Shown here one piece after another: positions 1 through 64,000 of a stretch of DNA of 64,000 bases (its first letter is position 1; each line of letters opens with the position of its first letter). The translations under genes were made by a program, and so were the position numbers. This DNA is from Psychrobacillus sp. BL-248-WT-3. GTDB taxonomy: Bacteria > Bacillota > Bacilli > Bacillales_A > Planococcaceae. A model generated the notes under the pieces. It was not told the origin of the DNA. It ran no database searches and saw only the letters and a list, made by a program, of their open reading frames with translations. The DNA is taken from positions 1 through 64,000 of the forward strand of contig NZ_JABAFC010000010.1 of the NCBI RefSeq assembly GCF_012843435.1. Reading direction: 5' to 3'.

Positions 1-112
1 ACAGGCGGCGACTCCTAGGGGAACAGCACGAGGGAGAGACTACAGGCTCGACCCGTGCCCCCAGGAAAGCGCCCGCCGAAAGCGGAAATCTGTGATTTCT
101 AAATCTACTTAA
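1..112. repeat. Dispersed hairpin repeat, family B, copy 1 (cut by window edge)
   Basis: Nearly identical to the sequence 197 bases downstream. Outer arms (GGCGGCGACTCCT...GGGG and CCCC..AGGAAAGCGCCCGCC) pair, and an inner GCACG/CCGTGC pair closes a central loop, so a long imperfect hairpin is predicted. The first bases of the unit lie outside the window. Intergenic; no coding potential. Confidence 0.8.
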
Positions 113-187
113 TTATGTGGAACTTATTATTAATTAATCTATGTAAAACTCGATTCCAATATCTAAAATCCTTTCCCCATCCTATAT

Positions 188-308
188 GATTGAAGCGACA
201 GGCGGCGACTCCTAGGGGAACAGCACGAGGGAGAGACTACAGGCTCGACCCGTGCCCCCAGGAAAGCGCCCGCCAAAAGCGGAAATCTGTCATTTCTAAA
301 TCTACTTA
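188..308. repeat. Dispersed hairpin repeat, family B, copy 2
   Basis: Second copy in direct orientation, including the AT-rich trailing sequence (AAATCTGT.ATTTCTAAATCTACTT), so the duplicated unit is at least 110 bp. Related, more divergent copies are at 34303-34432 and 52187-52281. The gap between copies 1 and 2, and the AT-rich stretch 309-440, show nothing else recognisable. Confidence 0.8.
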
Positions 309-448
309 ACAATGCGAGTTTCATTATTAAATTTATATCTATAATTCCTAAATACCATCTGCATTTAATATAATACTTTAACGCAAAGCGTAGAAGCTTA
401 AATTATTTTAAAAAAATAACATTTTTGAAAAGAATATATATTTCCCTA

Positions 449-477
449 TTGACTGAATGCTCATTCAGTTTTAATAT
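449..477 (+). promoter_or_regulatory. Sigma-A-type promoter of fadF
   Basis: TTGACT (449-454), a 17-bp spacer, then TAATAT (472-477), about 70 bases before the fadF start. The spacer is filled by the palindrome at 452-469, so a bound repressor would block RNA polymerase. Confidence 0.55.
452..469. promoter_or_regulatory. FadR/TetR-type operator in fadF promoter
   Basis: Perfect inverted repeat ACTGAATG-CT-CATTCAGT (8-2-8). It resembles the B. subtilis FadR box core (TGAATG...CATTCA), and fadF is a known FadR-regulon gene there. The likely ligand-sensing repressor is the TetR protein encoded at 7285-7923. Confidence 0.6.
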
Positions 478-550
478 TGTATTAATTCATATAATTCTAT
501 TATAATGTTATTCTATTAGTAATTAGGCACATCTTAGAGGGGGAAAAGGG

Positions 551-2704
551 ATGAATCCATTGTTAATCGCAAACTGGGTGTTATTCATAGGTGTTGTACT
601 GTATGCGGTATATCTATTTGTATATCTACTACGAACGAGATACGCATACATTAAATTGGGGAAAAAAGTTGAGTTTGAAGATAATGTGAAGGAAAGACTT
701 CGCAAAATCTGGGTGTATGTATTTGGACAAAAGAAATTATTAAAAGACAAGAAGAGTGGATCTATTCACGTCATGTTCTTTTATGGATTTATCTTAGTAC
801 AATTTGGAGCAATTGATTTTATCTGGAAGGGACTAGCACCTGATTCACATTTACCGCTAGGACCACTATATCCAGCATTTACATTCTTCCAAGAAATCGT
901 AACATTAGTTATTTTAGTAGCAGTAATCTGGGCATTCTACCGTCGTTACGTAGAAAAGCTAGTTCGTTTAAAACGTGGATGGAAAAATGGCCTAGTACTG
1001 ATCTTCATCGGTGGACTAATGGTGTCTGTATTAGTCGGTAACGGTATGGGAATGATTTGGCATGGACATGAGGCAACCTGGAGTGAGCCTGTAGCATCTG
1101 CTGTTGCAACCGTTTTCCAAGGGATACCTGAGGCAGCCGCAATCACTGTATTCTTTGTTATGTGGTGGATTCACTTATTGTTCCTATTATCATTCTTAGT
1201 TTATATACCACAATCTAAGCATTTCCATTTAATCACTGGACCTGCAAACGTATATTTTCACCGTCTAGATAAAGTAGGTAGACTACGTCCTATTAATTTT
1301 GAAGAAGAAGAGGACGAGGAAGCGGATGAAGAGGAAATGCCAGTCTTCGGTGTCGGTCGCGTCCAAGACTTTACACAAGCACAAATGATAGACTTCTACG
1401 CATGTGTAGAATGTGGTCGTTGTACGAATATGTGTCCAGCGACAGGAACTGGTAAAATGCTTTCTCCAATGGACTTAATCGTGAAGCTTCGTGATCACTT
1501 AACATTTACTGGAGCAGTAGAAACGAAACAAAAACCATGGGTACCTTCACTAGCATTCCAAGGAACAAAAGGAAATCAACTAGCGATGGCAGCTGGAGCA
1601 GAAGGTGCAGTAATTGAAGATATTTACAGTCCTTCATTAATCGGAGATGTAATCACTGAGGAAGAGATTTGGGCTTGTACGACTTGCCGTAACTGTGAGG
1701 ACCAATGTCCAGTTATGAACGAGCATGTAGATAAAATTATAGACCTTCGCCGTTATTTAGTAATGACAGAAGGCAAAGTAAACCCGGATGCACAGCGTGC
1801 AATGACAAACATTGAACGTCAAGGTAATCCTTGGGGCCTTAACCGTAAAGAGAAAGAAAACTGGAGAGATGCTCGCCCAGATCTTCATATTCCTACTGTA
1901 AAAGAAGCTTCTAAAGCTGGGGAAGAAATTGAATATCTATTCTGGGTTGGGTCTATGGGATCCTTCGACAACCGTTCTCAAAAAATTGCTTTATCGTTTG
2001 CTCATCTGATGAATGAAGCAGGAGTCAAATTCGCAATTTTAGGAAATAAGGAAAAGAATTCTGGAGACACACCGCGACGTCTAGGAAACGAATTTATGTT
2101 CCAAGAATTAGCTGCAGCAAATATTAAAGAATTTGAAAAAGCAGAGATAACGAAGATTGTTACAATCGATCCTCATGCATATAATATTTTCAAAAATGAA
2201 TACGGTGATTTTGGTTGGAATGGAGAAGTTCTTCATCATACAGAGTTACTATATGATTTAGTAATGGCGGGTCGCTTAAAACCTAAGCATGCGGTAAATG
2301 AAACAATTACCTTCCATGATTCCTGCTACTTGGGACGTTATAACGATGTGTATGATGCACCTCGTGAAATATTAAAATCGATCCCAGGAGTTCAGCTAGT
2401 AGAAATGGCGCGTAACCGTGAAAACGGGATGTGCTGTGGCGCTGGTGGAGGCTTGATGTGGATGGAGGAGCATGTTGGTAACCGCGTAAATGTTGCTCGT
2501 ACAGAACAAGCGTTAGAAGTAAAACCAACCGTTATTTCTTCTGGATGTCCGTACTGCTTAACGATGCTGTCAGATGGTACGAAAGCGAAAGAAGTAGAAG
2601 ATACAGTAGGAACATATGATATTGCTGAGCTTCTAGAAAAATCCATCTTCGGTGAGTCAGTGACTGAAATAGAAGAGGTTAACGAAGAACAGAATGTTCA
2701 ATAA
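551..2704 (+). CDS. fadF: FadF-type (Fe-S)-binding membrane oxidoreductase
   Basis: 717-residue membrane iron-sulfur protein of the heterodisulfide-reductase/glycolate-oxidase-like class. The N-terminal third has about five hydrophobic segments (near residues 5-30, 75-95, 105-130, 150-170, 200-222), resembling a NarI/HdrE-type membrane domain. Two 4Fe-4S motifs follow: CVECGRCTNMCP from residue 285 and CTTCRNCEDQCP from about 376. The C-terminus has two CCG-type cysteine domains (DSCYLGRYND; CCGAGGG; SGCPYC). The family is thought to pass electrons from acyl-CoA dehydrogenases, via ETF, to the quinone pool, which fits the thiolase and dehydrogenases downstream. The ATG follows an AGAGGGGGAAAAGGG ribosome-binding site. 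A FadR-like operator sits in its promoter. The electron-acceptor role is inference; the family assignment is firm. Confidence 0.88.
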   Translation: MNPLLIANWVLFIGVVLYAVYLFVYLLRTRYAYIKLGKKVEFEDNVKERLRKIWVYVFGQKKLLKDKKSGSIHVMFFYGFILVQFGAIDFIWKGLAPDSHLPLGPLYPAFTFFQEIVTLVILVAVIWAFYRRYVEKLVRLKRGWKNGLVLIFIGGLMVSVLVGNGMGMIWHGHEATWSEPVASAVATVFQGIPEAAAITVFFVMWWIHLLFLLSFLVYIPQSKHFHLITGPANVYFHRLDKVGRLRPINFEEEEDEEADEEEMPVFGVGRVQDFTQAQMIDFYACVECGRCTNMCPATGTGKMLSPMDLIVKLRDHLTFTGAVETKQKPWVPSLAFQGTKGNQLAMAAGAEGAVIEDIYSPSLIGDVITEEEIWACTTCRNCEDQCPVMNEHVDKIIDLRRYLVMTEGKVNPDAQRAMTNIERQGNPWGLNRKEKENWRDARPDLHIPTVKEASKAGEEIEYLFWVGSMGSFDNRSQKIALSFAHLMNEAGVKFAILGNKEKNSGDTPRRLGNEFMFQELAAANIKEFEKAEITKIVTIDPHAYNIFKNEYGDFGWNGEVLHHTELLYDLVMAGRLKPKHAVNETITFHDSCYLGRYNDVYDAPREILKSIPGVQLVEMARNRENGMCCGAGGGLMWMEEHVGNRVNVARTEQALEVKPTVISSGCPYCLTMLSDGTKAKEVEDTVGTYDIAELLEKSIFGESVTEIEEVNEEQNVQ

Positions 2705-2748
2705 TAATTGCAATCACAAATTACATTAAGTAAACTTAAACTAGTGAG

Positions 2749-2775
2749 GAAGGGAGTGGAAATACTCCCTTTTAT
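2749..2775 (+). terminator. Terminator after fadF
   Basis: GGGAGT-ggaaat-ACTCCC stem followed by TTTTATT. It separates fadF from the thiolase operon. Confidence 0.65.
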
Positions 2776-2786
2776 TAACAGTATGA

Positions 2787-2804
2787 ATCGAGCGAGCGTT
2801 CAGT
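2787..2804. promoter_or_regulatory. Possible second TetR/FadR operator, thiolase operon
   Basis: ATCGAGCG-AG-CGTTCAGT has the same 8-2-8 layout as the fadF operator. Its right half matches that site at 7 of 8 positions; the left half is degenerate. It lies about 60 bases before the thiolase start. Weak on its own; supported by the shared pathway. Confidence 0.35.
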
Positions 2805-2862
2805 CAGTAATATTTTATTTAAATAATCTTGAAAGCGTATACAAATCAAAGGGGTGACTGTA

Positions 2863-4071
2863 TTGACGAAAACAGTAATTTTGGATGGGGCACGTACAGC
2901 TTTTGGTAAGTTCGGTGGAGCACTTAGTAACTTAACAGCTTCCGATTTGGGAGGAGTTGCTATAAAAGAAGCACTTGCAAAAGCAGGTGTAAATCCCGAG
3001 CAGGTAGATGAAGTGATTATGGGGACAGTTCTACAAGCCGGGCAAGGTCAAATTCCTTCTAGACAGGCAGCTAACAAGGCTGGAATTCCTTGGAATGTCC
3101 AAACAGAAACGATCAACAAAGTTTGTGCTTCAGGGATGAGAAGTGTAACGATGGCAGATCAAATCATTCGTTTAGGGGACGAAGAGGTAATCGTAGCTGG
3201 GGGAATGGAATCTATGTCCAACGCTCCATACTATTTGCCGAAAGGTAGATTTGGTTTAAGAATGGGAGATGGCCAAATGGTCGACGGAATGATTTACGAT
3301 GGTCTTTCTTGTTCATTCCATCCGAAGCGTGTTCATATGGGAACTTACGGAAATTCGACTGCTGAGACGTTTGAGTTATCACGTGAAAAACAAGATGAAT
3401 GGTCATATAGAAGTCACAGCCGTGCGTTGAAAGCGATTGAATCTGGAATATTTGCAGAAGAAATTGTTCCGGTTGAGATTCCCCAACGGAAAGGTGATCC
3501 GATTGTTGTGACTCAGGATGAGGCTCCTCGGACGGATACTTCGGTTGAATCACTTGCTAAGCTGAAACCTGCATTTGGTAAAGAGGGCACTATTACAGCT
3601 GGAAATGCACCTGGGGTAAATGATGGTGCTTGTGCACTTGTACTGACAAATGAAGAAAAAGCAAAAGAGCTTGGAAAAGAGCCACTAGCATATATAGTTG
3701 GCCACACTGCCATTGCAATTGAGCCAGAAAACTTTCCACAAACTCCGGGGCTAGTTATTAACAAGCTACTTGAGAAAACAGGGAAAACTATTGATGAAAT
3801 TGATTTGTTTGAGATCAACGAGGCTTTTGCAGCAGTTGCGTTAGTGAGCAGTCAAATTGCTGGTTTATCAGAGGACAAAGTGAACGTGAACGGTGGGGCT
3901 GTTGCATTAGGTCATCCAATTGGAGCATCTGGTGCACGAATTATACTTACGCTTGCGTATGAATTGAAGCGTAGAGGGGGAGGCATCGGAATAGCTGCCA
4001 TCTGTTCAGGTGGAGGCCAAGGAGATGCCATCATGATTGAAGTTCCAAAAACAGGGGGAAATCTAGCATGA
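2863..4071 (+). CDS. mmgA: Acetyl-CoA acetyltransferase (thiolase)
   Basis: Thiolase that cleaves 3-ketoacyl-CoA to acetyl-CoA, or condenses two acetyl-CoA in reverse. From the chosen TTG start it has 402 residues, usual for the family. The catalytic residues are visible: Cys88 in KVCASGM, His351 in GHPIGASGAR and Cys381 in ICSGGGQG. The TTG is preferred over a GTG nine bases upstream because the ribosome-binding site AAAGGGGTGA overlaps that GTG. First gene of an operon with hydroxybutyryl-CoA dehydrogenase (ATGA overlap) and two acyl-CoA dehydrogenases. The cluster resembles mmgABC, which in B. subtilis is a sigma-E operon; here an operator-like site instead suggests TetR/FadR control. Confidence 0.9.
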   Translation: MTKTVILDGARTAFGKFGGALSNLTASDLGGVAIKEALAKAGVNPEQVDEVIMGTVLQAGQGQIPSRQAANKAGIPWNVQTETINKVCASGMRSVTMADQIIRLGDEEVIVAGGMESMSNAPYYLPKGRFGLRMGDGQMVDGMIYDGLSCSFHPKRVHMGTYGNSTAETFELSREKQDEWSYRSHSRALKAIESGIFAEEIVPVEIPQRKGDPIVVTQDEAPRTDTSVESLAKLKPAFGKEGTITAGNAPGVNDGACALVLTNEEKAKELGKEPLAYIVGHTAIAIEPENFPQTPGLVINKLLEKTGKTIDEIDLFEINEAFAAVALVSSQIAGLSEDKVNVNGGAVALGHPIGASGARIILTLAYELKRRGGGIGIAAICSGGGQGDAIMIEVPKTGGNLA

Positions 4072-4919
4072 ACATTCAAAAGGTAATGGTAATAGGCGCA
4101 GGGCAAATGGGTTCTGGAATTGCACAAGTCTGTGCACAGGCAGGCTATGAAGTGAAGCTAAATGATCGAGAAGAAAAATTCTTTGACCGAGGCTTTCAAA
4201 CAATCTCCAAAAATCTTTCTAGAAATGTAGAAAAGGGAAGAATGACCGAGGACGACAAACAAGCGGTTTTAAATAAAATCAGTAAGTCACTATCAATTGA
4301 CGATGCAAATGACGTAGATCTTGTCATCGAAGCAGCTGTAGAAAACATGGAAATCAAACAATCTATTTTTAAACAACTAGATGCTATTGCACCAGCTCAT
4401 GCTATTTTAGCAACGAATACGTCATCACTTCCAATCACAGAAATTGCAGCGGCTACCAATCGTCCAGAGCAAGTAATTGGCATGCATTTTATGAATCCAG
4501 TTCCCGTGATGAAGCTCGTTGAAATTATTAGAGGTCTTGCAACTAATGATGAAGTTTATGCAGCGATTGAGGAAATGACGAAAAAGTTAAGTAAGGTTCC
4601 TGTTGAAGTAAATGACTTCCCAGGATTTGTTGCAAACCGTGTATTAATGCCAATGATCAATGAGGCAATTTATACATTATACGAAGGGGTAGCAACGAAA
4701 GAAGCAATCGATGATGTCATGAAAATGGGTATGAACCATCCGATGGGACCTCTTCAGCTAGCTGACTTTATTGGTCTAGACACATGTCTATATATTATGG
4801 AAGTGCTTCATGAAGGATTTGGTGACAGCAAGTATAGACCTTGTCCGTTATTGCGTAAATACGTGAAGGCTGGATGGCTAGGGAAGAAAACTGGAAGAGG
4901 CTTCTATATCTACGAATAA
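4068..4919 (+). CDS. mmgB: 3-hydroxybutyryl-CoA dehydrogenase
   Basis: 283-residue NAD(P)-dependent dehydrogenase interconverting 3-hydroxybutyryl-CoA and acetoacetyl-CoA. The Rossmann motif GAGQMGSG is at residues 10-17. The MHFMNPVPVMKLVEI segment carries the catalytic His, and the C-terminal helical domain begins around PGFVANRVLMPM. Its ATG overlaps the thiolase stop (ATGA), indicating translational coupling. Length and motifs are typical; no anomaly. Confidence 0.93.
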   Translation: MNIQKVMVIGAGQMGSGIAQVCAQAGYEVKLNDREEKFFDRGFQTISKNLSRNVEKGRMTEDDKQAVLNKISKSLSIDDANDVDLVIEAAVENMEIKQSIFKQLDAIAPAHAILATNTSSLPITEIAAATNRPEQVIGMHFMNPVPVMKLVEIIRGLATNDEVYAAIEEMTKKLSKVPVEVNDFPGFVANRVLMPMINEAIYTLYEGVATKEAIDDVMKMGMNHPMGPLQLADFIGLDTCLYIMEVLHEGFGDSKYRPCPLLRKYVKAGWLGKKTGRGFYIYE

Positions 4920-4939
4920 CCAACAAAGGGGATTTATTA

Positions 4940-6076
4940 ATGGAGTTAACATTCACTGAAGAGCAGCTAATGATGCGCAGCATGGTTCGTGATTTTGCAA
5001 AAGCCGAAATAGAGCCTTTTATTGAACGGATGGAGCAAGGGGAGTTCCCGCGTGAAATTATAAAAAAAATGGGTGAGTTAGGTTTAATGGGGATCACGAT
5101 ACCAGAGAAGTACGGTGGATCGGAGATGGACTTTACTAGCTATGTGATTGCCATCCATGAATTATCCAAGGTAAGTGCGGTTGTAGGGGTTATCCTTTCT
5201 GTACATACATCGGTAGGGACGAATCCAATTCTTTACTTTGGTAATGAAGATCAAAAACAGAAGTACATCCCAAAGCTTGCATCTGGCGAGTATCTTGGAG
5301 CATTTTGTTTAACAGAGCCATCTGCCGGGTCGGATGCAGGTGCTCTTAAAACGAAGGCAATCAAAAAAGACGATCAGTATGTGCTGAATGGATCCAAGGT
5401 GTTTATTACAAATGGTGGAGAGGCAGATGTTTACATCGTATTTGCTTCGACAGATGCTTCGCAGGGCTCTCGCGGAATCTCCGCCTTTATCGTGGAGAAG
5501 GACACACCAGGTTTTATCATTGGAAAAGACGAACACAAGATGGGCTTGCATGGATCGAGAACAGTCCAAATCACCTTCGAGGATATGAAAATTCCAGTAG
5601 AGAACCTTCTTGGAGAAGAGGGCGAGGGCTTTAAGATTGCTATGGCCAACTTAAACACGGGACGTATTGGAATTGCAACTCAAGCTCTAGGTATAGCCGA
5701 AGCTGCTTTCGAAGCAGCGGTAGGATATGCAAAGGAGCGCGTCCAATTTGGTAAGCCAATTGCTGCAAACCAAGGAGTTGGATTCAAGCTTGCAGACATG
5801 GGGACAGCAGTAGAGGCAGCTAGATTACTAGTTTACCGAGCAGCCAATATGCGAGATAGAGGACTTCCTTGTGGGAAAGAAGCATCGATGGCTAAGCTAT
5901 TCGCTTCTAAAACAGCGGTAGACGTAGCAATTGAGGCGGTTCAAGTATTTGGCGGCTATGGATACACAGAGGATTATCCAGTAGAACGCTATTTCCGCGA
6001 CGCAAAGATTACCGAAATTTACGAGGGCACAAGTGAAATCCAACGAATCGTTATTAGTAAGCATTTGATGAATTAA
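4940..6076 (+). CDS. mmgC: Acyl-CoA dehydrogenase (short-chain type)
   Basis: 378-residue FAD enzyme of the short/branched-chain acyl-CoA dehydrogenase family, making the trans-2-enoyl-CoA and passing electrons to ETF. Signature stretches CLTEPSAGSDAG and QVFGGYGYTEDYPVER are present, with the presumed catalytic Glu362 in IYEGTSEIQR. An ATG at 4940 behind AAAGGGG is chosen over longer in-frame starts inside the upstream gene. It sits 20 bases after mmgB and before a second, similar dehydrogenase, suggesting a pair with different chain preference. Confidence 0.92.
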   Translation: MELTFTEEQLMMRSMVRDFAKAEIEPFIERMEQGEFPREIIKKMGELGLMGITIPEKYGGSEMDFTSYVIAIHELSKVSAVVGVILSVHTSVGTNPILYFGNEDQKQKYIPKLASGEYLGAFCLTEPSAGSDAGALKTKAIKKDDQYVLNGSKVFITNGGEADVYIVFASTDASQGSRGISAFIVEKDTPGFIIGKDEHKMGLHGSRTVQITFEDMKIPVENLLGEEGEGFKIAMANLNTGRIGIATQALGIAEAAFEAAVGYAKERVQFGKPIAANQGVGFKLADMGTAVEAARLLVYRAANMRDRGLPCGKEASMAKLFASKTAVDVAIEAVQVFGGYGYTEDYPVERYFRDAKITEIYEGTSEIQRIVISKHLMN

Positions 6077-6143
6077 GAGATATGTCTATCAGAACGATCT
6101 ATAGCAGACAAAAATAAATATGACAAAAAGGCGGAATGTACAA

Positions 6144-7283
6144 ATGAATTTTCAACTAACAGAAGAGCATGAAATGATTCGTAAAATGGTACGTGACTTT
6201 GCTGTGAATGAAGTAGCACCAACAGCTGCTGAACGTGATGAAGAGGAGCGTTTTGATCGTGAAATTTTCGATAAAATGGCAGAGCTTGGACTAACAGGAA
6301 TTCCGTGGCCTGAAGAGTACGGCGGAATTGGATCAGATTATTTAGCTTACTGTATCGCAGTAGAAGAGCTGTCACGAGTTTGTGCATCTACAGGAGTAAC
6401 GCTTTCTGCACACACATCTTTAGCTGGATGGCCAATATTCAAATATGGAAATGAAGAGCAAAAGCAAAAATATCTTCGTCCAATGGCAGAAGGAACAAAA
6501 ATTGGTGGTTACGGATTAACAGAAGCGGGGTCTGGTTCCGATGCAGGTGGCATGAGAACAACTGCTAAATTAGATGGAGATCATTATGTGCTAAATGGCT
6601 CTAAAATCTTTATTACGAACGGTGGGATTGCAGACATTTATGTAGTGTTTGCTGTAACAGATCCAGAATCTAAGCATAAAGGAACAAGTGCATTTATCGT
6701 AGAAGCTGGATTTGAAGGATTCTCAGTTGGGAAAAAAGAGAAAAAGCTAGGAATTCGTTCGTCGCCTACAACAGAAATCATCTTTGAAAACTGCCGTGTG
6801 CCTAAGGAAAATCTATTAGGTCAAGAAGGCGAAGGATTCATCATCGCTATGAAAACGTTAGATGGCGGTCGTAACGGTATCGCTGCACAAGCGGTCGGTA
6901 TTGCTCAAGGTGCTTTGGATGCTTCCGTTAGCTATGCGAAAGAGCGTGTACAGTTTGGCAAGCCAATTGCTGCGAACCAAGGAGTTTCCTTTAAGCTAGC
7001 AGATATGGCCACATCAATTGAAGCTTCACGATTACTTACTTATCAAGCAGCTTGGTTAGAGTCTAATGGACTTTCCTACGGGAAGGAATCTGCAATGGCT
7101 AAGCTAATGGCTGGAGATACAGCTATGAAAGTTACAACAGAAGCAGTGCAGGTATATGGTGGATACGGGTATACGAAGGACTATCCAGTGGAACGTTTTA
7201 TGCGTGATGCTAAAATAACTCAAATTTATGAGGGTACACAAGAAATTCAACGTCTTGTTATCTCTCGTATGCTTACTAAGTAA
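6144..7283 (+). CDS. acdA: Acyl-CoA dehydrogenase AcdA
   Basis: 379-residue acyl-CoA dehydrogenase, paralogous to the preceding gene. It has [29 protein letters not shown] and Glu363 in [10 protein letters not shown]. An in-frame ATG 24 bases upstream exists, but AAAAAGGCGGA lies just before the ATG at 6144 with normal spacing. In B. subtilis acdA directly follows fadF and belongs to the FadR regulon, so this order (with mmgABC inserted) is the basis for the name. Confidence 0.9.
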
Positions 7284-7284
7284 C

Positions 7285-7923
7285 ATGGACAAAAAACACG
7301 AAGTATTGACCTCTGTAAAGGACGGAAACTTAATTGAAAAAAGACGTCAGCAAATGATTCGAGCAGCTGTCACTTTATTCAAACAAAAGGGCTTTCACCG
7401 TACTACTACAAGAGAGATCGCGAAGGAAGCGGGCTTTAGTATAGGCACGCTTTATGAATATATCCGCACCAAAGAGGATGTACTCTATTTAGTTTGCGAT
7501 AGTATTTATCATGAGGTTCATGGAAGGCTTTCAGAATTTCAGCCTGAAAAAGGCACGACGATGGAGGATTTGAAAAATGCGATATATCACTATTATGGGG
7601 TGATAGATGATATGTCGGATGAGTTTGTCGTCATGTACCAGGAATCCAAATCGTTACCAAAAAAAGCACTCGAATATGTATTAACGAAAGAGCTAGAAAT
7701 GGTGGATATATTCCATAAAATCATGGTTGGCTGTATTGAGGCTGGGGAGCTGAAGCTAACTGCGGAGCAGGCTAAACTCTATGCTCATACCTTGGCTGTC
7801 CAAGGGCAAATGTGGGCATTTAGAAGATGGGCCTTGCGCAAGGAATTTACCATCGAGCAATTTACAGATCTACAAGTGCAGTTATTACTCAGTGGGATGG
7901 GTAAAGCGAAGGACGTTCTTTAA
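7285..7923 (+). CDS. TetR-family regulator, FadR/PaaR-like
   Basis: 212-residue TetR-type repressor. The N-terminal helix-turn-helix is around residues 30-65 (HRTTTREIAKEAGFSIGTLYEYIRTKEDVLY); the C-terminal ligand-binding half is all-helical (DUF-type tail with WAFRRWALRKE). It begins one base after the acdA stop with a poor ribosome-binding site, so translation is probably coupled to acdA. The position between acyl-CoA dehydrogenases and IcmF, and the palindromes at 452-469 and 2787-2804, suggest it represses this block until acyl-CoA binds. The ligand is not determinable from sequence. The start could be further upstream inside acdA, but the ATG at 7285 is the simplest. Confidence 0.8.
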   Translation: MDKKHEVLTSVKDGNLIEKRRQQMIRAAVTLFKQKGFHRTTTREIAKEAGFSIGTLYEYIRTKEDVLYLVCDSIYHEVHGRLSEFQPEKGTTMEDLKNAIYHYYGVIDDMSDEFVVMYQESKSLPKKALEYVLTKELEMVDIFHKIMVGCIEAGELKLTAEQAKLYAHTLAVQGQMWAFRRWALRKEFTIEQFTDLQVQLLLSGMGKAKDVL

Positions 7924-7972
7924 ATTAGTCCAGGGTTTGGAATAAATGTTCACACAAACAAGGAGGAACAAC

Positions 7973-10900
7973 ATGTCTAAGATAGAAGTATATCGTCCAA
8001 AAAATCATGTTCGTTTTGTAACGGCGTCGAGTCTTTTTGACGGTCATGATGCATCCATCAATATTATGCGCCGCATTTTACAGGCGAGCGGAGCAGAGGT
8101 GATCCACCTAGGCCACAATCGTTCGGTTGAAGAGGTTGTTAATGCTGCTATACAAGAGGATGTTCAAGGGATTGCCATCTCTTCCTATCAAGGAGGACAT
8201 GTCGAGTATTTTAAATATATGAAGGACTTACTTGCCGAAAGGGGAGCACCTCATATTCGTATATATGGTGGTGGCGGTGGAGTAATTATCCCAAAAGAAA
8301 TTAAAGAGCTGCAGGATTATGGTATTTCCGGAATATTTTCACCTGAAGACGGTCGAAAGTTAGGACTGCAAGGGATGATCAACAAAATGCTAATGGAGTG
8401 CGACGTTCCAACAGAGCCTTCAGGAGCAAAAGAAACAATCGAGAAAGTTACAACTGAAAATCCGGAGGTACTCGCTCATCTGATTACACTAGCAGAAGAG
8501 GCACATCACACCAAGGATTCCGAAACAAAGAGTATGCTTGAGCTGGCACAAGGCCTGTCTAAGAATACTCCGGTGCTAGGAATCACGGGTACAGGTGGTG
8601 CAGGGAAAAGCTCCTTAACGGATGAATTGATCCGTCGCTTTCTTCAGGAATTGCCAGATAAAAAGATAGCAGTTTTATCGATTGACCCTACAAAGCAAAA
8701 AACTGGTGGGGCTCTGCTTGGAGACCGTATCCGTATGAATGCTATTTTCAATAAACGAGTATTTATGAGAAGCTTAGCTACTCGTGGATCACGGACAGAA
8801 TTATCAGGCGCAATTGCAGATGTATTAGATGTTGTGAAGGTTGCCGGCTATGATCTGATTGTTGTAGAGACAAGTGGAATCGGTCAAGGGGATGCCGAAA
8901 TTACGAATGTTTCTGACCTCTCTATGTATGTCATGACTAGTGAGTTTGGAGCACCGTCTCAACTAGAAAAAATTGATATGATTGACTATGCAGACTTAAT
9001 CGTTATCAATAAATTCGAACGAAAAGGCTCTGAGGATGCATTAAGACAGGTGCAAAAGCAGTATCAACGCAGCCGGGAGCTATGGGATGTGGAGCTGGAC
9101 AAAATGCCAGTTTACGGTACAATTGCTAGCCAGTTCAATGACAAAGGGACTAACTCATTATTTGCAGCGTTAATCGATACGCTGAATAAAAAATTGGGCA
9201 CAGATTGGGCAACTTCTTACGATCAGTTTGTGAAAACGCAAAAGCAAAATGTCATTATCCCTAACGATCGCAGGTACTACCTTCGTGAAATTACGGACAC
9301 AGTTAGAGGCTATCATAACAAGTCTCAAGAGCAGGTAGAGTTCGCAAGACGATTGTTCCAACTAGAGGGTGCAATTGATGAGGTTAAGAAAAAAACAGCA
9401 GACGATGCTTTAATTCAATCATTAGAATCTCTAGCCGCGGGCATTAAAGATGAATTAACGGCAGAATCAAAACGTATTCTAGACAACTGGCAGGCACTAA
9501 AAGATGCGTATGCAGGCGATGAGTTTGTCACAAAAATTCGGGATAAAGAAATTCGTACAATTCTACGTACGGAAAGCTTGTCTGGCTTGAAAATCCCAAA
9601 AGTCGCTCTACCGAAATTTGTCGATTACGGGGAGATTTTGAAATGGGTTTATAAAGAGAATGTACCAGGATCGTTCCCTTATACTGCAGGGGTATTCCCT
9701 TTCCGTAGAGAAGGAGAGGACCCTAAGCGTCAGTTTGCAGGAGAAGGAACTCCAGAGCGTACTAACCGTCGTTTCCATTATTTATCTAAGGATGACGACG
9801 CAAAGCGATTGTCTACAGCGTTTGACTCCGTAACGCTTTACGGAGAAGATCCGGATTATCGTCCAGATATTTACGGCAAGGTCGGGGAATCTGGTGTTAG
9901 CATTTGTACATTAGAGGATATGAAAAAGCTATATGCTGGCTTTGACTTATGTGCGCCATCCACGTCTGTGTCGATGACCATCAACGGTCCAGCTCCGATT
10001 ATTTTAGCAATGTTTATGAACACGGCAATTGACCAGCAGGTACGCCTAAAGGAAGAAGAGCTAGGTAGAACATTGACGGTAGAAGAATTCACTCATGTGA
10101 AGGAAGCAACATTGCAAGTCGTTCGAGGTACCGTGCAGGCAGACATCCTAAAAGAAGATCAAGGACAAAATACGTGTATCTTCTCGACAGAATTCGCACT
10201 TCGAATGATGGGGGACATCCAACAATACTTTATCGACCATAAGGTTAGAAATTACTATTCTGTTTCTATTTCTGGTTACCATATTGCAGAGGCAGGGGCA
10301 AATCCTATTTCCCAGCTGGCATTTACGATGGCAAACGGTTTTACGTATGTAGAGTATTATTTAAGCCGTGGGATGAATATTGATGAATTTGCACCTAATC
10401 TATCATTCTTCTTCTCAAACGGGCTAGATCCAGAATATACGGTGATTGGTCGCGTTGCCCGTCGTATATGGGCTGTGGTTATGCGTGAAAAGTATGGGGC
10501 AAATGAGAGAAGCCAGAAGTTAAAGTACCATGTACAAACATCGGGAAGAAGTCTTCATGCCCAAGAGATAGATTTCAATGATATACGTACAACGCTTCAA
10601 GCCTTGATGGCATTGCAGGATAACTGTAACTCGCTCCATACAAACGCGTATGACGAGGCAATCACCACTCCTACAGAGGAATCTGTACGTCGTGCCATGG
10701 CTATCCAGATGATTATTACAAAAGAGCATGGTTTATCAAAAAACGAAAACTCTTTACAAGGCTCCTATGTAGTGGAAGAGCTGACTGACCTTGTAGAAGA
10801 AGCGGTTCTAACCGAATTTGATCGGATCAATGACCGCGGCGGTGTTCTTGGAGCCATGGAAACTCAGTATCAGCGTGGCAAAATTCAAGAAGAGTCTATG

Positions 10901-11230
10901 TATTATGAGATGAAGAAGCATACAGGGGAACTTCCGATTATAGGAGTTAACACCTACTTAAATCCAAACCCTGCTTCTGAAGATGATATAGACAATATGG
11001 AACTTGCCCGTGCATCCAAAGAGGAAAAAGAAACTCAAATTAATAATTTAAGAGACTTCCAAGCTAAGCATGAAACTAAAGTGGAGCATGCATTAGAGCG
11101 CTTGAAGCAAGTTGCAATGAGTGGTGGCAATATCTTTGAAGAGCTCATGAGCACAGTCCAAATTGCTAGCTTAGGTCAAATTACTAATGCTCTTTATGAG
11201 GTCGGCGGTCAATATCGAAGAAATATGTAA
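7973..11230 (+). CDS. icmF: Fused isobutyryl-CoA mutase IcmF
   Basis: 1085-residue adenosylcobalamin enzyme interconverting isobutyryl-CoA and n-butyryl-CoA, with its own G-protein chaperone in one chain. Order seen: N-terminal B12-binding domain (DGHDASIN near residue 22, base-off His), MeaI-like P-loop GTPase domain ([13 protein letters not shown] from residue 203; [14 protein letters not shown]), linker, and a C-terminal (beta/alpha)8 mutase domain ([36 protein letters not shown]). A strong AGGAGGA site precedes the ATG. With the acyl-CoA dehydrogenases it would link branched-chain (valine) and straight-chain acyl-CoA pools. The icmF-type architecture is unmistakable; related substrates such as pivalyl-CoA cannot be excluded. 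Confidence 0.93.
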
Positions 11231-11237
11231 AAATATT

Positions 11238-11271
11238 AGTGTCTCTATGTATATTAGAGGCACTTTTTTAT
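11238..11271 (+). terminator. Terminator after icmF
   Basis: AGTGtCTCT and AGAGgCACT arms separated by nine bases, followed by a run of six T. Confidence 0.75.
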
Positions 11272-11318
11272 TATATTTTTTGTATAATGTATATATAAAG
11301 TCGTAGAGGAGAAGTGTG

Positions 11319-11477
11319 ATGAAAAAGCCTGTTCAAATTATGGTTATAATTGTTCTCCTTTTAACGACAGTTTGGTTGTATAATAAAAGACTCGCTTCCA
11401 TACCGTTACTCTTGCTTTCTTTTTATTTATTTTCTATAGTTGGTAGGAAAATATCTCTTTTCAAAAAGAATAAATGA
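11319..11477 (+). CDS. Small membrane protein, unknown
   Basis: 52 residues, two hydrophobic stretches (about residues 5-20 and 26-42) separated by YNKRLAS and ending in the basic tail GRKISLFKKNK. This is a plausible two-helix membrane hairpin. The ATG follows GAGGAGAAGTG at correct spacing, and a TATAAT-like sequence lies at 11283-11288. Not recognised. It stands alone between the icmF terminator and rpoE, where several Bacillales carry small uncharacterised ORFs. Confidence 0.5.
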   Translation: MKKPVQIMVIIVLLLTTVWLYNKRLASIPLLLLSFYLFSIVGRKISLFKKNK

Positions 11478-11549
11478 ATGTAGCATATAACTTAATTGTT
11501 TGTATATAATGGAAAGTATGCAAGCGGACATAGAAAGGACGTGCACGAT

Positions 11550-12125
11550 TTGAATTTTCGTGAAATGACAACAGCACAATTACAAGAAGAATCACTAATA
11601 GATCTTGGATTTGCCATACTAGAAGACAAGAAAAATTCTTTAACATTAACAGAATTATTTGATGAGATTCAAAAGTTGAACGGCTTTACAGATGAAGAGA
11701 TGGCAGATCGTAAGCCACAATTCTATACAGACATGAATATTGATGGACGTTTCCTAGCAATTGCTGAAAACCAATGGGGCCTTAGAGAGTGGTATCCAGT
11801 GGAACAAATTGAAGAAGAAACTGCTCCAACTGTAAAAGTACGTAAGAAGAAAACAAAAGCAGTAGATGATTTAGACGATTTGGATGATTTGGATGAGGAT
11901 GAAATTATCTTTGAAGAAGAATTCGATGAATTTATTGAAGATGACGACGATGAAGATGACGACGACGACGATGACGATGATGTAGTAGCAATCGATTTCG
12001 TGGAAGCGGAAATTGATGAAGTAGACGTAATCGAGGAAGATTTAATCGACGAAGACGATGAAGACTTTGAAATCATTGATGATGAAGATCTAGATGATGA
12101 TGAAGAATTAGACGAAGAAGAATAA
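11550..12125 (+). CDS. rpoE: RNA polymerase delta subunit RpoE
   Basis: 191-residue delta subunit, a Gram-positive-specific RNA polymerase factor that limits nonspecific binding and speeds recycling. An N-terminal folded HARE-HTH-type domain (to about residue 90: QFYTDMNIDGRFLAIAENQWGLREWYP) is followed by a basic patch (KVRKKKTKA) and a long, almost wholly Asp/Glu tail, characteristic of the family. Start: TTG at 11550, nine bases after AAAGGAC; a GTG at 11541 is too close to that site. The next gene is pyrG, as in B. subtilis. Confidence 0.93.
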   Translation: MNFREMTTAQLQEESLIDLGFAILEDKKNSLTLTELFDEIQKLNGFTDEEMADRKPQFYTDMNIDGRFLAIAENQWGLREWYPVEQIEEETAPTVKVRKKKTKAVDDLDDLDDLDEDEIIFEEEFDEFIEDDDDEDDDDDDDDDVVAIDFVEAEIDEVDVIEEDLIDEDDEDFEIIDDEDLDDDEELDEEE

Positions 12126-12128
12126 TTC

Positions 12129-12157
12129 TTGACTTCTACTAGCAAACGCTATAAGAT
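12129..12157 (+). promoter_or_regulatory. pyrG promoter
   Basis: TTGACT (12129-12134), 17-bp spacer, TAAGAT (12152-12157). The predicted transcript would begin GGGCTC at 12164, six bases after the -10. That initial sequence is what the reiterative-transcription mechanism known for B. subtilis pyrG needs. Confidence 0.7.
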
Positions 12158-12163
12158 TTTATT

Positions 12164-12237
12164 GGGCTCTTTTTGAAGAGACATACTCATGTGCATACGC
12201 GCTCCCCTGCTAAAACCAGCAGGAGGAGCGCTTTTTA
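12164..12237 (+). promoter_or_regulatory. pyrG leader with CTP-responsive attenuator
   Basis: The leader starts GGGCTC and ends in a strong hairpin, GCGCTCCcCTGCT-aaaa-ccAGCAGgaGGAGCGC (12199-12231), with a T run. In B. subtilis, low CTP makes polymerase stutter and add extra G residues at the transcript 5' end. The G run pairs with the CUCCC of the terminator's left arm and prevents termination. All parts are visible here: GGGC start, CUCCCC in the left arm and the T run. Mechanism by homology, not shown by sequence alone. Confidence 0.75.
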
Positions 12238-12254
12238 TTATTGGAACACGATAA

Positions 12255-13865
<1,611 letters not shown>

Positions 13866-13889
13866 TTGAAGATAGAAAAATGAAAAGAT

Positions 13890-13935
13890 AGCATCGAGCA
13901 CTTTACTCTTTTGTAAAATGTTCGATGCTTTTTTG
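13890..13935 (+). terminator. Terminator after pyrG
   Basis: GCATCGAGCA and TGTTCGATGC arms followed by TTTTTTG. Confidence 0.8.
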
Positions 13936-14156
13936 TACATAAAAGTGATAATCTTTCACATAAACAGTGATGTAATTATTATACAGTATAGGTTATAATA
14001 GGATTAGCGAAGTGGGGTAAGAAGTGTTAAAGAGAAATTTCTATTATAAATCATATAAATTTCAAATATTCCAATTACATATGAAACTTTGATGTAAGAT
14101 AATAAGTCTACTATTCATAAAGGTTTTTTTGGTGAGAGCGAGTTAGCAGGCAAGGG

Positions 14157-14240
14157 ATTGTAGTAAAAAGTGGGCTCATTGTCGTAAAGTAGCGGGTGAT
14201 TGTAGTAAAATACCGTTCTATTGTCGTAAAACTAGTCAGA
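14157..14240. repeat. 21-bp-period intergenic repeat array, locus I (4 units)
   Basis: Four units start at 14157, 14178, 14199 and 14220, exactly 21 bases apart. Each has the core ATTGT(A/C)GTAAA followed by about 10 variable bases. The odd and even units alternate A/C in the core. The flanks carry related sequences (AGAGCGAGTTAGC before, AGAGCGAACTAGC after). Otherwise 13936-14343 is AT-rich with nothing recognisable. Confidence 0.8.
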
Positions 14241-14343
14241 GCGAACTAGCTGAAGGAAGAAAGTTTCTTTCAGAAACAAACAACCGTTAAAGTCACGAGG
14301 CAGACATTAATTCTAGTGAATAATGTTTGTATATTTTTATCAT

Positions 14344-14375
14344 TAAAAAAAGCTAGCTTTTGGCAGCTAGCTTTA
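14344..14375 (-). terminator. Terminator of ywjG (minus strand)
   Basis: AAAGCTAGCT-gccaa-AAGCTAGCTTT hairpin with a T run when read on the minus strand, just beyond the ywjG stop. Confidence 0.7.
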
Positions 14376-14385
14376 TACCTAATAT

Positions 14386-14904
14386 TTATTCCTCACTTTT
14401 AAGTATTTCGTCGATTTGTAATTTAACAGCCTCATATACGAACAATCCAGCGAGTGCGTGTGGGAAAACTACTCTAGAGCCATCTTCAGCAGGAAGTAGT
14501 CCTTTAGAAATCTTTAAGGATATATATGTATATGCAAGGTCAAATAACAAATTATCGTCCCCAGCCGGCTCGCTAGTTAAAACGCCAAAAGGGATAAACT
14601 GCTCACTTAAGCTTTTAGCGAGCGAAATTGCCTCATCATTAAGAGCGGAGCGAGTAATGATCCAAACTCTGTCTGCGCTAGTAAACTCTACATCAGGACT
14701 CCATCTTTCCATTTTTGGAAATGGCTCAGTAGCATACTGTGCATTTATCGCAATGCTATGCATTTCATCAAACGTTGCAAAATAGATTTTCCCTTCCCCT
14801 GCAGCCGCTTGTGCAAGGAGGCGAGCAGTTTCTTCTATGCTTTCTTCCTCGGAGCTAGCAATTCTTTGGAGCAGCCCGGAAAGTTGTGTTGTTAACATTT
14901 TCAT
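14386..14904 (-). CDS. ywjG: DUF2529 protein YwjG
   Basis: 172-residue protein matching by position and content YwjG/DUF2529, lying between pyrG and spo0F as in B. subtilis. The fold resembles a SIS (sugar-isomerase-like) domain: KIYFATFDEMHSIA and VWIITRSALNDEAISLAKSL fit SIS strand-loop patterns. No catalytic role is established. Start: ATG at 14904, placed correctly after AGAGGTGAA; a GTG three codons upstream overlaps that site. It is transcribed away from spo0F with its own terminator. Confidence 0.8.
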   Translation of the reverse strand: MKMLTTQLSGLLQRIASSEEESIEETARLLAQAAAGEGKIYFATFDEMHSIAINAQYATEPFPKMERWSPDVEFTSADRVWIITRSALNDEAISLAKSLSEQFIPFGVLTSEPAGDDNLLFDLAYTYISLKISKGLLPAEDGSRVVFPHALAGLFVYEAVKLQIDEILKSEE

Positions 14905-15032
14905 TCTTTTCACCTCTAAATTATTATATAAGAATTTGGATAATCATTGTAGTAACTTGTATAGCAATCATAAAAAATGTGTCAATTATTAGGAATTTTA
15001 TCCTTTTTATCATAATATTTTCAACAGAAAAA

Positions 15033-15060
15033 GGAGGAAAGAGGAATGTTTGTAGCGAAT
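15033..15060 (+). promoter_or_regulatory. Sigma-H-type promoter of spo0F
   Basis: GGAGGAAAG (15033-15041) matches the sigma-H -35 consensus RnAGGAwWW at all but the last base. After a 12-bp spacer, AGCGAAT (15054-15060) matches RnnGAAT exactly. spo0F in B. subtilis is transcribed from a sigma-H promoter. It lies about 40 bases before the spo0F start. Confidence 0.65.
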
Positions 15061-15101
15061 ATTACATTACTAGAAAATACGGTAAAAAGGGGTCTTCCTT
15101 C

Positions 15102-15458
15102 ATGAAACAGTTACTAATTGTAGATGATCAACTTGGGATACGGATGCTCTTAAAAGAAGTTTTCGCTCAAGAAGGGTACGAGATTAGCCTAGCATCAAAT
15201 GGTTATGAGGCATTGAAGCAATTAGAAGAAAAGCCGATTGCTGGTGTATTATTGGACATGAAAATACCAGGTATGGATGGGATTCAAATTTTAAAAAAAA
15301 TAAAAGAACAATCACCTGAATTACCAGTGATGATGATGACCGCTTATGGTGAGTTAAATCTCATACAAGAGGCGATGGGCTTAGGCGCATCTCTCTATTT
15401 TACAAAGCCCTTTGATATTTTTGAAGTAAGGGATGCTGTGAACAATTTACTAAAATAA
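15102..15458 (+). CDS. spo0F: Spo0F sporulation phosphorelay receiver
   Basis: 118-residue single receiver domain that takes phosphate from sporulation histidine kinases and passes it to Spo0B, then Spo0A. Key residues seen: acidic pair Asp8-Asp9, phosphoacceptor Asp52 (LLDMKIPGMDG), Thr80 and Lys102 (FTKPFD). A stand-alone receiver without an output domain is the hallmark. The ATG at 15102 follows AAAAGGGG at nine bases; a longer in-frame reading upstream has no ribosome-binding site. Neighbours ywjG and fba are as in B. subtilis. Confidence 0.94.
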   Translation: MKQLLIVDDQLGIRMLLKEVFAQEGYEISLASNGYEALKQLEEKPIAGVLLDMKIPGMDGIQILKKIKEQSPELPVMMMTAYGELNLIQEAMGLGASLYFTKPFDIFEVRDAVNNLLK

Positions 15459-15466
15459 TGAGGGTA

Positions 15467-15500
15467 TGAGCAGGCAGTGGAAAACATCGCCTGTTTTTGT
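15467..15500 (+). terminator. Terminator after spo0F
   Basis: AGCAGGC and GCCTGTT arms (one G-U pair) with a 13-base loop and TTTTT. Confidence 0.6.
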
Positions 15501-15544
15501 TATGATTGTGTAGGAAATGAGTAGGCTAACTCTAAACAGTTTAT

Positions 15545-15572
15545 TTGGACAAAATATAGGGTATTTTATTAT
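15545..15572 (+). promoter_or_regulatory. Possible fba promoter
   Basis: TTGGAC (15545-15550), 16-bp spacer, TATTAT (15567-15572), leaving an 84-base leader before fba. Confidence 0.4.
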
Positions 15573-15656
15573 GTGGAATGTTTAGATGTATGTCCTGCTT
15601 AAGCATTTGATTAATTATTTGCGATGTACCAATTAAAATATAGGAGGTCCTTTTAA

Positions 15657-16514
15657 ATGGCTTTAGTTTCTATGAAAGAAATGCTTGAAAAAGGTAAAAA
15701 AGAAGGCTATGCAGTTGGACAATTCAACATTAATAACTTGGAATTCACGCAGGCTATTTTACAAGCAGCTGAAGAAGAAAAGTCACCAGTTATTCTAGGT
15801 GTTTCTGAAGGCGCTGCAAAATACATGGGCGGATTTACAACAGTTGTACATATGGTTAAAGGATTAATGGCGGACTATAATATTACAGTTCCGGTAGCAA
15901 TTCATTTAGATCATGGTTCAAGCTTTGATAAATGTAAGGCTGCAATTGATGCTGGATTTACTTCTGTCATGATTGACGCATCACACCATCCTTTCGAAGA
16001 AAATGTAGAAATTACTTCAAAAGTGGTAGAGTATGCTCATGCTCACAGTGTTTCCGTAGAAGCAGAGCTAGGGACTGTTGGCGGTCAAGAAGACGATGTA
16101 ATAGCAGATGGCGTTATTTATGCCGACCCAGCAGAATGTGCAGAGCTTGTAAAACGCACTGCAATTGACTGTCTTGCACCTGCTCTTGGATCCGTTCATG
16201 GTCCGTATAAAGGTGAACCAAACTTAGGTTTTGAAGAAATGGAAGAAATTTCTAAGTTAGCTGATTTACCGTTAGTACTACATGGCGGAACTGGTATTCC
16301 AACAAAAGACATTACAAGAGCTATTTCATTAGGTACAGCTAAAATTAATGTAAATACAGAAAACCAAATTGCTGCAACAAAAGCAATTCGTGAATACCTA
16401 GCAGCTAACGAAGAACAATACGATCCACGTAAGTATTTAATCCCAGCACGTGATGCAATAAAAGCAACTGTGATTGGAAAAATGCGTGAATTCGGAAGTT
16501 CTAATAAAGCATAA
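15657..16514 (+). CDS. fba: Fructose-bisphosphate aldolase, class II
   Basis: 285-residue zinc-dependent aldolase cleaving fructose-1,6-bisphosphate to the two triose phosphates in glycolysis and gluconeogenesis. Metal-binding and phosphate motifs are seen: HLDHGSSF with zinc-ligand His, [33 protein letters not shown] and [20 protein letters not shown] is a strong ribosome-binding site. Next to transaldolase, as in B. subtilis fbaA-ywjH. Length is exactly that of FbaA. Confidence 0.96.
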
Positions 16515-16532
16515 GTAATATAAATAGCTATA

Positions 16533-16590
16533 AAGGAGAAGTGCTCTTTGGCTCTTAAGTAGAGTGACAAGAGGGACTTCTCCTGTTTTT
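16533..16590 (+). terminator. Terminator between fba and tal
   Basis: Long hairpin: outer arms AGGAGAAGT (16534) and ACTTCTCCT (16576), an inner CTCTT/AAGAG pair, then GTTTTT. Confidence 0.75.
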
Positions 16591-16615
16591 CCATCAAGAG
16601 GAGGATATTATTAAT

Positions 16616-17263
16616 ATGAAATTTTTTATCGATACAGCAAACTTTGACGAAATAAAAGAAGCACACTCATGGGGAGTAATCTCAGGTGTTACTACAAATC
16701 CATCTTTAGTAGCAAAAGAAAATATTTCTTTTCACGATCGTTTACGTGAAATCACAGCTTTAGTAGATGGTTCAGTAAGTGCAGAGGTTATAGCTTTAGA
16801 TGCAGAAGGTATGATTAAAGAAGGTAGAGAGCTAGCTGCAATTGCACCAAACATCACAGTTAAGCTTCCAATGACACCAGAAGGCTTAAAAGCATGTTCG
16901 GTTTTCCGTGCAGAAGGTATTAAAACTAACGTAACTTTAATCTTCAGTGCAAACCAAGCATTAATGGCAGCGCGTGCTGGTGCTACATATGTTTCTCCTT
17001 TCTTAGGACGTTTAGATGATATTGGCCATGACGGTATGGAATTGATTGCTAAAATCTCAACTATATTCTCTATCCATAACATTGACACAGAAATCATCGC
17101 TGCTTCAATCAGACATCCACAGCATATTACAGATGCAGCATTAAATGGTGCACATATCTCTACTACTCCATTTAAAGTTTTAAAACAATTATTCAATCAC
17201 CCTTTAACTGATAAAGGAATTGAAGGTTTCCTAGCGGATTGGAACAATAGAAAAAGCGAGTAA
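16616..17263 (+). CDS. tal: Transaldolase (TalC/Fsa type)
   Basis: 215-residue short transaldolase of the fructose-6-phosphate aldolase-like subfamily. The Schiff-base Lys is Lys83 in VKLPMTPEG, and other family stretches are [20 protein letters not shown] and HIPHIT-like RHPQHIT. It acts in the non-oxidative pentose phosphate pathway. The short form usually has transaldolase activity in Bacillales, though aldolase activity cannot be ruled out. Equivalent of ywjH; followed after 20 bases by murAB. Confidence 0.9.
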
Positions 17264-17283
17264 CCAACACGAAGGAGAACGGT

Positions 17284-18561
17284 ATGGAAGTTTATAAAAT
17301 AAAAGGAGGAAACACCCTCCGTGGCACGATTAAAGTAAGTGGGGCAAAAAATAGTGCAGTAGCTCTTATTCCCGCTTCGTTGATGGCTAATTCTCCCGTT
17401 ACAATAGAAGGCTTACCTGAAATATTGGATGTTTTCACCCTAAAGGAAATTTTAGAAGAGGTTGGAGCAAAAGTAACCTTCTCTGAGGGGACTATGGTGA
17501 TAGATCCGACAAATGTTGTAGATATGCCTATGCCTAATGGTAATATTAAAAAGTTACGAGCATCTTATTACTTAATGGGTGTTATGCTAGGGAAATTCAA
17601 AAAAGCAGCTATTGGGCTGCCGGGCGGCTGTCATTTAGGCCCTCGACCAATTGACCAGCATATTAAAGGGTTTGAAGCGTTAGGTGCAGAAGTGAGCAAT
17701 GAGCACGGAGCAATCTATTTGAGAGCAGACGAGCTAGTTGGATCAAAAATATATCTAGATGTTGTAAGTGTGGGCGCCACAATTAACATCATGCTTGCTG
17801 CCGTCCTAGCAAAAGGTAGAACTATTATCGAAAACGCTGCAAAAGAGCCAGAAATCATTGATGTGGCAACGTTACTTTCAAATATGGGAGCTAATATTAA
17901 AGGTGCAGGAACAAACGTGATTCGTATTGATGGGGTAGAAGAGCTGCACGGTACAAAGCACACGATTATTCCGGACCGTATAGAGGCTGGCACTTTTATG
18001 ATTATGGCTGCACTTGCCGGTGATGGAGTAACCATTGATAATGTCATTCCATTTCACGTGGAAGCTTTAACTGCAAAGCTTCGAGAAATGGGAGTAGCTG
18101 TAGAAGAGTTTGAAGAGAAGGTATTTATTCCTAAAACGACAAATTTACAAGCTGTTGACGTTAAGACACTTGTTTATCCTGGGTTTGCCACGGATCTTCA
18201 GCAACCTTTTTCTGTTTTATTGACACAAGCTACCGGAACTTCGGTCATTACTGATTCTATTTACTCAGCGCGGTTTAAACATATTGATGAGTTACGCCGC
18301 ATGAATGCAAATGGAAGAGTAGATGGTAGAACTGCTGTGCTAACTGGACCTGTTAAGCTAGAGGCTGCAACCGTTCGAGCGAGTGATCTTCGCGCAGGGG
18401 CTGCTCTTGTACTGGCAGGCTTAATAGCAGACGGTGAAACCGAAATTCAAGATATCTACCATATAGACCGAGGATATAGCTCATTAATCGAGAAGCTACA
18501 AGGTATAGGGGCAGATATTAGAAGAGTGGAAGTACTGGAAATCGAACAAAATAATAGCTAG
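17284..18561 (+). CDS. murAB: UDP-GlcNAc 1-carboxyvinyltransferase 2 (MurA2)
   Basis: 425-residue enolpyruvyl transferase, first committed step of peptidoglycan synthesis; target of fosfomycin through Cys116 ([13 protein letters not shown]). Other motifs: [14 protein letters not shown] and [10 protein letters not shown]. This is the second of two MurA paralogues in the window (the other is at 43683-44978), the usual state in low-GC Gram-positives. Assigned murAB (murZ) by its place between transaldolase and rho/glpX. Confidence 0.94.
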
Positions 18562-18562
18562 A

Positions 18563-18592
18563 AAAATGGAGGGTATTTTCTCCATTTTTTTA
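18563..18592 (+). terminator. Terminator after murAB
   Basis: AAAATGGAG-ggtatttt-CTCCATTTTTTT. Confidence 0.8.
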
Positions 18593-18628
18593 GAAACTAG
18601 ACATAACTTAGGTGATTTCTGTCGATCG

Positions 18629-18778
18629 AGAGACAGGCGATTGCGCTTTTCTATTTGTCTAGCTCCATCGCCTTGCCCCTCGGGGTCAAATGGATAAAAG
18701 CAGCGGTGGCTGAGGAGCTGCCTTCTTGCTTTTCTCCATTTGCCTGTCGGGGCAAAGACAGGCGATTGCGCTTTTCTT
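18629..18778. repeat. 125-bp hairpin repeat, family A (one full copy plus a remnant)
   Basis: Full copy from 18660, preceded at 18629-18655 by the 3' end of another copy (GAGACAGGCGATTGCGCTTTTCT). Arms CAAATGG.TAAAAGC and GCTTTTCTCCATTTG pair, as do the outer GCC..GCCCC and GGGGCA..GGC segments. It fills most of the gap between murAB and glpX. Confidence 0.85.
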
Positions 18779-18864
18779 ATTTGACAAATATGCTACAATG
18801 ATATCGGAAGAAACAAATTCGTATGTATTTATATACAATCCGTAATACGGGAGGCACAAACGAA

Positions 18865-19827
18865 ATGGAACGTAGTTTATCAATGGAATTAGTCCGAGTG
18901 ACTGAAGCAGCCGCTATTGCATCTGCTCGCTGGATGGGACGAGGATTAAAAAATGAAGCAGATGATGCAGCAACTACTGCAATGCGTACAGTATTTGACA
19001 CTATCCCTATGGAGGGTGTTGTAGTAATTGGGGAAGGTGAAATGGACGAGGCACCGATGCTATATATCGGAGAAAAGCTTGGCCATGGCACAGGAGGTCC
19101 TCAAGTAGATGTAGCAGTAGACCCTTTAGAAGGTACTAATATTGTAGCTTCTGGTGGCTGGAATGCTTTAGCAGTTCTAGCAATTGCAGATCGCGGAAAT
19201 TTACTTCATGCACCAGATATGTATATGGAAAAACTGGCAGTAGGACCTGAATCCGTTGGCCAAGTGGACATAAATGCGTCTGTACTTGATAATTTACGTG
19301 CTGTTGCTCGTGCAAAAAACAAAGATATTGAAGACGTTGTTGCGACTATCCTAGGTCGTCAGCGCCATGAAAAAATTATTGAAGAAATTAGAGCAGCAGG
19401 CGCTCGCATCAAGCTAATTACCGATGGCGATGTAGCTGGGGCGATTAACACTGCTTTTGATAATACTGGTGTTGATATTTTATTCGGCATGGGAGGAGCT
19501 CCAGAAGGAGTTATCTCAGCAGTTGGATTAAAATGCTTAGGTGGAGAAATTCAAGGGAAGCTTGTTCCTCAGGATGAGGCAGAACTTGAAAGATGTAAAA
19601 AAATGGGACTAGATGTTAACAAGATTTTACGTATGGAGGATCTTGTTAAAGGCGATGATGCAATCTTTGCTGCAACTGGAGTTACAGATGGAGAGCTTCT
19701 TCGTGGAGTACAATTCAAAGGCGCTTTTGGTTCCACGCATTCTATCGTAATGCGCGCCAAATCCGGAACTATTCGTTTCGTAGAAGGCCGTCACAGCTTA
19801 AACAAAAAACCGAATTTAGTACTATAA
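18865..19827 (+). CDS. glpX: Fructose-1,6-bisphosphatase, class II (GlpX)
   Basis: 320-residue GlpX-type phosphatase for gluconeogenesis, hydrolysing fructose-1,6-bisphosphate. Metal-binding motifs are visible: [10 protein letters not shown] and DPLEGTN. The sugar-binding region includes ITDGDVAGA and [13 protein letters not shown]. Start: ATG at 18865 behind GGGAGG, rather than an in-frame codon 42 bases upstream. Lies between murAB and rho; B. subtilis has glpX (ywjI) in the same neighbourhood. Confidence 0.94.
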
Positions 19828-19843
19828 AACTAAACTTCTTTGT

Positions 19844-19869
19844 ATACCCGATAGTTCTCTATCGGGTAT
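19844..19869 (+). other. Perfect hairpin between glpX and rho, no T run
   Basis: ATACCCGATAG-ttct-CTATCGGGTAT, an uninterrupted 11-bp stem followed by CCTCTAATAAAA, so not a standard intrinsic terminator. It may protect the glpX mRNA 3' end or mark processing before rho. Confidence 0.5.
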
Positions 19870-19946
19870 CCTCTAATAAAACTTCTTTCCTTTTATCCAG
19901 TTTCAATAAGTAAACAACAAAATATAGTAAAGAGTGGTGCGTGCTA

Positions 19947-21230
19947 ATGACACAAACAACGATCAATGAGCTAGAGAATATGACCTTAAAAGAGCTCTAT
20001 ACTCTTGCGCGCAAGTATAAAATAGCTGCTTATAGTAAATTATCAAAAAAAGAACTTATTTTTGCAATCTTAAAATCTCGTGCAGAGCAAGAAGGCTTTT
20101 TCTTTATGGAAGGTGTTTTAGAGATCATTCAGCAGGAGGGCTTTGGCTTCCTACGACCGATTAACTATTCTCCTAGCTCCGAAGATATTTATATTTCCGC
20201 GTCACAAATTAGAAGATTTGATTTGCGTAATGGAGACAAAGTAACAGGGAAAGTACGACCACCAAAGGAAAGCGAACGTTATTACGGTCTTCTGCATGTA
20301 GAGCTAGTAAATGGAGAAGATCCTGAAATTGCTAAAGAGCGAGTTCATTTCCCAGGACTAACACCTTTGTATCCAGATCGCCATATTAAATTGGAAACTG
20401 TTCCAGAGAAGCTATCTACTAGAATTATGGATTTAGTAGCTCCAGTAGGTTATGGTCAGCGTGGTTTAATTGTTGCTCCACCGAAGGCTGGTAAAACATT
20501 ATTAATAAAAGAAATTGCTAATGCTATTACAACGAACCATCCAAATGCAGAGCTAATTGTATTATTAATAGATGAGCGCCCGGAGGAAGTAACAGACATC
20601 GAGCGTTCTGTAAAAGCTGATGTAGTAAGCTCCACATTTGATGAGGTACCAGAAAATCACGTTAAGGTAGCAGAGCTTGTCTTGGAAAGAGCTATGCGCC
20701 TTGTAGAGCATAAGCGTGATGTTATTATCCTAATGGATTCTATCACTCGTTTAGCACGTGCTTACAATCTTGTAATACCGCCAAGTGGGCGTACTTTGTC
20801 AGGTGGTATTGACCCTGCTGCATTCCATCGTCCAAAACGCTTCTTCGGTGCTGCGCGTAATATCGAAGAGGGTGGAAGCTTAACTATTTTAGCCACTGCT
20901 TTAGTAGATACTGGTTCACGAATGGATGAAGTTATTTACGAAGAATTTAAAGGTACAGGAAACCTAGAGCTTCACCTAGACCGTAGTCTAGCAGAGCGTC
21001 GTATCTTCCCGGCCATTGACATCCGTCGTTCAGGAACAAGAAAAGAAGAATTGTTAATTCCTAAAGACCAATTGGATAAACTATGGGCTATTCGCAAAAC
21101 TTTCTCTGATTCTTCCGATTTTGGAGAGCGTTTCTTGAAAAAACTACGTTTAACGAAAACGAACGAAGGTTTCTTCGAGCAATTGAGCGAGGAAATGAAA
21201 GCACATCGTAGTGGTAAAGTGTCACTATAA
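19947..21230 (+). CDS. rho: Transcription termination factor Rho
   Basis: 427-residue hexameric RNA helicase. An N-terminal SAP-like Rho_N domain ([29 protein letters not shown]) is followed by the cold-shock RNA-binding domain (QEGFGFLRP) and the RecA-like ATPase with [12 protein letters not shown] at residues 173-184, the Walker [17 protein letters not shown] and the Q-loop/R-loop [15 protein letters not shown] at 19947 is preferred over GTG at 19941 by spacing from GAGTGGT. No insertion in the RNA-binding domain. Confidence 0.95.
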
Positions 21231-21250
21231 TTGAACTAATAACTTTAAAT

Positions 21251-21287
21251 GGAGACTCAAGACAACAGTCCTGAGTCTCCTTTTTTG
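21251..21287 (+). terminator. Terminator after rho
   Basis: GGAGACTCAaGAC-aaca-GTCcTGAGTCTCC followed by six T. Confidence 0.85.
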
Positions 21288-21313
21288 ATGTTTTTAAATA
21301 ATGATTTCATAAA

Positions 21314-21344
21314 TGAAAACTTTTCTAACTGCACACTCGTCTAA
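21314..21344 (+). promoter_or_regulatory. ECF-type promoter, probably autoregulatory
   Basis: TGAAAAC (21314-21320) and CGTCTAA (21338-21344) separated by 17 bases match promoters of ECF sigma factors (TGAAAC / CGTC), directly upstream of an ECF sigma gene. Confidence 0.65.
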
Positions 21345-21365
21345 TGTGCAAAAGGGGGGACAACG

Positions 21366-21917
21366 GTGGAGCGAATGCTAATGGGGGATACTAAATCCGA
21401 GAATTATGAGCAGCTCATCGATGAACTGATGAGTACACATGGTCAGGATATATTGCAGCTAGTCTATGCTTACGTACATAACGAAACGATTGCTGAGGAT
21501 TTAACACAAGAGATTTTTGTGAAGTGCTACAAAGGGTTACCGAGCTATAGAGGCCGATCATCTATTAAAACATGGTTATGGCGCATTGCCATCAATCATG
21601 CCAAGGACTATTTAAAAAGCTGGTATAACCAAAATGTTAGGATAACAGAAGATGCGTTTCTAAATAGAGCTACATTGTCTTCAAGTGTAGAACAAATCAT
21701 TGTCCAGCAAGATGAGGATGCATCGCTTGCAGCGGCAGTCATGAGCTTACCTATTAAATATCGTGAAGTAATTTACTTAGCTTATTTTGAAGAACTGACC
21801 ATGAGGGAAGCAGCAGCCGTTTTGCTGCTTAATGAAAACACCATTAAGACGAGGCTGCGCAAAGGAAAACTTCTATTAAAGAATATATTGGAGGGGTCTG
21901 AGTGGAAGAACGATTGA
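21366..21917 (+). CDS. ECF RNA polymerase sigma factor
   Basis: 183-residue sigma-70-family factor with only regions 2 and 4. Region 2: LVYAYVHNETIAEDLTQEIFVKCYKGLPSYRG and SIKTWLWRIAINHAKDYLK. Region 4: LPIKYREVIYLAYFEELTMREAAAVLLLNENTIKTRLRKGK. GTG start six bases after AAAAGGGGGGA. The gene overlaps the next by 16 bases. No classical anti-sigma factor (zinc-finger or RsiX type) follows; the membrane protein two genes on may fill that role. Resembles SigX/SigM/SigW-type factors but is not assignable to one. Confidence 0.88.
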   Translation: MERMLMGDTKSENYEQLIDELMSTHGQDILQLVYAYVHNETIAEDLTQEIFVKCYKGLPSYRGRSSIKTWLWRIAINHAKDYLKSWYNQNVRITEDAFLNRATLSSSVEQIIVQQDEDASLAAAVMSLPIKYREVIYLAYFEELTMREAAAVLLLNENTIKTRLRKGKLLLKNILEGSEWKND

Positions 21918-22312
21918 AGGGCTTAAAAAAAGCTATGAAAAGTACTACATTTGAGCATCTGCAATTTTCAGAAGTACATCAAAAAGTAAATGACCAAATT
22001 AAACAACTCTCTCCAGCTGCTTTAACAGAAGAGATTTTACCTCTTTTAGTAGAATCTAAGACGGGTAGTGAGTTAGTAGAGCTTCTGCATGTAAGAGGAG
22101 AAAAATCTATTAGATGTAATGAAGGAGCTGTATATACCTCACTTCATCTGGCGGAACAAAACGGTGAGCTAGAATCCTTTTGGACTGAAGGAGAAAAGTA
22201 TTATAGATTATCGAAAAAAGGACATAAGCTATTACAGAAAAAGCATTCTTCTACAGCAACTCGTTTCTCACTAAGGCAGTTATTTCACGAGGTGATTACA
22301 GATGAGCATTAA
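21902..22312 (+). CDS. PadR-like winged-helix protein
   Basis: 136 residues. The C-terminal half fits the PadR winged helix: GSELVELLH, EGAVYTSLHLAEQNGELESFW and KYYRLSKKGHKLL. The N-terminal helical part (EERLKGLKKAMKSTTFEHLQFSEVHQKVNDQI) is unlike ordinary PadR proteins and has no recognised function; it could contact the sigma factor or the HAAS domain. GTG start inside the end of the sigma gene, and overlap with the next gene, imply strict translational coupling. Confidence 0.7.
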   Translation: MEERLKGLKKAMKSTTFEHLQFSEVHQKVNDQIKQLSPAALTEEILPLLVESKTGSELVELLHVRGEKSIRCNEGAVYTSLHLAEQNGELESFWTEGEKYYRLSKKGHKLLQKKHSSTATRFSLRQLFHEVITDEH

Positions 22313-23630
22313 AGAGTATTTACAGTCAGTAATTGCACATATTCGCTCCAAAGAGGCAAAAAGTTATGTAGAAGCTGAGCTAGCTAATCATATGGAACAC
22401 TCGAAGATGTCTTGGATGACAAAAGGATATACGGAAAAGGAAGCAGAGGTTAAAGCTGTTTCAGAAATGGGCAGTCCTACCGAGCTTGGTAAATCATTAA
22501 ATGACATCCACAAGCCCAAAATAGATTGGCTGCTTCTCTCCTTACTCATCGGTATATTATTACTGAGCTTTTTGCCGATTATTGCTTTGAATCAACCGCA
22601 TTATGAGTACAGATATGGTCATATGATTCCTGCGTTTTTATCTAATCATGTAATTCATATTATCTTAGGCTTTGGCGTTGCTCTTGGATTAATGTTTTTG
22701 GATTATCGAAAGTTTGCACAATTGGGTTATGTTTTTTTCGGCATTGCCTCCTTATTTATAATATTTTTATATAGTTTTTACAATGCACAAATAAACGGAA
22801 AAGTAATGATCCAAGTTGGATTTATTAGTTTAAAGGTTTGGATGGCGATCCCACTTTACTGTATTGCCTGGGCAGCATTGTTTTCCAAACAGAACTTTGC
22901 CTTATGGAAAGCGACTGTACTAGTAGGGATTTCATTTATTTTATTTAGCTTTAATGCGGACTTGTCAATTTTATTAATATACGGAGCTCTTGTTGCAGTG
23001 TTATTCATGAAAAGTAAGTTTTCAAGAAAGCAAAAAAGTATAGTTACTGGAGCTGTGGCAGCTTTAATCATTAGCTACATTATATTTGCATGGTTCAGCT
23101 ATCAAAATGGAAGCATCGCAAAATACCAGATAGACCGTCTATTGGGCTTCTTGAATCCAGCAGGTTACGCTGAAGGTGTAGGATATATGAATGTATTGCT
23201 TACAGATTTACTACAAGGAGCTAAATGGTTTGGGGCAGGAACGACTTATAAACTACCTGAAGCACATACAGATTTAGTGTTTGGACATCTCATTCAATCC
23301 TATGGTTTAGCTGTGGCGATTGGAATATTTATAATACTAAGCTTAGTGATTATGCGCTTTTTACACATTACTTCTTCCGTGAAGGACTCCTTCGGAAGAT
23401 TAATCATTACAGGATGTATTACAATTTTCTCAACACAATTCATCTATGCCATTGGAATGACACTTGGGTTAGTTCCAATTGTATCGATATCACTACCGTT
23501 TTTTAGCTATGGATTTATGCCAACCGTCCTCAATGCTTTCTTAATAGGCTTAGTTCTTAGCGTGTATAGACGAAAACACTTTGTACAGACACTCCACGTT
23601 CCCAAAATAACTTCTAAGACAAGTCATTAA
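22302..23630 (+). CDS. HAAS-domain SEDS (FtsW/RodA/SpoVE-like) membrane protein
   Basis: 442 residues. The N-terminal ~65 residues form a HAAS/DUF1700-type helical domain (YVEAELANHMEHSKMSWMTKGYTEKEAEVKAVSEMGSP), followed by about ten transmembrane helices of the SEDS glycosyltransferase family. Near the C-terminus, HTDLVFGHLIQSYG carries the Asp that SEDS enzymes need, and LPFFSYGFMPTVLNAFLIG matches the PF-SYG signature. SEDS proteins polymerise peptidoglycan. HAAS domains usually pair with PadR regulators, as here. Cell-wall synthesis or envelope stress is therefore the likely theme. Not one of the core FtsW/RodA/SpoVE proteins. Confidence 0.8.
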   Translation: MSIKEYLQSVIAHIRSKEAKSYVEAELANHMEHSKMSWMTKGYTEKEAEVKAVSEMGSPTELGKSLNDIHKPKIDWLLLSLLIGILLLSFLPIIALNQPHYEYRYGHMIPAFLSNHVIHIILGFGVALGLMFLDYRKFAQLGYVFFGIASLFIIFLYSFYNAQINGKVMIQVGFISLKVWMAIPLYCIAWAALFSKQNFALWKATVLVGISFILFSFNADLSILLIYGALVAVLFMKSKFSRKQKSIVTGAVAALIISYIIFAWFSYQNGSIAKYQIDRLLGFLNPAGYAEGVGYMNVLLTDLLQGAKWFGAGTTYKLPEAHTDLVFGHLIQSYGLAVAIGIFIILSLVIMRFLHITSSVKDSFGRLIITGCITIFSTQFIYAIGMTLGLVPIVSISLPFFSYGFMPTVLNAFLIGLVLSVYRRKHFVQTLHVPKITSKTSH

Positions 23631-23651
23631 ACAAAAACTAATGACTTGTCT
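23616..23651 (+). other. Hairpin at end of SEDS gene, no T run
   Basis: AGACAAGTCATT and AATGACTTGTCT pair perfectly over 12 bp around an 11-base loop that starts at the stop codon; no T run follows. Confidence 0.5.
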
Positions 23652-23674
23652 AGAACGTGAAGACATGTTATTAT
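23646..23674 (+). promoter_or_regulatory. Possible rpmE promoter
   Basis: TTGTCT (23646-23651), 17-bp spacer, TATTAT (23669-23674). Confidence 0.35.
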
Positions 23675-23680
23675 ATGAAA

Positions 23681-23794
23681 CGTAAGTTTATACATTTCTG
23701 CTACATATGCGATTGACATCAATCGGATCGTGTAAGGTATCAGTTTCATAACCAACTCTGTTCCAGATGGTTCAGGGCGAGAGGAGAGATAGAG
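23681..23794 (+). promoter_or_regulatory. rpmE 5' leader
   Basis: About 115 bases of untranslated leader with short paired segments (AACCA...TGGTT around 23750-23776) before GAGAGGAGAG. L31 genes of Firmicutes often carry an autoregulatory leader bound by L31. The length and position fit, but the secondary structure was not computed. Confidence 0.3.
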
Positions 23795-24010
23795 ATGAAA
23801 GCAGGAATTCATCCCGATTACAAAGAAGCAACAGTATCATGTTCATGTGGTAACACATTCACAACTGGTTCTGTAAAATCAGACATTAAAGTCGAGTTCT
23901 GTAACGAATGTCACCCATTCTATACTGGACGTCAAAAATTCGCAGCTGCGGATGGCCGTGTTGATCGCTTCAACAAAAAATACGGAATTAAAGAAGAAAC
24001 TCAAGACTAA
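23795..24010 (+). CDS. rpmE: Ribosomal protein L31 (zinc form)
   Basis: 71-residue L31 of the large ribosomal subunit. The four zinc-ligand cysteines of the C+ type are present (CSCGNTF and [10 protein letters not shown]), as in RpmE rather than the zinc-free YtiA paralogue. [23 protein letters not shown] is the family's C-terminal signature. Position between rho and tdk matches B. subtilis. Confidence 0.96.
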
Positions 24011-24015
24011 TAACA

Positions 24016-24056
24016 AAATACCTGCAGAGCACTTAGTGCTTTGCAGGTATTTTTGT
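24016..24056 (+). terminator. Terminator after rpmE
   Basis: AAATACCTGCaGAGCACT-t-AGTGCTtTGCAGGTATTTTTG, a very stable hairpin with a T run. Confidence 0.85.
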
Positions 24057-24101
24057 TTATAGTTTAGGAAATTATAAAATTCTCAATCTGTGGATAGTGT
24101 C

Positions 24102-24345
24102 TAGCGCAAGCAGCCATGCCCCTCGGGGTCAAATGGATAAAAGCTCCGGTGGCTGAGGAGCTGCCTCCTCGCTTTTCTCCATTTGCCTGTCGGGGCAGAG
24201 ATAGGCGGTTGCGCTTTTCTTGATGTCTAGCTCCACCGCCTTGCCCCTCGGGTCAAATGGATAAAAGCTCCGGTGGCTGGGGAACTGCCTCCTCGCTTTT
24301 CTCCATTTGCCTGTCGGGGCAGAGACAGGCGGTTGCGCTTTTCTT
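24102..24345. repeat. 125-bp hairpin repeat, family A (two tandem copies)
   Basis: Copies begin at about 24102 (degenerate at its first 15 bases) and 24228. They share with the 61724 pair an extra upstream flank (GAAATTATAAAAT...CTGTGG). Intergenic between rpmE and tdk. Confidence 0.85.
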
Positions 24346-24439
24346 ATGACAATTCCATTAAAATAGTTTCGGGGAATACACCCGTATGATATAAATAGAT
24401 AGAAGCAAAATACATAGTCGATAAGTAAGGAGATATATC

Positions 24440-25018
24440 ATGGCTCAACTATTTTTTAAGCATGGTGCGATGAACAGTGGAAAATCAATTGAAATTCTAA
24501 AGGTAGCACATAATTATGAAGAACAAAACAAACCAGTCGTTATTTTCACACCTGGTATTGATACTCGTGATGAGGTGGGACACGTCTCTAGCCGAATTGG
24601 TTTGAAGAGAAAGGCCACTGCAATTTATGATGAAACGAACCTATATGAAGTAGTAAAAGAAATAGATCCGAAACCATATTGTGTGTTAATCGATGAGGTG
24701 CAATTCTTAAAAAAAGAGCATGTTCTTCAGCTTACACAAATTGTAGATGAACTAAATATCCCTGTCATGGGCTTTGGCTTAAAGAATGACTTCCAAAACG
24801 AAATGTTCGAGGGCAGTAAATATATGCTGATCTATGCTGATAAAATCGAAGAAATGAAAACGATATGCTGGTTCTGCCATCGTAAAGCAATCATGAACTT
24901 ACGAGTGGATGAGAGCGGTCAACCAGTATATACAGGAGAACAAATTCAAATCGGTGGAAATGACTCCTATTATCCAGTTTGCCGCAAATGCCACTCCAAT
25001 CCACCGCTTACTCAGTGA
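24440..25018 (+). CDS. tdk: Thymidine kinase
   Basis: 192-residue type II thymidine kinase phosphorylating thymidine with ATP (pyrimidine salvage). P-loop GAMNSGKS at residues 9-16, LIDEVQFL with the catalytic Glu, and two zinc pairs, CWFCH and CRKCH. AAGGAGATATATC precedes the ATG. Standard length and position upstream of prfA. Confidence 0.95.
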
Positions 25019-25048
25019 ACGAGTAGGTATTTCTAATACAATATAGAG

Positions 25049-25305
25049 AACCTTGCAGAGATGGCGCGGAACATTGCGGAGACGAAGCCGAACCTTGCAG
25101 AGATGGCGATGAACCTTGCAGAGACAGGGAATAACGTTGCGGAAATGAGCGAGAACTTTGCAGAAAGCCAAAAACCTTGCGGAGACGAAGCGGAACCTTG
25201 CGGAGATGGCGTGGAACCTTGCAGAGACAGGGACTAACCTTGCGGAAATGGGCAAGAACCTTGCAGAAAGCCGAAAACCGTTCGGAGACGAAGCGAAACT
25301 TTGAA
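25049..25305. repeat. 21-bp-period intergenic repeat array, locus II (about 12 units)
   Basis: About twelve units of 20-21 bases with core AACCTTGC(A/G)GAGA. Variable parts recur in the order B A C D E (gacgaag, gatggcg, gacaggga, gaaatg, gaaagcc), giving a ~105-bp higher-order repeat present twice. Because 21 is a multiple of 3, reading frames stay open through it on both strands, but these look like repeat artefacts. Confidence 0.85.
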
Positions 25306-25342
25306 CAAACGGTTCCCACCTGTGCAGTTGAGCTATCAATCC

Positions 25343-25425
25343 GTAAAGTAGCGGATGGCGAGCGAAATTGTATCTTCGCGAGCCCTTTACTGAATAGAAT
25401 AGGTATATATTCTTTCATTAGCATA
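25343..25425. repeat. Dispersed repeat, family C, copy 1
   Basis: Matches 45098-45172 with the shared core GCGAAATTGTATCTTCGCGAGC, then TGAATAGAA...TATTC.TTCATTAGC. Here the left hairpin arm is slightly degenerate (GGCGAGCGAA). Confidence 0.7.
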
Positions 25426-25440
25426 AAGGCCGTTTAAAAT

Positions 25441-25474
25441 AGAAAAAGTAGCAAGGACTCCGCTTTTTCTTTAT
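25441..25474 (+). terminator. Weak terminator before prfA
   Basis: AGAAAAAGtagC...gCTTTTTCTTT; mostly A-T pairs, so only a modest hairpin. Confidence 0.4.
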
Positions 25475-25514
25475 AATAGTACTATTAGACATATAAATGA
25501 ACGAGGTGAGCACG

Positions 25515-26594
25515 ATGTTTGATCGATTACAATCGGTAGAAGACCGTTATAATAATTTAAATGAATTGCTTAGTGATCCAGATGTAGTGAATGATACGAA
25601 CAAGCTAAGAGAGTATTCAAAGGAACAATCGAATCTACAGGCGACAGTGGATGCGTATAGAGAATATAAGGATGTTAAAAGCCAATACCAGGATGCAAAG
25701 CAAATGCTTGATGAGAAGCTAGATGCAGATATGCGTGAAATGGTAAAGGAAGAAGTGAACGAGCTAGAAGGTCAGATTGCTGAGCTAGAAGAGCGTTTAC
25801 GTATTTTGTTGATCCCGAAAGATCCGAATGATGACAAAAACGTTATTATGGAGATTCGTGGAGCTGCGGGTGGAGATGAGGCAGCCTTATTTGCAGGAAA
25901 TCTTTTCCGTATGTACAGCAGATTTGCGGAAACACAAGGCTGGAAAATCGAGGTTATGGAATCGAATCCAACTGGTTTAGGCGGATATAAAGAAATTATC
26001 TTCATGATTAATGGGAATAATGCCTATTCGAAGATGAAATACGAAAATGGTGCACACCGCGTGCAACGTGTTCCAGAAACTGAGTCAGGCGGCCGTATTC
26101 ATACATCTACTGCAACAGTAGCAGTTCTTCCAGAGGCGGAAGAGGTAGACGTAGAGATTCACGAAAAAGAAGTTCGTGTAGATACTTTTGCATCATCAGG
26201 TGCTGGTGGACAATCGGTTAACACGACTATGTCAGCTGTTCGTATGACCCATTTACCTACAGGGATCACTGTTTCCATGCAGGATGAAAAATCTCAGATT
26301 AAAAACAGAGAAAAAGCAATGAAAATTCTTCGTGCACGTGTAGCGGATAAGTTCCGTCAAGAAGCGCAAGCAGAGTATGATGCTGTCCGTAAATCAGCGG
26401 TTGGTACTGGTGACCGTTCGGAACGAATTCGCACATACAATTATCCACAAAATCGCGTGACTGACCATCGTATTGGTTTAACAATTCAAAAGCTAGACCA
26501 AATTTTAGAAGGTAAGCTAAATGAAGTGGTGGATGCACTGATTTTAGAGGATCAAGCTGAAAAGCTAGAAAGAATGAATGATACAAATGTCTAA
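25515..26594 (+). CDS. prfA: Peptide chain release factor 1
   Basis: 359-residue RF1, recognising UAA and UAG stop codons. The GGQ motif that triggers peptidyl-tRNA hydrolysis is at residues 231-233 ([16 protein letters not shown]). The anticodon-mimic region lies in [21 protein letters not shown] at 25515 behind GAGGTGAG is chosen over an in-frame ATG 18 bases upstream. Followed with overlap by prmC, which methylates the GGQ glutamine. Confidence 0.96.
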
Positions 26595-27444
26595 GACCAT
26601 TTATGAGGCCCTGAACCGGGCTTCTTCTTTTTTAGAGGAAAATAACCGTGAAAAAGAAGTAGCTCGTTATATTTTACAATTTGTCCTAGGGAAAAATTAC
26701 TCTGAGCTTATGATGGCCATGTATGAAGAGATTTCAACAGATTCTTTTAATACTTTCTGGAGCTATGTGGAGGAGCATGCAACCGGTAGACCATATCAAT
26801 ATATTATTGGTCAGGAAACCTTTTATGATCGAGAATTTTTAGTGAACGAGTCTGTTTTAATTCCGCGACCTGAAACGGAGGAATTAATAGAAGAGGTAAG
26901 AAAGCGTGTGCCGCTCCTATTTAAGGATAAAAACCCATTATATGTTGCCGATATTGGCACAGGAAGTGGGGCCATTGCTATTACTATTCAAAAGGAAGTA
27001 CCAAACGCCAAGGTGACGGCTACAGATATATCCGAGAAAGCATTACAGGTGGCTACAAAAAATGCGGAGAGACTGTCCGCACTTATCGACTTTAAGCAGG
27101 GAGATTTGGCAGAGCCTATATCACATGAAAAGTGGGATATTGTTTTATCGAATCCACCTTATATTGCACATTCAGAGGCGCCAAGCTTATCAGATACCGT
27201 GATCGATTATGAACCACATTTGGCTTTATTTGCAGATGAGGATGGTCTTTTACTTTATCGTAAATTATCAGAGCAGCTTCCTTCCTTGATGAATTCAACT
27301 AGTTTAATAGGTTTTGAGATTGGCTATGAGCAGGGGCCAGCTGTTGCTGGAATGCTTCAAAAAGCCTTTCCTAAAGGGAATGTAGAGGTTATTCAAGACA
27401 TTAATGGAAAAAATCGTTTTGTTTTTTGTACAAATGCTGAATAA
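26578..27444 (+). CDS. prmC: Release factor glutamine methyltransferase PrmC
   Basis: Up to 288 residues; S-adenosylmethionine-dependent methyltransferase for the GGQ glutamine of RF1 and RF2. N-terminal helical domain, then the Rossmann fold with [13 protein letters not shown] and the substrate-binding NPPYI motif ([12 protein letters not shown]). The reading overlaps prfA by 17 bases; the ATG at 26587 (MSKTIYEAL) is an equally likely start. Confidence 0.93.
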
Positions 27445-27489
27445 GATATGAATCTATTGGTAACAATGTTCCTAAGGGAGGAATGTTAC

Positions 27490-28020
27490 ATGTTACCAGA
27501 TTACGAGATAAAAAGAGCAGGTAAAGTAGGACAAAAAATAGATGCAGTTATTCTCTTTGTATGGATGCTATTGGTTATTCAAACGATTTTATTTGTTTTT
27601 ATTCATAATGCGGAACAAACGGAGGCGATGCGCTTTCGATTAGTTGCTAACAGCAACACCGCTTATGATCAGCAGGTGAAAATGGAAGTACAGGAAAAAA
27701 TAGCGCCAATCTTAGTAAATTATGAAAAGGATCCGGACGCTACAATAATAGAACTAGAGAAAACAGTTGTGAGTCTATCCAGTAGCTTGCAGGAGAAGAT
27801 GACAATCACACAAGGTCAAACGATCTTTCCGCCAAAGGAATGGGAAAGTGGAATTGCAGCTCAGACGCAGGTGGAGGCGATTGTAGTTTCTATCGGTAGT
27901 GGAAGAGGAGATAATTGGTGGTGCGGTCTATTTCCTAAAGCATGCTATAAAGAAGAAGTAAAAGAAGAAAAGCCTAAATTCTTTGTTTGGGAATGGTTAA
28001 AAAAGAAATTTTCCACATAG
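27490..28020 (+). CDS. spoIIR: Stage II sporulation protein R
   Basis: 176 residues. Signal made in the forespore that crosses the septal space and triggers SpoIIGA to process pro-sigma-E in the mother cell. One N-terminal transmembrane or signal segment (AVILFVWMLLVIQTILFVFI), then the SpoIIR domain with FRLVANSNTAYDQQVKMEV and the highly conserved GSGRGDNWWCGLFPKACY near the end. ATG at 27490 follows AAGGGAGGAATG. Expected under sigma-F; no clear sigma-F promoter was found. Shorter than the 224-residue B. subtilis protein. Confidence 0.92.
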   Translation: MLPDYEIKRAGKVGQKIDAVILFVWMLLVIQTILFVFIHNAEQTEAMRFRLVANSNTAYDQQVKMEVQEKIAPILVNYEKDPDATIIELEKTVVSLSSSLQEKMTITQGQTIFPPKEWESGIAAQTQVEAIVVSIGSGRGDNWWCGLFPKACYKEEVKEEKPKFFVWEWLKKKFST

Positions 28021-28126
28021 TTTTCCACAATTGTCTGAAAGTTATTAACATTTTGTGGATAAGGTTCTAAAAAAGGAGAAGTTACGTATGAATACAAAAA
28101 TTTTATCTGTGGGTAACTTATCCACA
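28009..28126. promoter_or_regulatory. DnaA-box cluster at the tsaC (ywlC) 5' end
   Basis: Five DnaA-box-like 9-mers in 118 bases: TTTTCCACA (28009), TTTTCCACA (28021), TGTGGATAA (28054, perfect in reverse), TGTGGGTAA (28108, one mismatch) and TTATCCACA (28118, perfect). The last two lie inside the first codons of tsaC. From memory, the ywlC locus is one of the few stable DnaA-binding regions in B. subtilis. Confidence 0.7.
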
Positions 28127-29119
28127 GAAGAAATAAGTTATACAGAGGCCGTCCAATTATTACATTCGGGTGAAGTGGTAGCTTTCCCAACGGAAACTGT
28201 TTACGGCTTAGGGGCCATCGCAACGAATGAAAAAGCGGTAGCGAAAATTTTTGAAGCAAAAGGCAGACCCCAGGATAATCCTCTTATTGTGCATATTGGA
28301 TCTAAGGATGAAATTAGTGATTTTATCTCTCACATCCCGGAAAAGGCTCAGCTATGTATGGATGCATTTTGGCCTGGACCATTAACGTTAATACTTCCGC
28401 TGAAGGAAACTGTTTTGGCTTCCAATGTTAGCGCAGGCTTGGATACTGTCGGGGTAAGAATGCCTAATCATCCTGTAGCTTTAAAACTTTTACGTGAACT
28501 AAAACTTCCGGTTGCTGCTCCGAGCGCAAACCGAAGTGGAAAACCTAGCCCAACTAAAGCAAGACACGTGCACAAGGATTTAAATGGTAGAATCCCTGCT
28601 ATAATAGATGGCGGAGCAACTGGGATGGGACTTGAATCGACGGTGCTTGACTGTACTAGCGAGATTCCAACTATTCTACGACCAGGTGGAGTAACAAAGG
28701 AAATGCTTGAACAAGTTATTGGCAAGGTCAATGAAACAAAGCTTGTAGATAAATCAGAAGCTCCAAGAGCACCTGGCATGAAATATGCTCACTATGCCCC
28801 GAATGCACCTGTCTATTTAATAGAGGCATCTGTACAATCGATACAAGAAGCTATCGCTAGTATACATAAGGAAGATAAAAAGGTTGCCCTCATTGCAACG
28901 GATCAATTGAAAGTAGTAGATGCCAACTATTATTTTTCACTTGGTAACAATGAACAAGTAAAAGAAGCTGCTCATTTGTTATATGAGGCACTTAGAAGCT
29001 GCGATGATACAGATGCAGATATCGTGCTTGCCCCTGTTTTCGAAAAGGATGGCGTTGGAGCAGCAATTATGAATCGTTTAGAAAAAGCTGCAGATGGTAA
29101 ATGGTTTTTCGAAAAGTAA
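28088..29119 (+). CDS. ywlC: Threonylcarbamoyl-AMP synthase (Sua5 type)
   Basis: 343 residues. Makes threonylcarbamoyl-adenylate from threonine, bicarbonate and ATP, the first step of the t6A37 tRNA modification. N-terminal YrdC/TsaC domain (GEVVAFPTETVYGLGA, KGRPQDNPLIVHI, APSANRSGKPSPT, GLESTVLDC), a linker with APGMKYAHYAP, and a C-terminal Sua5 domain; this is the long form, as in B. subtilis YwlC. ATG at 28088 behind AAAAAAGGAGAAG. Confidence 0.94.
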   Translation: MNTKILSVGNLSTEEISYTEAVQLLHSGEVVAFPTETVYGLGAIATNEKAVAKIFEAKGRPQDNPLIVHIGSKDEISDFISHIPEKAQLCMDAFWPGPLTLILPLKETVLASNVSAGLDTVGVRMPNHPVALKLLRELKLPVAAPSANRSGKPSPTKARHVHKDLNGRIPAIIDGGATGMGLESTVLDCTSEIPTILRPGGVTKEMLEQVIGKVNETKLVDKSEAPRAPGMKYAHYAPNAPVYLIEASVQSIQEAIASIHKEDKKVALIATDQLKVVDANYYFSLGNNEQVKEAAHLLYEALRSCDDTDADIVLAPVFEKDGVGAAIMNRLEKAADGKWFFEK

Positions 29120-29164
29120 AACAAGTTAAAAAAGGTTGTCTATATTTTGTATTCTCTCCGGTCC

Positions 29165-29190
29165 ATTTGCATACATTTAATTATGCAAAT
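29165..29190. promoter_or_regulatory. Inverted repeat upstream of mntP-like gene
   Basis: Perfect ATTTGCATA-cattTAAT-TATGCAAAT (9-8-9) ending 17 bases before the TTG start. It could be an operator for a metal-responsive or other regulator, or a hairpin in the leader. Confidence 0.45.
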
Positions 29191-29207
29191 AGACGGGAGA
29201 GATTTTT

Positions 29208-29711
29208 TTGTGGACAGAAATATTAGCAGGATTCTTAATGTCGGTAGATGTACTTATCTTATTTTCTCTTGTATCATATAGAAAACAGGTTTTGACTCTA
29301 GCTGCTTGGGTTGCATCCTTACATATGCTCTTCCCCTTGATAGGTTATTATGCAGGTGTTTTGGTACAAACCTATTTACAGCAGGCAAGCCCTTATTTAT
29401 CAGGAGTTCTGCTAACCTTGGTAGGTCTTCAAATGGTATTATCAAAATCTCCAAAAGAAATACCGATGATGCCACCGTATATCTTGGCTATAGTAGCGAG
29501 TCTAGATACCTTCTCCGTAAGTATTTCCTTTGGTATGCTCCAAGTAGAAAAGTTCATTTTTATTCTAAGTGCAGGCATCTTCGCTTTTGTTGGAGTAATT
29601 GTTGCACAGAAAATTATATATAAAAACACTGTGATGAACAGAGGTATGATTATGAAACTGGCCGGTGGAGTTTTATTAGTCATGGGTTTGCTTACTCTTC
29701 AAAATATATAA
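29208..29711 (+). CDS. ywlD: MntP-family manganese efflux-like membrane protein
   Basis: 167 residues, six predicted transmembrane helices. The two MntP half-signatures are recognisable: LMSVDVLILF in helix 1 and ASLDTFSVSISFGM in the second half, each carrying the membrane Asp needed by MntP. Start is TTG eight bases after GGGAGAGA. Named by position (ywlD between ywlC and ywlE). Manganese transport is inferred from the family; the first motif is diverged from DAFAVS. Confidence 0.75.
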   Translation: MWTEILAGFLMSVDVLILFSLVSYRKQVLTLAAWVASLHMLFPLIGYYAGVLVQTYLQQASPYLSGVLLTLVGLQMVLSKSPKEIPMMPPYILAIVASLDTFSVSISFGMLQVEKFIFILSAGIFAFVGVIVAQKIIYKNTVMNRGMIMKLAGGVLLVMGLLTLQNI

Positions 29712-29756
29712 CAAAATAAACAGCCTATACACACTAACATAAAGGAATGATCTAGT

Positions 29757-30188
29757 ATGAATATTTTATTTGTCTGTACAGGAAATACTTGTAGAAGTCC
29801 GATGGCAGAGGCAATTTTAAAAGCAAAGAAGTTAGATAATGTAAATGTGAAGTCAGCAGGTATTTATGCAATGGATGGAGAAAATATGTCTCTAAATAGT
29901 CAAAAAGTTCTAATGGACAACAACATTCCTTTTACCCATAAATCCTCCTCCCTACAGCCGTCTATAGTTGAGTGGGCAGATTTAATTTTAACGATGACTG
30001 CTGCTCACAAACAGGCCCTTATTTTTGCTTTTCCCGAAGCAATTTCTAAGATTTATATGTATAAAGAATTTGTAACTCCGGACGATATACAGGATGTAAT
30101 GGATCCTTTTGGAGGAAACCTGGGTATATACGAACGGACTTACGAAGAACTTAGTATGCTAACAGAGGGATTAGTCAAGAAGCTATAG
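29757..30188 (+). CDS. ywlE: Protein arginine phosphatase YwlE
   Basis: 143-residue low-molecular-weight phosphatase. P-loop CTGNTCRS has nucleophile Cys7 and Arg13; Thr11 in this loop is the residue that gives YwlE its preference for phosphoarginine over phosphotyrosine. The general acid Asp is in DVMDPFGGN. It reverses McsB arginine phosphorylation, which marks proteins for ClpCP. Followed 12 bases later by a chemoreceptor. Confidence 0.9.
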   Translation: MNILFVCTGNTCRSPMAEAILKAKKLDNVNVKSAGIYAMDGENMSLNSQKVLMDNNIPFTHKSSSLQPSIVEWADLILTMTAAHKQALIFAFPEAISKIYMYKEFVTPDDIQDVMDPFGGNLGIYERTYEELSMLTEGLVKKL

Positions 30189-30200
30189 GGGGAAAAATGG

Positions 30201-31511
30201 ATGAAAGAGAAAAGAAAGAAGCACGCCTTTGGATTTCAAAAGAAGATTGTGCTTTTTGTAACGGTTCTTGCAATTATTACGTATTCAACAAGTGCATTAT
30301 TTATCAATTATGTACAACCTTATTTACAAACGATGGATATAAATATAGGAGCCCTTCCATTTGAAATTCTTACATATGCTTTAGGTATATTCTGGTCAGG
30401 CCTTCTTGCTTACTTTTTCAGTGGATTAATCATCAAGCCTCTGTTTAACTTGGAGAAGGTTGCAACACTTGCTTCAGAAGGTAAAATTGGCGTGGATGTA
30501 GAAGTTCCAAACTCTAAAGATGAGATTCAATCCGTAGCTATTGCCTTCCAAACGATGTTAGAAAATCTTCGTGAAATGGTCCAAGGAATAGAAGAAAACT
30601 TTGATAAAACAAACAACAGTGTACAAAAGCTTGCAGAAGAAGCTTCCGTTGCATCTGATCAGGCAGAGGCAATCGCCTCTACTATAGCTCAAATTTCCGA
30701 AGGAGCAGAGCAATCCGCTATGGCTGTGCAAGAAACAGCTGAGTCAGTAGAGGATGTTAGAGTACTTGCTTCGGAGGTAAATAAGCGTGCTGAAAAATCT
30801 TCTGTACAGTCAAAAGAAATGATTACCGAGCTATCAGAAACTACTAAGGTCATACAATCTTTAGTGAGTGGCATACAAAAAATTGCCTCTGGCAGTGAAT
30901 CTGCTTTAGGGAATGTTCATCAGTTAGAAGAGAATGCCAGCAAGGTTGAAAGTATTATTCAGTTAGTTGGAGACATAGCAGCACAAACTAATCTGCTGGC
31001 ACTGAATGCTTCTATAGAAGCTGCACGTGCAGGAGAGCATGGTAAAGGTTTCGCAGTAGTAGCAGAGGAAGTACGTAAACTTGCAGATGAAAGTGCGAAG
31101 GCGGTACAAGGTATTTCTACTCTTATTCTAGCGATACAAAGTGATGTTCAAACAGTAGTTCAACAGATGACGAACCAGGTAAGCTTTGCTGTTGGGGAAG
31201 CCAAACGTGTATCTGAAACGAATGCAGCAGTAGAAGGCATGTCGACAAAAGTTCATGAAATGGCTGAATCAGTAGTAGAGATTTCTTCTCTTGTAGAAAA
31301 ACAGCTTTCTAATATAGAAAGCACTGCTCGACAATCTCAGGATGTGGCAGCGATTGCAGAGGAAACTTCAGCAGGAGCAGAGGAAGTAAGAAGTGCTACG
31401 GATGAACAAGCTCGCTCTATTGAACAGGTTGATATTTTAACAGAAGACTTGAAACGTCAGTCAGAAGATTTGTTCCAGGTGATCTCTCAGTTTGACCGTA
31501 CTGCCCGATAA
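30201..31511 (+). CDS. Methyl-accepting chemotaxis protein
   Basis: 436 residues. Two close transmembrane segments (about residues 13-33 and 50-74) leave only a very short external loop, then HAMP (about 75-130) and the signalling domain with tip [39 protein letters not shown]. With no real external sensor domain, the input may be through the membrane or cytoplasm. It sits between ywlE and rpiB, where B. subtilis has no gene, so it is an insertion into a conserved run. Own terminator downstream. Confidence 0.9.
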
Positions 31512-31537
31512 TGTTATAAAATGAATATGTCAAAAAC

Positions 31538-31572
31538 GGATACAGCTCAAACGATTTGAGTTGTATTTTTTT
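31538..31572 (+). terminator. Terminator after the chemoreceptor gene
   Basis: ATACAGCTCAAA-cga-TTTGAGTTGTAT followed by TTTTTT. Confidence 0.75.
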
Positions 31573-31626
31573 GCTCAAAAAGGTGGTATGATGAATTTGA
31601 GTACTAAACAGAAAAGAGGGAACAAG

Positions 31627-32064
31627 ATGAAAATTGCAATTTCTTCTGATCACGGAGGCAATAACCTTCGTAAAGAAATTATTCAACAGCTTGAAGAACT
31701 CGGACTTTCCTATAAGGACTTTGGTCCACAGACAAATGATTCTGTCGATTACCCTGACTATGCAGCACCAGTAACAGAAGGTGTAGCAAGTGGAGAGTTT
31801 GATCGTGGAATTTTAATTTGTGGGACAGGTATTGGAATGTCCATCGCTGCCAACAAGATTAAAGGAATTCGTTGTGCTTTAGTGCATGATGTTTTTTCTG
31901 CTAAAGCAACACGTTGTCATAATGACTCTAACGTTCTTGCAATGGGAGAGCGAGTAATTGGTCCAGGCCTTGCACGAGAAATCGTGGCAACTTGGTTAGC
32001 TCAAGAATTTGAAGGCGGTCGTCACGAACGCCGTATTGAAAAAATTTCAGCTTTAGAAAAATAA
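31627..32064 (+). CDS. rpiB: Ribose-5-phosphate isomerase B
   Basis: 145-residue RpiB interconverting ribose-5-phosphate and ribulose-5-phosphate. SDHGG near the N-terminus, catalytic Cys65 in ILICGTGIGMSIAANK, and HNDSNVLAMGERVIG. ATG at 31627 follows AGAGGGAACAAG. Equivalent of ywlF; next genes ywlG and glyA keep the B. subtilis order. Confidence 0.94.
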   Translation: MKIAISSDHGGNNLRKEIIQQLEELGLSYKDFGPQTNDSVDYPDYAAPVTEGVASGEFDRGILICGTGIGMSIAANKIKGIRCALVHDVFSAKATRCHNDSNVLAMGERVIGPGLAREIVATWLAQEFEGGRHERRIEKISALEK

Positions 32065-32085
32065 CATGGAATAGAGGGATTTCAG

Positions 32086-32631
32086 ATGGAAGCAAAAAAT
32101 TTGTGGCAACAGCAAATGGAACAGCTTCTCCTGGAAGTGGAGCAGCAAATAACGTTTCATGAAAATGATTTGTTCGTTGTAGGATGCTCTACCTCTGAAG
32201 TAATCGGGAAAAAGATAGGAACTGCCGGTGGGTTAGAGGTAGCAGAGGTTTTATTTGAACCGATTCGAGCATTTGCCGAGCGCAATAAAATACTTCTGGC
32301 CTTTCAAGGCTGTGAACATATCAATCGTGCATTAACGATGGAAAGAGCCACACAGCAGCTATATAGACTGCCGGAGGTTTCAGTTATTCCAGTTGTTCGT
32401 GCAGGAGGCTCTATGTCTGCCTACGCATATACCCAATTTCAGGAGCCTGTAGTGGTGGAACATGTGCAGGCTAAAGCAGGACTTGATATTGGTCAAACCA
32501 TGATCGGCATGCAGCTGCAACCAGTTGCTGTACCGATACGTGTATCCACCAAAATGGTAGGGGAAGCGATTATAACGATCGCTACTACTCGACCGAAACT
32601 TATTGGCGGGGTACGAGCATTTTACGGATGA
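32086..32631 (+). CDS. ywlG: UPF0340/TIGR01440 protein YwlG
   Basis: 181-residue protein of the DUF436 family, function unknown. Conserved stretches: [42 protein letters not shown]-like [16 protein letters not shown] and [17 protein letters not shown]. It overlaps glyA's upstream region, so it is probably cotranscribed with rpiB and glyA. Confidence 0.88.
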
Positions 32632-32651
32632 ATTTAGAGGAGGAACTAGAA

Positions 32652-33887
32652 GTGAAAAAGATTCAATCACAAGATCCAGCAGTATTTGAGGCAATGTTAT
32701 CAGAGAAAAAACGTCAACAATCAAACATCGAACTTATTGCATCAGAAAACTTTGTTTCAGAAGCTGTAATGGAAGCACAGGGTTCTGTTCTGACAAATAA
32801 ATATGCAGAGGGCTATCCTGGCAAACGCTATTACGGTGGCTGTGAGCATGTAGACGTAGTAGAGAATATTGCTCGCGATCGCTTAAAAGAAATTTTTGGA
32901 GCAGAGCATGCAAACGTGCAACCACATTCTGGTTCTCAGGCTAATATGGCCGTTTATATGACAGCTTTACAGCCTGGTGACACTATTTTAGGGATGAACT
33001 TGTCACACGGTGGGCATTTAACGCATGGTTCTCCTGTAAACTTTAGTGGAATTCAATATAATTTCATTGAGTATGGTGTAAACAAAGAAACTGAAATGAT
33101 AGATTACGAGGAAATTCGCTCTATCGCTCTAGAACACAAGCCTAAAATGATTGTTGCTGGTGCAAGTGCATATTCACGTACAATTGACTTCGCTAAATTC
33201 CGTGAAATTGCGGATGAAATTGGAGCATACTTATTCGTAGATATGGCTCATATAGCAGGTTTAGTAGCTGCAGGTCTTCATCCAAACCCAGTACCACACG
33301 CTCATTTTGTGACTTCTACAACGCACAAAACGTTACGTGGACCACGTGGTGGATTGATTTTAACTACTGAGGAATTCGCTAAGAAAATTGATAAAACTAT
33401 TTTCCCAGGTATTCAAGGCGGTCCATTAATGCACGTAATTGCTGCAAAAGCGGTTGCCTTCGGTGAAGCACTTCAACCTGAGTTTAAAGAATATCAACAG
33501 CAAGTAGTTGCAAATGCTAAGGTACTAGCTGACAGCTTAACAGCAGAAGGAGTTCGTATTGTTTCTGGCGGTACGGATAACCACGTTATGCTATTAGATG
33601 TTTCTGCACTAGGCTTAACTGGTAAAGTAGCAGAGCATGTACTAGATGAAGTAGGAATTACTGCTAACAAAAATACAATTCCTTTCGATACTTCTAGCCC
33701 ATTCATTACTTCAGGAGTTCGTGTAGGAACACCAGCGGTAACTTCACGTGGCTTCAAAGAAGAAGAAATGAAAGAAATTGCTTCTATTATTGCTAAGCTA
33801 TTAAAGAATCATGAGGATGCTACAGTAATTGCTGAAGCAAAAGAAAGAGTGCAAGCTCTAACTGATCAATTCCCTCTATATAACTAA
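32652..33887 (+). CDS. glyA: Serine hydroxymethyltransferase
   Basis: 411-residue PLP enzyme interconverting serine and glycine with tetrahydrofolate, the main one-carbon source. PLP Lys226 in [32 protein letters not shown] and [18 protein letters not shown] are conserved. GTG at 32652 lies eight bases after GAGGAGGA; the in-frame ATG at 32628 overlaps the ywlG stop and lacks a site. Confidence 0.95.
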
Positions 33888-33896
33888 CTGTTGTGT

Positions 33897-33930
33897 GGGA
33901 GGCCTATGACTGTGTCATAAGCCTCCCTTA
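33897..33930 (+). terminator. Hairpin after glyA
   Basis: GGGAGGCcTATGAC-tgt-GTCATAaGCCTCCC; very stable but followed by only TTA, so termination may be partial. Beyond it, 33931-34302 shows no recognisable feature. Confidence 0.6.
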
Positions 33931-34302
33931 ACTGTGACTAAAAAAGTGATTATTTAAGCATATAGTTTTGCTCCATGAGAAAGACTGGAAGTAAACGAGA
34001 AAAGAAAAATAGTTCCTATCAAAGGTTTTACCTATCCAGTTAATGATGGTTTTTGTAAGCATTGATTATTTAACTGAATATTAACCAACAGGGAGTTGTT
34101 TTAAGCTTTGTTAAAGTTATTGGTTGATTTTGTCTACCAATTCTTTTTTATAGTGACTGTAAATATTATAAAAGGGACATTCAAATGACTAATAAGATTA
34201 TAAATGGACTATGAAATTGGAGTTTGGTACAGTTTTTCGGCTTTGTTTGTGCAAATAAATTTATAAATAATTATTGATGCATTAAAGCTGTTCCCATTTA
34301 TT

Positions 34303-34432
34303 GATTGGAGCGCCAGTCGGCGACTCCTACGGGATGAGTGAGACAGATCAGACATCACAACCACGCGCGCAAGCGATGGGTGATGGCTTATCGCTCACCC
34401 CGAGGAAAGCGTCCGGCTGGCGCGGAAATCAA
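34303..34432. repeat. Dispersed hairpin repeat, family B, copy 3 (variant)
   Basis: Same plan as 188-308 (GATTGGAGCG.CAG.CGGCGACTCCT...CCGAGGAAAGCGTCCG.CTG.CGCGGAAATCA) with a different central loop containing GGTGATGGCTTATC. That loop is shared with 52187-52281. Confidence 0.75.
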
Positions 34433-34526
34433 TTCTACTTTCTGATTTATAGATTTCTATGTATCATAAATAAAACCTACTCTTTAACATAGCCTTGTTT
34501 TACTAATGAAATAGACGCAATATTAA

Positions 34527-35237
<711 letters not shown>

Positions 35238-35370
35238 AATAGGGGCATTTTCTCTATCGAGAGTAAAATTAGGATAATTAGGTAATGCTTGCAGTAAGTT
35301 GGCCTTTTCAACTGTAAGGGTCAACATACTGCATAAATGTATGGTAAGATTGTAAAGGTGTGACTAAGCG

Positions 35371-35404
35371 GAGGTAGTATTTAAACAAGGAATACTCCTG
35401 TTTT
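35371..35404 (+). terminator. Possible terminator between upp and atpI
   Basis: AGGtAGTATT and AATACTCCT arms (one bulged base), then GTTTTG. Weak. Confidence 0.4.
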
Positions 35405-35486
35405 GAAAAAGTTGCGAAATTTTCTTTTAAATTTGTCGATAAATTGTCAATCTAGTCATCTACGTGAAGTTTTTCACTGATAGCAA

Positions 35487-35515
35487 TTGACATCAAATTG
35501 CCCCTATTGTATGCT
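35487..35515 (+). promoter_or_regulatory. Possible promoter of the atp operon
   Basis: TTGACA (35487-35492), 17-bp spacer, TATGCT (35510-35515), giving a leader of about 320 bases before atpI. The leader (35522-35839) contains a GTTTCATGCGTGAAAC hairpin near 35540 and nothing else recognisable. Confidence 0.5.
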
Positions 35516-35839
35516 TACAAAGGATAAATCATGATAGGGGTTTCATGCGTGAAACACTTGATGTATCAACTTTCTACTAGATTCACAGTTTTTACTTATA
35601 TTAGGGGAAACGTGAGTACACTTTTATGCGTCAATTTGACGTCCGTTACAAGGGATAGCTCTATTTTCAGCGATTCTCTCACAGCTTGTAGGTTCTATAG
35701 ACGATACGTTCACGTTTTAGTGAATTGATCATACTTTTGGAACCACTCCAATCTTTTAGTGATTTGTTTATGCCAGGTCTTATGACTAGAGCAGCGAGAA
35801 TCGCTACCATTCGAAAATATGATTCAGGAGATTAGACCA

Positions 35840-36211
35840 ATGCTAGAAATGCAACGTATTTTTACGAGGCAAAAAAAGTACATATTTTTTTTGCTTGCGA
35901 TATGTGTTCTTGGATGGGCATTTACGCCATATCCTGCTATTTTTGCGGGCTTAGCAGTAGGTTCCTTATTCGGTCTGTACAATTTCTGGATACTAGTACG
36001 TAGAATGGAAAAATTTGATCGTGTGATGTTAGGTGAAAAGGGACGAGCAGGCTTAGGGACAAGTTTTCGATTTGCCTCAGGTATTGCTGCAGTTGCAATT
36101 GCACTTATTTTCCCAGATGATATTCATCTAATTAGTACGGTTATCGGATTAATGATTCCCTATGTTCTACTTATAGTAGAACGAATTTTGTTAGTTAGAA
36201 ATCAGCCATGA
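35840..36211 (+). CDS. atpI: ATP synthase protein I
   Basis: 123-residue membrane protein with about four hydrophobic segments (KYIFFLLAICVLGWAF, AIFAGLAVGSLFGLYNFWI, FASGIAAVAIALIF, VIGLMIPYVLLIVERI). It assists assembly of the c-ring, and possibly Mg2+ supply, in the FoF1 operon. ATG at 35840 follows CAGGAGA; the longer reading from 35819 puts that site inside the gene. Confidence 0.88.
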   Translation: MLEMQRIFTRQKKYIFFLLAICVLGWAFTPYPAIFAGLAVGSLFGLYNFWILVRRMEKFDRVMLGEKGRAGLGTSFRFASGIAAVAIALIFPDDIHLISTVIGLMIPYVLLIVERILLVRNQP

Positions 36212-36219
36212 GTATGTGA

Positions 36220-36951
<732 letters not shown>

Positions 36952-37013
36952 TATAACTGTTTAGGAAACTAGGCAGAAAATAAAAAAAAACAACATTCCA
37001 AGGAGGAAATTAA

Positions 37014-37241
<228 letters not shown>

Positions 37242-37260
37242 TATTTATATTTAAGTCTAT

Positions 37261-37285
37261 AATGGCGGAAACTAACTCCGCCATT
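37261..37285 (+). terminator. Intercistronic hairpin between atpE and atpF
   Basis: AATGGCGGA-aactaac-TCCGCCATT followed by CTCTTT. Inside an operon it may end or process a fraction of transcripts, raising subunit c relative to b. Confidence 0.55.
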
Positions 37286-37383
37286 CTCTTTATGAAAAAA
37301 CATGAATTAGAAAATAATAAACACAAGTTTAAACATTATAGAAGCAAGATCTCTTAATAGCGTTTGAAAGGAGTGAAACAATC

Positions 37384-37911
37384 GTGTCTTTTGAATACCT
37401 AGTACTTGGTGCTGGTGATACTCATAATGGGTTAAATGTTTGGGATATCGCAGCTACATTATTCTTCTTCATCTTATTGATGATCCTATTGAAGAAAGTG
37501 GCTTGGGGTCCTTTAATGGGAATCATGACACAGCGTGAAGAGTTGATCGCGAGCGAAATCGAAGCAGCTGAAACTAGCCGTCAAGAATCTCAGCGTCTAC
37601 TTGAAGAACAACGTGACTTACTAAAAGAAGCACGCACAGAAGCGTTAGCGATTGTAGAAAATGCGAAGAAGCAAGGGGAAGCATCACGTGAAGAAATTAT
37701 CACAACTGCTCGCTCTGAAGCTGCGCGTTTGAAAGAATCTGCTATCCGTGAAATCGATACAGAAAAAGAAAGAGCGATTGCAGCGGTACGACAAGAAGTC
37801 GTTTCACTATCTGTACTTGCAGCAGCTAAAGTTCTTGAAAAAGAAGTGTCGGAAGAAGATAACCGTGCGCTAATCGAGGCAACGATTGCGAAGGCAGGCG
37901 AAGTTAATTGA
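37384..37911 (+). CDS. atpF: ATP synthase subunit b
   Basis: 175-residue peripheral stalk: one N-terminal transmembrane helix (IAATLFFFILLMILLKKVAWGPLM) then a long charged coiled coil rich in Glu, Lys and Ala. GTG start after GAAAGGAGTGAAACA. Confidence 0.94.
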   Translation: MSFEYLVLGAGDTHNGLNVWDIAATLFFFILLMILLKKVAWGPLMGIMTQREELIASEIEAAETSRQESQRLLEEQRDLLKEARTEALAIVENAKKQGEASREEIITTARSEAARLKESAIREIDTEKERAIAAVRQEVVSLSVLAAAKVLEKEVSEEDNRALIEATIAKAGEVN

Positions 37912-38444
37912 GTAATTCAACTGTAGCAAAACGCTATGCCATCGCTTTGTTCGATCTAGCACAACAAAAAAACGAAATTCAAGCAGTAGAAAATGATTTA
38001 CGTGAGCTTAATGTAGTCTGGAAAGGCAATAAAGATTTGAAAACATTGTTTACATCTCCTAAGCTTTCTATAGATAAGAAAAAAGAGCTAGTACGTCAAA
38101 TTTTCTCAAACGCTAATCCAATCGTCATCAATACACTTCTAGTGCTTATTGACAAGAAAAGATTAAGCGAAGTTACAAACATCGTTGAAGAGTTTATGAC
38201 CCTTTCTAATGAAGCACAAGGTGTTGCAGATGCAAAGGTTTATACAACTCGTGAGCTAACAGAGGTAGAACGTGCAAACGTTTCTTCTGTATTTGCTAAA
38301 AACGTAGGTAAACAATCATTACGTATTCAAAACATCGTTGATCCATCTATTATTGGTGGTATCCGCGTTCAAATCGGAAACCGCATTTACGACAGCACTC
38401 TAAGTACAAAATTAGATCGCTTAAAACGTAACTTGATCGGTTAA
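37908..38444 (+). CDS. atpH: ATP synthase subunit delta
   Basis: 178-residue delta (OSCP) subunit linking stalk to F1. N-terminal helical bundle (VAKRYAIALFDLAQQKNE) and C-terminal DPSIIGGIRVQIGNRIYDSTL signature. TTG start overlapping the atpF stop (TTGA), so translation is coupled. Confidence 0.93.
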   Translation: MSNSTVAKRYAIALFDLAQQKNEIQAVENDLRELNVVWKGNKDLKTLFTSPKLSIDKKKELVRQIFSNANPIVINTLLVLIDKKRLSEVTNIVEEFMTLSNEAQGVADAKVYTTRELTEVERANVSSVFAKNVGKQSLRIQNIVDPSIIGGIRVQIGNRIYDSTLSTKLDRLKRNLIG

Positions 38445-38459
38445 TATTATGAATTATGA

Positions 38460-39980
<1,521 letters not shown>

Positions 39981-40009
39981 TATCTTTGTCTAAGTGAAAA
40001 AAACAATAA

Positions 40010-42335
<2,326 letters not shown>

Positions 42336-42338
42336 TAA

Positions 42339-42764
<426 letters not shown>

Positions 42765-42778
42765 TTTGGACGAAACAT

Positions 42779-42813
42779 AAAACGGGCAGATTTATTTCTG
42801 TCCGTTTTTTTTC
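42779..42813 (+). terminator. Terminator of the atp operon
   Basis: AACGGgCAGA-tttattt-CTGtCCGTT followed by eight T. The rest of the gap to 43122 is AT-rich with no recognisable element beyond the ywzB ribosome-binding site. Confidence 0.85.
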
Positions 42814-43122
42814 TTGCAAATCAGCTATAATTTACGAACTCCAGTGGATAATACAGATTATTCGTCATAAAATAAGGTATAAAAAGAAATGTTTATTTAG
42901 AAGGCAGGAGAGCATTTCAGTAAGAATTTTGATTGACTAATTGGAACTGTAACCTTCTCGGCTATTAAATGAACAGGTAGTTAGTCTTTTGATCATTTAT
43001 ACTTTTTTATAGACTATACATGTATTATTTACATTTTGATCAAATGAAAACATGGAAGAATTTGATGAACATTCTTCTTAAAAGTATAAAAACGAAAGAT
43101 TTAGCTAAAGTGGAGGGGAAAT

Positions 43123-43356
43123 ATGGGTCTTTTAAATTCAGAGCAAGCATTAATTGCCATACTTGCAAATATCTTTTTTATTGGTATTTCGTTTTATGCT
43201 TTACAAGCTCTTATGGTGGACAAATTTATTAAAAAGAATCATGTATTTCAAGCCCAGCTTTTCTTTATATTGGCAAGCATTATGTTAGGTTCTACAGTAG
43301 CAAACTTTTTCTTAAATTTAACTTCCTGGTCTAACCAGTTACAGTACTTATTTTAG
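43123..43356 (+). CDS. ywzB: DUF1146 membrane protein YwzB
   Basis: 77 residues with two hydrophobic helices (ALIAILANIFFIGISFYALQAL and LFFILASIMLGSTVANFFL). DUF1146 family, function unknown; located between atpC and murAA as in B. subtilis. GTGGAGGGGAAAT precedes the ATG. Confidence 0.85.
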   Translation: MGLLNSEQALIAILANIFFIGISFYALQALMVDKFIKKNHVFQAQLFFILASIMLGSTVANFFLNLTSWSNQLQYLF

Positions 43357-43364
43357 TAGAAGAT

Positions 43365-43411
43365 CCTACATGCTCATGCAAATTATGGACAAGTTTGTAT
43401 GAGCATGTAGA
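43365..43411 (+). other. Hairpin after ywzB
   Basis: CTACATGCTCAT and ATGAGCATGTAG, a 12-bp perfect stem with a ~20-base loop, no T run. May end or protect the ywzB transcript. Confidence 0.5.
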
Positions 43412-43566
43412 ATCTCCTCATATTTCCTGGGAAATATGCTGTCGAAGATGTTTATTACAAAACATGTAGGGTAATTTATAAATATCTACACGAAAAGACT
43501 GGGTACTACGTATAATAGACTAAGAAAATTTACCAAAAGAGGACATGAAAATAGGGTTTTCGGTGC

Positions 43567-43595
43567 TTGTATATAGTCGAAATACGTTGTATGAT
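43567..43595 (+). promoter_or_regulatory. Possible murAA promoter
   Basis: TTGTAT (43567-43572), 17-bp spacer, TATGAT (43590-43595). Confidence 0.45.
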
Positions 43596-43682
43596 GATAT
43601 TGTTTTGAAATAATAAACAACACCATACATATTTTTCTTTTATATATCAGCTAAAGAGGATTATGAACGCGGAGGGAACTAA

Positions 43683-44978
43683 GTGGATAAAATTGTTGTT
43701 AAAGGCGGCCAAAGGTTAACAGGTAACGTACGGGTCGAAGGTGCTAAAAATGCAGTATTACCTGTATTAGCAGCAGCTCTACTCGCGACAAAGGGTAAGA
43801 ACGTAATTAAAGATGTACCAACACTTGCAGATGTTTTGACGATAAATGAAGTACTAAAAAGTTTAAATACAGAAATTTCATATAGCCCCGAACTAAACGA
43901 AGTAATAATTGACTCTCAACAAAAGTTATCAAGTGAAGCGCAGTTTGAGTATGTGCGTAAAATGAGAGCATCCATTCTTGTAATGGGACCAATTCTTGCT
44001 CGTAATGGTTTTGCTCGAGTTGCATTACCAGGTGGTTGTGCTATTGGCTCTAGACCAATTGACCAACATTTAAAAGGCTTTGAAGCAATGGGTGCAGAAA
44101 TTTCATTTGGACATGGATTTGTCGAAGCTAAAACAACTGGACGTTTAAAAGGTGCTAAAATCTATCTAGATGTACCAAGTGTTGGAGCGACAGAAAACAT
44201 CATGACTGCAGCAGCTCTAGCTGAAGGAATTACAGTTATTGAAAACGCTGCGAAAGAACCTGAAATTGTTGATTTAGCAAACTTTATCAATGAAATGGGC
44301 GGTAAAGTTAAAGGTGCAGGTACAGATACAATCCGTATCGAGGGTGTAGAAGAATTACACGGTACTGAGCATCACATTATTCCGGACCGTATTGAAGCAG
44401 GAACTTTTATGGTTGCTGCAGCAATTACAAAAGGCAATGTATTGATTGAAAATGCTGTACCAGAGCATATGACAGCTCTTATTTCTAAAATGCAGGAAAT
44501 GGGCATTGAGATTAAAGAAGAGGGCCAAGGTCTTCGTGTGCGCTCTAATGGAAACTTAAAATCAGTGGATGTTAAAACAATGCCACACCCTGGATTCCCA
44601 ACAGATATGCAATCACAAATGATGGCATTGATGATGACAGCTCACGGTACAGGTATTATTACTGAAACAGTTTTTGAAAACCGTTTTATGCACGTAGAAG
44701 AATTTAGACGTATGAATGGTAATATGAAAATTGAGGGACGTTCTGTGATGATGGATTCTCCATCTAACCTACAAGGTGCAGAGGTGGCGGCTACGGATCT
44801 TCGTGCAGCTGCAGCTCTAATTATTGCAGGTTTAGTGGCTGAGGGCGTAACTCGAGTAACACAGCTTTATCATTTAGATCGCGGTTATGTTAATTTTGAC
44901 AAAAAGTTAGCTGCTTTAGGCGCTGACATTGAGCGTATTGGAACAGAAAATACCGAAAAAGCGGCTCAGCTCGTTTAA
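43683..44978 (+). CDS. murAA: UDP-GlcNAc 1-carboxyvinyltransferase 1 (MurA1)
   Basis: 431-residue MurA, first committed step of peptidoglycan synthesis, with fosfomycin-target Cys119 ([13 protein letters not shown]). Paralogue of murAB at 17284-18561. GTG start behind GGAGGGA. Neighbours ywzB and spoIID mark it as the murAA position, the main enzyme in B. subtilis. Confidence 0.95.
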
Positions 44979-44988
44979 TCATATGAAA

Positions 44989-45023
44989 GGCACAATGCAT
45001 TTATTCCTGCGTTGTGCTTTTTT
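44989..45023 (+). terminator. Terminator after murAA
   Basis: GGCACAAtGCA-tttattcc-TGCgTTGTGC followed by six T. Confidence 0.8.
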
Positions 45024-45097
45024 GTGGATTTTTTTACATTAAATCAGGAGTGGTTTTAAGGGCAATAGAAAGTAAGCAAGGATTTCACTAACGAATA

Positions 45098-45172
45098 GCG
45101 GGTAGCTCGCGAAATTGTATCTTCGCGAGCTTTTTTATGAATAGAAGAGCAATCTATTCCTTCATTAGCTAA
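45098..45172. repeat. Dispersed repeat, family C, copy 2
   Basis: Perfect GCTCGCGAA-attgtatc-TTCGCGAGC (45105-45130) with TTTTTT, then TGAATAGAA...CTATTCCTTCATTAGC, matching 25343-25425. It looks like a terminator but has been copied with its flank. The remaining gap to 45413 is AT-rich with no clear signal; a sigma-E -10-like CATATAGT lies about 15 bases before spoIID. Confidence 0.7.
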
Positions 45173-45413
45173 AATGCTTTTAAGTGTATAAAGCATAAGG
45201 AAAACTTGTTTAATTTCCTAATTAGTATTTTAAGCCGTTTTGAGAAGAGTAATACTTTTAAGATATTTTCCCTCAACTATTTATAAAAAATGGGTTCTAT
45301 ACCCCTTAAAATGCGTTTAAATGGGTATTTATCTTGAAGACTACTATTCTTTTAGGAAGATGCATAGAAGCTTGTCCGTCATGAGATAGTTTTGTACTGC
45401 ATATAGTAATCCT

Positions 45414-46355
45414 ATGAAACAATACATTCTCTTAATAATCCTTTGCATCGGTCTAATGATTTTGCCTTTTCTTATGATTAAAGACAAAGTGAAAGAAAAG
45501 GCTGTACCAGAAGTCGTACCTGAAATTGAAGTTGACTGTCCAATACTAATTGAGGTGAAAGGGGTAAAGGAGAAAATTCCTCTTGAAACGTATGTGTTAG
45601 GGGTAGTTGCTGCAGAAATGCCAATCACATTCCATGAAGAAGCATTAAAAGCACAGTCGATTGCTGCGAGAACCTACGTTTTAAGAGAAACTGATTATGG
45701 ATCAAAGTCAATTGATAAGACAGTACAAAAGCAAGTGTATGTAGGTCCAGAAGAAAGGAAAAAACGCTGGGGGGACTCCTTTAAGGAATACGAGGACAAG
45801 CTTCAACGAGTCGTAGCTTCTACAGAAGGTGAAATTATTGTCTATCAGGATCAGCTAATAACTGCGATGTTCTTTTCTACGAGCAATGGTCAAACAGAAA
45901 GCGCCGAAAACTATAGTGGATATGCAATACCTTATTTGGTATCCGTACCAAGTCAGAAGGAAGAAGAGTATTCAAAGAAGGTGCAACAAACGTTTGAGTT
46001 CACTCATAAAGAGTGGGCGGACGCGTTTAAGATCAAATGGTCTAATAATATCGTAGGCAATGTGAAAATAGCACATACTGATTCAAATCGAGTAAAGACT
46101 ATCGAAATGAACGGTAAAAGCTGGACAGGCAGAGAGGTTAGAACATTACTTGGCTTGCCTTCTACTGATTTCGAGATAGCTTTTCAAAATGATAAAGTGA
46201 TAGTGGAAACTACTGGTTACGGACACGGAGTAGGGATGAGCCAATACGGTGCCGAGGTTCTAGCAAACGATTCCAAAAAAGCACATGACATATTATTGCA
46301 TTACTATACAGGAACAAAAATAAAAAGTTTTTCTCCATGTTTAAAATCTCCTTAA
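45414..46355 (+). CDS. spoIID: Stage II sporulation protein D
   Basis: 313 residues, lytic transglycosylase that thins septal peptidoglycan and drives engulfment with SpoIIM and SpoIIP. N-terminal membrane anchor (YILLIILCIGLMILPFLMI), then the SpoIID domain with GVVAAEMPITFHEEALKAQSIAARTYVL, including the catalytic Glu, and GYGHGVGMSQYGAEVLA near the end. Ribosome-binding site weak. Sigma-E control expected. About 30 residues shorter than B. subtilis SpoIID. Confidence 0.93.
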   Translation: MKQYILLIILCIGLMILPFLMIKDKVKEKAVPEVVPEIEVDCPILIEVKGVKEKIPLETYVLGVVAAEMPITFHEEALKAQSIAARTYVLRETDYGSKSIDKTVQKQVYVGPEERKKRWGDSFKEYEDKLQRVVASTEGEIIVYQDQLITAMFFSTSNGQTESAENYSGYAIPYLVSVPSQKEEEYSKKVQQTFEFTHKEWADAFKIKWSNNIVGNVKIAHTDSNRVKTIEMNGKSWTGREVRTLLGLPSTDFEIAFQNDKVIVETTGYGHGVGMSQYGAEVLANDSKKAHDILLHYYTGTKIKSFSPCLKSP

Positions 46356-46386
46356 TATGCCAACAATGCAATTAGAGGTGATGAAA

Positions 46387-47046
46387 ATGAGAGAAGAACA
46401 ATCTAAAAAGCCTTCTCAGCAGAAGAGTAAGAACCCGAAAAAACCTTGGTTTTGGCCACTAGTATATGCAGGTTTTTCGGTAGCGTTTGTCGGAATGATT
46501 TGGGGTTATAATGTGTATGTCAGCGATGATTCTGCAGAAGAATCAGAATGGACAGACGCAAGTAATCCAGACAAAGTTGCAATTGAAACGAATGCAAAAG
46601 CGGAATCTATGAAATATCCTTTTAAGGAAGCTATGCTAGATAACGTGGAAATTGTACAGCACTATTATGATTTAGAGGCAGACGAAGCAACTCGTGAGAA
46701 ATCATTGCTTGTTTTTGACCAAACTTACGTAGCAAGCACTGGAGTATCTTTAACAATGAACAATGAGCCATTTGAAGTTGTAGCAGCATTAAGCGGTAAA
46801 GTGGAAGCAGTAAACGTAGACCCATTCCTAGGAGACGAAATCGTAATCTCTCATGCAAATGGTATGCAAACAAAATATCGTTCTGTCGCTGGCATTCTAG
46901 TAAAAGCAGGAGACGAGGTTGAACAAGGCCAAGCTCTTGGAACTGCAGCTGAAAATGAATGGAATCCTACTGCAGGTATCCACCTTCAATTTGAAGTACT
47001 TGAAAATGGAGTCCTTGTTAACCCGGAATCATTACTAGCATTTTAA
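46387..47046 (+). CDS. spoIIQ: SpoIIQ, degenerate M23 (LytM) protein
   Basis: 219 residues. Forespore membrane protein that zips to mother-cell SpoIIIAH across the septal space. Basic N-terminus, one transmembrane helix (WPLVYAGFSVAFVGMIWGY), linker, then an M23 domain (FEVVAALSGKVEAVN, GDEIVISHANGMQTKYRSV, GDEVEQGQALGTA, GIHLQFEVLENG). Zinc ligands are lost: the first His position reads STGVSL and the final HxH reads HLQ. So a binding rather than catalytic role, as known for Bacillus SpoIIQ. ATG at 46387 after AGAGGTGAT; 46381 is possible. Shorter than the 283-residue B. subtilis protein. Confidence 0.9.
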   Translation: MREEQSKKPSQQKSKNPKKPWFWPLVYAGFSVAFVGMIWGYNVYVSDDSAEESEWTDASNPDKVAIETNAKAESMKYPFKEAMLDNVEIVQHYYDLEADEATREKSLLVFDQTYVASTGVSLTMNNEPFEVVAALSGKVEAVNVDPFLGDEIVISHANGMQTKYRSVAGILVKAGDEVEQGQALGTAAENEWNPTAGIHLQFEVLENGVLVNPESLLAF

Positions 47047-47112
47047 TTCATAATAGCCCACCCGTATGCATAAAATGGTGAAAAGTTCCTTTACTAACGA
47101 AAGGAAGAGTTG

Positions 47113-47373
47113 GTGCACGAAACGATTCGTCATAGATGCATACGATTGGGTGAAATGGTAATTGAAACAAAGAAAACAGTTCGCGCCATCGCGAGCAAAA
47201 CAGGTCATTCCAAAAGCACCGTACACAAAGATCTAACGGAAAGACTCCATCTAGTGGATCCAGTACTGGCAAGAGAGGTAAAGGAAATCCTTGCCTACCA
47301 CAAGTCAGTCAGGCATCTACGTGGTGGAGAAGCTACGAAGCAAAAATGGAAGACCAAAAAAGATGATAGGTAA
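47113..47373 (+). CDS. spoIIID: Sporulation transcription factor SpoIIID
   Basis: 86-residue mother-cell DNA-binding protein that tunes the sigma-E regulon and helps switch to sigma-K. Helix-turn-helix TVRAIASKTGHSKSTVHKDLTERL, basic C-terminal HLRGGEATKQKWK. GTG at 47113 gives MHETIRHRCI, aligning with the usual MHDYIKERTI start; a TTG one codon earlier is less likely. Confidence 0.95.
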   Translation: MHETIRHRCIRLGEMVIETKKTVRAIASKTGHSKSTVHKDLTERLHLVDPVLAREVKEILAYHKSVRHLRGGEATKQKWKTKKDDR

Positions 47374-47407
47374 GGTCGTGAAATGAACTATTTCACGGCC
47401 TTTTCTT
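47374..47407 (+). terminator. Terminator after spoIIID
   Basis: GGtCGTGAAAT-gaact-ATTTCACGgCC followed by TTTTCTT. Confidence 0.8.
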
Positions 47408-47532
47408 ATGGATTAAAGTGTTCTATGTATCGGTAGTATGGTTGGATAAAAAAAGATTATACATACGAAAAAGGAAAATATACTTTCCAAAATTAGTAAG
47501 TGGAAGTTAAGATATTTGAAAGGGGTGTGGAG

Positions 47533-47955
47533 TTGAAAAGGAATAATATTTTTATTGGAGGCGTGATATTGATATTGTTATTCGCAGGCATTCTTCTATA
47601 CAATTATTTTTCCAAGGAACTTACAGTAGGAGACGTTTTAGAAGAAAATTACTTTAGTAAAGAGGCAGCAATATCCGTTCAAAAGATAAAAGATGGAAAA
47701 ATAATACCCATTCAAATTTCAGATGATAAACAGAAGGGTTTAGTGAAGTTATTCGAGGATTTAAAGCTAATTAAATCCGACGAAAGATATCCCGTCCTCG
47801 ATGCGGATTATATAATTGCTCCTAAATCAAATTACTCGCAAAAAGTGTACGTATTCCTCGATGAAAATATAATAGTTTTCAGTGAAAAAACAAGTGATAG
47901 TTATGTAATTCAAAGTAAAGATTTTACGCAAACGATCAAACTATTACTGGATTAA
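47533..47955 (+). CDS. Membrane-anchored protein, unknown
   Basis: 140 residues: short basic start MKRNN, one hydrophobic helix (IFIGGVILILLFAGILLYNYF), then a soluble domain of about 110 residues with alternating strands (SVQKIKDGKIIPIQI, KVYVFLDENIIVFSE). Not recognised. TTG at 47533 follows AAAGGGG; an upstream GTG reading lacks a ribosome-binding site. It lies alone between spoIIID and mbl, with its own terminator, and is not part of the usual B. subtilis order. Confidence 0.65.
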   Translation: MKRNNIFIGGVILILLFAGILLYNYFSKELTVGDVLEENYFSKEAAISVQKIKDGKIIPIQISDDKQKGLVKLFEDLKLIKSDERYPVLDADYIIAPKSNYSQKVYVFLDENIIVFSEKTSDSYVIQSKDFTQTIKLLLD

Positions 47956-47969
47956 TCACGTATTTTAGA

Positions 47970-48008
47970 AAGTACTTCAGTAGCTAGCTAATTGAGGTGC
48001 TTTTTATT
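47970..48008 (+). terminator. Terminator after the unknown membrane protein
   Basis: AAGTACtTCA and TGAgGTGCTT arms with TTTTTA. Confidence 0.65.
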
Positions 48009-48088
48009 TTGCTCAATTGACGAATATAACATATTCATATGCAAACTTACGCATACTAAAATTAGGTTGCGGAGTAGTTTCCGCAACT

Positions 48089-48170
48089 GCAACACTCTAT
48101 TTGGTTAACGCAACACTTTGATCAAAAGACGCAACACTTTTGGATTTCCCGCAACACTTTGAGCTGATTT
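48089..48170. repeat. 21-bp-period intergenic repeat array, locus III (4 units)
   Basis: Units start at 48089, 48110, 48131 and 48151 with core GCAACACT(T/C)T and 10-12 variable bases. Preceded by a TTGCGGAGTAGTTTCCGCAA hairpin. Same 21-base periodicity as loci at 14157 and 25049 but a different core. Confidence 0.75.
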
Positions 48171-48180
48171 GCTTTGCGGA

Positions 48181-48301
48181 ATAAATCCCTGTGAGCGGTG
48201 ATATTTTCAAAAACGCTTTCCAATCGATATCAATTATGCAAGCAGTCTCCCAGTACGAAGCGAATTGTGTGGAAATTGTGTGTGACACAGGGACAGACCC
48301 A
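48181..48301. repeat. Direct duplication, family D, copy 1
   Basis: ATAAATC.CTGTGAGCGGTGATATTTT... ending GTGTGACACAGGGACAGAC. Nearly the same as 48316-48431, with small indels. Confidence 0.8.
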
Positions 48302-48315
48302 AAGGAACACCGGTG

Positions 48316-48431
48316 ATAAATCTCTGTGAGCGGTGATATTTTACTCTTTCCAATCGAAATCAACTATGCAAGCGATCCCCCAGTCAGAAGCGAATTGTGT
48401 GGAAATTGTGTGTGACACAGGGACAGACACA
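48316..48431. repeat. Direct duplication, family D, copy 2
   Basis: Second copy. The terminal GACACAGGGACAGAC motif resembles REP-like sequences common in Firmicutes. No transposase is present nearby. The remainder to 48653 is the AT-rich mbl upstream region with an extended -10 (TGATAAAAT near 48580). Confidence 0.8.
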
Positions 48432-48653
48432 ATTCAATCCGATAGTCCCAATATAAGTATATGAACACTTACCTAGACAGGAATAGTGATAATAGTTTCT
48501 AATTCGTCAAAAATTTCTATTTTTTTATACTTTTTTGTCCAAAATGCTATTGAAAAAAACTGTTATTCTGACAAAACTATGATAAAATTAGATGTTAGAT
48601 ACATTACGGAGTTTACATATAAAAGTTTTAGTGAGGAAGGGGAAACACTAGTA

Positions 48654-49646
48654 ATGTTTGCAAAAGATATAGGAATTGATTTAGGGACAGCAAATGTGTT
48701 AATTCACGTGAAGGGCAAAGGAATTGTATTAAATGAGCCTTCCGTGGTTGCTTTAGATAGAAATACGAATAAAGTACTAGCAGTTGGAGAAGAAGCTCGA
48801 CAAATGCTAGGTAGAACCCCAGGAAATATTGTAGCGATTCGTCCACTAAAAGATGGAGTAATTGCTGATTTTGATGTGACAGAAGCGATGCTTAAGCATT
48901 TTATCAATAAATTAAATGTAAAAGGCTTTTTATCCAAGCCTCGTATTTTAATATGCTGTCCTACAAACATTACAAGTGTTGAACAAAAGGCAATTCGTGA
49001 AGCAGCAGAAAAGTCTGGCGGGAAAAAGGTTTATTTAGAAGAGGAGCCAAAAGTTGCTGCGATTGGAGCAGGCATGGATATCTTCCAACCTAGCGGGAAT
49101 ATGGTTGTGGATATTGGTGGTGGAACTACTGATATCGCGGTACTTTCTATGGGTGATATTGTTACTTCTGAATCCATCAAGGTTGCTGGAGACGTTTTTG
49201 ATAATGATATTCTTCAATATATTAAAAAAGAGTACAAGCTGCTGATCGGAGAACGAACTGCAGAAAATATTAAAATTGCGGTTGGAACAGTTTTTCCAGA
49301 CAGTCGTCATGAGGAAATGGATATTCGCGGACGGGACATGGTAAGTGGTTTACCAAGAACGATTATGATCAAGTCCGATGAAATTGAACATGCACTTAGA
49401 GAGTCTGTATCGGTTATTGTACAATCGGCTAAAAATGTGCTAGAAAAGACTCCACCTGAGCTATCTGCAGATATTATTGACCGTGGCGTAATTATTACCG
49501 GTGGTGGAGCATTATTGCATGGAATGGATACTTTATTGATGGAAGAATTGAAGGTTCCTGTGTTTACTGCAGAAAGACCGATGGATTGTGTTGCTATTGG
49601 CACTGGAATTATGCTTGATAATATCGATAAAATAAGTAGAAGATAA
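48654..49646 (+). CDS. mbl: MreB-like cell-shape protein Mbl
   Basis: 330-residue bacterial actin that guides lateral-wall synthesis. ATPase phosphate loops GIDLGTANVLIHVKGKG and VDIGGGTTDIAVLS; C-terminal ITGGGALLHGMD. Position after spoIIID and before flhO-flhP is the mbl locus of B. subtilis, hence Mbl rather than MreB. ATG at 48654 follows GAGGAAGGGGAAA; a much longer upstream reading starts in non-coding AT-rich DNA. Confidence 0.93.
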   Translation: MFAKDIGIDLGTANVLIHVKGKGIVLNEPSVVALDRNTNKVLAVGEEARQMLGRTPGNIVAIRPLKDGVIADFDVTEAMLKHFINKLNVKGFLSKPRILICCPTNITSVEQKAIREAAEKSGGKKVYLEEEPKVAAIGAGMDIFQPSGNMVVDIGGGTTDIAVLSMGDIVTSESIKVAGDVFDNDILQYIKKEYKLLIGERTAENIKIAVGTVFPDSRHEEMDIRGRDMVSGLPRTIMIKSDEIEHALRESVSVIVQSAKNVLEKTPPELSADIIDRGVIITGGGALLHGMDTLLMEELKVPVFTAERPMDCVAIGTGIMLDNIDKISRR

Positions 49647-49662
49647 GAGTGGAGGCTTTATC

Positions 49663-50499
49663 ATGTTTCGAGGATTTAATACAGTAGCATCCGGAATGAT
49701 TGCCCAACAGCGAAGAACCGAGCTATTAACCAATAATATGGCAAATGCGAATACACCAGGCTTTAAAGCAGACCAATCAACTATTCGTTCGTTTCCTGAT
49801 ATGTTAATGTCACGTTTAGGGCCGACTAAAATTCCAACAGAGAATCCGATAAGCGGAAAATCTCTTTCTACAGTTGGTGGAATTAGTACAGGCGTGTATA
49901 TGTCTGAGATTGTTGCCTTGCAAACACAAGGACAACTAAAGCAAACAGACTTAAATACAGATCTTGCTTTAATAGATGGTGGGCTTCCAGTGGATGCTGA
50001 ATCAGGAAAAGCAGGTGCATTATTTTTCCGACTCGAGCATCCTGCAGGTGGAGAGGCATACACTAGAAACGGTAACTTTACATTAGACGCAGCAGGCTTT
50101 CTGACGAATGCTCAAGGTTTATATGTATTAAATTCTTCCGGACAACGCATTCAAATGCAAAATGATGACTTCCGCGTAGGCGATGATGGACAGATTTATG
50201 TGGATAACGAGTCAGTTTCTCAAATTGGTGTTTCATTTGCAGCAACACCTGATCGTTTAGTTAAACAAGACAATGGTTTATTTAGAACCGAAGATGGCAA
50301 TGAGCTCCCTTCCGCATATGACAATGGAGAAGTAAGCTTTGCGATGCAGCAGGGCTATATTGAAGGATCTAACGTGGACACTGCAAAGACCATGACAGAA
50401 CTCATGTCTGCGTATAGAACGTTTGAGGCAAATCAAAAAATACTTCAAGCATATGATCAAAGTATGCAAAAAACAGTCAACGAGGTTGGCCGAGTTTAA
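49663..50499 (+). CDS. flhO: Flagellar hook-basal body protein FlhO
   Basis: 278-residue FlgF/FlgG-like distal or proximal rod protein. N-terminal rod signature (NTVASGMIAQQRRTELLTNNMANANTPGFKAD) and C-terminal GYIEGSNVDTAKTMTELMSAYRTFEANQKIL. Secreted by the flagellar type III system without a signal peptide. GGAGG site before ATG. Pairs with flhP 21 bases later. Confidence 0.92.
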   Translation: MFRGFNTVASGMIAQQRRTELLTNNMANANTPGFKADQSTIRSFPDMLMSRLGPTKIPTENPISGKSLSTVGGISTGVYMSEIVALQTQGQLKQTDLNTDLALIDGGLPVDAESGKAGALFFRLEHPAGGEAYTRNGNFTLDAAGFLTNAQGLYVLNSSGQRIQMQNDDFRVGDDGQIYVDNESVSQIGVSFAATPDRLVKQDNGLFRTEDGNELPSAYDNGEVSFAMQQGYIEGSNVDTAKTMTELMSAYRTFEANQKILQAYDQSMQKTVNEVGRV

Positions 50500-50520
50500 C
50501 TAATGAAGGAGGTGCAGTAA

Positions 50521-51360
50521 ATGCTACGTACTATGATTACAGCAACCAACACGATGTCCCAATTACAAAGCCAATTAGATATTATAGGGAATAACCTTTC
50601 CAATTCTAATACGCATGGTTATAAATCAAAAGAAGTTAAATTTCAGGAATTACTGTATCAGCAATTTAACAATGATAAGTTAGATAAAGCTGACAGACAG
50701 TCCCCTGTAGGTATTCGTTACGGGGTGGGAGCAGCGCTTGCTCAGTCGCAGATGAATTGGAAGCAAGGGAGTATCCAATCTACTGGTAGAGACCTAGATT
50801 TTGCTTTCCAGGAGCCTAAGCAATATTTTCAAGTCATTATGCCAGACGGTCAGAATGGTGAAAAAACAGCTTATACTCGTCAAGGAGCGTTTTATGTTTC
50901 TCCGGTAGAGAATGGTCAGCTGATGCTCGTTAACGGGGAAGGATATCCAGTTGCCGACGCCCAAGGACAAGCGATTACCTTAAGAGAAGGTGTTTCCAGA
51001 TTCTCTGTCAATGAATCCGGTGTCTTAGTAGCAGAGTATCCAGATGGCACAACTGATCAAAGAGAATTAGCGGTTTCTGTACTGCAAAAGCCTCAATTCA
51101 TGGAACACTTGTCTGCTGCGTATATTGTTATACCAGAGAATTTAGATGAGTTAGGTGCAAATGCTGAGGATGTTATGGTAGATTTACAGGGAGCGGCCAG
51201 AGGAGAAATTTCTTTGAGCAACCAAGTGTTAGAAATGTCTAATGTGGATGTTTCCAAAGAGATGACAGACTTAATGACCACTCAACGGCAGTATCAGTTT
51301 AGTGCACGTTCCATTTCCATTGCAGATCAAATGATGGGCTTAATTAATGGGATACGCTAG
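50521..51360 (+). CDS. flhP: Flagellar hook-basal body protein FlhP
   Basis: 279-residue rod protein paralogous to FlhO: LRTMITATNTMSQLQSQLDIIGNNLSNSNTHGYKSKEV at the N-terminus and VLEMSNVDVSKEMTDLMTTQRQYQFSARSI at the C-terminus. AAGGAGGTGCAGTAA precedes the ATG. In B. subtilis FlhP is the distal rod and gates hook assembly. Confidence 0.92.
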   Translation: MLRTMITATNTMSQLQSQLDIIGNNLSNSNTHGYKSKEVKFQELLYQQFNNDKLDKADRQSPVGIRYGVGAALAQSQMNWKQGSIQSTGRDLDFAFQEPKQYFQVIMPDGQNGEKTAYTRQGAFYVSPVENGQLMLVNGEGYPVADAQGQAITLREGVSRFSVNESGVLVAEYPDGTTDQRELAVSVLQKPQFMEHLSAAYIVIPENLDELGANAEDVMVDLQGAARGEISLSNQVLEMSNVDVSKEMTDLMTTQRQYQFSARSISIADQMMGLINGIR

Positions 51361-51375
51361 TAAGGAGTAATTTGT

Positions 51376-51672
51376 ATGACAGAAGAAGTAAAATCTTCTA
51401 GCAGACAACAACGTAGGCTAGAAAAAACACAAGGGCAAGCTAATAAGAAAGAACCAGTAAATGAATCAACAGAACAAACGAAACAAACTAAGTGGGTTCA
51501 AATTCGTATGTTTCCAATTTGGTTGCGTATCCTAATTGTTGCGGCACTTATAGCAGTGGCAGTAGCTGCTGGACTTATGGTCGGCTACGGAGTAATAGGT
51601 GAAGGCGAGCCAAAGGATGCGCTCAAATGGGAAACGTACCAGCATATATTTGACATTAAAGACGGTAAATAA
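51376..51672 (+). CDS. EpuA-type small membrane protein
   Basis: 98 residues: charged disordered N-terminus (KSSSRQQRRLEKTQGQANKKE), one transmembrane helix (LRILIVAALIAVAVAAGLMVGYGVIG) and a short tail (DALKWETYQHIFDIKDGK). Matches the EpuA family (PF11772), which databases often label 'DNA-directed RNA polymerase subunit beta'; recent naming is uncertain and no enzymatic activity is evident. Lies between flhP and fabZ. Confidence 0.75.
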   Translation: MTEEVKSSSRQQRRLEKTQGQANKKEPVNESTEQTKQTKWVQIRMFPIWLRILIVAALIAVAVAAGLMVGYGVIGEGEPKDALKWETYQHIFDIKDGK

Positions 51673-51687
51673 TTGGAGGGCGATTCC

Positions 51688-52128
51688 ATGCTAACAACGG
51701 AGCAAATACAAGCTATTCTACCTCATCGATATCCATTTTTAATGGTAGATCGTATTTTAGAAATAGAAGAAGGTAAACGAGCGGTAGGATTAAAAAATGT
51801 AACGATTAATGAAGAATTCTTTAATGGTCACTTTCCTGGATATCCTGTAATGCCAGGCGTTCTTATTGTGGAAGCGCTAGCCCAAGTTGGAGCAGTGGCA
51901 GTATTACAAATTCCTGAAAACAAAGGAAGACTCGCTTTCTTTACAGGAATAGATAACTGTCGTTTCAAACGCCAAGTGAAACCAGGCGATCAACTGAAAC
52001 TTGAAGTGGAGCTGACTAAGCTTCGCGGGCCGATGGGTAAAGGACACGGTATTGCGACAGTAGATGGGGAGCTTGTTTGTGAAACGGACATTCTTTTTGC
52101 CCTGGGACCTGTACAAGAAAAGAACTAA
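51688..52128 (+). CDS. fabZ: (3R)-hydroxyacyl-ACP dehydratase FabZ
   Basis: 146-residue hot-dog dehydratase of type II fatty-acid synthesis. Catalytic His48 ([12 protein letters not shown]) and Glu62 (VEALAQ). ATG at 51688 follows TTGGAGGGCGATTCC. B. subtilis has fabZ (ywpB) just after flhP. Confidence 0.95.
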
Positions 52129-52186
52129 TCGTAGTCTTCCACGTTTAACTATTTATATGAGTTAATTTTGATTTTTCCAAGTAAAT

Positions 52187-52281
52187 GATTGGAGCGGCAG
52201 GCGGCGACTCCTGTGGGATGAATGATACAGATAAGACATTACAATCGAGCGCCTTAGCGACGGGTGATGGCTTATCAATTG
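52187..52281. repeat. Dispersed hairpin repeat, family B, copy 4 (3' truncated)
   Basis: GATTGGAGCGGCAGGCGGCG start and GGTGATGGCTTATC loop match 34303-34432, but the 3' arm (CCGAGGAAAGCGTCCG) is missing, so this copy cannot form the full hairpin. The rest to 52435 shows only the next gene's AAAGGAGGA site. Confidence 0.7.
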
Positions 52282-52435
52282 CACTTTATTTTTGAAAAAG
52301 CTTAAACTATTACTCCTATTTTTCATTGAAAAAAGAGGTAATAATACCATAGGATAGTTCCTTCTTCTCTTGGATAACCTATCGTAAGTCACATGAAGAT
52401 TGTGATGACGATATCAAGAAAGGAGGAATTTTTTT

Positions 52436-52804
52436 ATGTGGAAAAAAGCTGTTCCTACTATTGCATTATGTTCGTTTTTATTAGTTGGGTGTAATAACGA
52501 TGAAGCAGTACCTTCAAACAACGAAACACCGATGGGAGAGTTAAACAACGGTGATCGTGTCATTACTCCTTCTCCGGGTGGAGATACTGGCAATGGTGTT
52601 GGAGGTAATGGCGGTGGAGCTGGTACTGGTACTACTGATGGTATGAACGGTGGTATGGGTGGCCAAGATGACGGTAACCGTGGTATAAATCATGGTGATG
52701 ACAACGGTACAATGGGTGGAAACAATGGTAATGGTAATTCAACTCTAGACAGAGATAAAGGAACATGGGTAGAAGAACCTACTGTTGATGGCAATGACCG
52801 ATAA
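52436..52804 (+). CDS. Gly/Asn/Asp-rich lipoprotein, unknown
   Basis: 122-residue predicted lipoprotein: signal sequence with lipobox LLVGC (Cys at residue 19), then a low-complexity tail of Gly, Asn and Asp (GNGVGGNGGGAGTG, GMNGGMGGQDDGN) and no folded domain. Not recognised. Could be a surface or spore-associated protein; nothing in the neighbourhood decides. AAAGGAGGA precedes the ATG at longer than usual spacing. Confidence 0.7.
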   Translation: MWKKAVPTIALCSFLLVGCNNDEAVPSNNETPMGELNNGDRVITPSPGGDTGNGVGGNGGGAGTGTTDGMNGGMGGQDDGNRGINHGDDNGTMGGNNGNGNSTLDRDKGTWVEEPTVDGNDR

Positions 52805-52820
52805 AGAAATTCTTCACATA

Positions 52821-52858
52821 AAGAAAAGCTGATTCCAAATGGAGTCAGCTTTCTTTAT
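52821..52858. terminator. Bidirectional terminator between lipoprotein gene and ywpF
   Basis: AAAGctGATTCC/GGAgTCAGCTTT arms flanked by A and T runs, serving both converging genes. Confidence 0.75.
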
Positions 52859-53279
52859 CTTTCTTTAAGGAAGGTCTAGTTTTCATATCCTTTTCGAATT
52901 GGGTTAATAATTCTTCTCCGATTAACCCATCTTCAATTAGCTCTGCAAGTAACGATTCGGCATATTTTCTACGTACACGCTTTAACGTTCCACGAAGCAG
53001 AACGGAAAGGTGATCACCAATTTTTTTCACGGAGTATGTCGCTACTTCAAAATGAGCGGGTTCATTTTCCGGGTAAGAGATGACAACCTTTGCGTTAAAC
53101 AATTCATTCGATGCTTTTAATTCATTAAAGAAATCCTCATGTTTTTGGTCGATAAATAACTCTAAAATCCAAGATCGACTGGTATTCTCTTGGTTAATCA
53201 CAATACCATCCTCTAATAGAATCGGCAGTTCTTCATTATTACGAATAAGGGATACGGAAATCATTTTAAAAGTTTTCAT
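52845..53279 (-). CDS. ywpF: YwpF-like protein
   Basis: 144 residues, YwpF family, function unknown. Begins MKTFKMISVSLI, followed by predicted strands; C-terminal charged helix (LLTQFEKDMKTRPSLKKDKES). Assigned partly from position between fabZ and ssbB, as in B. subtilis. ATG at 53279 follows AAAGGTGGA; a TTG two codons upstream is possible. Confidence 0.8.
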   Translation of the reverse strand: MKTFKMISVSLIRNNEELPILLEDGIVINQENTSRSWILELFIDQKHEDFFNELKASNELFNAKVVISYPENEPAHFEVATYSVKKIGDHLSVLLRGTLKRVRRKYAESLLAELIEDGLIGEELLTQFEKDMKTRPSLKKDKES

Positions 53280-53409
53280 AGACAATCCACCTTTAGTCTG
53301 GCTAATTATTCTCCATTATAGCATAGCGATTCTATGGAAAAAAATAATTATGAAACTAGCAAATTCCTATTTTTAATTTTTAGGAATGAGAGGGAGAAAG
53401 GGGTTGTCG

Positions 53410-53422
53410 AAAAAGAGGTTTT
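53410..53422. promoter_or_regulatory. Possible ComK AT-box upstream of ssb
   Basis: AAAA-N5-TTTT (AAAAAGAGGTTTT), one exact AT-box. ComK sites need two boxes at set spacing; a partner with AAAT-N5-TTTT lies at 53361-53373 but at an unusual distance. B. subtilis ssbB is ComK-dependent. Confidence 0.25.
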
Positions 53423-53526
53423 CAATTTTAAATTTTAGTCTAGAATAACGCCCCAAAATGCTAAAATGCGACTTTGCCAATTATGCTTGTAAAGCTTATG
53501 ATATGGCTAATAAAGGAGGTGACAGA

Positions 53527-53925
53527 TTGAATACAGTTTCGATAATTGGAAGAATGACGAAGGCTCCACAGCTGAAACACTTATCCGAGGGGAGAGTACA
53601 AACAGGATTTGTAGTTGCTGTAAGCAAGGGCTATAAGAGCGAAGAAGCAAATTTTGTCCTTTGCACGATTTGGGGGAAACTAGCTGAAACAACTGTGAAG
53701 TACTGTGGAAAGGGCTCCTTGGTAGGAATTACTGGCCGCTTAAATACGAGATCTTATGAAAAAGGAGAGGGCATAAGAGTATTCGTGACAGAGGTTATAG
53801 TGGAGGATATCCGATTTTTAGCTACCAAAAATCGTGACGAAACAGAACAAAGTAAAGAAGAAAATAAGCAAGTAGAAAGTGATTTTGAATTTCCAGCAGA
53901 ACAAATAAAAAAACTTCCAGTGTAA
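53527..53925 (+). CDS. ssbB: Single-stranded DNA-binding protein SsbB-like
   Basis: 132-residue SSB with one OB fold (NTVSIIGRMTKAPQLKHL, GFVVAVSKGYK, VLCTIWGKLAETTVKYCGKGSLVGITGRLNTRSYEKGEG). A short acidic tail lacks the usual DDDLPF-type tip, which fits the competence-specific SsbB rather than replication SsbA. TTG start directly after AAAGGAGGTGACAGA; longer readings have no site. Confidence 0.85.
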   Translation: MNTVSIIGRMTKAPQLKHLSEGRVQTGFVVAVSKGYKSEEANFVLCTIWGKLAETTVKYCGKGSLVGITGRLNTRSYEKGEGIRVFVTEVIVEDIRFLATKNRDETEQSKEENKQVESDFEFPAEQIKKLPV

Positions 53926-53967
53926 AAATTTGAATGGCCGCAACCAAATCAAATGATACAAGAGAGA

Positions 53968-54000
53968 AAAAACCTGACCAATCGCTGGCCAGGTTTTTGC
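53968..54000. terminator. Bidirectional terminator between ssbB and ywqA
   Basis: AAAAAACCTGaCCA and TGGcCAGGTTTTT arms with A and T runs on either side. Confidence 0.8.
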
Positions 54001-54008
54001 TAAAAAAT

Positions 54009-56720
54009 TTAAATGGAAAGGGTGAGTAAATCCTTCAAGTCTGCATCTGACATTTCCGTGATCCATTGACTAGAATGAATCAGTTCCTCAGATAATGCCT
54101 GCTTCTCTTCAAGTAGCTTATCAATTTTTTCTTCAATGGTACCAATTGTTATAAACTTATGAACATGAACAAAATTCGTTTGTCCGATCCGATAAGCTCT
54201 ATCTGTCGCTTGGTTTTCAACCGCAGGATTCCACCAGCGATCGGCATGAAGGACATGGCTAGCAGCTGTAAGATTCAGTCCTGTTCCCCCTGCCTTCAAT
54301 GATAGAAGGAAAACTGGGAATTCCTTGGCCTGAAATGCTTCAACCAAATGGTCACGCTGATTTTTTGGCATACTTCCTGTTAGGAAAGGAGCGTCAATTT
54401 GGAACAGCTCCGTCAAGCAATGCTGTAGTAAATGGCCCATTCCAATGTATTGGGTGAAGATGAGACATTGCTCACCTCGGGCAGCGATTTCACCAGCTAG
54501 CGTCACAATTCGTGCTAGCTTTTCAGAGCGTTCAAGCATGTCATCTGCGTCATCAAAAGGCTCCTTCAAGTATAGGGCAGGGTGGTTACATAGTTGCTTT
54601 AACTTACTAAGCATTTTTAAGATGAGTCCTTTTTTCTCAAAGCCGGAAAGCGTATCCAGCTTACTGACCGTTTCTTGTATGAGAGACTCATACAAAGCCG
54701 CTTGCTCTGTAGTAAGGCCGCAGTATTCTCGCTGTTCCAGCTTTTCAGGTAGGTTAAGCAATAATTCTGGGTCCTGCTTCGTTCTTCTTAATAGGAAGGG
54801 CTGAATTTTGACACGTAGCTTATGCTTTACAGAGTCTGAGTTATCTCGCTCAATTGGTGCTATATAATTTTCCTGGAACTTACGGAAAGAACCTAAATAT
54901 CCCTTATGGATAAAGTCGAAGATGGACCATAGCTCGGATAGTCTGTTTTCAACCGGTGTTCCAGTTAAAGCGATATGATGCTTACCAATTAGCTTACGAA
55001 TGGCACGTGATTGTTTGGTATGCATGTTCTTTATATTCTGAGCCTCATCGAGTGTAATACTAGACCATTCGATTTCCTGTAATGCTTCAATGTCCTGCAT
55101 TGCAGTACCGAAAGTGGTAATGACAACATCTGCTTCTTTGTCTATTTCCCGTGTTCGTGCTGTCCCATAATGAGTTTGAACAGTTAACGATGGAGCAAAT
55201 TTAGCAAGCTCCTTCTGCCAGTTTCCAAGAACAGAGGTCGGACAAATGATTAAAGATGGTGTCTTTTGTTCACCGCTTTCATGAACATGGAGCAGATAGG
55301 CGATTAATTGAACAGTTTTTCCAAGCCCCATGTCATCTGCAAGACAGGCACCAAACTTTTCATTGCGCATAAAGACAAGCCAGTCTAATCCTAGCTGCTG
55401 ATATGGACGAAGTGAGGTTAATAGGTTGGATGAGACATCAACCGTAGGATAACCTTTTTTCTCTGAAAGTTGTTCCATTAACACCTTAAGAGATTGCTGC
55501 ATTTCAAATTGAAATAGTGGATCCTCATCGGACTGCTCGTCATCATCAATGGCTAACGCAATTTCTTCAGGAATCTCACGGAACAATAGCTCCTTAACCG
55601 TCCAATTTTCATCCTCGGACTGCTTCATCAACTTTCGGATTTGTTGCATCCATGCAGCGTCAATTCGGAACCATTCATTTCCTGCTTGAATATAAGAACG
55701 GTTTTCATTGACCATTTTTTGAAATTCATCTGCAGAAATTTCGTGACCGTTTAAAGAAAAGTTCCAGTTAAACTGAAGAATTTCATTTAAACCAGCAGCT
55801 GTCTTATACGTATTAGCAGTCTTTGCGATTGTTTTTACCTTCATTTTGGATTCCTTGAGGCTCTTCAGCCAGCTCGGAAGGACAATCTCAAACCCAAGGG
55901 CCTGTAATTTGATCAAGTCATCACGTAAAAAAACACGCACTTCTTCATCAGTTAACGGTGAAGAGAAAAAGGTAGATAATTCTACAGCATCAATGGAGGA
56001 AACAAGGGAAAATATTTTATCCTGAGTTTCCTCGATGTAGGTGCTATGATCTCTCCATTTGTCTGGCAGTGCTTCCTTAATAGGTGATGTCTTTTTACGA
56101 TAGGCAGGCGTCCAATAGACACTGCTTTTCTTACCGCGAACAACTGTCTCTATTAACCAAGTGTCATCTGCTTCATCTGGCTCGGATAGACGTAAGGCAA
56201 CCAATAGATTCGGATGTGTCGATTGGGACTTTATCGGCCAGCCGCCCTGCTGGAAGAAAGGTATTAAGGCAGGTAAATCCTCCATCGTCAGCCCAGCCTG
56301 GAACAGCTTCTGCTGAATGGCATGCTGGACAAGCTGCTTTCCTCGTTCTTCAAGCGGAGCCGAAACCTCTAAGTTATTCTCCTTTAGCTCGACTGTGTTC
56401 CAAAGGTCAGGTGAACTCCAAACGCCTCCAGCTTCTTTAAACGTCGTTAGCCATTCTTGAGCAGACTCATTTGCCGCAGAAAAGGTGATAAAGGGATGCC
56501 CTTCGGAAGAAAAAATCTCCATTACCTCTACTGGAGAAGCTACTAATACGTTATCCTCAATTTGTGCATTGAGTCCAAAAAAGCTTTCACGATGATTTAA
56601 GTAGAGAGCCTCCACCCATTCTTGAATAGAAGCTGCATTTGTAGATAAAAGAAAGCTTCCATTTGCTGCTTGTTCGATATACAGAGAAAATTCTTTTGTA
56701 ATAGATAAAGGCTTATTCAT
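54009..56720 (-). CDS. ywqA: Snf2/Rad54-family helicase YwqA
   Basis: 903-residue Snf2 (SF2) ATPase. C-terminal ~450 residues carry the motor: motif I DDMGLGKTVQLIAYLL, II DEAQNIKN, III ALTGTPVENR, V LKAGGTGLNLTAASHV, VI QATDRAYRIGQ. The N-terminal half is bacterial SNF2-type, degenerate. It overlaps the SWIM gene by four bases (ATGA), so the two proteins are made together. Function in Bacillus is little known; DNA translocation without unwinding is expected from the family. Confidence 0.92.
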   Translation of the reverse strand: MNKPLSITKEFSLYIEQAANGSFLLSTNAASIQEWVEALYLNHRESFFGLNAQIEDNVLVASPVEVMEIFSSEGHPFITFSAANESAQEWLTTFKEAGGVWSSPDLWNTVELKENNLEVSAPLEERGKQLVQHAIQQKLFQAGLTMEDLPALIPFFQQGGWPIKSQSTHPNLLVALRLSEPDEADDTWLIETVVRGKKSSVYWTPAYRKKTSPIKEALPDKWRDHSTYIEETQDKIFSLVSSIDAVELSTFFSSPLTDEEVRVFLRDDLIKLQALGFEIVLPSWLKSLKESKMKVKTIAKTANTYKTAAGLNEILQFNWNFSLNGHEISADEFQKMVNENRSYIQAGNEWFRIDAAWMQQIRKLMKQSEDENWTVKELLFREIPEEIALAIDDDEQSDEDPLFQFEMQQSLKVLMEQLSEKKGYPTVDVSSNLLTSLRPYQQLGLDWLVFMRNEKFGACLADDMGLGKTVQLIAYLLHVHESGEQKTPSLIICPTSVLGNWQKELAKFAPSLTVQTHYGTARTREIDKEADVVITTFGTAMQDIEALQEIEWSSITLDEAQNIKNMHTKQSRAIRKLIGKHHIALTGTPVENRLSELWSIFDFIHKGYLGSFRKFQENYIAPIERDNSDSVKHKLRVKIQPFLLRRTKQDPELLLNLPEKLEQREYCGLTTEQAALYESLIQETVSKLDTLSGFEKKGLILKMLSKLKQLCNHPALYLKEPFDDADDMLERSEKLARIVTLAGEIAARGEQCLIFTQYIGMGHLLQHCLTELFQIDAPFLTGSMPKNQRDHLVEAFQAKEFPVFLLSLKAGGTGLNLTAASHVLHADRWWNPAVENQATDRAYRIGQTNFVHVHKFITIGTIEEKIDKLLEEKQALSEELIHSSQWITEMSDADLKDLLTLSI

Positions 56721-58297
56721 AATGGCAGGTTTCCTTTCTCTATTTCTTGTTGCAAGGCGCGAAGTCGGCGATATTTTTCACGAACACTTTCTACGTAAGC
56801 ATTCCAATAGTCAATTTCGTTTGCTTTCTTCGCCACCTGTTTCATTTTCTTCCAAACGCGAACAGCTTGCTTGTAGCTGTATCTGTTTTTTTCTTGGATA
56901 TAACGCATGGCATAATGATGATAAAGTGGAAGAAGTACTTCAGGAGCCTCCTCTCTTACAACCGCTAAACCACAGGACTCCGTATACTCTAGTGAAGAGT
57001 TGGTAGCCTGGTGAAGCGCCATCCATTCTTTATACCGCTTCTGTTCGATTAGTAAACCGGAGTATGCCTGGATCCCGTATAAACCAAAAGATAAATATAG
57101 CTTTTCCAGTTCCTCTGTTGTTAAGTCCACTTGGTTGAATAGTATTTGCAGTCTTCTAATGAGCATAACCTTTGCTGGATGTTGAATGACTTCCGTTAAA
57201 TAATAGGAGATATGAGGCAATAGCTTTCTACTCAGCTCATTTACTAAATCCTTGTTGGACGCATGTAGAGCCTTTTCACTAACCTCTACCCACTCTAGTA
57301 GCTGGTTTCTATCCATATTCTCCGCTGCTTCCAAAAGCTCATCAATCATAGATAGGGTAAGATAGAAATATGGCAGCACCATATTTAACATGAGTCCATC
57401 TTCTTCTATAGTAAGCTCCTGCAGGTATTTAACCTCTTGCATACGAGTAGCCTTATCCGTTACTAGGGCATCCCAGAAAGCCAAGTATATGTGCTTTCGG
57501 TAATAGATCAGCCCTTCCTCCTCATAGTAAAAGGAACGTATAATTCTCATCATTCGATCGTAAAACGGATCTGCTGCGAACATTCTAGGTTTTGCAGCTA
57601 GCTGGGACAGACTCTCATCTAAATCCTCCGTATAGTTTGTTAAAAACTGATACACTCGGTTGCGCATATTAGTTTCGGCATATTCATTAAAATAAAACCA
57701 GGCACGTTGCAGAATACCTAGCTTGACATACACATCAAAAATAGGTTGCCATTCTCGCTCAAATGGTCGAGATTTTCGAACCTGTGCTTCAAGGTCATGG
57801 ATTGCAAATTCTAACAAATAGAAGCTTGTTGGCGGGTAACTTGAGATAAACTTCCGGAAAAAATTATCGATAATTAAATCCCAGTTTTTCGGATTTCTTT
57901 CATTGGAAAGTAACGATAGTTGTAGATGCTCCGAGTTAGATTTCCAATTAGAAACCCAATCCGATAAGGAAAAGTTTTGTTGATATAGGTAAAAAACGGC
58001 TGCAACAATATGTCTACATGGCTTTTGCATTTGGCAAGGACAATGAATGAGGTCTACCATCGGCAAATATTTAACCTCAATATTCGTTACGTCTCGGATA
58101 ACAAAATCTACCCTGTTTTCGGATAGGGAATAATTTGATATGGATACCGCACCATTACGTACAAAAAAGGTTGCTCTTCTTACGAGTTCCTCATCTTCTG
58201 TGACTGTCGGATTTAATTTCTCTTCTATATTTCTCATCGATGTATCTATATATTCTTTATAATGACGAGCTAATTTTTGATACGAAGTTAGGTTCAA
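56717..58297 (-). CDS. ywqB: SWIM zinc-finger protein YwqB
   Basis: 526 residues. SWIM motif near residue 90 (LIHCPCQMQKPCRHIVAAVFYLYQ, CxCx5CxH), followed by a long all-helical region. SWIM proteins are typically paired with Snf2 helicases, as here. Start: TTG at 58297 after AGGAGAG with six-base spacing; the ATG at 58333 has no ribosome-binding site. Operon with ywqA, ATGA overlap. Confidence 0.85.
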   Translation of the reverse strand: MNLTSYQKLARHYKEYIDTSMRNIEEKLNPTVTEDEELVRRATFFVRNGAVSISNYSLSENRVDFVIRDVTNIEVKYLPMVDLIHCPCQMQKPCRHIVAAVFYLYQQNFSLSDWVSNWKSNSEHLQLSLLSNERNPKNWDLIIDNFFRKFISSYPPTSFYLLEFAIHDLEAQVRKSRPFEREWQPIFDVYVKLGILQRAWFYFNEYAETNMRNRVYQFLTNYTEDLDESLSQLAAKPRMFAADPFYDRMMRIIRSFYYEEEGLIYYRKHIYLAFWDALVTDKATRMQEVKYLQELTIEEDGLMLNMVLPYFYLTLSMIDELLEAAENMDRNQLLEWVEVSEKALHASNKDLVNELSRKLLPHISYYLTEVIQHPAKVMLIRRLQILFNQVDLTTEELEKLYLSFGLYGIQAYSGLLIEQKRYKEWMALHQATNSSLEYTESCGLAVVREEAPEVLLPLYHHYAMRYIQEKNRYSYKQAVRVWKKMKQVAKKANEIDYWNAYVESVREKYRRLRALQQEIEKGNLPL

Positions 58298-58404
58298 ACA
58301 AATCTCTCCTAATAAAAAAGGCTTTCCTTCCATTATACGTTTAAACCTGCTCGAATAAAAGCCAAAGGGAGAGCAAAACTGTTTCCGAGGAAAAAAAGCA
58401 AAAT

Positions 58405-58438
58405 AAAAAGCCTCACTAGTATTGAAGAAAGTGAGGAC
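58405..58438 (-). terminator. Terminator of the XRE gene (minus strand)
   Basis: On the minus strand TCCTCACTtt...AGTGAGGcTTTTTATTTT. Confidence 0.65.
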
Positions 58439-58439
58439 C

Positions 58440-58835
58440 TTACTCTGTTTTTAATTTCTTTATATACCGCTTGAGCTCTTTGTCGTCGTTAGAATGTGAT
58501 TTAATATCCATCACTAACTCACGGAACTCTTTCAGATGCTGTAGCGGTGCGATGTTTTCCTCGTAAAAGGACTCTAAGTATCTTGCTCGGCTTTCTCGCG
58601 CCTCTAGCCCAGGGTTCTTACTTTTAGAAGGCTTGCCCATCAGCATATGTAAAAAATCATCCTTAGGTATGGCATAAACCTCCTGGATTGTTCCCAGTAA
58701 GGTGATAGGGATTGCTAAATCACCTTTTTCATACTTAGACAAAGCAGAATGATCAATGCCCATTCTTTTCGCAGCTTCCATTTGAGTAATATCTAATTGT
58801 TCACGGTACGCACGGATATGCTCGTAAAAGGCCAT
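58440..58835 (-). CDS. XRE-family transcriptional regulator
   Basis: 131 residues. N-terminal Cro/C1 helix-turn-helix (residues 5-60: YREQLDITQMEAAKRMGIDHSALSKYEKGDLAIPI) and a charged helical C-terminus ending in RYIKKLKTE. GTAGAGGAGGAATTAT precedes the ATG. No palindromic operator was found in the short upstream region. Target unknown; the divergent neighbour at 59012 is a candidate. Confidence 0.82.
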   Translation of the reverse strand: MAFYEHIRAYREQLDITQMEAAKRMGIDHSALSKYEKGDLAIPITLLGTIQEVYAIPKDDFLHMLMGKPSKSKNPGLEARESRARYLESFYEENIAPLQHLKEFRELVMDIKSHSNDDKELKRYIKKLKTE

Positions 58836-59011
58836 ATAATTCCTCCTCTACAATGCCACAAGAATAACGAAAAGAGAGAAGGTTAGATTAAAAATCGCCA
58901 AATTGGAGATTAATGTAATTATTTTGATGTAATGCAGTATAAAAGTATTATAGGACAATTTACTTAAGAGAGGAGAGGAAAGTAGTAGAAAGAATCCAAG
59001 TATTTATCCCT

Positions 59012-59347
59012 TTGTTGTTTGATTCTTTAGATGGTTATTCGAAGAATGGTTTAAATCATGTGAAGCTAATTGGAGTAAAAAAGCAAAATGTACAATACAT
59101 TGTAGAAAGTCCTAAAAAAGATATGAGGCATATACCCTTAATCGTCTCGGAATATTTCAGCATCTATGATCTTCAGCTGGACTTTAACCGAAATATGCTT
59201 CTGTTCTATATAAATTGTGTGAAAGAGGTATCAAGAGAGGAAGTCCTACAAAGGATTTTTGATGCTATTTTAGTAGAATATAGTGCGGAAAGATATGGTT
59301 TTTTTATATGCCCTAGAGGAAAAAGGAAGATAGAGAGTGCATTGTAA
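59012..59347 (+). CDS. Unknown protein, start uncertain
   Basis: At least 111 residues, no recognised family. Predicted alternating strands and helices (NVQYIVESP, DMRHIPLIVSEYFSIYDLQLDFNRNMLLFYI). The TTG at 59012 has no ribosome-binding site. The frame stays open upstream to a strong AGAGGAGAGGAAAG (58968-58981), but no ATG, GTG or TTG lies between, only GTA GTA GAA AGA ATC. So either a non-standard start is used or the start has been mutated. Sits between an XRE gene (divergent) and the IDEAL protein gene. Confidence 0.5.
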   Translation: MLFDSLDGYSKNGLNHVKLIGVKKQNVQYIVESPKKDMRHIPLIVSEYFSIYDLQLDFNRNMLLFYINCVKEVSREEVLQRIFDAILVEYSAERYGFFICPRGKRKIESAL

Positions 59348-59478
59348 ATTAAATAGAAATATTTTAATAGCGAATGCATTTAGCGTTCGCTTTTTTGGCT
59401 AAATACACTACACGAAAAAAAGATATTATGATATACTACAATAAATCAGAAAATTCAAAAAGGATAGGAGGGGATGGA

Positions 59479-59940
59479 ATGTTACTTGTACAATTAATGA
59501 AGCCTTTTTATACTCAGCTGGAAGGGGATAGGATCAAGCTGGTCTTCGCCTATCAATACTTTTCCTTGCGTAAGGACGATGAGCTTTTTGACTTCATACC
59601 TGTAGAAGGAAAAGAGATCATAGTTAACGCTAACTCGTTACAAGTCGAGAACCTGTCCGAAGTATTTGTCTTCCAAAAAGGAAATCGTTTTATTCGACTT
59701 CCTCTATACCAACTCCTATTAGTCTCTGATATTCATGTACACCTTCAAACCATTATTAATGCAAACAATGTAGACGAGTCTAGCTCGATGCTATTAGAAG
59801 GAACACAGGAAATTATAGACCATTTAGAAAAAGAAAATTTTGATAGAATGATAGATTATGCCTTACTTCATAAAGATGCAACTCTATTTAGAGAACTACA
59901 ACAATACAAAGACACGTACGGAGGACATCATGTCGACTAA
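59479..59940 (+). CDS. IDEAL-domain protein
   Basis: 153 residues. C-terminal segment LEKENFDRMIDYALLHKDATLFRELQQYKDTY fits the IDEAL domain (pattern with I-D-x-A-L and a charged helix). The N-terminal ~100 residues have strands (VQLMKPFYTQLEGDRIKLVFAYQYFSL) not recognised. IDEAL domains occur in Bacillales in YpiB and ComK-related proteins, thought to mediate protein contacts. ATG at 59479 behind GGAGGGGATGGA; a longer in-frame start lacks a site. Confidence 0.65.
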   Translation: MLLVQLMKPFYTQLEGDRIKLVFAYQYFSLRKDDELFDFIPVEGKEIIVNANSLQVENLSEVFVFQKGNRFIRLPLYQLLLVSDIHVHLQTIINANNVDESSSMLLEGTQEIIDHLEKENFDRMIDYALLHKDATLFRELQQYKDTYGGHHVD

Positions 59941-59952
59941 TTTCATACCTTG

Positions 59953-59995
59953 AAAACACCTTGCAAAAGTTATCTGCTGCTAAGGTGTTTTTTTA
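59953..59995 (+). terminator. Terminator after the IDEAL gene
   Basis: AAAACACCTTGC-aaaagttatctgct-GCtAAGGTGTTTTTTT. Confidence 0.8.
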
Positions 59996-60125
59996 TGGCT
60001 AAATTACTGAAAGGATGAAAACAAATGAAAAAGAATAACAAATGTACTTGAACCTACTATTCCAAACAAAATATCCTCCCAATTAAAACCCAACTTAGCC
60101 ATATACATAAACCTCCCACGCTTTG

Positions 60126-60150
60126 TGTGTTACGGGTGCCTGGCACCTGC
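60126..60150. repeat. Palindromic GGTGCCTGGCACC motif
   Basis: GGTGC-CTG-GCACC within GTGTTACGGGTGCCTGGCACCTGC. Similar palindromes are scattered in Bacillales genomes. Single copy here; the surrounding gap 59996-60264 is otherwise empty. Confidence 0.5.
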
Positions 60151-60264
60151 AATAAATCTGTAATGCATGTGTAATATATACCCAATGTTTAGGAGGTTAG
60201 ACAGTGTTTTAAAAATATTTTTGTTGTTTAGGAAGGCGTTAATTTCATAGTATCAATTGTTGGC

Positions 60265-60757
60265 TAGCTACACCGCCTTGCCCCTCGGGGTCAAATGGAG
60301 AAAAGCTCCGGTGGCTGAGGAACTGCCTCCTCGCTTTTAACCATTTGCCTGTCGGGGCAGGGATAGGCGGTTGCGCTTTTCTGGATGTCTAGCTCCACCG
60401 CCTTGCCCCTCGGGGTCAAATGGAGAAAAGCTCCGGTGGCTGAGGAACCGCCTCCTCGCTTTTATCCATTTGCCTGTCGGGGCAGGGATAGGCGGTTGCG
60501 CTTTTCTGGATGTCTAGCTCCACCGCCTTGCCCCTCGGGATCAAATGGATAAAAGCTCCGGTGGCTGAGGGGCCGCCTCCTCGCTTTTCTCCATTTGCCT
60601 GTCGTGGCAGAGATAGGCGGTTGCGCTTTTCTGGATGTCTAGCTCCACCGCCTTGCCCCTCGGGGTCAAATGGAGAAAAGCTCCGGTGGCTGAGGAGCTG
60701 CCTCCTCGCTTTTCTCCATTTGCCTGTCGGGGCAGGGATAGGCGGTTGCGCTTTTCT
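60265..60757. repeat. 125-bp hairpin repeat, family A (four tandem copies)
   Basis: Copies begin at 60265, 60390, 60515 and 60640, exactly 125 bases apart. Each is a predicted hairpin: ACCGCCT-TGCCCC-loop-CAAATGGA.AAAAGC paired with GCTTTT.TCCATTTG-loop-GGGGCA-gagat-AGGCGGT, with a GAGG..CCTC tip. The arms differ slightly between copies, sometimes on one side only. Upstream of hag. Confidence 0.9.
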
Positions 60758-60786
60758 TTTTTTTTGTTGATATTCTAGGTGGGTGG

Positions 60787-60794
60787 GTCGATAT
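60787..60794 (+). promoter_or_regulatory. Sigma-D-like -10 of the flagellin gene
   Basis: GTCGATAT matches the sigma-D (SigD/FliA) -10 GCCGATAT at 7 of 8 positions, 32 bases before the flagellin ATG. The -35 TAAA is not clear at 15-16 bases upstream. Confidence 0.5.
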
Positions 60795-60826
60795 AAAGGT
60801 TAGTAGAGTGAATGGGGGGTTAGGGG

Positions 60827-61654
60827 ATGCTAGGTAAGTGGAATGCGATGGGGTTATCTATTCTTCGCAATATGAATCAGCATTGGTCGGTTGCTAATCG
60901 GTCGATGGAACGTCTTTCCTCTGGTTATCGGATTAACCGAGCTGCGGATGACCCGGCTGGTCTTGCTATTTCGGAGAAGATGAGGGCGCAGATTAGAGGT
61001 CTTGGTCAGGCGGCTCGTAATATTCAGGATGGTATTTCGTTGTTGCAAACAGCTGAGGGAGCACTTAATGAGACACATGCTATACTCCAACGTATGCGTG
61101 AGTTAGGAGTGCAGGCTGCAACCGATTCTTTAACGGATGAGGATCGCAGCTTACTTAATATTGAGTTTGAGGAATTGAAAAAAGAGGTCACTAGAATCTC
61201 CAAGGATACTAATTTCAATACGAAAACCATGCTTGATGGCACTAACACCTCCATTAACATTCAGGCAGGGGCAAATGCAGGACAGTCTATTGAGCTCCTC
61301 TTTGGAGATATGTCAGGAGGAAGCCTTGGCTTGAATGATCTGTCGATTTCCTCAAGAGCTGATGCAGAAGATTCAATCGGTGGGTTAGACGATGCTATTA
61401 ACAAGGTTTCTCGGGAAAGATCTCGGATGGGGGCATACTCGAATCGATTGGAGCACGCCTACAATAACGCGGTTAACATGGAAGAAAACTTAACTGCAGC
61501 GGAATCTCGTATACGTGACGTAGATATGGCAAAGGAAATGATGGCATTAGTGAAAGCTAATATACTAATGCAGGCCAGTCAATACGTACTAAGCATGCAT
61601 ATGCAACAGGCTCAATCCGTATTACAGCTATTAAATTCGCACAAACAATCGTGA
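60827..61654 (+). CDS. hag: Flagellin, short divergent form
   Basis: 275-residue flagellin with D0/D1 parts only. N-terminal MERLSSGYRINRAADDPAGLAISEKMRAQIRGL and C-terminal ENLTAAESRIRDVDMAKEMMALVKANILMQASQYVLSM are typical, but the first residues read MLGKWNAMGLSILRNMNQHWSVANRS instead of the usual MRINHNIAALN, and the tail extends HKQS past LLN. The central D2/D3 region is minimal. GGGGGGTTAGGGG precedes the ATG. Away from other flagellar filament genes; could be an alternative or minor flagellin. Flanked by family A repeats on both sides. Confidence 0.88.
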   Translation: MLGKWNAMGLSILRNMNQHWSVANRSMERLSSGYRINRAADDPAGLAISEKMRAQIRGLGQAARNIQDGISLLQTAEGALNETHAILQRMRELGVQAATDSLTDEDRSLLNIEFEELKKEVTRISKDTNFNTKTMLDGTNTSINIQAGANAGQSIELLFGDMSGGSLGLNDLSISSRADAEDSIGGLDDAINKVSRERSRMGAYSNRLEHAYNNAVNMEENLTAAESRIRDVDMAKEMMALVKANILMQASQYVLSMHMQQAQSVLQLLNSHKQS

Positions 61655-61680
61655 CGCATTGTTCACGGTTGTTTTTTTGT
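61644..61680 (+). terminator. Terminator after flagellin
   Basis: ACAATCGTGA and TCACGGTTGT arms (G-U pairs) with seven T; the left arm includes the last codons and the stop. Confidence 0.75.
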
Positions 61681-61723
61681 ACTGGAAATTATAAAATCTT
61701 GAACCTGTGGGTAAATTTATGTC

Positions 61724-61965
61724 TAGCTCCACCGCCTTGCCCCTCGGGTCAAATGGATAAAAGCTCCGGTGGCTGAGGAACTGCCTCCTCGCATTTCTCC
61801 ATTTGCCTGTCGGGGCAGAGATAGGCGGTTGCGCTTTTCTTGATGTCTAGCTCCACCGCCTTGCACCTCGGGGTCAAATGGATAAAGCTCCGGTGGCTGA
61901 GGAGCTGCCTCCTCGCATTTCTCCATTTGCCTGTCGGGGCAGAGATAGGCGGTTACGCTTTTCTT
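61724..61965. repeat. 125-bp hairpin repeat, family A (two tandem copies)
   Basis: Copies begin at 61724 and 61848, same orientation as the array at 60265-60757, with the upstream GAAATTATAAAAT flank also seen at 24068. 61966-62088 beyond them holds only the S41 gene's leader. Confidence 0.85.
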
Positions 61966-62088
61966 ATTTTGCCATCTACTTTGTTCTAAAATAGAAGCTT
62001 TGTAACCAAATATATACAAGAAGCTTTAGCATTTCACAATTTTTTACGTTAAGATAGGTTTATAGATTATAGAAAGAGGGAAAAAGGT

Positions 62089-63465
62089 ATGAGGAAGGTC
62101 TCGGGATTAACTACATTCGTATTCCTATTAACATTATTACTTGCACCTATGTACACATGGGCAGCTCCAATTGATGAAGTCAGGCAACTGGTCAAGGAAT
62201 ATTACAAGGGAGAGCTCCAATCTAACATAACAGAACTGGACTCCATTGAATCCATAGTGGGGCAGTTAGATCCTTACTCTACCTACTTTACAAAGGAAGA
62301 GTTTGAAAGATACACAGATTCGATAAACAATAAACCCACTGGTATCGGGATCTCAATTGAAGAACATGAAAAAGGCATCCAAATAGTGAGCACGTTTGAC
62401 AGTGCTCCAGCAAAGGAGGCTGGCATTGAGCCGGGAGACATTATTCTTTCTGTGGATGGGAATTCTACGGAGCGCATGTCTGTGCAGCAGGCTTCCTCAC
62501 TGATCACAGGAAAAGCCGGTACAAAGGTTAACATAGAAGTGTTAAAGATTACAGGAAAAAAACAGTCATACATATTAACAAGAAAAAGCTTTCAGGTTCC
62601 AGTTGTTTCTAATGAAATGTTATATGGAAACGTTGGCTATATAAGCATCAACTCCTTTTCAGAGGATGGCGCTTCCTTAGTCATTGCAGCAAAGGAGCGA
62701 CTTGCAAAAAAAGGAGCGACCTCTTATATTTTAGATTTGCGCAATAATGGCGGGGGCTACGTAAACACTGCGGAGGAGCTAATTGGTTTATTTCCAAATA
62801 GTCCTCATGCGTATATGCTAATGCTAAAAAATCAGGTAGGTTTAGTAAAATCGATACCGCAAAAGGATTTATTTCCTAATAACACAAAGGTACTGATCAA
62901 TGGCTATAGTGCGAGTGCATCTGAAATGACTGCGGCTGCACTATTAGATCACAAATCAGCTACTCTTTACGGACAACGAACTTATGGAAAGGGCTCCATG
63001 CAGTCGTTTTATCCATTGTCGGATGGGTCTTATCTAAAACTGACGGTGGCCGAATTTGCAGGACCTAAAGGCACTGTTGTGAATAAAACAGGGGTGCAGC
63101 CACAGGTGGTGACCAAAGAGGGGATGGAGCTTGAAAAGGCCCATTTAGATACGATTTTAGAAAGTTATCCATCTTATAAACGATTATCTAAACTAGAAAA
63201 TGTAGCGCAGACAAAACAATTCACGGTTACATTTTCAGAAGCTGTTCAGCTGAATAAAAAAGAGGGAATCGAATTGATCGCATTAGGTGATACCAAGAAA
63301 ATCCCTTTGAAAGTAGAACAAAAATCTACCAATCAAATTAAAGCAATACCGACAAAACTAGAAAAAGGAGCAGCCTACTTACTACTGATCCACCCTACCT
63401 TCCAATCTTCGAAAGACATTCAGATGGAACAAGGTGCTTACGTCGAGGTAACTGTTCAACAATAA
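62089..63465 (+). CDS. S41-family C-terminal processing protease with PDZ
   Basis: 458 residues. Signal peptide (LTTFVFLLTLLLAPMYTWAAP), helical N-terminal part, PDZ domain (GIGISIEEHEKGIQIVSTF...GDIILSVDGNS), S41 protease core with DLRNNGGGYV, the nucleophile motif GYSASASEMTAAALL and catalytic Lys in GQRTYGKGSMQSF, then a C-terminal ~100-residue beta domain resembling Ig-like Big_5 (KQFTVTFSEAVQLNKK). That tail is not in CtpA/CtpB. Exported; substrate unknown. Confidence 0.88.
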   Translation: MRKVSGLTTFVFLLTLLLAPMYTWAAPIDEVRQLVKEYYKGELQSNITELDSIESIVGQLDPYSTYFTKEEFERYTDSINNKPTGIGISIEEHEKGIQIVSTFDSAPAKEAGIEPGDIILSVDGNSTERMSVQQASSLITGKAGTKVNIEVLKITGKKQSYILTRKSFQVPVVSNEMLYGNVGYISINSFSEDGASLVIAAKERLAKKGATSYILDLRNNGGGYVNTAEELIGLFPNSPHAYMLMLKNQVGLVKSIPQKDLFPNNTKVLINGYSASASEMTAAALLDHKSATLYGQRTYGKGSMQSFYPLSDGSYLKLTVAEFAGPKGTVVNKTGVQPQVVTKEGMELEKAHLDTILESYPSYKRLSKLENVAQTKQFTVTFSEAVQLNKKEGIELIALGDTKKIPLKVEQKSTNQIKAIPTKLEKGAAYLLLIHPTFQSSKDIQMEQGAYVEVTVQQ

Positions 63466-63480
63466 GAGGGGGAACACTTG

Positions 63481-64000
63481 GTGTTTTTTGAATTTAGATT
63501 TTGGAAATATCTTTTCCATCAGCAAGACTTGGCGAATTCATTAAAGGATGCGACAGTGCGCGATTTTAAGGGACGTGTATGGATGGTCGCTTTGTTAGGC
63601 GTGCTTCTTTTTGCACTTCGCGATATCTGGGGGATGCACACAGAAGGACTTACGACTTTATTTGCAAAGGGATTTGGTGAAACCTATATTATTGCTAGAA
63701 TTGTCTCCTTAATTGGAGCTATTCTTTGGTCGCTTGTTTACATGGCATTTTATTTTTTCCTCATTTCTTACGTGCTTCATAAGCTAACGAGCGTAGACTT
63801 ATCTAAAGTTGCAGTGCTGCAATTATTTGTAGTCGGACTTCTTTTATTGGAAAAGGCATTTGTCTTTGTTATATACGCAATCGTTGGTTATACAACAGAC
63901 TTTTCAGTACTATCGTTTGGACCACTAGCAGCGGTGTTTTTAGATAATGATTTCTTTGTTTACTTCTTTAATGAATTAAGTCTAATTACTGGCTTAATCA
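63481..64000 (+). CDS. Multi-spanning membrane protein, partial
   Basis: About 173 residues before the window ends. Four or more hydrophobic helices (VWMVALLGVLLFALRDIWG, IVSLIGAILWSLVYMAFYFFLISYVL, VAVLQLFVVGLLLLEKAFVFVIYAIVG). Not recognised; a Yip1-like permease fold is possible. GTG at 63481 or the TTG before it, 8-12 bases after AGAGGGGGAA. Just downstream of the S41 protease, so possibly a functional partner or substrate. Confidence 0.6.
   Translation, partial: MFFEFRFWKYLFHQQDLANSLKDATVRDFKGRVWMVALLGVLLFALRDIWGMHTEGLTTLFAKGFGETYIIARIVSLIGAILWSLVYMAFYFFLISYVLHKLTSVDLSKVAVLQLFVVGLLLLEKAFVFVIYAIVGYTTDFSVLSFGPLAAVFLDNDFFVYFFNELSLITGLI

Follow-up and report, generated by a model that had tools for sequence, protein, structure and literature searches.

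A family of hairpin repeats in the Bacilli, apparently placed behind intrinsic terminators, as a putative non-autonomous mobile element

In the Bacillus cereus group, the repeat families bcr1-bcr3 are described, in the portions of the papers cited, as intergenic, about 150 bp long, present in tens of copies, foldable, mobile and located in many UTRs (PMC2267715, PMC3446304, PMC6542083). The same portions restrict bcr1 to the B. cereus group and tie it to TTTAT motifs. Two further families, Bhal-1 and Bhal-2, are listed for B. halodurans (PMC2267715). As far as these descriptions go, the hairpin family reported here is like bcr1 in being intergenic, foldable, present in many copies and apparently mobile in habit, but it occurs in 32 of 145 sampled genera and stands behind terminators; the two families are set apart by description, not by sequence. 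A different comparison is offered by RAYT genes, which the cited part of the source describes as always flanked by inverted REPs (PMC2817692). Like REPs or BIMEs with their RAYT, the family consists of palindromic intergenic DNA in a genome with a low-copy Y1 transposase; unlike them, it takes the form of a 120-bp, multi-tier hairpin in direct arrays, with no unit within 1.5-2 kb of the 21 transposase loci searched. REPs, as far as the source describes them, have a GTAG/CGTC or GT(A/G)G head and a palindrome of 20-40 bp, whereas the unit is about 120 bp long with conserved GTCTAGCTCC and GCGCTTTTC ends. With classical MITEs the element shares its shortness, its non-autonomous character and its many copies, but its ends, ATTGTTTAGGAAATT and GCGCTTTTCTTG, are by eye not inverted copies of each other, no consistent target duplication was seen, and its target would be a structure rather than a short word; the label MITE, which a first-pass annotation had proposed, is not supported in its strict sense. 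Group IIC introns insert directly behind intrinsic terminators, in the sense orientation. The element was found in the same position and orientation, but it differs from these introns in its length of about 165 bp, in having neither a reverse transcriptase nor a matched intron RNA core, and in a 3' end of its own made of a hairpin and a T-tract.

The window, by which we mean the whole stretch of 64,000 nucleotides analysed, belongs to a 3.8-Mb draft genome of 91 contigs (its own genome, G000), and a genome of the same species is available as one contig (G172). Lining up 41 arrays from G000 and 42 from G172 gave the anatomy of the element, with an order that recurs in the two strains: behind a gene and the intrinsic terminator that belongs to it come a leader of about 45 bp and at least one hairpin unit. 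The leader has the consensus ATTGTTTAGGAAATTATAAAATTCTGAACCTGTGGATAAATTGAT, and at most one was seen per array in these two genomes. Units have the form GTCTAGCTCCACCGCC...GCGCTTTTC and are separated by about 5 bases within an array. The whole element, leader plus a three-tier hairpin of about 120 bp ending in GCGCTTTTC, thus measures about 165 bp, and the repeat recorded by the first-pass annotation, which had no leader, is only a part of it. A profile search recognised the leader in 47 of the 83 arrays of G000 and G172; the other 36 include arrays cut by contig ends, internal deletions that keep the start of the leader, leaderless units directly behind a terminator and, by eye, at least eight loci that start within a unit and have no leader. 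These last would be truncated at the 5' end or have lost sequence later, and an RNA route would also account for them. In other genera a leader core close to AGRTAAGAAAGTATAAAATTTTG was recognised in 49 of 120 units. In 43 of 47 arrays the flank after the last unit begins with TT; at the third position 30 of the 47 have G and 10 have A, and since this third base after TTTTC varies, the 3' end of the element is nearly, though incompletely, fixed. No promoter on the + strand of the leader was called in a scan of window stretches. A promoter-like site on the minus strand (window 61715-61688) lies inside a leader and points away from the unit, the scan total of two against 3.3 expected being not above chance.

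All nine copies that had been claimed for the window were found by a covariance model, on the + strand and with E-values from 2e-19 to 1e-26, two of them (the copies at 18657 and 60637) belonging to the 39-row alignment from which the model was made. The places given earlier are right, but each start had been set about 3 bases later than that of the model. The copies occupy four sites, each flanked by + strand ORFs. Between EPSP-synthase family (murA-like) and glpX ORFs lies a single unit (18657..18776, +; E 1e-26, a row of the model's own alignment), directly preceded by the 3' remnant of an earlier unit (18620..18651, +), so that the fragment suspected near 18629 is, as read from the sequence, a genuine one; at this locus (18620-18776) G172 has two full units. 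A second site lies between L31 and thymidine kinase ORFs. Here the L31 protein (PF01197 match at 23822-24010) is followed by the terminator-like hairpin of its gene (24015..24053, +; an 18-pair stem, then TGTTTATAGT), a leader (24059..24098, +; profile search E 7e-5), a first unit with the variant 5' arm GTCTAGCGCAAGCAGCC (24099..24219, +; covariance model E 2e-19) and a second unit (24225..24343, +; E 4e-25). The four-copy array, between an ORF of unknown kind and flagellin, was also delimited by Tandem Repeats Finder (60264-60757, period 125, 4.0 copies, 95% matches). Its units, all on the + strand, lie at 60262..60381 (E 8e-23, with the diverged 5' arm GGCTAGCTACACC), 60387..60506 (E 7e-26), 60512..60631 (E 2e-24) and 60637..60756 (E 2e-26, a row of the model's own alignment), the last having a terminator-like pattern at 60740-60753 and being followed by TTTTTTTTT. 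The automatic leader search gave no match at this array; comparison with other leaders places a degenerate one (GTTGTTTAGGAAGG...) at 60223..60261 (+). Between flagellin and S41 peptidase ORFs, the terminator-like hairpin of the flagellin gene (61643..61674, +; 12-pair stem) stands directly 5' of a leader (61676..61720, +; profile search E 6e-5), which runs into two units (61721..61839 and 61845..61963, both +; covariance model E 5e-25 and 1.5e-21); Tandem Repeats Finder reports this array as 61719-61965 with a period of 124. An exact period of 125, as had been stated, thus holds for the four-copy array, while the other two arrays are spaced 124 and 126.

A terminator-like hairpin in the same orientation was found within 120 nt upstream of 34 of the 42 arrays in G172, against 0/42 when approached from downstream and 19/380 in random windows drawn from the same loci. 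The corresponding figures in G000 are 18/25, 0/25 and 12/222; the two genomes have many loci in common, so these two sets are not independent. In other genera such a hairpin precedes 61 of 100 first units, against 1/100 from downstream and 53/906 random windows, and in 39 of the 100 none was detected, with a detector that may also take the end of another element for a terminator. Not entered in these counts, being non-first or too near an end, are 20 of the 120 units and, in G000, 16 of the 41 arrays. Terminator-like hairpins were found at 142 of 532 element-free gene ends. Among 46 units with a leader core the hairpin was detected in 30, ending 9-18 nt before the core (mostly 11 or 12, mode 12). 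In other genera, leaderless units lie 7-15 nt behind a terminator hairpin in 5 of 61 cases, and one element (locus L208) stands behind the terminator of a SAM riboswitch. The sequences show an element that is repeatedly found, in a single orientation, within the T-tract immediately following an intrinsic terminator.

The single orientation noted earlier needs to be restated accordingly. All nine window copies are indeed on the + strand, but genome-wide the arrays occur on both chromosome strands, and what is constant is their orientation relative to the upstream terminator. The upstream gene is co-oriented in 33 of 41 G172 arrays and 16 of 23 G000 arrays, figures that are uninformative, given the crude gene calls and the frequency with which adjacent genes point the same way. 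In G172, 33 of 42 arrays are also oriented according to the half of the chromosome in which they lie; with an origin at position 1 this would put them on the leading strand, and the pattern may simply mirror the orientation of the genes. Co-orientation with the upstream gene, as crudely called in G172, would also suit a device selected by the host, in which the units serve as extra terminators or as 3' mRNA stabilisers that insulate neighbouring genes, and so would the unit ends, each of which is GCGCTTTTC-like and which match a terminator pattern in 3/6 and 2/2 cases in two stretches. We consider such a device very improbable: many of the sites already have a good terminator, and the presence and number of units vary within a species, so that the varying sites do not need the element.

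This variation was followed at 20 loci, defined as those where both flanks match one contiguous locus of the own genome, with matches counted and partial ones included. Fourteen of the 20 G172 arrays differ from the own genome in the number or presence of units, and six agree. For instance, the arrays flanking flagellin have four and two units in the window and two and three in G172. Six presence/absence sites can be read as possible insertions, four of them with an empty version free of remnants: L133:3853 against G000:C88:53575, L064:4440 against L153, L052:3959 against G172:3523499, and L140:11760 against L056. In each of the four, the empty version keeps the terminator hairpin with its T-rich tail, and the filled version has a leader and unit or units within that tail, in the orientation of the terminator; at L140 the two versions differ, in addition, in the sequence that precedes the terminator. 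The empty versions of the remaining two, L143 and L053, contain 11 and about 25 other bases. The first of these falls in the window (47400..47423, +; L143 aligned to the window), where G172 has a leader and one unit behind the same terminator; because about 11 further bases differ, it was not counted as a clean empty site. On a target duplication the empty sites disagree, TTAT or TT being possible at L133 and none being needed at L064 or L052, and the T-tracts vary in length. Strain-specific presence and remnant-free empty sites support the earlier suggestion of a mobile element. An alternative is that the family is immobile now, an old terminator-associated repeat whose local gains and losses come from slippage in replication and from homologous recombination, its 'empty' sites being deletions. 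Such deletions do occur, as the one-strain absences at L149:4105 and L153:3896 leave remnants; the partial copy at L154:6617 may or may not be a third case. Units are also more alike within than between arrays (identity 0.928 against 0.892 and 0.946 against 0.899, reached in 0 of 1000 permutations), which also speaks for this alternative. We nevertheless regard this alternative as improbable, both because L133, L064, L052 and L140 are free of remnants with hairpin and T-rich tail kept and because about 90% identity at unrelated loci needs recent spread or conversion. Only about 25 of 62 and about 26 of 59 units have their nearest neighbour within their own array, and with neighbours so often outside, the sequences make array growth seem mixed, by local duplication and by units added from elsewhere. 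In other genera, a leader-bearing element stands directly behind the 3' end of another element in 8 of 43 leader-plus-unit matches as we read them (a script count of nine includes an ordinary terminator at L223, and the eight include a degenerate end at L293), which suggests that the end of an element can itself be a target.

The unit is strongly structured on either strand. It folds at -65.7 kcal/mol on the + strand (z -5.1) and -63.9 on the minus strand (z -7.4), and in both cases 0 of 200 shuffled sequences were equally stable. An alignment of 39 diverse units (37 from the genome scan and two from the window) with 28 common pairs was used to follow the pairing across genera. It omits 6 of 43 non-redundant units (L212, L255, L271, L282, L287 and L319) that are short or fold oddly, which raises the paired share, and all its row ends were set by the search pattern, as was most of helix 1, so that helix 1 is no evidence. 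In helices 2-5, all 17 pairs have changed on both sides with pairing kept. Over the whole structure 92.6% of cells are paired, against 75.8% in shuffles, and the covariation score is 0.396, against 0.107 +/- 0.009 when shuffled and at most 0.116 for slid versions. The suspicion that the fold matters, voiced earlier together with the proposal to look for compensatory change across copies, is therefore supported, with compensation in 17 of 17 inner pairs. Wobble pairs are rare, with 8 G-T against 21 A-C among 1066 cells, or 8 of the 987 cells that pair. When 120 units are folded to minimum energy, G-U makes up 161 of 4584 pairs, against 476 of 3912 in shuffled sequences, and one-sided changes within Psychrobacillus comprise 42 G-T and 102 A-C, about half of the A-C coming from one column pair. 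Selection on an RNA helix usually tolerates G-U, and selection on the RNA of one strand should favour G-U over A-C. Given that G-T is scarce and rarer than A-C, the pairing of the unit looks as if it were maintained at the level of DNA, perhaps through a single-strand or cruciform role or through template switching between the arms. The same scarcity weakens the other identity proposed in the first-pass annotation, a transcribed structured RNA, although the compensatory change that it would share is present. Rfam 15 (all families, group II included) gave no match to the window copies, and in 20 other loci no intact unit matched above the gathering score. Matches to RF01690 (Bacillaceae-1 RNA) occur in two unit-bearing loci, at L258:943-1009 (+) and L208:6308-6374 (-), that in L258 being on the opposite strand, within an interrupted unit of an array.

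Several of these features can be accommodated by an RNA-mediated spread, in which a read-through transcript ending at the element's own terminator is copied back behind terminators by the reverse transcriptase of a group II intron acting in trans, in the manner of a bacterial SINE-like element. Introns of the genus, which we take to be group IIC and which have GTGCG 5' ends, stand directly behind terminator T-tracts in at least 4 of 6 loci read; the element itself has no terminal repeats, one orientation, a slightly variable 3' end and strong unit structure, and the loci, at least eight, that start inside a unit look as 5'-truncated copies would. We nevertheless hold this route to be unlikely, because RVT_1 is absent from G000, G001 and G016, all of which bear the element and the first of which has elements missing in G172, and G-U pairs are scarce. 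Examined as a group II derivative, the family likewise gave no Rfam match in its window copies and no RVT_1 in its own genome. A reverse transcriptase in trans was accordingly rejected as a candidate for those three genomes. In relatives of Psychrobacillus, loci L183-L187 contain reverse-transcriptase-bearing introns whose 5' end is GTGCG and which follow a terminator T-tract immediately or at a short distance.

Y1 transposases recognise single-stranded hairpins and act in one orientation. A low-copy, RAYT-kind Y1 (HUH) transposase of the genus might mobilise the hairpins by single-strand transposition of the IS200/IS605 type, a chemistry that their single orientation fits, and PF01797 is present in 18 of 19 genus genomes, with 1-3 genes per genome, most of about 200 aa. 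Set against this are G002, which has the element without a Y1 gene, and the surroundings of the genes themselves: a covariance search of 21 Y1 loci in 18 genomes, with flanks of 1.5-2 kb, gave 0 unit matches at E up to 0.1, and inspection by eye of 330 nt on each side of 20 loci showed other short palindromes in several species. We consider mobilisation by this enzyme distinctly unlikely; in several species, a Y1 gene with palindromes before it may have a REP family of its own. The idea of a REP-like unit with a RAYT, for which matching ends had been expected at a transposase, thus fails at these 21 loci. Surveys of Y1 and RVT_1 in the genus genomes tied no mobilising enzyme to the element. 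A search for an autonomous parent with the same leader ended likewise, as 11 of 11 exact leaders in the own genome run into a unit (three of them truncated). At other loci, 9 of 52 matches to a leader pattern that misses most Psychrobacillus leaders had a different follow-on, namely seven copies of a second element in Pseudalkalibacillus and two that are apparently chance.

In its own genome the family occupies at least 96 places by BLAST, a lower bound since 40 of 83 first-look candidates were scored and leader and other searches added copies. Copies stand no more than 25 bases from at least 17 of its contig ends, as expected if short reads cannot cross the arrays. The covariance model found the unit in 60 of 398 genomes and 32 of 145 genera of the class Bacilli, under strict filters and with at most nine candidates scored per genome. 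Among the matches listed (at least 117 stretches), the carriers include Metabacillus, Cytobacillus, Mesobacillus, Neobacillus, Alteribacillus, Pseudalkalibacillus, Sporosarcina, Planococcus and Lysinibacillus. The element is also present in record NZ_JACSQO010000001.1 of P. faecigallinarum. Spread on plasmids or phages was considered and set aside: by blastn, which may miss diverged members, among 72,556 plasmid records a query from L252 matched one and the window query none, and among 50,697 phage records the L252 query matched none. Searches of the literature by sequence words and by topic returned no paper on the hairpin family and at most a 12-mer, in papers unrelated by title.

We favour, at slightly better than even confidence, the reading of the family as a non-autonomous mobile DNA element of Bacilli that is mobilised in trans, targets terminators and, because it resembles a terminator, also stacks on itself. 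Comparison of the genomes shows what this reading builds on, namely the target, the orientation, the variation between strains and the covariation; what we infer is a mechanism working on single strands, a shared cutting rule and a neutral effect on the host. A trans-acting enzyme working on single-stranded DNA would recognise a 'hairpin followed by T-tract', a rule that would fit the gene terminator, as target, and the element's own 3' end alike. It would cut or join at such sites, so that the segment between two of them is moved behind another. Between a gene terminator and the end of the first unit, this segment would be leader plus unit; between two units of an array it would be exactly one leaderless unit, giving the near-constant period. 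Local duplication would enlarge the arrays as well. To the host, all this would probably amount to a stack of additional terminators behind genes and otherwise be near neutral.

Terminators are usually regarded as transcription signals. A further step, which is possible but on the doubtful side, would be a new mode of DNA mobility in which one structure, an intrinsic terminator in the form of a single-stranded hairpin and T-tract, serves both as target and as donor end. Any DNA between two hairpin/T-tract sites would then be movable behind a third, so that no terminal repeats would be needed, stacking on the element's own 3' end would be expected, and the left end could be shared with other bodies, as in the second element of Pseudalkalibacillus. 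The machinery might be a chromosomal function that Bacilli share and that has gone unrecognised, of the HUH, integrase-like or repair kind. If the favoured reading is right, group IIC introns would be joined, as users of the terminator target, by a family present in 32 of 145 sampled genera. The family would also account for breaks in short-read assemblies, and 3' ends and gene read-through would change between strains. The family offers a directly testable case of fold conservation at the DNA rather than the RNA level.

Other repeats were met in and around the family. The second short element of Pseudalkalibacillus is about 100 bp long and has the same leader core (GTTAAGAAAGTATAAA) with a different body ending near GTTTTCTTTA; it occurs at L234:7310-, L288:3413-, L289:7521-, L301:4816-, L302:1065+ and 6697+, and L318:1548+, often behind T-tracts or behind a GCTTTTC end. 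In the window, the palindrome GGTGCCTGGCACC at 60135-60147, ahead of the four-copy array, is also found upstream of the Y1 gene in L188, and palindromes resembling it precede the Y1 transposase gene in several species. A 130-bp repeat present twice at 48181-48432, with GTGTGACACAGGGACAGACACAA, resembles palindromes beside the second Y1 gene of G172, and an array of 21-bp and 103-bp repeats occupies 25028-25303, where the ORFs are on the minus strand. Several units contain, at the same inner position, an insert of about 37 bp (TGCTCCTGCGCAAGCTCGTCGCAAACAAGAGCGTTTG), namely those at L042:4258-4414, L164, L170 and L171 in the own genome and L165 in G012; it is a small repeat nested within the unit repeat and has tandem relatives in G012.
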